Of a stretch of DNA of 28,172 bases, positions 1 through 28,172 are shown piece by piece; within the stretch, counting starts at the first letter, position 1; the number at the start of each line of letters is the position of its first letter. This stretch comes from a virus. The stretch covers positions 1-28,172 of the IMG/VR virus record IMGVR_UViG_3300038629_000407, one strand, 5' to 3'. The notes below the pieces were generated by a model, which made no database searches, had not been told where the DNA came from, and saw only the letters and a list, made by a program, of their open reading frames with translations. The translations under genes and the position numbers were made by a program.

Positions 1-129
1 TCGGTCCAAGCAACAGTAGACAAAGCTATCGACTTCCGCAGCGCCAGACGCGCCGAAGCTCGTGGTTACCTTGAGCAGCTCGAGGAAAACATGAAGCAGC
101 AGAAGGAGAGCGGCGATGGAACTGACTAA
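1..129 (+). CDS. C-terminal end of an unidentified phage protein (partial)
   Basis: An open frame runs from the first base of the window to a TAA at 127-129 and encodes the last 42 residues of a protein that starts upstream. The visible part is charged and probably helical (a run of Arg, Ala, Glu and Lys, then EQLEEN and KQQKES), which suits a coiled or surface-exposed tail. Its 3' end overlaps the next gene (start at 116) by 14 bp, and its AAGGAGAG stretch is the likely ribosome-binding site of that gene, so the two look translationally coupled. The family cannot be identified from this fragment. Confidence 0.6.
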   Translation, partial: SVQATVDKAIDFRSARRAEARGYLEQLEENMKQQKESGDGTD

Positions 130-427
130 CAAAGGGGCTATGGGTGTCGCGGCCGGCGCCGTACTCACGGTCGTCGCAACATCAATGATCACCTGGCTGA
201 TCTCGACTTCATCGGCCGGCGTCGATGCGGCCGAACGAGTCAGGATCAAAAGCGTCATCGACGAAGAACTCCTTCTGGATGACGGCCGAAGCTATGGCCA
301 AGCCATCAGTTCTCTCGACAAAAATTACGCTGTGCTGGCGGGCGGAGTCGTCAACCAGGCCGAAAATCTGGACCTGATGCGCAGGGCGCTCGAGCGGATC
401 GCTGAGGACCAGGACGACGGTGGCTGA
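116..427 (+). CDS. Small single-span membrane protein, unknown function
   Basis: This encodes 103 residues from an ATG placed 6-8 nt after an AAGGAGAG ribosome-binding site. Residues about 9-30 form one hydrophobic segment rich in Ala, Val, Leu and Ile. A soluble, acidic, helical remainder follows and ends in EDQDDGG. The N-terminal end is short with one Lys, so an N-in, single-span topology with a cytoplasmic or periplasmic tail are both possible. It sits in the rightward operon upstream of a nuclease-like protein and ThyX, and it overlaps the next gene by 8 bp. I do not recognise the family. A regulator of lysis or superinfection is possible but has no direct support. Confidence 0.6.
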   Translation: MELTNKGAMGVAAGAVLTVVATSMITWLISTSSAGVDAAERVRIKSVIDEELLLDDGRSYGQAISSLDKNYAVLAGGVVNQAENLDLMRRALERIAEDQDDGG

Positions 428-926
428 GGACCCCGCCACAGACGACCAATGTCCAACATGCGGCCGAGTGGCCACTGATTGGTCAACCCGGCCGGGCGGG
501 CAAGCGAAAGGGAAACAGAGAGAAGGATCCGAAGATAGAGCGTCTGCGTACAGGGACTGGCGCCACAAGTTTGGACGTCAATGTTATGTCATGGATATCG
601 ATCAGGTTGAGTGGCGCGTTATAGACGAGGTTCCTACTCCAGTAGCCATGCTCGAACTCTCAAGAGTCGACGGAAACGTACATCTACCACCATCATATAT
701 GAAAGCCGTCCTTGACCGATTCAACAAACGTGATGGCCAAGGAGAAACAATCAGAGCATTCGCCAAGTCCCTGGAAGTAAAAGCGTGGATAGTCTTGTTT
801 CGATGGGATCTAACCGAATTCTGGGTGTACAACTTGACCGACTCGAGAGGGTGGTGGGAAATGAAAAAACCGAAATACGAACACTGGATCAGAAACCTAT
901 CAAAGGAAAGCAACAATGAAAATTGA
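420..926 (+). CDS. Conserved phage protein with possible PD-(D/E)XK nuclease-like fold
   Basis: This encodes 168 residues from a GTG start that overlaps the previous stop. An ATG at 592 would give a shorter product, but it would cut off a conserved-looking segment (AYRDWR, then GRQCYVMDID). One CPTCG pair near residue 11 could bind metal only with partners that are not seen. The core has the layout of phage and bacterial PD-(D/E)XK-like proteins: DIDQVEWR, then a hydrophobic strand VAMLELS, a helical stretch with repeated Lys and Arg, then WIVLFRWDLTEFWVYNL. The usual Glu-x-Lys of that fold reads ELS here, so catalytic activity is doubtful. It is followed by ThyX with an 11-bp overlap. The fold assignment is inference from pattern and could be wrong. 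Confidence 0.55.
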   Translation: MAEDPATDDQCPTCGRVATDWSTRPGGQAKGKQREGSEDRASAYRDWRHKFGRQCYVMDIDQVEWRVIDEVPTPVAMLELSRVDGNVHLPPSYMKAVLDRFNKRDGQGETIRAFAKSLEVKAWIVLFRWDLTEFWVYNLTDSRGWWEMKKPKYEHWIRNLSKESNNEN

Positions 927-1698
927 CGTCCTCGATCACGGCTACGTGGAGTTCATCGAAGACTGGGGCCGAGGCAAGGTCGACGTGCCAGAAGCAGGCA
1001 TCATCGAAGCTGCCAGGCAAAGTACGCAAGGCAGTTTCCGCGGCTGGGAACACGATGCGAAACTGCTCGAGTTCCTCTACATCAGCGGCCACTCCACCCC
1101 GTTCGAGTTCGCCGGCATGACTATCGAGGTGCTGGCGCCTATCGCTGTATTCCGCGAGTGGCATCGCCACCGCACCCAGAGCTACAACGAAATGTCAGCG
1201 CGTTACGCGCCGCTGCCGGACATCTATTACATGCCCACGGCCAACCGCTGCATTGTAGTCCCCGGCAAGAACACTCAAGCCAACCCTGTCAAAGGGGCGA
1301 AGGTCCCCACGCACGAGGAGGTGCTGGACTGGCTGGCGACGGTGAGCCACTCTTATATCGTGGCGGAACGCTGTTACCAGGACGGTCTCGCTATTGGGAT
1401 CCCCAAAGAGGTAGCCCGCATGCCAATGCCGGTCGGGCACTACACCCAGATGCGCGCCACTGCGAACCTGCGAAACTGGCTGGCGTTCCTTACGCTACGA
1501 ATGGATCCGAACGCGCAGTGGGAGATCCGGCAATTTGCCAACGCGGTAGGCGAGGTGATCAAAAGATACTTCCCCATGACCTGGAAGTTGTTTTGCCAGC
1601 CCGGGCCGAAAGAGCGGATCGCCGACCTCGAGGAGATCATCGACGAGCTCACAGCCTCACACGAGGCGCTCGAGCACATGGGAGGGCTACCCCAGTAG
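916..1698 (+). CDS. thyX: Flavin-dependent thymidylate synthase ThyX
   Basis: ThyX makes dTMP from dUMP with FAD, NADPH and methylene-tetrahydrofolate, supplying thymidine for phage DNA synthesis independently of ThyA. The 260-residue product has the diagnostic RHRX7S signature: R84, H85, R86, seven residues, then S94, within RHRTQSYNEMSARY. Other family landmarks are GHSTPFEF (58-65), ARMP (167-170), NLRNW followed by LRMD, and AQWEIRQFA (200-208). A position that is often His in NLxxxxHF is Ala (A190) here. The length is within the usual 220-270. The ATG at 916 follows AAAGGAAAG by about 6 nt and overlaps the previous stop. The 3' end overlaps the convergent membrane-protein gene by 12 bp. 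Confidence 0.96.
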   Translation: MKIDVLDHGYVEFIEDWGRGKVDVPEAGIIEAARQSTQGSFRGWEHDAKLLEFLYISGHSTPFEFAGMTIEVLAPIAVFREWHRHRTQSYNEMSARYAPLPDIYYMPTANRCIVVPGKNTQANPVKGAKVPTHEEVLDWLATVSHSYIVAERCYQDGLAIGIPKEVARMPMPVGHYTQMRATANLRNWLAFLTLRMDPNAQWEIRQFANAVGEVIKRYFPMTWKLFCQPGPKERIADLEEIIDELTASHEALEHMGGLPQ

Positions 1699-1720
1699 TT
1701 GTTGGCTGACCGCCGTCAGG
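1680..1720. other. Convergent operon junction without clear terminator
   Basis: The rightward operon (ending with thyX) and the leftward late operon (ending with the 67-residue membrane protein) meet here, and their coding ends overlap by 12 bp (1687-1698). I see only a weak inverted pattern and no GC hairpin with a T tract on either strand. Transcripts from each side would therefore run into the other gene, unless stopped by Rho or by polymerase collision. Confidence 0.6.
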
Positions 1721-1890
1721 ATCCCCAGGATAGCGGCGTAGAACATCGCAGCCTCCGGCCAGGTAGATAGGTCACGGCTGCGACTGGTGTCATGTCGCGA
1801 CCAGAGGACCACCCCCGCCAGGATGATGAGCCCCAGGACCCACCAGCCAGATACCAGAAGAATGCCTGCAACTATCAGGAAGAAAATCAC
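1687..1890 (-). CDS. Small membrane protein at end of lysis cassette (holin candidate)
   Basis: This encodes 67 residues starting at a GTG that shares a GTGA overlap with the o-spanin stop, so it is probably coupled to the spanin. Residues 1-30 are almost wholly hydrophobic and could form one long or two short spans. A charged stretch (about 31-42, including SRHDTSRSRD) follows, and residues 47-65 form another span. The size and two-to-three-span layout suit a class I or II holin, an antiholin or another small lysis protein, but no family is recognised. It is the last gene of the leftward operon. Its 3' end overlaps convergent thyX by 12 bp, and no clear terminator hairpin with a T tract follows. 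Confidence 0.6.
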   Translation of the reverse strand: MIFFLIVAGILLVSGWWVLGLIILAGVVLWSRHDTSRSRDLSTWPEAAMFYAAILGILTAVSQQLLG

Positions 1891-2204
1891 GGGTCAGTGA
1901 GATCTTTTGCGCCCGCGCGGTCCTCGTTCGCCTGGTCGACGATGTCGTACAGCAGGAAGATCCGGTCGATCAACGACTCGACCGTGACCGCCTCACCAAT
2001 TGGCGGAGGATAAGATAGGGGGCGGGTGTACTGTGCTGGCAGGGGCTTCACCACCTCCACTGGCACCTCCACTATCCGGGTCTCTACTGCTACGTGTTCC
2101 ACGGCCGGAGAGCTCGCGCAGCTGCTCAGCAATAGCAGGGCAGACAAGATCCACACGAATATCACCCATTTCGGCGCACCCAAGATCACGTCTAAAAATC
2201 TCAT
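1887..2204 (-). CDS. o-spanin (Rz1-like outer-membrane lipoprotein)
   Basis: The product is the outer-membrane partner of a two-component spanin, which fuses inner and outer membranes in the last step of lysis of a Gram-negative host. The frame is open from 2471, but I place the start at the ATG at 2204 because a strong GGAGGGAGA lies just upstream. The 105-residue product then begins with a textbook lipoprotein signal: a hydrophobic stretch ending in L26-S27-S28-C29, with C29 the lipidated Cys. The mature part is proline- and valine-rich at first (VEVPVEVVKPLP), then acidic and helical. The gene begins inside the i-spanin gene in another frame and extends about 100 bp past its end, an overlapped spanin architecture. 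Confidence 0.88.
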   Translation of the reverse strand: MRFLDVILGAPKWVIFVWILSALLLLSSCASSPAVEHVAVETRIVEVPVEVVKPLPAQYTRPLSYPPPIGEAVTVESLIDRIFLLYDIVDQANEDRAGAKDLTDP

Positions 2205-2523
2205 CGCGTTCTCCCTCCAGACGGCGCGCGATTGCAGTGGCGGCGGCGATATCCTCGTCGCGGGCTGCCAGCACACGGTCTTGTTCTTCACGTTCAAGGC
2301 GGCGACCTTCGACCATAGCGGCGATCTTGGTGGCCAGTTCATCGATGTTGGTGTTGAGCGCCGTGTTGACGTCAACGGCTTGCCGGGTCTCTGCGATCTG
2401 CACTTCCATCTTCGCTCGCAGTTCGCCGACCTCCTCTTGCGCATTACCCAGGCGCCAGGTCTGCAGGCCACCTATCACGGCGAACAGGGCGGCAACCCCG
2501 CCAGCAATCATTAGCGGATTCAA
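1993..2523 (-). CDS. i-spanin (Rz-like inner-membrane protein)
   Basis: The product is the inner-membrane, coiled-coil partner of the spanin pair. The 176-residue protein has one N-terminal transmembrane segment (residues about 5-23). A long charged helix follows (about 28-120, rich in Glu, Arg, Ala and Leu), the usual periplasmic coiled coil. After two cysteines in the following region comes a Gly/Ser/Pro-rich tail, which is the part overprinted by the o-spanin frame. The best start is a TTG (2521-2523) that forms a TTGA overlap with the previous stop and lies 8 nt after GGAGGT. The next ATG (2511) is about 20 nt from that site and less well placed. The family assignment rests on topology and the paired o-spanin. 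Confidence 0.85.
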   Translation of the reverse strand: MNPLMIAGGVAALFAVIGGLQTWRLGNAQEEVGELRAKMEVQIAETRQAVDVNTALNTNIDELATKIAAMVEGRRLEREEQDRVLAARDEDIAAATAIARRLEGERDEIFRRDLGCAEMGDIRVDLVCPAIAEQLRELSGRGTRSSRDPDSGGASGGGEAPASTVHPPPILSSANW

Positions 2524-2783
2524 TTTCCGTTACCTCCGTTTGCTTTGTAGCCTGGGGTAATGAAGTGCTTCATAAGCGCCATCAGCACCCCGCTCAGAAC
2601 GGTCAGGATCGCGGCCGGGAACCCGACGACGGCCAGCGCCAATGTCTCATTGTCCAGCGCGTTGAAATCATAAGCCATGACCCAGGCTGTCATCTTCCAG
2701 GTCATCACCGCGAAAAAGACGCCATAGCCGATCATCAGGGCGCGCGGCACAGGCCGCCACTTTGCAAATGTCTCAGGAGTCAT
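2520..2783 (-). CDS. Two-span membrane protein, probable holin
   Basis: This encodes 87 residues from an ATG with an ATGA overlap to the previous stop and a good GGAGGGG ribosome-binding site. Two hydrophobic segments are clear (about 15-36 and 47-70). They are separated by an acidic loop (DFNALDNE), and a short basic and Gly/Asn-rich C-terminus follows. The size, two spans and position between endolysin and spanin genes fit a class II holin that would release or activate the endolysin. The N-terminal PETFAKWRPVPR is typical of small phage membrane proteins. No experimentally defined holin family is recognisable, and either neighbouring small membrane protein could be the holin instead. Confidence 0.65.
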   Translation of the reverse strand: MTPETFAKWRPVPRALMIGYGVFFAVMTWKMTAWVMAYDFNALDNETLALAVVGFPAAILTVLSGVLMALMKHFITPGYKANGGNGN

Positions 2784-3007
2784 GACCCCTCCGGTTTCGG
2801 GCTGTCGTACCTTTTGTCCGCACCCAGCGAGTCGAGTCGTTTGTGGATCCGAATGATAGATTTGTAGGTCCGGTCGTGCGCACGGTCATGCTTGTCGAAT
2901 TCCCTTGTGATCCACGCGACAAAGGCCGCCACCAGCGCTCCCCCAAGCACAAGACACGTGGCGACCAGCCAGGCTATCGGAACCATAGAGTTTTCGTCGA
3001 TGTTCAT
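2780..3007 (-). CDS. Small single-span membrane protein of the lysis cassette
   Basis: This encodes 75 residues. The N-terminus is short, residues about 8-32 form one hydrophobic segment, and the rest is a charged, His- and Arg-rich amphipathic helix (EFDKHDRAHDRTYKS) ending in a polar tail. It starts at an ATG that shares ATGA with the endolysin stop, and it shares another ATGA with the next gene. One-span proteins of this shape next to endolysins are often called holin-like or antiholins, but the sequence alone does not decide. Its tight coupling to the endolysin and the two-span protein supports a role in lysis timing. Confidence 0.6.
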   Translation of the reverse strand: MNIDENSMVPIAWLVATCLVLGGALVAAFVAWITREFDKHDRAHDRTYKSIIRIHKRLDSLGADKRYDSPKPEGS

Positions 3008-3348
3008 TTGACGCCGTTGTGCTCGAAGCTGAAATGCACCCCGTCACGCCCCTTGAAATCGCCACCCCAGCACGCGAGCGGGTGCATGGTCTTCCACTTC
3101 TTGCCGAGCTTGGCGTAGATCTCCATATCCCAGCTGACCTTGCCATCGACCACAACAAACAGATCGAGCGCCAGCTTCAGCCGATGGTTCGATTTCTTGA
3201 TGCCTTTGCCGGCAGCCGCGTAGATCTCGGCCTGCTCCTTGGTACGGAACCACTCCGCGCCCATCACGCAGATCCCTTGCGAGCGCGCCCACACAATCAG
3301 CTTCGCGATGTTGAAAGCAAACTCGGCCTGCTTATCGTTGAGTGTCAT
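3004..3348 (-). CDS. M15-family endolysin (L-alanyl-D-glutamate endopeptidase type)
   Basis: The product is predicted to cut peptidoglycan stem peptides during lysis. The 114-residue protein shows the M15/VanY-like zinc site: SNHRLKLALD gives S53, H55 and D62 of the SxHxxxxAxD motif, and DGVHFSFEH gives D102 and H105. W94-GGDFKGRD is also typical of the phage branch. It has no signal peptide or membrane segment, so it needs a holin to reach the periplasm. It is slightly shorter than common M15 phage enzymes (about 130 residues) but looks complete. It starts with an ATGA overlap to the giant virion gene and is followed by small membrane and spanin genes, a normal lysis order. Confidence 0.93.
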   Translation of the reverse strand: MTLNDKQAEFAFNIAKLIVWARSQGICVMGAEWFRTKEQAEIYAAAGKGIKKSNHRLKLALDLFVVVDGKVSWDMEIYAKLGKKWKTMHPLACWGGDFKGRDGVHFSFEHNGVK

Positions 3349-6300
3349 TGGCCACCGCCTCTTGCCGTTCGGTTACTGGTCATGCGCGCGAGCACCTCTC
3401 GTTGCGCTTCTGGCAGTTCCATGATGTCCACCAGGATCTCGGCCGTGATTGGCGCGTCGTCCTCGAGCTGCTCCGCTAAGATCTCCACCGCATCATCGAC
3501 GCCAAAGCTCTCCAAAAGAAAGGTAAGGTCACCCTTCTCGCTGGGTGGCGTAGCACCCGGCCGGAGCTCGTAGCCTTCTTTAAAGAGTTCGTTCTTCTCG
3601 AGATCTATCTCGATCATTTGCCGGCGCTTTTCGTCCGGGTCCATCTTCTCATCCAGATAGATGTCCATCGCGTCGCGGTTGAGATCCTGGACGTTTTCGC
3701 GGAGCTTCTCGAGCTCCTTGGAGATATCGATGTAGGGCTCGTATTCTGCCTCGATGTAATCCGCGCGATCATCCAGGTCTTGCTTTTCAAGGAAGGTCAG
3801 GCTGCCTTTCACCTGCATGGTTTTGCGCAGCAGTTCGTAGAATCCATCCGAGTACATGGTCCGCCGAGCTCGGCCCTCACCACGATAGAACGAGCCGACC
3901 ACTGGGTAATCCTGCATTTCCCAAGCTGGCGGGGCTGGGTGGTCCATGGCGTTGCGCATCATTGCGTCGGCACCCAGCAACGCGTACTGGCCCATGGTCC
4001 CGGTATAGCCGCGGTAAAGGTTCTCCAGGTGCAAGGGTGATGTCAGCTTGCCAAACGATTGCTGCATCCAGGGTGGCGCAGCCTCGGCGATCTCGCGGAA
4101 TGTTGGGCTGCCGTAGTAGCGGTATTGCTCGGCCGGCAGGCGTCTTTCCTCGAACGCGCTCACGATCTCACGCTGGGTAAAGAAGTTCAGGTTGAACATG
4201 GATTCCACGGCCGGCTGTACCAGCTGAGGAATAGGATTCATCGAGAACGTCTCGCCGATCATATGCCAGAGCTGCTTGAGCATGATCTTGTTGGCGTCAG
4301 GCTCCTCAGACAGGGCCCGCTCCATGAACATTTCTGGGAGCGTGTTAAATAGCGCGCCGATCTCGAAAGGTTTCGGCAGCCGGAAGTGCTTGTCGCCAAT
4401 CCACCAGTGGTAGTACGCGGCGCGATCCCAGTACGGGAGCTCTTTGTATCGGTCATCATCCTCAAAGGCCATGTAGAGCGCCATGCCAGCCATCGAGAGC
4501 AACAAGCCTTTGTACGCGAACGCTACGGGGTGCTCTGCAGCACCGCGTTGCAACCGGTGGAAACCCTGGAGCCTGGCGCCCATGAACGGCACCGTCTGGA
4601 TAAGCCACTGAACGACCGGGTAGTCACCGCCCATCGAGAAGTCCATCAGGTCCTTCGCCTCGTAGGCCGCCTGCTTCTTCGACTTGCCTTGCGCGAGAGC
4701 ATGGTTGTACACCCCGATGCGATTCGCGTTCTCCACCGCAGAGCCGAGCGCTTTGTAAGCCTCGAACAATTTGAGCCCGTTATCGAGAACGGAATCGGTA
4801 AACCCTTTGGCGCGCATCGACTTACGGATCGCCCGGCCGGTGGAAGTAGGGTCACCATAGTTGATGTAACCAGAGTCGAACGCGGCGCCGGCACTCATCA
4901 TCGTGCGCAACGATTCATCGCCGGCCAAGGCCTGCTTGAACCCGACAGCAGAGCGCGCCATATGCGCAGGCAGATCTACGGCCGCATGGTAGGCACCCTT
5001 GAGGTGTCCGTACTCCTGTCTGTCCAAAACGTATGAGCTCAACAGGTCTCGCGCGTAGTTGCGAACCATGAACCCCGGATCCAAAGTGATGGTCCCGGTG
5101 AAGAACCGCTTAAAGTTTCGGAACGCCTGGGTGATCTTGCCGAACTGCTCCATGTTGATCGACGTGAGGGCCCGATACAGGAGTTCGTCTGCCGTGTGGT
5201 AGTACTCTCGTTTGCCGTCGCGCATGATCGAGATCGCGCCACCCTCTTTGGCATCCCTGCCACGCTTTCGAGTCGTCGGTGGCTCAAGCGCAGTCATCAT
5301 GCGAACACCCTGCAAGACGTTACCTGGGATCGTGCTCGGGTCGATGCCGGCGTTGGCGAGGATCTTCTTCACCTGGCCCATGGGGATGAGCGCTTGGGAC
5401 ATCGCCATCGGAACCTTGTTGATAATGCCGCTACCTTTCAGCGCATCGACGCTCGAGCGCGCGGCCTGGTTCTTCATCGAGGTGTTAACGATGTTGGTCA
5501 CGTTCGCGAGGATGTTGTCGACGACATTGCCAATGGCGAGTTCACTGCCTTTCAGGTACTTGGTGGGGTCTTTCTGGCCCTCGAGACCTCTGGGGCCGCC
5601 CGACAGTGCACCGGTCATTCGCTCGTCCTGGATCCGGTAGAACGGCACGTAGTCAGCGTGCTCCCAGAACGGCCGCGTCTCTGGGTTGATGATGCCGGCC
5701 TGCTCACCGAAATCGAGAACCTTTTTGTTGAATGCGGCGTACTCTTTTGCCACCTCCTCAAAGTCGGGGTTCTCCTCGACCTGGTCGATCATTGCCTCGA
5801 GCTCGGCCGGCGTGAAGTTTTTCTCGCGGCCATTCTCGATGATCTGCTCGATCATGCCCGCCGGCATTGCGCCAGATGCCATCGACTCGAAGATGGCGTC
5901 GAGGCCACTGATGTTGTTGGTGTGCAACCAGTTGTCGATGCTGCCGCGGTTGTACTCATCCAGGCTCGTGTAACCTTCCATGAGCAAACGCTTCCCGCGC
6001 CGGCCGGCCATGAACATAGACCACTCATTGATGCGATCCCCGATAGGCTTGAGGATGTCGAGCAGACCCTTACCTTCGGTCATGACCATGCCGGCATTTT
6101 CTCCGACGCCCCAGGTCGGGTGCCCGTATTCGAGCACTGCCTTCATAACCGAATCGAGCGAGGTGGAGAACCGCGCTTCGATGTAGGCGTCCATCGAGGC
6201 CTCGGCGTTGACAAGCGCATCCTTCAGCCCGGCGAACTTATCGAACAGACCTGCTTCCCACTCGCGCTTGAAGTTGCCGTAGAACCCAACCCAGCGTTCC

Positions 6301-9300
6301 CAGAAAGTTTCCTTTACTGCAGGGGCGCCGATCTTCTTCGATGCCGATGTCAGGTATGGGTTGTCGTACTCCTCCTCGTCCTCCCGGATGTTGCCGGGCT
6401 TGGGATCGAACACATCACCCAAAATACCGTTCTCGGCCGCAGAGTGCATATCCTTGCCGTAAAAGTGGTCGAGCACCACGGTATTGTTGCCGCCAAATCG
6501 CATCAAAAACGCCGCAGCCTCCGCGCCAGGCAGCAGGCTCTCAGTCTGGGTCTGTATGATGACAGCCGCTACGTTGCCCTGATGGATCGCGCGAAGAAGC
6601 TTGCGCTTACCACCATGCGGTTGCTGGGTGCCCATATCCTTCATTTCAGCTTCAGTCATCGGCAGGTAGCCGATGATGTTGTGACGGGTATCCAGCATCA
6701 CAATGCCGTCGCCCTTCGGGTGCTTCTCACGCAGGTATCGTCTAATCGCCGTCGAGTCGCTCACTTGGACACGGTTCTGATCTGGCACCTTGGTGTAGAT
6801 CCGCTCTGTAACAGGCACCTTCACGCTTTGCCCGGGCGCAGCCCATACGGGGCCTTCCGGGCCCGTGCTCTGGGGCAGCAGCTTGGAGACCGTTCCACCA
6901 ATATATGCGTGAGCAGTTCTGCCGCTGGGAGTAAGGACCAGCATGCCTTCCGGCTGGATCGCGGGCGCCGCCCAGATGTGGTAGTCCTGCATCATCGAGA
7001 TAAGATGTTCGGTCAAGGCCAAATCAGCAGCACTGGGATCCGAAACATCGCTCGGATGATTGTGCGCAAACCACACACTCGCCGCTCCCTCGACGTCCAT
7101 GATGGACCCCACCAGGAAAGACGCGTGCACCGAGGCCGAGTCGTGCATGCCGATGGTGTGGCGAATGATCTGTAGCGGCCGGCCATCTTTGTCGACCACC
7201 AGTGCCAGCATGTTTTCCTGAGCGGCTGACGCGCGCGGCTGCAGCACGGCCACCGCATCTTCGGGCCGGTTCACAAACTCGACTGGGGAGTCGACCGTGG
7301 CCACCTCGACGTTTTCGACCATCTGGTTGAAGACGTTAGCATCCGAGCTGCGGAGCTCCTCAACCTCAATCACCGGCAGGTTGTCCTGGCGGGGTTCGGC
7401 GTTGCGGTACATCACCGTGCCTTGAGTGATTCCGCCCAGCGTGAAGTCTTTGTTGCGGCCTTTGTTTTCGACGAAACCAAACCGCTTGTAGAAGCTGATC
7501 AGCCGGCCCTTCGAGGTAGTGCCGATGCCGTCGTTTTTCTCTGCCGGCATAAGCGTCATGCGCACGTTGTACTCGTCAGCGAACCGCATAAGTTCGTTCA
7601 TGACGAAGGTGCCGGTGCCCGCCTTGCGAGCACCCTGACGAACCACAAGCATATCGAGGCTGAGGTCACCTTGGCTGGTGACCGAAAGTTCTATCGTGGA
7701 AACATTGTCGTTGTCGAGCAAGTCGGCCTGGAGGGTTGCGACGTCCTCACGCAAAAACTCTAAGCCACGACTTTCTGCTCGGCGACGTCTTCCTGCGCGG
7801 CCAGGTCCGGCGGCAGCTCGTCCCTCTCCTCCGGTGTCAGTGGGTCCGCCTTCAGATCCCGGTTCGGCCACGCCCGGGCCAGGTAATTGGTCCTGGTAAC
7901 TGGAATCTGCTGTTCGCGCATACTGTCGATAAGGGGATCTTGCCCACTCGGGATTTGCGATACCGCTTGCTTGTTCACTGATCTGCTCCCGTGCTGCGTC
8001 GGCTTCTATGTTGCCGTCTTTGTAATCTTGCCACACTTTGTGGGCGGCCACACGGTTGCGGTCGGTCTTGAACCCTTCCGTAAACAGCCCTTTGGCAGCC
8101 TCCCAGGTGATCGATTGCAGTTCGCGCGGCTGTAGACCGAGCTCGGTAGCGGCGCGTCGGTACGCCTCAGCGTACGCCCAGTAGGCGCCGTTGAGCCCTG
8201 TGTGAGCATTGTCCCCTATCCCTTTTGAGGATCCGAAGTTGTTGTCGACCTCGGTCGCATCTGACCCCAGTGGCCGGAGCAGGCCGGCAGCTACCGCATG
8301 AGTGTCGACGGTGACATCACCGCGCACGCTGTTCGGTGTAATGATGTTGTTATAGAAGTTCCTGATCTTGTGACCCCAGCCCATCGACTGCGAAATGTTC
8401 TCCACAGTCGGGTCAGCAAGGATCTTCAAGGCCTTGGCCAGGGAGGGGACGGACCCCCACTTGATCGTCGCCAAGAACAGGCGCTCGCCGGCAATGGTTT
8501 CCTGAGACGTGGTGGCGTTCTCTCCGAACTGTCCCTCGGGTGTCAGGGTCCGATAGCTGGCCGGGTTATTGGTCTCATCGAAGATCCGCACCCACATGGC
8601 CTGTTGGACAGGATCCGTGAGCTGCCTGAGACGCGATCTCAGTACCTTTTCCAGGTTCTCCGCATACACAGGGCCGTCGAAAATCTCCGCTCCCTTGCGT
8701 CTCATAGCCGCTGAGGGTCGGGTTTCCTGCTGATTGGTCCAGACATCGACGGCCCGCTCAGCCAGGCTGACGTTGATCTCCCAAGGTGTCTGCGGACTCA
8801 ACGCTGCGATGGCCCCTGCCATGGCTTGCTGGGTCGTGCCGTATCGCTGCGCAAGCTTGGCGCTGACCCGGTTGGCGCCCTCGTACCACTTTCTCGAACG
8901 CTCGCGGATCTCTGCCGGGACCTGGCCGTGCAGCCACAGCAGGTTCGACTTGATCTGCTCGATGATTTCCTCGGCCGTCTCCTCGGTCGAGGCTCCCTTG
9001 GTGATCCTGAAGTTGACGTACTTGGCCATCGTCTCGACCGTACGCCTGAACGCATGCGGCGCGAGCTTAGCCGCCTCGAGACCTACCGTCAGATCCCGCT
9101 CGAGCGCGCCCTCGAGGGGTTTTTTGGCCCACGGATTGCGCGTGCTGACACGACGGCTGCCAGTCGTCCATGGCCGACTCGGCGAGTACTTCTCCCCAGG
9201 CTCCATAACGCGACCCGGAACACCGCCGTCGCCGATCTCTCTCACACCGTAACGATACCCACCGTACTCATTGTCCAGACGGTCCACGCGCCTGCGAGCT

Positions 9301-12300
9301 CGGTTGAGCTGCTTGTATGGACCGCCAACCCGCTCCCCGGTATGTCGGTCGTACACTTCATAGGTCGTTGACTCAAAGCTTTCATCTTCCTCGAGCTCGT
9401 ACTCAACGCCTTCTTCCTCTACGCCCTCGGCCGGCCGTTGACCAGGAACAGTGAAGGCGCGATTACCGAGCCCCCACTCCCAGAGCACCATGGAGTTGAG
9501 CGCATAATTGACCGGATCGTTCGTGTTCTGGCTGCCTTTCCTGATGGCGTTGTACCACTCCCAGACCTTCTCCTTTGAGACGATTCCAGCCTCGACCGCG
9601 TCATTGAAATCCATACGCGAGGGAAACTCGTTCACCACGGCAACGGCCGTGCGCGCAGAGACCAGGCGTTGTCGCAATGTGTCCGCGTCTGCTTTGCCCA
9701 CCCGGATCCCAGATCCCTTGGCAAACTTGCGGAGCTCCGTGAGATTCATATCGCCAACACGAGCACCAACCCGGGCCTCGGTTTCCTCGATGACGGTGTC
9801 GATCCGCTCCGTCGTTGCCGGGCCTTCAGTTGGCACCTCGGTCACCGCAGGTGGAGGCACTGCCGGGAATGTCATGGTGTTACCGGCGTTTTCTCCCCCG
9901 ACCTGCCCCGTAAGTGTCGTCGGGCGCCTGGCATCAGTGCTGAAGCGTATGGCTGGGGCCTCGGATCCTTCGCTGCTGGTGAGTCTGACAGGCATGGGCA
10001 TATCACCCATCCCGCGCTCGGCAAGCACCATCGACCGGTGCCGGCCATCATGGCTGACAACTTGCGCGACGGAGCTGTCCTCGTTGAGCCCGAAGTTGAG
10101 TAACGGGGTGCTGCCCAGCTGCTCGCCAGCATCCAACGTCCCGCGAATCTTCTCGAGCTTCTCATCCATTACCCGCTCAGGGCCTTCGGCTGCGAAGGGC
10201 TCGGCCATGGACAGAAACTCATTCGGCGTCATCTGTACGACAGCCGTACGGGAATTGCCGGCGGCCTCGGCCTCACCCTGCTCTATCGCTGCAGCGGAAA
10301 ACGCATCGGCCGGGGTCTCGGGCTCAATCGGGAGCTCGCCCGACTCGAGCATGGCCTTGAGATCCGCATCATCACGTTCCTGGCGGGCGCCCTGGATGTC
10401 GACCACGGTTGTGTCGTCCGCCGCGAGATCCTTGGCCACCTGGATTGCATCGGCGTCGGTATCGGTTGGCAACAAGGTGGTTTGGGTCTCAACACCCCCA
10501 GGGTCGGTCACGGTTACGTTGCGCCCGCCGTCGTCGTTAGTGCTCTGGGTAGTAACCGCCCAACCTGCTTCGAGGGCCGGCGCATGGTTCGCCATGAAGA
10601 ACGAGTAGGCGAACCCTTCGGGTGTTTGGGAGCGGCGTGCTTTGTCGGCCTCGACGTCACCCCGCAGCTTCGAGATAAGGCTGCCTTCTGTCGCCGCCAC
10701 GTTCGCCTGCGGGAGTTCGGGATTGAAGCTGCCCCACAACTGGGTTTTCTTGGTGTACGGCTCGCCATAGTTGCGCGGATCGAACACGAGCAACGGTTCC
10801 GGCAGACCGGTTTCTTTCTGGATCCGGCCGACCGGGTTCTCCAACACGTGGAAACCGCTGGGGTTCGCCAGTGCGATGATTTCCTCGGTGATCGCTACCA
10901 GCGTCTTCGCATAGTCGAGTGGCGTATCGAAGTACTTAGTAGCCCACAGCCCGTACTTCTCCTCCACCAGGCCGGGCACGTCGTGTTGCTTTTTCCACCA
11001 GCGCGCGCCCGAGCTCGCGAACGAGGTGCACGGTGGAGCGGCCAAGACCCCCACGATCTCAAACCCTTCGTTCCTGATCTCCGTGATTTCCGCGACCGGC
11101 ATGAACGCCACCAGGTCGTCGCCGCTTTTGACGTCGTACTGCACCACCTGATAACCAGCATCGCGCCATGGCTTGGACCAGGCACCGCTCACATCGAACA
11201 GGGATAGGATGACTTTGTTGCTGTTGTCTTCTTCACGACCGATCCGGGCCGCTTCGTCTTTCCAGCCCTGCACGACGGCCGCGGCTTCCTCGGCGGAGAG
11301 ATCCTCGGTGCGGCTGTCGTCGGCCTTGATTTTCTTTTCGGGCACCGGGAAGCGCTCGGCATCCGGCAGCTTGGAGAGTTCGTCTGGGGTTAGCCAGGTT
11401 TCTGGAAATTCGGCTGCAGTCTCGGATCCAGGTTCGCCTTCTTGAGTGCCTTCCCCACGACCAGTGCCTGCATCTTCTCCTGCTTCGTCAGTGGTTGCTT
11501 CTTCGGTTTCGGCATTGATCTTCTCCGCAAGCTCGCCAAACGACTCAGGGTTGTCGAAGTACTCCAGCGCAGCAGATTGTATCTCACTTCTTGGCAAGGA
11601 TTCATAGGTAGACAGCGGGTCACCCTCCGCCAGATCAGCCAGGCGACTGATATCAATATCGGTGATCAGGTCATCCATGAACCGTTGCTCTCGAGCACCC
11701 AGCTTTTCCCCTTCCAGGGCTTTGATAATCGCTCGCTGAGCCGCTCGAGGCGTGAGCTTTCCGCTGCCGACTTCCCGGTTGTCGCTCAAGACGTTCGCCC
11801 ACTCGGGGCCGATGCGCTCGAAGTCCACCCCGGTGCTGTACTGGGGAGTGCCGCGTAGCGACTCGTTCATCTTGTCGATCAGTTCGTTGAGCTCGGCGCC
11901 GGCATAGCCTTCCTCTGCAAGCGCTTCGCGCAGCAAATCGATGTCGTCGAACTCGGCGTTCTTGGCGGGGAAAGCGCGGGAGCGCTTCATTTCCTCCGGG
12001 TCTATTCCTTCAGCTTCAGCAGCTTCACGGCTGAGCCCGCCCAGCTTCCCGATGGCCACCATAAGCTCATCGGCCGTGCGGTCGACGGTCTTCGCGTCCG
12101 GCTGAGCCATCTTCGATAAGGCCTCGGCGCGCACCTCGAGCTCGGTTTCCTGCTCAGGGGAATAGACGGGTGGCTCAGCAGGCTCCGGCCTGGCTTCTGC
12201 TTCCGGCCCAAACCGTTCGGACAATGTCGCCTCAGACGGCTTGAGGCGCCGCAGAGAGGGCGGTGGTTTCCCGTGGGCCGAGCGTAGGCCTTCGCGCTGG

Positions 12301-14261
12301 CGTTGCTCCTTCATCTTCAGCATCGCCACATCGGCCGATTCTGGGTCCAGTCCGAATGCCCAGGTCATGGCGGGCGTTATCGCCAGGGATCCATCAGTGC
12401 TGGCAATGCCAGGCCCAGCCTCGAGGGTTGCTGCTGCCGCTTGCAGCGCGGTCTCGACCTCCTCCTCGGTTTGCCCGGTCACGAAAAACTCGTCGCCGCT
12501 GGTGTGGAACGCAGCATCGCTTTCGGCGCCGATAGCATCGCCGACCTGGCGCAGCAGTTCGTCGCCGACCTCATGGCCGCCCATGTGATCGTTCACGTAC
12601 TTGAGCGAGTCAACGTCGATTGCAGCAATGACTGGGGCGCCCTCCGTCTCGAGCGAATCCTCGAACGCGCGCTTGTTGCCCAGGCCTGTGAGTTCATCGG
12701 TGTAGAGTTCGGTGACGATCTCCGCGTCGGTCATTTCGGTGACGGCTTTCCGGCGGGTCCGGTCTTTGCGTCGCTCGGTGCCGCCGTACGCATCTTCCTT
12801 GGCGGCGTCGACAGCCTGGTCCATTTCTGCTTTGGCACGACGGCCGGCCGGCAAGATCATGATGTCGTTGTCGCCAACACGTTTGGCGTACCCCAGATCT
12901 ACCAGGCGAGTCTGTTGCTCGTCATCGATATAGTTGCCTTCCTGGACCTCGGCAATGTCTTTGGACACGGCCGACATGCTTGCCGCGTTTCCCTTGAAGA
13001 CCTCCTCGACGTTCGTTTCTTTCTTGTCCGAAGGCGGCGGCTTTGGCTTGTACCAGCCCTTCTTACCATTGATCTCAATGAGCATCGCACCTGGTGCGCC
13101 GGGCTCCGCAGGATCGAACAGCGATAAGTTCGGATCCTTCCCCGCCCCTTGCGAGCGGTCAGCGATCTCAGACGGGATGCGTATCGCGGCACCGGCAACC
13201 CCGCCAAGGATGAATGAGTCTCGGATTCGCTGAATCGCTTCTTTCGCGGATATCTCCTCATCGAGGATCCCCACGTCGTAGGCCATCGCCAGCGCTTCGG
13301 TGATCACCTCCTGGGATCCCTCGGCCCCTGCAGCGGAGAGAAAGTTCTTGGCAATCTGTGTCAGCCCGCCACCTTTGCCGCGCTTGAAGATCTTCTCCAG
13401 CGCAAGTGTCTCAGGCAGAAACTCGAACATCGCGTTGAACCCGGCACGCTGGTGGTTCTGCTCTTGCGTGAGTTCCATTTCCCGACCTTCGGCCAGGGCG
13501 GCGCCATACACGTCGGCTGCGATCATGCCGGATCCGACGAGCGGTCGTCTTAAGGCGATGGCCGGTGCCATCCTGGCTACGGTCTCAACTCCCGTAGCAA
13601 CAAAAGCCTCGGTGCTGGACAGCAACCCTTCTTCCGCCTCATGCGGCATGTTCTCTCGAGCTCGCTTGCGGAGCTGGCCTGCGGTCCCAAAGAACGGGGT
13701 AGCCTCGTCGCTACCCATCCGGTCTTCCCACATCTTGGTGCGCTGAACCGGTTTCATGATCGTTTTGAGAACCTGGTCAATCTTGCCAATCTTCGCGGCT
13801 GCCGGGAGGCCGATGTACTTCGACATTTCAGACTGGAAGGCAGCAGCTTGCTGTTCATCCAGGTACTCGAGGGCGGGGTGCTGTACGTGGCCGATTACAT
13901 CGGCTCCGGTCTCTGCCAAGCCAGCTGTGGTTTGTTGCAGCCCAGCCAACGCAGGCTTCGCCACATAGTCTTTCATCCAATTGGCGGAGCTGCCCGGGCT
14001 CCCAGGCTGCTGAGGCGGCGCGTCTAATCCTGGTGGCGGCTCCCCTTCGCCCACACCCAGTGCCGGCGCAGGTTGCTGGCTGATGTCACCCTCGGTTGCT
14101 TCGAGTGCAGCGGCTGGCGAGGAGAGGTCAGAAGCATCCGCCTCGAGTTCCTGGGCGTACCGCTTGAATCGTCGCGCGGCTTCCGCGTCACCAGCAGCAT
14201 GGGCCGCCTCAAACTTACGGTAGGTTTCGCTTAACTCCCGTTGCAGATCTGGCTCTGCCAT
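3345..14261 (-). CDS. Giant polyvalent virion/ejection protein (GGDEF, C5-MTase-like, ParB-like, GNAT, RadC-like, LPD38-like)
   Basis: The 3638-residue product belongs to the polyvalent proteins that tailed phages are thought to eject with their DNA. Segments in order: helical N-terminus (100-390); GGDEF domain (515-640; DELTGLGNKRAF, SGDEF at 588-592); helical polyvalent-type region (700-910); C5-methyltransferase-like domain (1015-1235; D1023, PPC with C1078, ENP 1141-1143); ParB/sulfiredoxin-like domain (1335-1440; GRHRS 1406-1410); SAP-like stretch (1505-1535); domain with GANR and VDTHA motifs (1690-2090), resembling the phage family I know as DUF7178; GNAT (2160-2300); RadC/JAMM-like domain (2335-2450; H2400, H2402, D2413); a second RadC-like tail (2490-2615); and an LPD38-like region to about 3480, with one hydrophobic stretch at 3245-3268. 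Linkers are low in complexity. The gene follows two ejection-type genes and precedes the endolysin. Two small frames are nested in its linkers. Confidence 0.9.
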   Translation of the reverse strand: MAEPDLQRELSETYRKFEAAHAAGDAEAARRFKRYAQELEADASDLSSPAAALEATEGDISQQPAPALGVGEGEPPPGLDAPPQQPGSPGSSANWMKDYVAKPALAGLQQTTAGLAETGADVIGHVQHPALEYLDEQQAAAFQSEMSKYIGLPAAAKIGKIDQVLKTIMKPVQRTKMWEDRMGSDEATPFFGTAGQLRKRARENMPHEAEEGLLSSTEAFVATGVETVARMAPAIALRRPLVGSGMIAADVYGAALAEGREMELTQEQNHQRAGFNAMFEFLPETLALEKIFKRGKGGGLTQIAKNFLSAAGAEGSQEVITEALAMAYDVGILDEEISAKEAIQRIRDSFILGGVAGAAIRIPSEIADRSQGAGKDPNLSLFDPAEPGAPGAMLIEINGKKGWYKPKPPPSDKKETNVEEVFKGNAASMSAVSKDIAEVQEGNYIDDEQQTRLVDLGYAKRVGDNDIMILPAGRRAKAEMDQAVDAAKEDAYGGTERRKDRTRRKAVTEMTDAEIVTELYTDELTGLGNKRAFEDSLETEGAPVIAAIDVDSLKYVNDHMGGHEVGDELLRQVGDAIGAESDAAFHTSGDEFFVTGQTEEEVETALQAAAATLEAGPGIASTDGSLAITPAMTWAFGLDPESADVAMLKMKEQRQREGLRSAHGKPPPSLRRLKPSEATLSERFGPEAEARPEPAEPPVYSPEQETELEVRAEALSKMAQPDAKTVDRTADELMVAIGKLGGLSREAAEAEGIDPEEMKRSRAFPAKNAEFDDIDLLREALAEEGYAGAELNELIDKMNESLRGTPQYSTGVDFERIGPEWANVLSDNREVGSGKLTPRAAQRAIIKALEGEKLGAREQRFMDDLITDIDISRLADLAEGDPLSTYESLPRSEIQSAALEYFDNPESFGELAEKINAETEEATTDEAGEDAGTGRGEGTQEGEPGSETAAEFPETWLTPDELSKLPDAERFPVPEKKIKADDSRTEDLSAEEAAAVVQGWKDEAARIGREEDNSNKVILSLFDVSGAWSKPWRDAGYQVVQYDVKSGDDLVAFMPVAEITEIRNEGFEIVGVLAAPPCTSFASSGARWWKKQHDVPGLVEEKYGLWATKYFDTPLDYAKTLVAITEEIIALANPSGFHVLENPVGRIQKETGLPEPLLVFDPRNYGEPYTKKTQLWGSFNPELPQANVAATEGSLISKLRGDVEADKARRSQTPEGFAYSFFMANHAPALEAGWAVTTQSTNDDGGRNVTVTDPGGVETQTTLLPTDTDADAIQVAKDLAADDTTVVDIQGARQERDDADLKAMLESGELPIEPETPADAFSAAAIEQGEAEAAGNSRTAVVQMTPNEFLSMAEPFAAEGPERVMDEKLEKIRGTLDAGEQLGSTPLLNFGLNEDSSVAQVVSHDGRHRSMVLAERGMGDMPMPVRLTSSEGSEAPAIRFSTDARRPTTLTGQVGGENAGNTMTFPAVPPPAVTEVPTEGPATTERIDTVIEETEARVGARVGDMNLTELRKFAKGSGIRVGKADADTLRQRLVSARTAVAVVNEFPSRMDFNDAVEAGIVSKEKVWEWYNAIRKGSQNTNDPVNYALNSMVLWEWGLGNRAFTVPGQRPAEGVEEEGVEYELEEDESFESTTYEVYDRHTGERVGGPYKQLNRARRRVDRLDNEYGGYRYGVREIGDGGVPGRVMEPGEKYSPSRPWTTGSRRVSTRNPWAKKPLEGALERDLTVGLEAAKLAPHAFRRTVETMAKYVNFRITKGASTEETAEEIIEQIKSNLLWLHGQVPAEIRERSRKWYEGANRVSAKLAQRYGTTQQAMAGAIAALSPQTPWEINVSLAERAVDVWTNQQETRPSAAMRRKGAEIFDGPVYAENLEKVLRSRLRQLTDPVQQAMWVRIFDETNNPASYRTLTPEGQFGENATTSQETIAGERLFLATIKWGSVPSLAKALKILADPTVENISQSMGWGHKIRNFYNNIITPNSVRGDVTVDTHAVAAGLLRPLGSDATEVDNNFGSSKGIGDNAHTGLNGAYWAYAEAYRRAATELGLQPRELQSITWEAAKGLFTEGFKTDRNRVAAHKVWQDYKDGNIEADAAREQISEQASGIANPEWARSPYRQYARTADSSYQDQLPGPGVAEPGSEGGPTDTGGEGRAAAGPGRAGRRRRAESRGLEFLREDVATLQADLLDNDNVSTIELSVTSQGDLSLDMLVVRQGARKAGTGTFVMNELMRFADEYNVRMTLMPAEKNDGIGTTSKGRLISFYKRFGFVENKGRNKDFTLGGITQGTVMYRNAEPRQDNLPVIEVEELRSSDANVFNQMVENVEVATVDSPVEFVNRPEDAVAVLQPRASAAQENMLALVVDKDGRPLQIIRHTIGMHDSASVHASFLVGSIMDVEGAASVWFAHNHPSDVSDPSAADLALTEHLISMMQDYHIWAAPAIQPEGMLVLTPSGRTAHAYIGGTVSKLLPQSTGPEGPVWAAPGQSVKVPVTERIYTKVPDQNRVQVSDSTAIRRYLREKHPKGDGIVMLDTRHNIIGYLPMTEAEMKDMGTQQPHGGKRKLLRAIHQGNVAAVIIQTQTESLLPGAEAAAFLMRFGGNNTVVLDHFYGKDMHSAAENGILGDVFDPKPGNIREDEEEYDNPYLTSASKKIGAPAVKETFWERWVGFYGNFKREWEAGLFDKFAGLKDALVNAEASMDAYIEARFSTSLDSVMKAVLEYGHPTWGVGENAGMVMTEGKGLLDILKPIGDRINEWSMFMAGRRGKRLLMEGYTSLDEYNRGSIDNWLHTNNISGLDAIFESMASGAMPAGMIEQIIENGREKNFTPAELEAMIDQVEENPDFEEVAKEYAAFNKKVLDFGEQAGIINPETRPFWEHADYVPFYRIQDERMTGALSGGPRGLEGQKDPTKYLKGSELAIGNVVDNILANVTNIVNTSMKNQAARSSVDALKGSGIINKVPMAMSQALIPMGQVKKILANAGIDPSTIPGNVLQGVRMMTALEPPTTRKRGRDAKEGGAISIMRDGKREYYHTADELLYRALTSINMEQFGKITQAFRNFKRFFTGTITLDPGFMVRNYARDLLSSYVLDRQEYGHLKGAYHAAVDLPAHMARSAVGFKQALAGDESLRTMMSAGAAFDSGYINYGDPTSTGRAIRKSMRAKGFTDSVLDNGLKLFEAYKALGSAVENANRIGVYNHALAQGKSKKQAAYEAKDLMDFSMGGDYPVVQWLIQTVPFMGARLQGFHRLQRGAAEHPVAFAYKGLLLSMAGMALYMAFEDDDRYKELPYWDRAAYYHWWIGDKHFRLPKPFEIGALFNTLPEMFMERALSEEPDANKIMLKQLWHMIGETFSMNPIPQLVQPAVESMFNLNFFTQREIVSAFEERRLPAEQYRYYGSPTFREIAEAAPPWMQQSFGKLTSPLHLENLYRGYTGTMGQYALLGADAMMRNAMDHPAPPAWEMQDYPVVGSFYRGEGRARRTMYSDGFYELLRKTMQVKGSLTFLEKQDLDDRADYIEAEYEPYIDISKELEKLRENVQDLNRDAMDIYLDEKMDPDEKRRQMIEIDLEKNELFKEGYELRPGATPPSEKGDLTFLLESFGVDDAVEILAEQLEDDAPITAEILVDIMELPEAQREVLARMTSNRTARGGGQ
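7760..7978 (-). CDS. Nested small gene (72 aa, IPVTRxNYL motif) in +1 frame of the giant gene
   Basis: This frame lies wholly inside the giant gene on the same strand, shifted by +1. A GTG start sits 7 nt after GGGAG. The 72 residues read like a genuine phage protein: a short polar N-terminus, SMREQQIPVTRTNYLARAW, then LTPEERDELPPDL and an acidic tail. The IPVTRxNYL...W...ELP pattern recalls small stand-alone proteins common in phages and proteobacteria. Its codons are ordinary for this genome (CTG, GCC, GAC, GAG). The giant protein's frame here is a Gly/Arg/Ala/Pro-rich linker (residues 2095-2168) with several rare-type codons (CGA, AGA, TTA, many GGA). This suggests the small frame is the older one. 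Whether it is still translated is not proven. Confidence 0.55.
   Translation of the reverse strand: MNKQAVSQIPSGQDPLIDSMREQQIPVTRTNYLARAWPNRDLKADPLTPEERDELPPDLAAQEDVAEQKVVA
11390..11515 (-). CDS. Possible nested small basic gene (41 aa) in +1 frame of the giant gene
   Basis: A 41-residue frame starts at an ATG 7 nt after GGAG, in the same +1 phase as the other nested frame. The product is lysine-rich and plausibly folded in its middle (KQEKMQALVVGKALKKANL), ending in a proline-containing tail. The giant frame here is a Glu/Gly/Thr linker (residues 916-958) in which ten of eleven Glu codons are GAA, as expected if it overprints an AAG-rich frame. The frame is short, and a +1 shadow of a GAA-rich linker would also give many Lys residues, so this call is weaker than the 72-residue one. 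No family is recognised. Confidence 0.35.
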   Translation of the reverse strand: MPKPKKQPLTKQEKMQALVVGKALKKANLDPRLQPNFQKPG

Positions 14262-15394
14262 TAGTAGTCGTCCCAGCCCTCTGGGCGTTGCTGCGACGGC
14301 AGCGCGCCTCCCGTGTTTTGAGCTCGAGGACCTCCCTCCAGCGCAGGTCGCGCACCTGCAGATCCGGCAACACCTTTGACCTCATCGAAGTACTCCTGGC
14401 GCCAGAGTTCGCGCTCTTTTTTCGTGAAGTGTTTTGGTCTTTTGAGATCTCCGGTAATGGGAGAGGCCACGGTGTCGCCCTTGTCAGATGCTGTGGTCCA
14501 AGCTTTCCTGGCCGCCTCCCGAATCTCTGAGTTGGTCAGGCCGCCAGCCCTGATTTCCGCAGCTTCTTCTGGGCTGTATCCGGCCCTGATCAGCGCGGCC
14601 CGTTCTTGTTCGCCAGAGAAACCTCGCGCACCGTACCCGGGGGTCATGCCAGGCATGGCTCGCGTATCCGTTCCGGGCTCCATGAGCGGCTGACCGGTGC
14701 GGACATTCATCCCGCCCTCAGTCGTCCACATGATGTTGTCTGGATCCGACAGTGCAGCCTCGTTGGTGACATCGGCCTTCGCGAAATCCAACGCCTCTTT
14801 GCGTTGCTGCTCGTTGTAGTCGACGGTGCGTTGCTGCTCTGCCAGCTGCCGACCCTGCATACCTTGCAGAGCTGCGCCGCCAGCTTCACCCATTGCGCCA
14901 CCCAGCTGTGAATTCCACGCGCCCGACGCCGCGGCCAACCGCATGCCGAAGTCCATCAAGAACAAACCCCAGTCCTCGCGCTTGAGTTTCGGGTCAAATG
15001 TTCTCTCGCCACCAATCCGCTCGAGCGCTTCGTTGTACGCTTTCTCAAGAGAACCCTTGCCGTGCATATCTTCGATGGCGGCATTCATTTCTTTTTTCGC
15101 TTCGGGCGTTCCGGTCTTGGTTGCCTCGACCGACTCCTCAGCCGTTTTCACGCTGATCTCCGGGTCGATCTCGGTCGGTGCCGCTTCTTGTTGACCCTGC
15201 AGAGCCGGGTTTGCCGTTGCTGGCGGGGCGCCAATTTGGGGCACCGGAGATAATGGTGGAGCAGTGGGCCGCATTGTGCTCTCTGGTGTCGGCTGAGCGG
15301 GCTGCCCAATCTCGACAGGGCCAGGCTGCAACCCAGGACGTCGCGGGTCAGGATTCTGTTGTCCCAGCCCAGCAATCATCGCGTTTAATGCCAT
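14261..15394 (-). CDS. Probable internal virion/ejection protein, 377 aa
   Basis: The 377-residue product starts at an ATG preceded by CGGAGAT and is joined to the giant gene by a TAATG overlap. Residues 1-80 are Pro/Gln/Ala-rich and disordered. An amphipathic helical core follows (about 80-260). It contains GLFLMDFGMRLAAASGAW and GGAMGEAGGAALQGMQGRQ, a pattern seen in proteins next to ejection genes of marine and environmental podoviruses. Residues about 250-300 have an acidic helical EQERAALIRAGYSPEEAAEI-type stretch, and the C-terminus is Gly/Pro/Arg-rich. With the 307-residue neighbour and the giant protein it makes a three-gene set like the ejection proteins of P22-like phages. Role is inferred from order and composition. 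Confidence 0.65.
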   Translation of the reverse strand: MALNAMIAGLGQQNPDPRRPGLQPGPVEIGQPAQPTPESTMRPTAPPLSPVPQIGAPPATANPALQGQQEAAPTEIDPEISVKTAEESVEATKTGTPEAKKEMNAAIEDMHGKGSLEKAYNEALERIGGERTFDPKLKREDWGLFLMDFGMRLAAASGAWNSQLGGAMGEAGGAALQGMQGRQLAEQQRTVDYNEQQRKEALDFAKADVTNEAALSDPDNIMWTTEGGMNVRTGQPLMEPGTDTRAMPGMTPGYGARGFSGEQERAALIRAGYSPEEAAEIRAGGLTNSEIREAARKAWTTASDKGDTVASPITGDLKRPKHFTKKERELWRQEYFDEVKGVAGSAGARPALEGGPRAQNTGGALPSQQRPEGWDDY

Positions 15395-15406
15395 GTTATA
15401 TCTCCG

Positions 15407-16330
15407 TCAGTTGCTAAGCGCTGGGAGCGGGGCGTCGTTGGCACTACCGGCCGCCGAGGCAGCGCCCTGAACAGCAAGGCTCGCGCCGCCCGAAAAGTAA
15501 GCGGCAGCAACCGTTGTTGCGATCCCGAGAACCTGGCCGAGCACGTTGCCTTTTTCTTTGGTCGTGGTCTTGCTTGTTTGAGTTTCCTCGTACGAACCTT
15601 TCAGGCCGCGAAGCACATCTGTCAGATAAGCAGCTTGCCGGCCGCCCCAGTCGCGCCCTTCGATGAACTGCTGGTAGTCGAAGTCTTTCATTTGCTGGTT
15701 GACTTGACGCTCCACCTCGCCGGTCTCCATCAAACGCTGAACATCTTTGCTCACGAGGTCGGAACCCAGCCCTGCCAGCTCCATGTACTTGCCAGACTGT
15801 TGCAGCTTCCGGTTCTGGTCGGCCTGCCACAGATCGCTGCCTCGGTCGAATGCCTGGGAGTAGCCGCGGTCGTACAAATCCGACAGACCCTCGTTGGTCA
15901 TTTCGTCTTCTTCGCGAAGCGCGAGCGCAGCTCTGGATCCGTACGCGCCGGCCGTATCCATTTGCCCCAGCCGGTCATTGCGTCGCCGCAGACCCTCCTC
16001 GCGGAGTTCCCTCGCCGCTGGGTTGAGCGCAGACTCAATGTACGGATTCATGTACGCGCCCATGTCCGCTTCGGTAAAGTCCTGCATTTCGTCGAGCGCA
16101 CCTCGAGCGGAGCTCAGGTCTCCCTCGTAGGCCCCGGTCTTTTGCCGGGCAAGATTGATCGCTTCTTCCTGCCCGCCGGTCAGCCCAGCAACACGACCAC
16201 CCGTATACGGCTGGTAGGGGGTCTTCGCGTAATCCGTCGCGAGCCCGGCCGCAGTTTGCGCCGAGTTCTCAATCCATGACGGCGGGGTGTACTTCTGAGT
16301 TTGGCTCGTTGTCTTCTTGCCGCTGCCCAT
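15407..16330 (-). CDS. Probable ejection/DNA-transfer-type virion protein, 307 aa
   Basis: The 307-residue product starts at an ATG after GGAGAC. It has the layout of a widespread phage virion protein: a basic, Ser/Thr/Gln-rich N-terminus, then PYQPYTGGRVAGLTGGQEEA (residues 38-57), a long helical region with YMNPYIESALNPAARELREE, then AGAYGSRAALA and an extended charged coiled region. A hydrophobic Ala/Gly-rich stretch (about 265-292) near the C-terminus could insert in a membrane. That suits a protein that leaves the virion and helps form the DNA path through the envelope. Its first 62 bp overlap the end of the upstream acetyltransferase gene in another frame. Confidence 0.7.
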   Translation of the reverse strand: MGSGKKTTSQTQKYTPPSWIENSAQTAAGLATDYAKTPYQPYTGGRVAGLTGGQEEAINLARQKTGAYEGDLSSARGALDEMQDFTEADMGAYMNPYIESALNPAARELREEGLRRRNDRLGQMDTAGAYGSRAALALREEDEMTNEGLSDLYDRGYSQAFDRGSDLWQADQNRKLQQSGKYMELAGLGSDLVSKDVQRLMETGEVERQVNQQMKDFDYQQFIEGRDWGGRQAAYLTDVLRGLKGSYEETQTSKTTTKEKGNVLGQVLGIATTVAAAYFSGGASLAVQGAASAAGSANDAPLPALSN

Positions 16331-16850
16331 CTTTGGTCTCCGGTTCTCTTATGAATTGGCCACCCAGGTACTGGTAACCGCTCATTCTCATCAGTCGATC
16401 CTTCAGAGTTGCATCTTTCCCCGACGATATTCCGCCCCAAATCGGCGCTCCACGGTCGTCAGCATAGGCGTGTATGACCTTCATCAAACCAGCAAACACG
16501 CCGCCTTCGCGGAAGTTGCGGCTCACAAACATCCAGTCCACATAGAGAAACCAGCGAGGGCTCCAAGGGAAACGGAAGTTGGTGACCGCTATTGTGCCGA
16601 TCAGCCGCCCCGATTTCTCGGCAACAACGACGTATCCCTCGTTCAGGATACTCGTTACCCAATTGATTGCCATGTAGTAATCAGGCGGTGGATAGCCGTT
16701 TCCATCGTCTGTAATGGATTGATCCAAGAGCCGCACGAGGTTCGAGACGTCGAGCGGCTGAGCCTGCCGGATCTTGATTTGCGCCGGATTCGTCTTGTCC
16801 GGGTAGATCTGATCTTCGTTGGTAACTCTATTATTTCCCATATCGCTCAT
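16269..16850 (-). CDS. GNAT-family N-acetyltransferase
   Basis: The 193-residue product has the GNAT acyl-CoA fold pattern. Residues 26-90 hold the N-terminal helices and strands (IKIRQAQPLDVSNLVRLLDQ; GYVVVAEKSGRLIGTIAVTN). Residues 102-125 carry the acetyl-CoA loop region (YVDWMFVSRNFREGGVFAGL), where RNFREGG stands for the usual R/QxxGxG. Residues 127-168 complete the fold (AYADDRGA, then MSGYQYLGGQFIRE). Phages often carry such a gene among virion genes, but its substrate is unknown. The ATG at 16850 follows AAGGAGG by 7 nt, the best ribosome-binding site in this stretch. The polar C-terminus (after residue 170) is encoded in the overlap with the next gene. A 42-bp gap upstream holds a parS-like site. 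Confidence 0.85.
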   Translation of the reverse strand: MSDMGNNRVTNEDQIYPDKTNPAQIKIRQAQPLDVSNLVRLLDQSITDDGNGYPPPDYYMAINWVTSILNEGYVVVAEKSGRLIGTIAVTNFRFPWSPRWFLYVDWMFVSRNFREGGVFAGLMKVIHAYADDRGAPIWGGISSGKDATLKDRLMRMSGYQYLGGQFIREPETKDGQRQEDNEPNSEVHPAVMD

Positions 16851-16876
16851 CGATGGCCTCCTTGAGGCGTCGGTTG

Positions 16877-16892
16877 TGTTCCACGTGAAACA
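16877..16892. promoter_or_regulatory. parS-like centromere site (TGTTCCACGTGAAACA)
   Basis: The 16 bases match the bacterial chromosomal parS consensus TGTTNCACGTGNAACA at every fixed position. Its two half-sites are the two common natural variants (TTCCAC and GTGAAA). It lies in the only sizeable gap of the late operon (16851-16892), directly against the stop codon of the fibre gene and about 15 nt from the ribosome-binding site of the GNAT gene. Chromosomal ParB proteins bind such sites and slide as CTP-gated clamps. In RNA it could also form a 6-bp hairpin with a 4-base loop and one G-U pair, but no T tract follows. No second full site was seen in the window. Confidence 0.75.
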
Positions 16893-19484
16893 TCAGGTGA
16901 TATCCACGAGAGTCATCCAGGATGTGGCCCGGAGATTGGTCAGGTTGAGCCCATCCGTATTCGCCTGTGCCCACCCCAGAGCGAAGGTACCTGCGGTCCC
17001 GGCCACCACGAGGGTGCCCCGGATAAACACGTACTTTGGCTCGGCGGCCTGCAAGGTGATCGTCTCGGCAGCCACGTCGTTGACGCCGATGATTCCGTTG
17101 TTCGTATTGTCCTGGTCCACGTGCTCGGCGATCCCGTCAAAGGTCGCGCTGGTTGGCACGCTGAACTGAAACTGAAAGTCGGGGGTGGCGTCGGCGTTCT
17201 CGATCTCGAGGAACAGCTCGACCTTGTAGGTCCGGTTAGCCGAGACCGAGTCGGTCAGGTCCGCGTCATCGGTGATGGTGTTGTTGGCGCGCGTAGTACC
17301 CGTGCCGACAGTGATGGGCCCGGCCCAAACCTCATCCCACTGGCCGCCCTTATTGATCTCCGCGGCACCGTTAGCATCCGATGCAGAGCGCAGCTTCTCG
17401 TCGCCGTCAGCGAAGACCGTGACGATGCCGTTGTCGACCATGGTGAGCCAGTTTTCCTCGAAACCGCCAGAGGCATTTGTTTGTGCAATGCCAGCGGTCA
17501 GCGCGCTTTCATCCCAGTAATGCTGGACACCTCCGCTATCGCCGCGCAGCTTCAGGTTGGCGTCTATGTCGGTGCCAAGACCGACGATCTGCCCTATCGC
17601 CAGTTCGCCACTGGCGGGGTGGACATCCCAACCTCCGATAACAGTCTCGAAAACATCGACGTTGACGTAGTAGAGGTGCGTGCCACCGTCAGGTAAGAAT
17701 CTCGCCAAGGTCACTGTGCTGAAAGGCACACTCAATATGGCGACTTCTTCGTTGCTGATGGTCCCGACCAGCTCCGTTCTGCCGCTCGCGGTGCTGTAAC
17801 CGACTCGGCCGCTCGGTGCACCCGACTCCTGGAACTGCACCCACGGGTAACTCGCCCCGTTAAGAACGAGTTTCCCCGCACCACTCGCCAAGACCGTCAC
17901 GTTTTCAATCCAGTCGGCCCCATCCCAGCGCAACGTGCTGCTGATCACCGTACCGGGCGCAAGGCCGCTACCACCACCAACCGCGTCGACCCACACGCCA
18001 CCGTCCACCGCGCGCAGCTTTCCGGTTGTTGTGTCATAGCGCAGCATTCCGACGACCGCGGCCGGCTCGGACCCGGTAACCCCGGAAGGGATCGTGACCG
18101 AAACTGACCCTGGAATGATGGGGTCATCAGCAATACCGATGGCCCAGGCTCTGTCGGCCGACAAGTCAAGAGGCCCTGCCAGGTCAACTGTGATCTCGTT
18201 TGCGTCGCCGTTTATGTCAAGGGTTCTGGTGTCGAGGACCACGTCTTCCCAGCTGTCGCCGTCCCATACCTCGAAGGTACTTATGCCCGTGCGCGCGGTT
18301 GGCGTGCCATCGTTGCCAAGCGTGACCGCGCCACCCCTCGCCATGGTGATGTGATCTTGCTCGATGGCGCCACCACTGGTGGTTTGGATCAGCCTTCCCA
18401 GTCCGGTTGTCGAATCCACGCGGAAGGTCAGCCCGCCAATCGAGTTGCGAATGCGCGACTCGATGTCTGAGTCTGCGCCCGCGTCAACGTCTACCAAGGT
18501 GCCGAACACATCCAGCCCCAGTGCGGTGATCGACGCTCTAAGATCATCGCCCGACAGATAGAAACCAATCTCGCCACCAACCACATCGTTGACCAGGCGC
18601 AAATTTATGCCGGTACCGCCACCGACCGCCTCCCAGCCCAGCTGCCCGACAACGAAAGAACTTGAATCAATGAACTGCAAGATGGTGTCTTGCACCGCAC
18701 CCGAGGCAGGATCTCCGGCCGCCTCACCAAACAGCGCCGCCCCGTTGTCGAGAGAAAGCAGAGCGATCTCGTTGTCGGTGAACAGTTGCACGCCACCGTT
18801 GGCAACGATGCGTATGCCGAGCTCGGTAAAGCCAACGATCAGCTCGACATTGATCGTCGACTCGATTCGCAGCGCCGCGCTGTTCCAGTAGATCTTGGCG
18901 TCCGCGCTGTCCCCGAACTGAGCCTCCACGAGATCCTGGAACTGCAAATTTCCCAGCATGATGTCGCCGGCACGAGCGACAAATGGAAGCCCGGCCGTAG
19001 GCGTATCAATCCACTTAGCCGTGCCACCGTCATAGGCCAAGATCGAACCGTCGTCCGGGGTGCCGCTGATGTTGGTATCCGACAAGGCTCCCAGCGAGGT
19101 ACCGGCCGCGGCAAAGCTATCGAGAATCCATCCACCGGATCCGCCAAATGCTGCGTCCGAGTACTTAAGCACTTGCTCGTTGAGAGGAGTCCCTTCCGCA
19201 ACATTCGACATGTTCTCCAGCAATGCAGCGCTGGCGAAGTTTGAGAACGTCATGTTGTCCGCTGGGAAGTCGACGATTTCCGATACACCGTGCTCGTGCA
19301 CGATAGGCGCAAAGGTGTCGCCGCCAATGACGCCCGTGTTGCTCAACTGGATCCCGACGAGCACTTCCTCTATGCCGCCGAAGCGCCGCTCCAGAATCTG
19401 GGTGAGCTGGTTCATTCGGAACCGCTCGAAACCCTCCTCGGTCCAGTCGGGCAGACGCTCCTTTACCTCAACGGCAAATGTCAT
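16893..19484 (-). CDS. Large tail fibre / appendage protein, 863 aa
   Basis: The 863-residue product starts with an ATGA overlap to the nozzle gene. A short helical N-terminus (1-45) could attach to the virion. The rest is beta-rich, with many short repeats of strand-turn type rich in Gly, Asp, Thr and Val. Several segments have the form LRWDGADWIE, LRYDTTTGKLRAVDGG or TFEVWDGDSWEDV, as in phage fibre shafts built from repeated beta modules. The C-terminal about 120 residues look like a jelly-roll-type beta domain (YKVELFLEIENADATPDFQF onward) and may be the receptor-contacting or trimerising part. No enzyme motif is visible. The assignment rests on repeat style and location between the nozzle and ejection genes. 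Confidence 0.7.
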   Translation of the reverse strand: MTFAVEVKERLPDWTEEGFERFRMNQLTQILERRFGGIEEVLVGIQLSNTGVIGGDTFAPIVHEHGVSEIVDFPADNMTFSNFASAALLENMSNVAEGTPLNEQVLKYSDAAFGGSGGWILDSFAAAGTSLGALSDTNISGTPDDGSILAYDGGTAKWIDTPTAGLPFVARAGDIMLGNLQFQDLVEAQFGDSADAKIYWNSAALRIESTINVELIVGFTELGIRIVANGGVQLFTDNEIALLSLDNGAALFGEAAGDPASGAVQDTILQFIDSSSFVVGQLGWEAVGGGTGINLRLVNDVVGGEIGFYLSGDDLRASITALGLDVFGTLVDVDAGADSDIESRIRNSIGGLTFRVDSTTGLGRLIQTTSGGAIEQDHITMARGGAVTLGNDGTPTARTGISTFEVWDGDSWEDVVLDTRTLDINGDANEITVDLAGPLDLSADRAWAIGIADDPIIPGSVSVTIPSGVTGSEPAAVVGMLRYDTTTGKLRAVDGGVWVDAVGGGSGLAPGTVISSTLRWDGADWIENVTVLASGAGKLVLNGASYPWVQFQESGAPSGRVGYSTASGRTELVGTISNEEVAILSVPFSTVTLARFLPDGGTHLYYVNVDVFETVIGGWDVHPASGELAIGQIVGLGTDIDANLKLRGDSGGVQHYWDESALTAGIAQTNASGGFEENWLTMVDNGIVTVFADGDEKLRSASDANGAAEINKGGQWDEVWAGPITVGTGTTRANNTITDDADLTDSVSANRTYKVELFLEIENADATPDFQFQFSVPTSATFDGIAEHVDQDNTNNGIIGVNDVAAETITLQAAEPKYVFIRGTLVVAGTAGTFALGWAQANTDGLNLTNLRATSWMTLVDIT

Positions 19485-21979
19485 GCACGCTTTCCGTGCG
19501 GCGTAACACGTGAGCGCAAGGTACCCATGCGCCAGGCGTCACCAATCTGGTCGCTCTCGACTCTCAGCGCCACCTGCCGGCCGCGGATCCGGGTTGAAAT
19601 TTTGCGCGTGGCGTTTGTCACCGGGTAAGGGCCTTTGACCTGGTAGTCCTGCACCTGTGGATATTTCTTGCCCTTCAAGGTGATGTTGACGGTCCCGTCC
19701 AGGCTGACGAAGTCGGGGATCAGCTGGTCGACGTGCATCAGATGTTCGCCGGCCTCCGGGATCTCCATGTCGTAACTCTCGACAAATGCCGTCATTGCCG
19801 CGCCGTCGTCATCTGTGCCGGTCTCGTGCTTGAAAAGAACCATGTCGGTGCCGGCAGCGTACGGCTTGTTGAATGCTGGGGACCGGTCGGCCCACGCAGT
19901 CCGCGCGAGCGTGCCGACAGCCCAGGTCTTCTCCTCGTAGTTATACAAGGCGTAGCTGTTCACCTCGGTCGACACTCCCGGGGAGGATTCCTCGAACAAG
20001 ACGCTCTCCGGCCCAATACGAAAAGACTCGGCGCGAAAATCATCGACCTCCAACAGCTGAAGTTGCGAGCGCAGAAGCGGGCCCGCCACGCCGGATCCAT
20101 CGTATGCGGCGATCTCTGCGCCTGACAGGGCGACTGCTGCCACCTCTTGCAGGTCGTCGGTGAGTTCGTCATACAACCATGCGGTGATGGTGTCAGCGGA
20201 TCTGCGAGCCAAGATGGCGTACCGGCGCCCATCGGTCAGCGTGACCGGGTTACCCAGTGAGGACAGGTCGTAGAACGATGCCCCATTATCCAGATCTGTC
20301 AGGCCACCAATGGTGGTCCGGCGCCGGAGATTCATTCGGTTTGTGCCCGCGTTGATCGTCACCGCCAAGGCCGGGCCCACGTTGTCGAATTGCGAGTCCG
20401 CGCTACCAACGAGGTCGGTAATCTCAAACATCAGGCCAGCGTCTGCCGTCAATCCGTTCAAGGTGAAGGTCACCTCGTACTCGGCCTCCAGGCCATCCTG
20501 GATGAGCGCATCTGTGTCGAGCTGCCAGAGAGAGTCGTAAGGTGTCGAGGCTGTGTGCGTGGTCAGGCTGATATACCCGGACGCATTGAACCCGACCACG
20601 TAACGCTGGGTGCCAGCCATACTCTGTGTTGAGTAACTGCCATCCTCGAGGCCTTGGGAGAAGTCGGATTCCACCCAGACGTTCGCAGCCTTGGCGGGGT
20701 AGAAAAACCAGATCTCGTTGAACTCGCGGTTGAGCCCGGCGAACACTTTTTCTTTCTGGCTGACCGTCAGGTTCTCATAAACACGGTTGCGCACGTCCGA
20801 TGGCAGCACGCGCAGAATGCCGTCATAAATGTAGAAGTCGGCCTCGGCCATGAAGAACACACGGTAGTCGACTTCTATAGCGGCGTTCGGTCCCAGAATG
20901 GAGACGTTCTCTCCCACGGTCTGGATGCCGTATACCGCAAAGCCGCCGAGGTAGTTGATCTGGTGCACTGACACGTCGGTGAAGACAAGGATCTCACCGC
21001 GCGTTCGTATCGCTGCCTGGATCTTGCTTCCTCGATACAGGCGTAGATCTCCCGAGGTGTTGACAGAGCTTGGGATCCAGTCATTGAAGTCCTCCTTGGA
21101 GCACCAGCGAATCAGCAATGGGTCGAACAGGCCGGTGAAGAAATCGGTACAGCCCAGCGCGAATAGATGCCGGTCGCGCTGTGAAATGATCATGTAGTTG
21201 ACCTGCTCCGGCGCATTCGCAATCACCACCGCGCGGGCGTTACCCCCGGAGTTCCGGTCCCAGGTGTAGACGGCGCCGCCTCGAGGTACCGCGATGAGGT
21301 CCTCCCCCCAATTATCGAGTGACCAGGTCCGCAAGACCGTGATGCTCGTTGACACAAGCCGAGGCGTGTTCCACGTTTCCTGGCTCCAGGTGCCTGTGCC
21401 CCAGCCGGTCCCGAATGCTGACGAGCTCAACCCAACCGAAATGTCATACTGCGCTTGAACAGTGCCCCCGCCAGAGGCTGATGAGCTGGCCGTTTGGTCG
21501 TCCTGGATTGTGTAACTGTCCACCAACACAGACAGGACCTGATACTGACCGACGATAGTGAGGCCGCCGACTGGGGTGGCCCCAGAGAAGTTGACGTAGT
21601 CGCCGGCCTGGGAGCCGTGTGCGACGTCGTTGACCACGACGATATCGGAGCTCATGGTCGTGTCGAAAGGGTCTACCAGGCTCGCCTGGCGCCGCAGAGG
21701 AGTGATATCGAAGTACTCGCCGCCGTTGTACAGGTAGAGCTTCGCCTCGGTGCCCAGCGAGCTCCACACGCGCGCATCGAGCGAGGTCCAATCCCAGATC
21801 CTGCGCGCAAGACCAATGAAGGCGCCGCCGGCAATGGTCGCCCAACCGCCCAGCTTCTCGGCTAAGCCGTAACGAAACCGGACCTTGTCGCTATCCTTCC
21901 AGCGACCAGTGGCCCCTCGAGCGCTTTGCTCGGTGTAGACGCCGGCCTCGACCGGTAGATCAACGATTCGTTTCGGCAT
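19481..21979 (-). CDS. Tail nozzle / packaged-DNA-stabilisation-like protein, 832 aa
   Basis: The 832-residue product begins with a characteristic segment: a short hydrophobic start, GVYTEQSARGATGRWKDSDK, then VRFRYGLAEKLGGW. This opening is common to large tail proteins of environmental podoviruses that are compared with P22 gp10 or the T7 nozzle. The body is beta-rich throughout (beta-propeller-like repeats such as WDWTSLDARVW and LYLYNGGEYFDITP), with a central region about how data are drawn into sheets around residues 290-420 and a possible inserted lectin-like domain at 440-660 (LDNGASFYDLSSLG). It starts after AGGAAG and would plug or extend the portal and adaptor. The exact family needs a profile search. 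Confidence 0.72.
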   Translation of the reverse strand: MPKRIVDLPVEAGVYTEQSARGATGRWKDSDKVRFRYGLAEKLGGWATIAGGAFIGLARRIWDWTSLDARVWSSLGTEAKLYLYNGGEYFDITPLRRQASLVDPFDTTMSSDIVVVNDVAHGSQAGDYVNFSGATPVGGLTIVGQYQVLSVLVDSYTIQDDQTASSSASGGGTVQAQYDISVGLSSSAFGTGWGTGTWSQETWNTPRLVSTSITVLRTWSLDNWGEDLIAVPRGGAVYTWDRNSGGNARAVVIANAPEQVNYMIISQRDRHLFALGCTDFFTGLFDPLLIRWCSKEDFNDWIPSSVNTSGDLRLYRGSKIQAAIRTRGEILVFTDVSVHQINYLGGFAVYGIQTVGENVSILGPNAAIEVDYRVFFMAEADFYIYDGILRVLPSDVRNRVYENLTVSQKEKVFAGLNREFNEIWFFYPAKAANVWVESDFSQGLEDGSYSTQSMAGTQRYVVGFNASGYISLTTHTASTPYDSLWQLDTDALIQDGLEAEYEVTFTLNGLTADAGLMFEITDLVGSADSQFDNVGPALAVTINAGTNRMNLRRRTTIGGLTDLDNGASFYDLSSLGNPVTLTDGRRYAILARRSADTITAWLYDELTDDLQEVAAVALSGAEIAAYDGSGVAGPLLRSQLQLLEVDDFRAESFRIGPESVLFEESSPGVSTEVNSYALYNYEEKTWAVGTLARTAWADRSPAFNKPYAAGTDMVLFKHETGTDDDGAAMTAFVESYDMEIPEAGEHLMHVDQLIPDFVSLDGTVNITLKGKKYPQVQDYQVKGPYPVTNATRKISTRIRGRQVALRVESDQIGDAWRMGTLRSRVTPHGKRA

Positions 21980-21991
21980 CGCAGCTTCCTA

Positions 21992-23059
21992 TCATGTTTG
22001 CGGTGCGCCCAGAGGGCCAAGTAGCCGCCCTTCCGATAGCAGTGTGGCTTCATTTTTGGCGCCCACGAAATTGAACTCTGCAGCGGGTTGCTGCAAGAGT
22101 GCGAGCAGATTACCGCCACCTGACCCTGTCGAGCTGGCGTCTGAGGTATGCGTGACCGTCACGCTCGAGGCACCCGGAATTGTCTGGATCTCGTACGAGG
22201 ACAGCAACGTGATGCCGTTAAACGTCGGGTAGAGCTGCGTCCCAGAAGTAGGCAGAAGCACCAGCCGCTCACCGATTGATGCGCCATGTGGCGCGGGGAA
22301 ATTGACGGTCAGGGTCGGTGAGACGTTGACCGTGTCTATCGAATCCGTTGCAAGCGAAATGTCGGTGCCGGCCTGGATGAGCGATAGAGCGTTGCCGGCT
22401 TCACCTAACGGACCGCCGAAGATGCTGCCGACCTGACCAGCCTCTCCTCGAGCGCCCCAACTTGCGGCGTCACCGCCGTCAGCATTGAGAAGGCCTCCCG
22501 TTCCGGGCCCTCCCTCTCCACCGGCGGTACCTGGGGTTCCGCCTGGGACACCAAAGCCGCCCGCACCGCCAGACGTGACTGCATGACCTTGACCACCACC
22601 GCCGCCGCCACCACCGCCGCCACCACCGGTCAAGCCGCCGCCGCCACCACCTCCGCCGCCGCCACCCCAAATGAAACCATCGTCGGTATCGAGATTGAGC
22701 GTGACGTTGGTCGGACCCATGGCCAGTGCTGCAAACCCAGCAATCCCCGGGAGACCTGGAGTAAAGACGTTCAAGCCAATGAAGGAGTCGAAGAACGATG
22801 TCCCTCCGTTACCACCAGCTCCGCCGCGGCCAAGAAGTCTCGCGCCGTTGAGCAACGTGACCCTGACAATAGAGCCGACCGGCCACGCACCCAGCGTGAC
22901 GGTTTTCCCGTCTGTGGCGTCAAAAGCAACCGACACATCGGACGGAATCCCAGGCGACCCAAGGTCGACGTAGAGGTCCAAATCGGTTTGCACCGTCGTG
23001 TAGATCTTGTCGAAATTGAGTCGGTCCGACAACAGAGCCAAAGGCATGCTCCAAGGCAT
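21992..23059 (-). CDS. Glycine-rich tail fibre-associated protein, 355 aa
   Basis: The 355-residue product shares TGATG with the upstream gene; a second ATG at 23047 is possible but its GGAG lies too close. Residues 20-130 are beta-rich and include LYVDLGSPGIPSDVSVAFDA and VTLGAWPVGSIVRVTLLNGA. The middle (about 131-200) is extremely glycine-rich: two runs of about a dozen Gly split by a Leu-Thr, then GGAGGFGVPGG-like repeats. Such segments form polyglycine-II bundles in some phage adhesins. The C-terminal 140 residues are again beta-rich and mixed. A host-contacting tip or fibre-core role is likely, but the family is not identified. Confidence 0.65.
   Translation of the reverse strand: MPWSMPLALLSDRLNFDKIYTTVQTDLDLYVDLGSPGIPSDVSVAFDATDGKTVTLGAWPVGSIVRVTLLNGARLLGRGGAGGNGGTSFFDSFIGLNVFTPGLPGIAGFAALAMGPTNVTLNLDTDDGFIWGGGGGGGGGGGLTGGGGGGGGGGGGQGHAVTSGGAGGFGVPGGTPGTAGGEGGPGTGGLLNADGGDAASWGARGEAGQVGSIFGGPLGEAGNALSLIQAGTDISLATDSIDTVNVSPTLTVNFPAPHGASIGERLVLLPTSGTQLYPTFNGITLLSSYEIQTIPGASSVTVTHTSDASSTGSGGGNLLALLQQPAAEFNFVGAKNEATLLSEGRLLGPLGAPQT
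22592..22668. repeat. GGN/NCC triplet tract encoding polyglycine
   Basis: A 77-bp tract of CCN triplets on the + strand (CCACCACCGCCGCCG-type, mixed CCA and CCG with one CCT) encodes about 26 residues of nearly pure Gly on the - strand (residues 131-156), interrupted by one Leu-Thr. The mixed third base shows it is kept at protein level and is not a perfect microsatellite, although it could still slip and change length. Confidence 0.85.
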
Positions 23060-23892
23060 CAGCTGAGATTCTTAATCATGTTTCCGTACCAAAATCCTGT
23101 CAGTGAATCGAACTCAAAACCGGCCAGGTCGACCTCTCCCGCGCCGGTCGAGAGAACAGGGGTCACCCCGCCAGGGAATTTATACTGGGATCCAAACGTG
23201 AGGGTGCGAGGCGAGGCGTCCTGGATAATCAGGAAGCGGATCACCTGGCCGTCCTGCGGGTTTGTCGGGTTGAGGAGATTCCAGTTGCCGCCCATATCTA
23301 AGCGAAAGGCATTCGACAGTGCCGCGTTGACCGCGACGTTAGTGGCAGACTCAGAGAGCACGCCGCGCCCGGTATGCTGTGCTCGAGTGAACCCTTGCTG
23401 CACGTCCAGGCGCGCATAGCTGGCCGCAACCACCCCGCCCAGCTGGGTTGAGTTGGTCGCAGTGGCCGCAAGAGTCGCCGTGGCTGCATTGCCCACCTCG
23501 ACAACAAACGTATCGGTAGCGTCGCACCAGACAAAGACCGTCAGGCCATTGGCGATGTTCGCGCGCAGGTTGCCGCTGACTCCGATGTTGATCGCGAACC
23601 CGCCGGAAAGCTGATTGTCGACGAGGTAGATCTTCGGCACCGCCTGGATGTCGAGATCCAAGTCGACGCCTGGCGAGCCGGTCACCCCCAGTGTCATGTA
23701 CCTGGCTTCGTCGTTGGCACCGTTCGCCGTGGTCAGAACACGCGGGGATGAGTTCGCAATAACCCCGATACGTCCGGCAATCGCATCCTCGGTGAGCTCG
23801 AACACACCGTTGTTAGCAACGTCGCCCCAGGTACCGTCGTTTTCGCCGGTCTCCTGCAGCGCGAGCCGCAAACTGTTGGAGTAGTTGGTCAT
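23059..23892 (-). CDS. Tail fibre-type protein with conserved N-terminal attachment domain, 277 aa
   Basis: The frame is open from 24012, but the right start is the ATG at 23892: it follows GAGGAG by about 8 nt, shares ATGA with the previous stop, and gives the well-known opening MTNYSNSLRLALQETGENDG, then TWGDVANNGVFELTEDAI. That segment is widespread at the start of phage fibre-like proteins and probably fixes them to the virion. The rest (about 277 residues in all) is beta-rich, including GFAINIGVSGNLRANIANG and PRTLTFGSQYKFPGGVTP, with no enzyme motif. It sits between an adaptor-like gene and the glycine-rich protein. Confidence 0.8.
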   Translation of the reverse strand: MTNYSNSLRLALQETGENDGTWGDVANNGVFELTEDAIAGRIGVIANSSPRVLTTANGANDEARYMTLGVTGSPGVDLDLDIQAVPKIYLVDNQLSGGFAINIGVSGNLRANIANGLTVFVWCDATDTFVVEVGNAATATLAATATNSTQLGGVVAASYARLDVQQGFTRAQHTGRGVLSESATNVAVNAALSNAFRLDMGGNWNLLNPTNPQDGQVIRFLIIQDASPRTLTFGSQYKFPGGVTPVLSTGAGEVDLAGFEFDSLTGFWYGNMIKNLS

Positions 23893-24566
23893 GTAGTGCT
23901 CCTCGGACCCTGCGGCACCGCTACGGCCCCAAGGTTGTCGTATTGATTGCCAAACTGATTGTAGAGTTCCCTGCGAGCCATCGGAATCGACTGCAGGTAA
24001 TCGGACTCCCACATCGGCGCGCGCTCATCCGACTTGAGGAATTTCTCCGACTCGGCCAAGGCCGCCTTAAACAAGATGTCGTACGCGTTGTCGCTGAGCC
24101 AGTTGGTCTCGTTGGATATGACAACCAAGGGATTCGGCCGGGAAAGGTATCGCACGTTCACCGTATAGGTCGCGTCAGGAGTCCGGCCAAAGATCCAGGT
24201 GACCTCATCCTGTTCTCCCCAGAATTTCGGCACTCCGTCAGCGGCGCCAATGTAATCGGTCACATACTCAAACGAGCGCTGCTGCAGAAACTGAGCTCGA
24301 GTCAGGGCCCCACCAGTGAGCCAGATGCCCTTCGCTGCAATCAGCAGATCTGGCGGGGCAATGACCGGCTTGGTCACGGTCGCCTGGGAGGCCGTCATCG
24401 TCGCAGAGCTATCGACCCGACGAAAGATTGCGAGATCCAGATCCCGAAGCAGGCGCTTTTCGCCCAGGTCGATGACATCAGGGATGCTGCCGACGAATTC
24501 TGAATCGTCGTCTTCCATCCAGTCCTGCAGAGCCTGGGTCAAATCAGTTGCTGTGTTGAGTGGCAT
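23889..24566 (-). CDS. Adaptor-like tail protein (SU10-adaptor-like), 225 aa
   Basis: The 225-residue product is mostly helical at both ends with a small beta part. It begins with ALQDWMEDDDSEFVGSIPDV and DLGEKRLLRDLDLAIFRR, then SATMTASQATVTKP and PKFWGEQDEVTWIFGRTPDA, then a C-terminal helical set (AYDILFKAALAESEKFLKSD, MWESDYLQSIPMARRELYNQ). This plan matches the adaptor or head-completion proteins of podoviruses, which sit under the portal. The start follows AGAGGA. It resembles the 241-residue protein at 26880-27605 in plan. The role as an adaptor is inferred from pattern and place. Confidence 0.7.
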   Translation of the reverse strand: MPLNTATDLTQALQDWMEDDDSEFVGSIPDVIDLGEKRLLRDLDLAIFRRVDSSATMTASQATVTKPVIAPPDLLIAAKGIWLTGGALTRAQFLQQRSFEYVTDYIGAADGVPKFWGEQDEVTWIFGRTPDATYTVNVRYLSRPNPLVVISNETNWLSDNAYDILFKAALAESEKFLKSDERAPMWESDYLQSIPMARRELYNQFGNQYDNLGAVAVPQGPRSTT

Positions 24567-24574
24567 ATTGTCCT

Positions 24575-26281
24575 CTAAGGATTATCCGTAGTCGGCGCGC
24601 TTCGCTTGGCCTGCAAGGCGGAAATCTGTTCAGCGGTGTACGCCACAGGGGCTATGCACACGCGTGCGATGTGTGCTTCCAGGAGCACGTTAAGGAAGGC
24701 CGTATGGGTACCAATGCCGACCCTGCCCTGAACCTGCTTGTCAGCAAACCATGCTGTCTCGTCAAGGGCTCCCGCGTAAGCGGTGAAGTTGTTGGTCTGG
24801 AGTACGCCGTTGAAGTAGTGCTTAACGTCACCGCCGAGACCATCCTGTACGACGTTCCACATCACATGCCCGACGAGGGCGTTAGCCTCGGCAATGGTCA
24901 TGCCAAGATCACACTGGACGTGGGCGTTGTTCACAGAGCCCGTGTTGAATATCTTCATCTCAAGTCGAGCCTGCCCTCCGCCGCTGGTAGGGCGGAAATA
25001 CATGTTCTGAGTAGTAGATGAGCTACCCACACTGAGCACAATACCGGAGCTGGTCCAGCCGTTATCTGTGTCGAATACCATGGTGACCGTTCCCACAGAC
25101 TCATTGGGGAACCCACCTGCTGATGTCACCCCGGCGTAAGAGGAGGTGCCATTAGTACCTATGGCGGAGTCAGTCTCATAAGGGACGTCGCCGGCCTCCT
25201 CATAGGTGATGTTGGGATTGGCGTTGAGGTTAATGTCCGTGAGGTCGCCGTCGTCAAAGTTGGTGCCTGACGCCTCATTGAACGTCCAGTCGTAGTCCAG
25301 CCCGCCGAGTGAGTCCACTATGTACTCATTGAACCCAATGAGCACAGGAGCGGGTTCACCCAACAGCTCGATCTCGACGGCCAAGTCGACTTCTATCTGG
25401 TTCCCCACCGCGTCCGTCACGCGCGCGCGTATCGTTCCCGTGTAGTCGGCCGGGGTTGTGAGCGGCGCATCTATCGCCACGGTCTCCCCGCTCCCGCCAG
25501 AGACAGCAATCCCAAAGCTGTCCGCCTGGTCGGCCCAGAACATCAGGTAGCTGTACGGCGCCACGCCACCGGTCCCAGCAACGACCGAGGCCGTAACAAC
25601 CCCTTGGGTTCCTGCCTCGATGGTCTCCGACAGAATTGTTGGGTTCCAGACAAAGTCACGCATGCCCAGCACCGTGAAGGTCACTGTGAGCTCGAAGGCC
25701 GCCTGCTGACCGTTGTCGTCTGTGACGGTGCCAACAATGACGCCGCTGTACACGCCTGGCGGGGTTGTCCCAGCTGTCGAGATCTCGATGACGTTGTCGG
25801 TCGGCCCTCCGGCCTGAACGATGCTCACGCCCGCTGCAGGCGCTGTGACCCCTTTCCACGCGAAAGCGTACGTGTATGGAGCAAGGCCCCCGCCAGACAC
25901 TGTGAGGGTTGCTGAGGAGCTGCTGGTGGCATCTTGCTCGAGGTCGCCCACCGCCCAGGTAGGAGCCACATCCCAGGACGCAGCGACCCCCAGGATCGTC
26001 ACGCTTAGCGTATCGAAGTCATCGCCCCCGTCCGAGTTCACGTCCCCGACCGCGTCGGTGACCTTGCCCACCAGGGTAACCACGTAGGACCCCTCTACCG
26101 CCTGGGAGGAGTCGAAGGTGACGACGTTGTTCTCGAGGCCGCCGATGTTGGCGATCAGCCCGCCACCCAGACCCCTGAAGCTGAGCTCGTACGTGTACGG
26201 GGCCGTGCCAAAAGTCGCGGTGTAGGTGAAGCTACCGGGTATCGGGTCGCCTGTGTTTATGCTTCCTGCATCAAATGGCAT
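24575..26281 (-). CDS. Ig-like / concanavalin-type adhesin, 568 aa
   Basis: An ATG at 26308 is possible, but I choose 26281: it follows GGTG and avoids overlap with the previous gene. The 568-residue protein has three tandem Ig-like domains of about 100 residues (5-95, 100-205, 206-305). Each carries an APYTYE, APYTYA or APYSYL motif and a VTDAVG or VTDDNG turn, and ends in a VTILG, TVLG or ELLG strand. The C-terminal part (310-568) looks like a LamG/concanavalin-A-like jelly roll, including LDYDWTFNEASGTNF, GTSSYAGV, MVFDTDNGWTSSG and ARVCIAPVAYTAEQIS. Such proteins decorate virions or bind glycans on cells. No catalytic motif is seen. Confidence 0.72.
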   Translation of the reverse strand: MPFDAGSINTGDPIPGSFTYTATFGTAPYTYELSFRGLGGGLIANIGGLENNVVTFDSSQAVEGSYVVTLVGKVTDAVGDVNSDGGDDFDTLSVTILGVAASWDVAPTWAVGDLEQDATSSSSATLTVSGGGLAPYTYAFAWKGVTAPAAGVSIVQAGGPTDNVIEISTAGTTPPGVYSGVIVGTVTDDNGQQAAFELTVTFTVLGMRDFVWNPTILSETIEAGTQGVVTASVVAGTGGVAPYSYLMFWADQADSFGIAVSGGSGETVAIDAPLTTPADYTGTIRARVTDAVGNQIEVDLAVEIELLGEPAPVLIGFNEYIVDSLGGLDYDWTFNEASGTNFDDGDLTDINLNANPNITYEEAGDVPYETDSAIGTNGTSSYAGVTSAGGFPNESVGTVTMVFDTDNGWTSSGIVLSVGSSSTTQNMYFRPTSGGGQARLEMKIFNTGSVNNAHVQCDLGMTIAEANALVGHVMWNVVQDGLGGDVKHYFNGVLQTNNFTAYAGALDETAWFADKQVQGRVGIGTHTAFLNVLLEAHIARVCIAPVAYTAEQISALQAKRSAPTTDNP

Positions 26282-26289
26282 CTGGGCAC

Positions 26290-26883
26290 CTACGGGGTGT
26301 AGACCCACGAGCCATTGAGGATTGCCACAGCGGATCCGGCCGGCCCGATGAACACGTCATTGCCGGCAGCCGCGACGCCTGCAAACGGAGTCAGCGCCCC
26401 CACCACGGGAACCGGCTGATTCAGCGTGCCGTAGGATGTTTTCGATATGAACCAGCCCCCGCCATCGAGCTCGACGTATAAGCAGACGGCATCCTCAAAA
26501 CTGACGAAGTCCTCGAGGGCGAATTGCATGGAACCCACAGCCGCATCGGCGGCCAAGGTCGTCGACTCGAAGTACTGCAGATCTAAGGGTGACGCCGGGC
26601 AGTCCGAAATGACCCAGGCCTGCCAGGTCGCGAGCTCGTCGAACTCGCCTTCGTTGGCGCTGAGCTCCGGGGCCGGCCGGTAGAGCGCTACAGCATCCGC
26701 GGTGTCTACCGGGAGTTCTTGGGGGTGGCGCGGTTCGTACCAGTCAGGATGAACCAACAGACCAGGGATGTGCCCGTCTTCGACGAGATCCTGGTAGCGC
26801 ATCTTTTGACCAGAGCGATAGCATTCCGCAATCGCGTTACGGCCCTGTGCGTATCGCCGCCTGCTGTGCCGATGTCTGCTCAC
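26290..26883 (-). CDS. Conserved phage protein with Cys-SG and HPQ-type motif, 197 aa
   Basis: The 197-residue product starts at a GTG that shares GTGA with the previous gene's stop. The N-terminus is basic (SRHRHSRRRYAQGR). A conserved segment follows: ECYRSGQKMRYQDLVEDG, then GLLVHPDWYEPRHPQELPVD, found in small proteins next to tail genes of many podoviruses. Only one Cys is present in that stretch where related proteins often have two or four, so a zinc site, if ancestral, is lost. The C-terminal half (75-197) is beta-rich and lectin- or jelly-roll-like (WQAWVISDCPASPLDLQYFE, LYVELDGGGWFISKTSYG, DVFIGPAG). The function is unknown; a virion assembly role is inferred from location. Confidence 0.65.
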   Translation of the reverse strand: MSRHRHSRRRYAQGRNAIAECYRSGQKMRYQDLVEDGHIPGLLVHPDWYEPRHPQELPVDTADAVALYRPAPELSANEGEFDELATWQAWVISDCPASPLDLQYFESTTLAADAAVGSMQFALEDFVSFEDAVCLYVELDGGGWFISKTSYGTLNQPVPVVGALTPFAGVAAAGNDVFIGPAGSAVAILNGSWVYTP

Positions 26884-27605
26884 CTGATTCTGCCACCACT
26901 CCGCCGCCTGAAGTTGGATGCCGGAATGATGACGAAATCGCCCCGCTCGCGTTGCGCGCCGTTCGCGGTCTTGAAGGCATCATCAGACTCCGCTTTGAGC
27001 CGTCCCATGATTGGCTCTGGCGCAAACTTCCGACCCAGCCGGTAAGCGAGGCCGGCGGCAAACGCCTCGCGCATGTAGTAGGTCATGTCCGGCACATCAG
27101 AGGCAAACCCCACGTCCTGGAATTTGCGCATCACATCCATAATCAACACGTCGGTCGAATTCTCCGGCACCGTCCACAAGAAGATCTCAACCTGGCCCTG
27201 CTGCTTGTCGGCAAAGTACCGGTTGGGGCGCCCGAGCGTTGTCTTGTCAGGGATATCGAGCCACTCCTGCCGGCTCATCGGGTAGATCGTGGTGTCGGTC
27301 GCGTCACGCCTCAAAGAGACCTGGTTGATATCGATCACCCGGCCATCGGCGTCCGGGTCGATGATGTAGTTGTTGGTCCCTGCCACCAGCGGAATCGGCG
27401 CATTGTTCGGCGTATCGAGCCGGTCAATCCGCCAGTCCTGCATATCCTCGGCTGCCCACTCGGACAGCATCAGGTTCATAGACCGCCGCGCGCTGATGAT
27501 GTGCGAGACATCAATCGTTGAAGGGTCAACCTTACAACGCTCGAAAGCCTCGTCCACCATGTCGGCGAGTTCGGGATCCCACAGGTAGGTGGCCGAGGTT
27601 GGCAT
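26880..27605 (-). CDS. Adaptor / head-tail connector-like protein, 241 aa
   Basis: The 241-residue product opens with MPTSATYLWDPELADMVDEA and FERCKVDPSTIDVSHIISAR, then SMNLMLSEWAAEDMQDWRID. These are helical segments typical of the gp4/SU10-adaptor-like proteins that sit between portal and nozzle. A beta part follows (NYIIDPDADGRVIDINQVSL; RYFADKQQGQVEIFLWTVPE). The C-terminal helices contain MTYYMREAFAAGLAYRLGRK and a basic tail. The ribosome-binding site is weak (AGG directly before the ATG), so the start is less sure. The gene stands where adaptors usually do, after small capsid-associated genes. Confidence 0.72.
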   Translation of the reverse strand: MPTSATYLWDPELADMVDEAFERCKVDPSTIDVSHIISARRSMNLMLSEWAAEDMQDWRIDRLDTPNNAPIPLVAGTNNYIIDPDADGRVIDINQVSLRRDATDTTIYPMSRQEWLDIPDKTTLGRPNRYFADKQQGQVEIFLWTVPENSTDVLIMDVMRKFQDVGFASDVPDMTYYMREAFAAGLAYRLGRKFAPEPIMGRLKAESDDAFKTANGAQRERGDFVIIPASNFRRRSGGRIR

Positions 27606-27606
27606 C

Positions 27607-27975
27607 CTACGTGCTCTGCGTGACCGTTATCTTGCCCGTGCCAGTCCCCGTATTCACGACTAACCGCAACGCCATGCCTGTCTCAAAGCCGCTGTAGTAC
27701 ACCCCCGTGGTGGGGTTGGCGGCAGTCAGGGTCGCATCAATCGCATTCCAGGCAGCGTTAGCCGGCGTTCTCAGGTTCGCTGAGTGCACGTCATACGAGT
27801 TTGCCGGGCCGCGAATGATGTTGTCGTTGGTGATGTCCACGTCGACCGACGTAATCCCGGATCCCTCCGAGAGCTGGATCGACATGTTCTCCCGCTCTCG
27901 AGCCAACGGAATGTAGATCGGGCTATCGGTGTCCGCAAACTCGATAGTAATCGGGCGTGATGCTTGGCGTCCCAT
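27607..27975 (-). CDS. Small beta-rich virion-type protein, 122 aa
   Basis: The 122-residue product starts at an ATG after GGGGGT. It is beta-rich, with ITIEFADTDSPIYIPLARER, SVDVDITNDNII and MALRLVVNTGTGTGKITVTQ. The closing MALRLVVNTGTGTGKITVTQ pattern is familiar from small virion proteins of marine phages placed between capsid and adaptor genes. A capsid-decoration or head-completion role is a fair guess, but no defined family is recognised. Confidence 0.6.
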   Translation of the reverse strand: MGRQASRPITIEFADTDSPIYIPLARERENMSIQLSEGSGITSVDVDITNDNIIRGPANSYDVHSANLRTPANAAWNAIDATLTAANPTTGVYYSGFETGMALRLVVNTGTGTGKITVTQST

Positions 27976-27987
27976 CAGACTACCCCC

Positions 27988-28172
27988 TTAATCTTGGACG
28001 TCGCCGTCGTCGTCCATCACATAGGTGATCAGGGCAACCGAGGTTCCCGTTCCAGGCGTACCGCCACCGGTACCGGCTACGACTTCGATGTCAGCAGCCT
28101 CCGGCTCACCGGTAAACAGCACGTCTATCGCACCCGTGGCAGGAACAAGGTTGATCAGGTCTGCCACCACAT
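27988..28172 (-). CDS. Small hypothetical virion-region protein (possibly partial at window edge)
   Basis: The frame ends with a TAA at 27988 and is open to the edge of the window. Two GTG codons (28168-28170 and 28165-28167) could be starts giving about 60 residues, but the gene may well continue beyond the window. The visible protein is acidic with a Gly/Thr turn (EVVAGTGGGTPGTGTSVALI) and ends DDDGDVQD. It is followed closely by the 122-residue gene. No family can be named. Confidence 0.5.
   Translation of the reverse strand, partial: VVADLINLVPATGAIDVLFTGEPEAADIEVVAGTGGGTPGTGTSVALITYVMDDDGDVQD

Follow-up and report, generated by a model that had tools for sequence, protein, structure and literature searches.

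A 72-codon open reading frame that lies out of frame within a giant phage gene raises the question of whether it is a gene in its own right and, if so, which of the two frames is the older. We addressed this question in the window, by which we mean the whole stretch of DNA analysed, a complete virus record of 28,172 bases. The giant gene (Table 1) is located downstream of a gene for a DNA-ejection-like protein, with one gene in between. It encodes a protein of the polyvalent type that is probably associated with the virion, as judged from its set of domains and from the DNA-ejection-like protein gene nearby upstream. When the whole giant protein was searched against Pfam, its DUF7178 domain (PF23802) scored 93.9 bits, for a gathering cut-off of 27. 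A short endolysin-like gene (3004-3348) shares 4 nt with the end of the giant gene; its resemblance covers only a part of the matched endolysin and ferredoxin families. In the structural region, the gene at 21992-23059 encodes a protein with long glycine runs.

Table 1. Positions in the window of the giant gene, its domains and the nested frame.
Feature	Position	Strand	Remarks
Giant polyvalent-type gene	3345..14261	minus	3638 aa; holds the nested gene
GGDEF-type domain	12447-12704		N-terminal half of giant phage protein
Methyltransferase-like segment	10563-11237		N-terminal half of giant phage protein
DUF7178 domain	8028..9020	minus	Residues about 1748-2078; directly before the small gene, in relatives too
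Shine-Dalgarno-like GGGAG of nested gene	7986..7990	minus	7 nt before GTG; direct sequence reading
Nested small gene (predicted)	7760..7978	minus	72 codons plus stop; GTG start; +1 frame of giant gene
Codons of conserved motif I-P-V-T-R-x-N-Y-L	7880..7906	minus	
GNAT-like acetyltransferase segment	7467..7709	minus	Pfam matches below cut-off, PHROG matches stronger; after the very probably overprinted linker
RadC/JAB domain	6981..7271	minus	
LPD38 domain	3897..4457	minus	

Composition of the nested frame

The original prediction had placed a 72-residue ORF at 7760-7978. This ORF exists; its strand has to be added, as the coordinates are those of the plus strand and the ORF is read on the minus strand, from a GTG at 7978-7976 to a TAG at 7762-7760. 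Its product of 72 aa is VNKQAVSQIPSGQDPLIDSMREQQIPVTRTNYLARAWPNRDLKADPLTPEERDELPPDLAAQEDVAEQKVVA. The GGGAG described 7 nt upstream of the GTG was seen at 7990-7986 by direct reading of the window. In the giant protein, the same stretch appears as a low-complexity Gly/Arg/Ala linker between the DUF7178 domain and the GNAT-like segment. The giant-frame codons of this linker had been called unusual, and the counts bear this out: its 73 codons include four CGA, two AGA, two TTA and seven GGA, while these codons occur at 8.8, 4.1, 2.5 and 9.3 per 1000, respectively, in the whole giant gene.

In its +1 frame, the giant gene has many open stretches that reach 70 codons. We counted 15 of them, so that the length of the nested ORF is within chance, as would suit an open frame without function. 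The composition of the stretch gave a different picture. GC content at giant codon positions 1/2/3 is 0.66/0.46/0.71 upstream and 0.60/0.40/0.75 downstream of the nested stretch, and 0.74/0.71/0.40 inside it. Read in the nested frame, the stretch gives 0.71/0.40/0.74; the codon-position pattern thus flips to the nested frame. The codon log-odds per codon over the stretch are +0.23 in the nested frame and -0.29 in the giant frame, the mean of the giant frame elsewhere being +0.34. Elsewhere in the giant gene, the +1 and +2 windows all stay below the score of the nested frame, and the giant frame has its lowest score precisely over the nested stretch. Within the window, the nested ORF is beyond chance by its composition, not by its length. 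Codon-position GC and codon usage would likewise be flipped by a pair of compensating frameshifts in the giant gene, the nested frame then being a remnant of its former local frame. The relatives described below bear on both alternatives.

A family of small proteins

The nested product had been judged to read like a conserved small protein, and homologues with IPVTRxNYL in other phages had been named as its support. A scan of IMG/VR revealed such a family. DNA encoding IPVTRxNYL was found in 35 stretches, of which 7 were unrelated and 28 were small ORFs with likeness beyond the motif, both in the preceding residues and in a later acidic stretch ending in LPE-x-(L/F) or similar. A broader pattern detected 81 stretches (about 80 relatives), nearly all of them just after a DUF7178 domain. 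These first members were found with a pattern taken from the query; the sample based on DUF7178, presented in the next section, is free of that bias. Against a profile of 45 relatives from which the window was excluded, the nested ORF scored 54.3 bits, as compared with a best score of 37.9 bits when the motif was kept fixed and the flanks were shuffled 20,000 times. With the motif masked, the nested ORF scored 11.6 and the best shuffle 10.4. The nested ORF was also the single match of the profile among the 717 six-frame ORFs of the window. It has P-V-T-R-x-N-Y and the later proline, with a T where most relatives have an E before N-Y; some DUF7178-linked homologues of the later sample vary even at these positions. 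A chance open frame is contradicted by the existence of these homologues and by a family match far above the shuffles.

The family did not match any entry in Pfam, NCBIfam (queried with the window protein only), PADLOC or PDB. Two sub-threshold PHROG matches, phrog_21323 (E 0.019) and phrog_31685 (E 0.0042), were obtained with one member each of 13 scanned; with 46 members, phrog_31685 alone was returned, for one of the 46 and again below threshold. A tblastn search of annotated phages with the nested protein and three other members gave no significant match, and the family is therefore essentially absent from cultured phage records. Reading by eye in all frames of three deposited phages with DUF7178 (OP947163, OL791268 and MZ892992) revealed no nested ORF, and a 71-aa gene after the portal gene in CRP-738 was checked and is not a family member. 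Plasmids searched with the nested protein yielded chance matches only. When the query protein itself, or the DUF7178 segment of the window, was looked up directly in IMG/VR, no match was obtained, these sequences being too diverged. In bacterial genomes of two phyla, the family was detected in 1 of 299 and 1 of 195 genomes sampled, which in both cases was the starting genome. One proteobacterial MAG contig (L213, G001:C183) carries two stand-alone genes of the family, at 6247-6523 and 8460-8754, about 2.2 kb apart and with no DUF7178 nearby.

Place and frame beside DUF7178

In viral relatives with enough flanking DNA, the small ORF lies 97 to 218 nt past the point where the DUF7178 domain ends, and on its strand. 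L016 is an outlier at 581 nt; the other exceptions to this adjacency are the bacterial contig L066 and three loci truncated at contig ends, L034, L095 and L103. All 34 DUF7178 segments used matched PF23802. For an independent sample, 80 loci were picked by DUF7178 alone, regardless of the small ORF. It was present in 72 of them, in frame +1 in all 72 cases. Seven of the remaining loci were scored as lacking it and one was cut by a contig end; among those scored as lacking, L051 is the same contig as L016, in which the small gene is present past a frame change. Such a fixed position and frame, together with the evidence above, leave a vanishingly small probability to a chance frame without function. 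Counted over 124 distinct DUF7178 sequences, the small gene accompanies 116 and is missing from 8. With both alternative frames allowed, the relative frame was +1 in 115 of the 116 loci, L016 being the one in the other frame.

The position at which the DUF7178 frame ends varies: in 37 of the 116 loci it falls before or inside the small ORF and in 41 slightly past it (mostly by 38 nt); in the other 38, one of which is the window, the frame continues farther or runs out of the contig. In some relatives, then, the upstream gene stops early and the small gene overlaps its end, and in others the small gene is fully nested. The group of 41, to which L100, L124 and L093 belong, shows full nesting to be common in DUF7178 genes of ordinary size too. 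In the closely similar contigs L016 and L023 the DUF7178 frame differs after the domain, passing its usual end in L016, either through a sequencing error or through a real change of frame. In relatives, this sequence forms an ORF of its own, with start and stop, next to a DUF7178 gene ending earlier. The arrangement is seen repeatedly over a very diverged tree under continuing selection. Both observations speak against a former frame of the giant gene left between two compensating frameshifts, an explanation with a very small probability in our view.

Start signals of the small gene

The near-constant +1 frame, and a small ORF beginning near the end of the DUF7178 domain, are also what would be expected if the DUF7178 protein ended, at its C-terminus, in the small frame, entered by programmed +1 frameshifting. 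An overlap inherited by common descent, however, would fix the frame equally well. Many members of the family have a strong AGGAGG at the proper spacing of 5-6 nt before an ATG. In L008, L017 and L067, an in-frame stop lies directly 5' of this ATG, so that a shift would be possible only within the small ORF. Moreover, the small ORF is intact in L016 despite its different relative frame, and stand-alone copies of the family exist. The nested gene of the window appears to have its own Shine-Dalgarno sequence and start (GGGAG, 7 nt, GTG), weaker than those of many relatives, and in the sister record L145 the corresponding place has a TTG preceded at 7 nt by GGGAG. Given the AGGAGG-ATG starts, the upstream in-frame stops and the start in L145, it is unlikely that the small protein originates as a +1 frameshift product, and we leave this mechanism only a slim chance. 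In infected cells, the small protein would be translated from the internal start.

Selection on the two frames

Substitutions were analysed by codon position in nested relatives. Constraint was found to fall on the nested frame, and not on the giant frame only, which is the pattern that, together with a lack of homologues, the original prediction had named as speaking against it. In two groups of nested relatives, substitutions upstream of the small ORF occur mainly at the third giant codon position. Over the C-terminal part of this ORF, changes at nested positions 1/2/3 number 58/51/118 in one group and 592/622/1634 in the other. In the group whose downstream frame is long, substitutions go back to giant position 3 after the small ORF. 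The N-terminal part of the small ORF is without clear position flip in group B. Since pairs within a group share history, nine separate pairs across the tree were also used. These gave 95/96/167 changes at the nested-frame positions and, at the end of DUF7178, 97/66/279 at the giant-frame positions. Such a signature of selection by codon position argues against a chance open frame. Over the same bases, identity of the nested-frame protein was at least that of the giant-frame protein in eight of the nine pairs, the exception being L072/L105, which are nearly identical.

The giant frame is also kept open. When the small ORF of the window was resampled with synonymous codons, the giant frame remained open in 4.4% of the trials; the corresponding values were 0 of 2000 for L008 and below 1% for several others, while in L172 and L140 chance alone would often leave it open. 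In L145, the nearest relative, there is a giant gene that matches that of the window on both flanks (best pieces at 40-48% identity), and the nested gene is present there. Compared between the two, the small frame shows 43% identity over 46 positions, and these bases read in the giant frame show 30%. As the collections offer no close relative of the window, the estimates of selection come from more distant ones and not from the window's own lineage. Because the giant frame is kept open as well, both reading frames are, on this comparative evidence, under selection.

Origin of the overlap

The proposal that the nested frame is the older and was overprinted fits the codon statistics as well as the variety of places at which the giant frame ends relative to a single conserved small gene. 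We consider that the nested ORF is very probably a real, independently started gene, older than the giant-gene linker that runs over it. In ancestors, the DUF7178 gene would have ended near or inside the small gene. In the lineage of the window and in several others, the DUF7178 frame may then have grown through the small gene and joined downstream domains; by this extension the small gene would have become wholly nested and the giant protein would have gained its Gly/Arg/Ala linker. Ribosomes on a single mRNA would translate frame 0 into the giant protein and, initiating at the internal start, would also produce the small one. On a tree of 85 DUF7178 sequences, long nesting requires ten changes by one count and eight by another, and well-supported branches force at least three. 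The deep branches of this tree are weakly supported, so that we infer the direction of each change. Extension of the DUF7178 gene over the small one, with fusion to domains farther downstream, thus appears to have happened at least three times, and eight to ten events are more likely.

Possible role of the small protein

Several relatives have their DUF7178 genes beside terminase and portal genes, and the DUF7178 protein may therefore be packaged or ejected. Linkage and genomic context suggest that the small protein is most likely a translationally coupled partner of DUF7178; made at the 3' end of DUF7178, it may act as its chaperone, inhibitor or subunit. We propose this partnership, with the DUF7178 domain of a probably virion-associated protein, as a tentative assignment. 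The small gene could quite conceivably be real and yet unrelated to the function of DUF7178, linked to it only because the overlap is hard to break, since overlap alone would keep the linkage. The two stand-alone copies on one proteobacterial MAG contig, without DUF7178, and the eight DUF7178 loci without the small gene count against an obligate partnership and agree with such an unrelated function. On the other side, neither pattern scan of viral contigs showed a gene of the small family to lie away from DUF7178, the exceptions being cut by contig ends. Within the partner reading, a more specific and rather doubtful version is that DUF7178 is a virion-borne enzyme and the small protein its dedicated inhibitor or chaperone, resembling an immunity protein, with the small gene kept by translation coupling. 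If so, the small gene would have been retained even after the enzyme became a domain of a giant protein written across it.

The fold of DUF7178 is predicted with confidence (pLDDT 90.5) and is mostly helical. In PDB, nothing matched the model at E <= 0.001, and the 50 matches listed included no glycosylase. The invariant residues K223 and D244-T-H246 of DUF7178 are reminiscent of HhH-GPD glycosylases, in which the catalytic Lys lies in the hairpin and an Asp ahead of the helix that follows. A HhH-GPD DNA glycosylase is supported neither by the fold search nor by Pfam, in which no HhH-GPD match was found for DUF7178, and is retained as a lead only. The model of the small protein is of modest confidence (pLDDT 72.9, pTM 0.40) and gave no fold match. 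A likely partner would provide a handle on DUF7178, a domain of unknown function without fold match among solved structures.

Comparison with known systems

The small IPVTRxNYL family is defined here, and the family, its fixed place and the direction of the overprinting appear to be new. In a literature search that covered few subscription journals, no paper named DUF7178 or the IPVTRxNYL motif. A conserved family present at most sampled loci of a common phage domain had been missed previously, probably because gene callers pass over an additional frame within a long gene.

The Rz/Rz1 lysis pairs are a known example of a larger phage gene that contains a small one in another frame, each having its own start. 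The nested gene of the window is alike in being a small out-of-frame phage gene inside a larger one, with each separately started. In Rz/Rz1, however, both genes serve lysis and the outer gene is small, whereas the outer gene of the window is a giant with many domains, very probably extended over an older small gene.

The giant gene combines DUF7178 with RadC and LPD38, which are domains of the polyvalent class (Iyer et al. 2017, PMC5512222). The small gene is located at the end of DUF7178; no account of an additional gene in another frame was found for this domain, and overlap is not mentioned in that paper.

With overprinted genes as reviewed (PMC8227390), the window has in common that two frames occupy the same bases and are both selected. 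In the usual case, a new ORF arises inside an old gene (PMC8227390). Here, by contrast, the small gene would be the old one and the linker of the long frame the new one. The locus would thus be a clear example from nature of overprinting in the rarer direction, in which a long multi-domain gene has repeatedly been written over an older small gene, both remaining functional.
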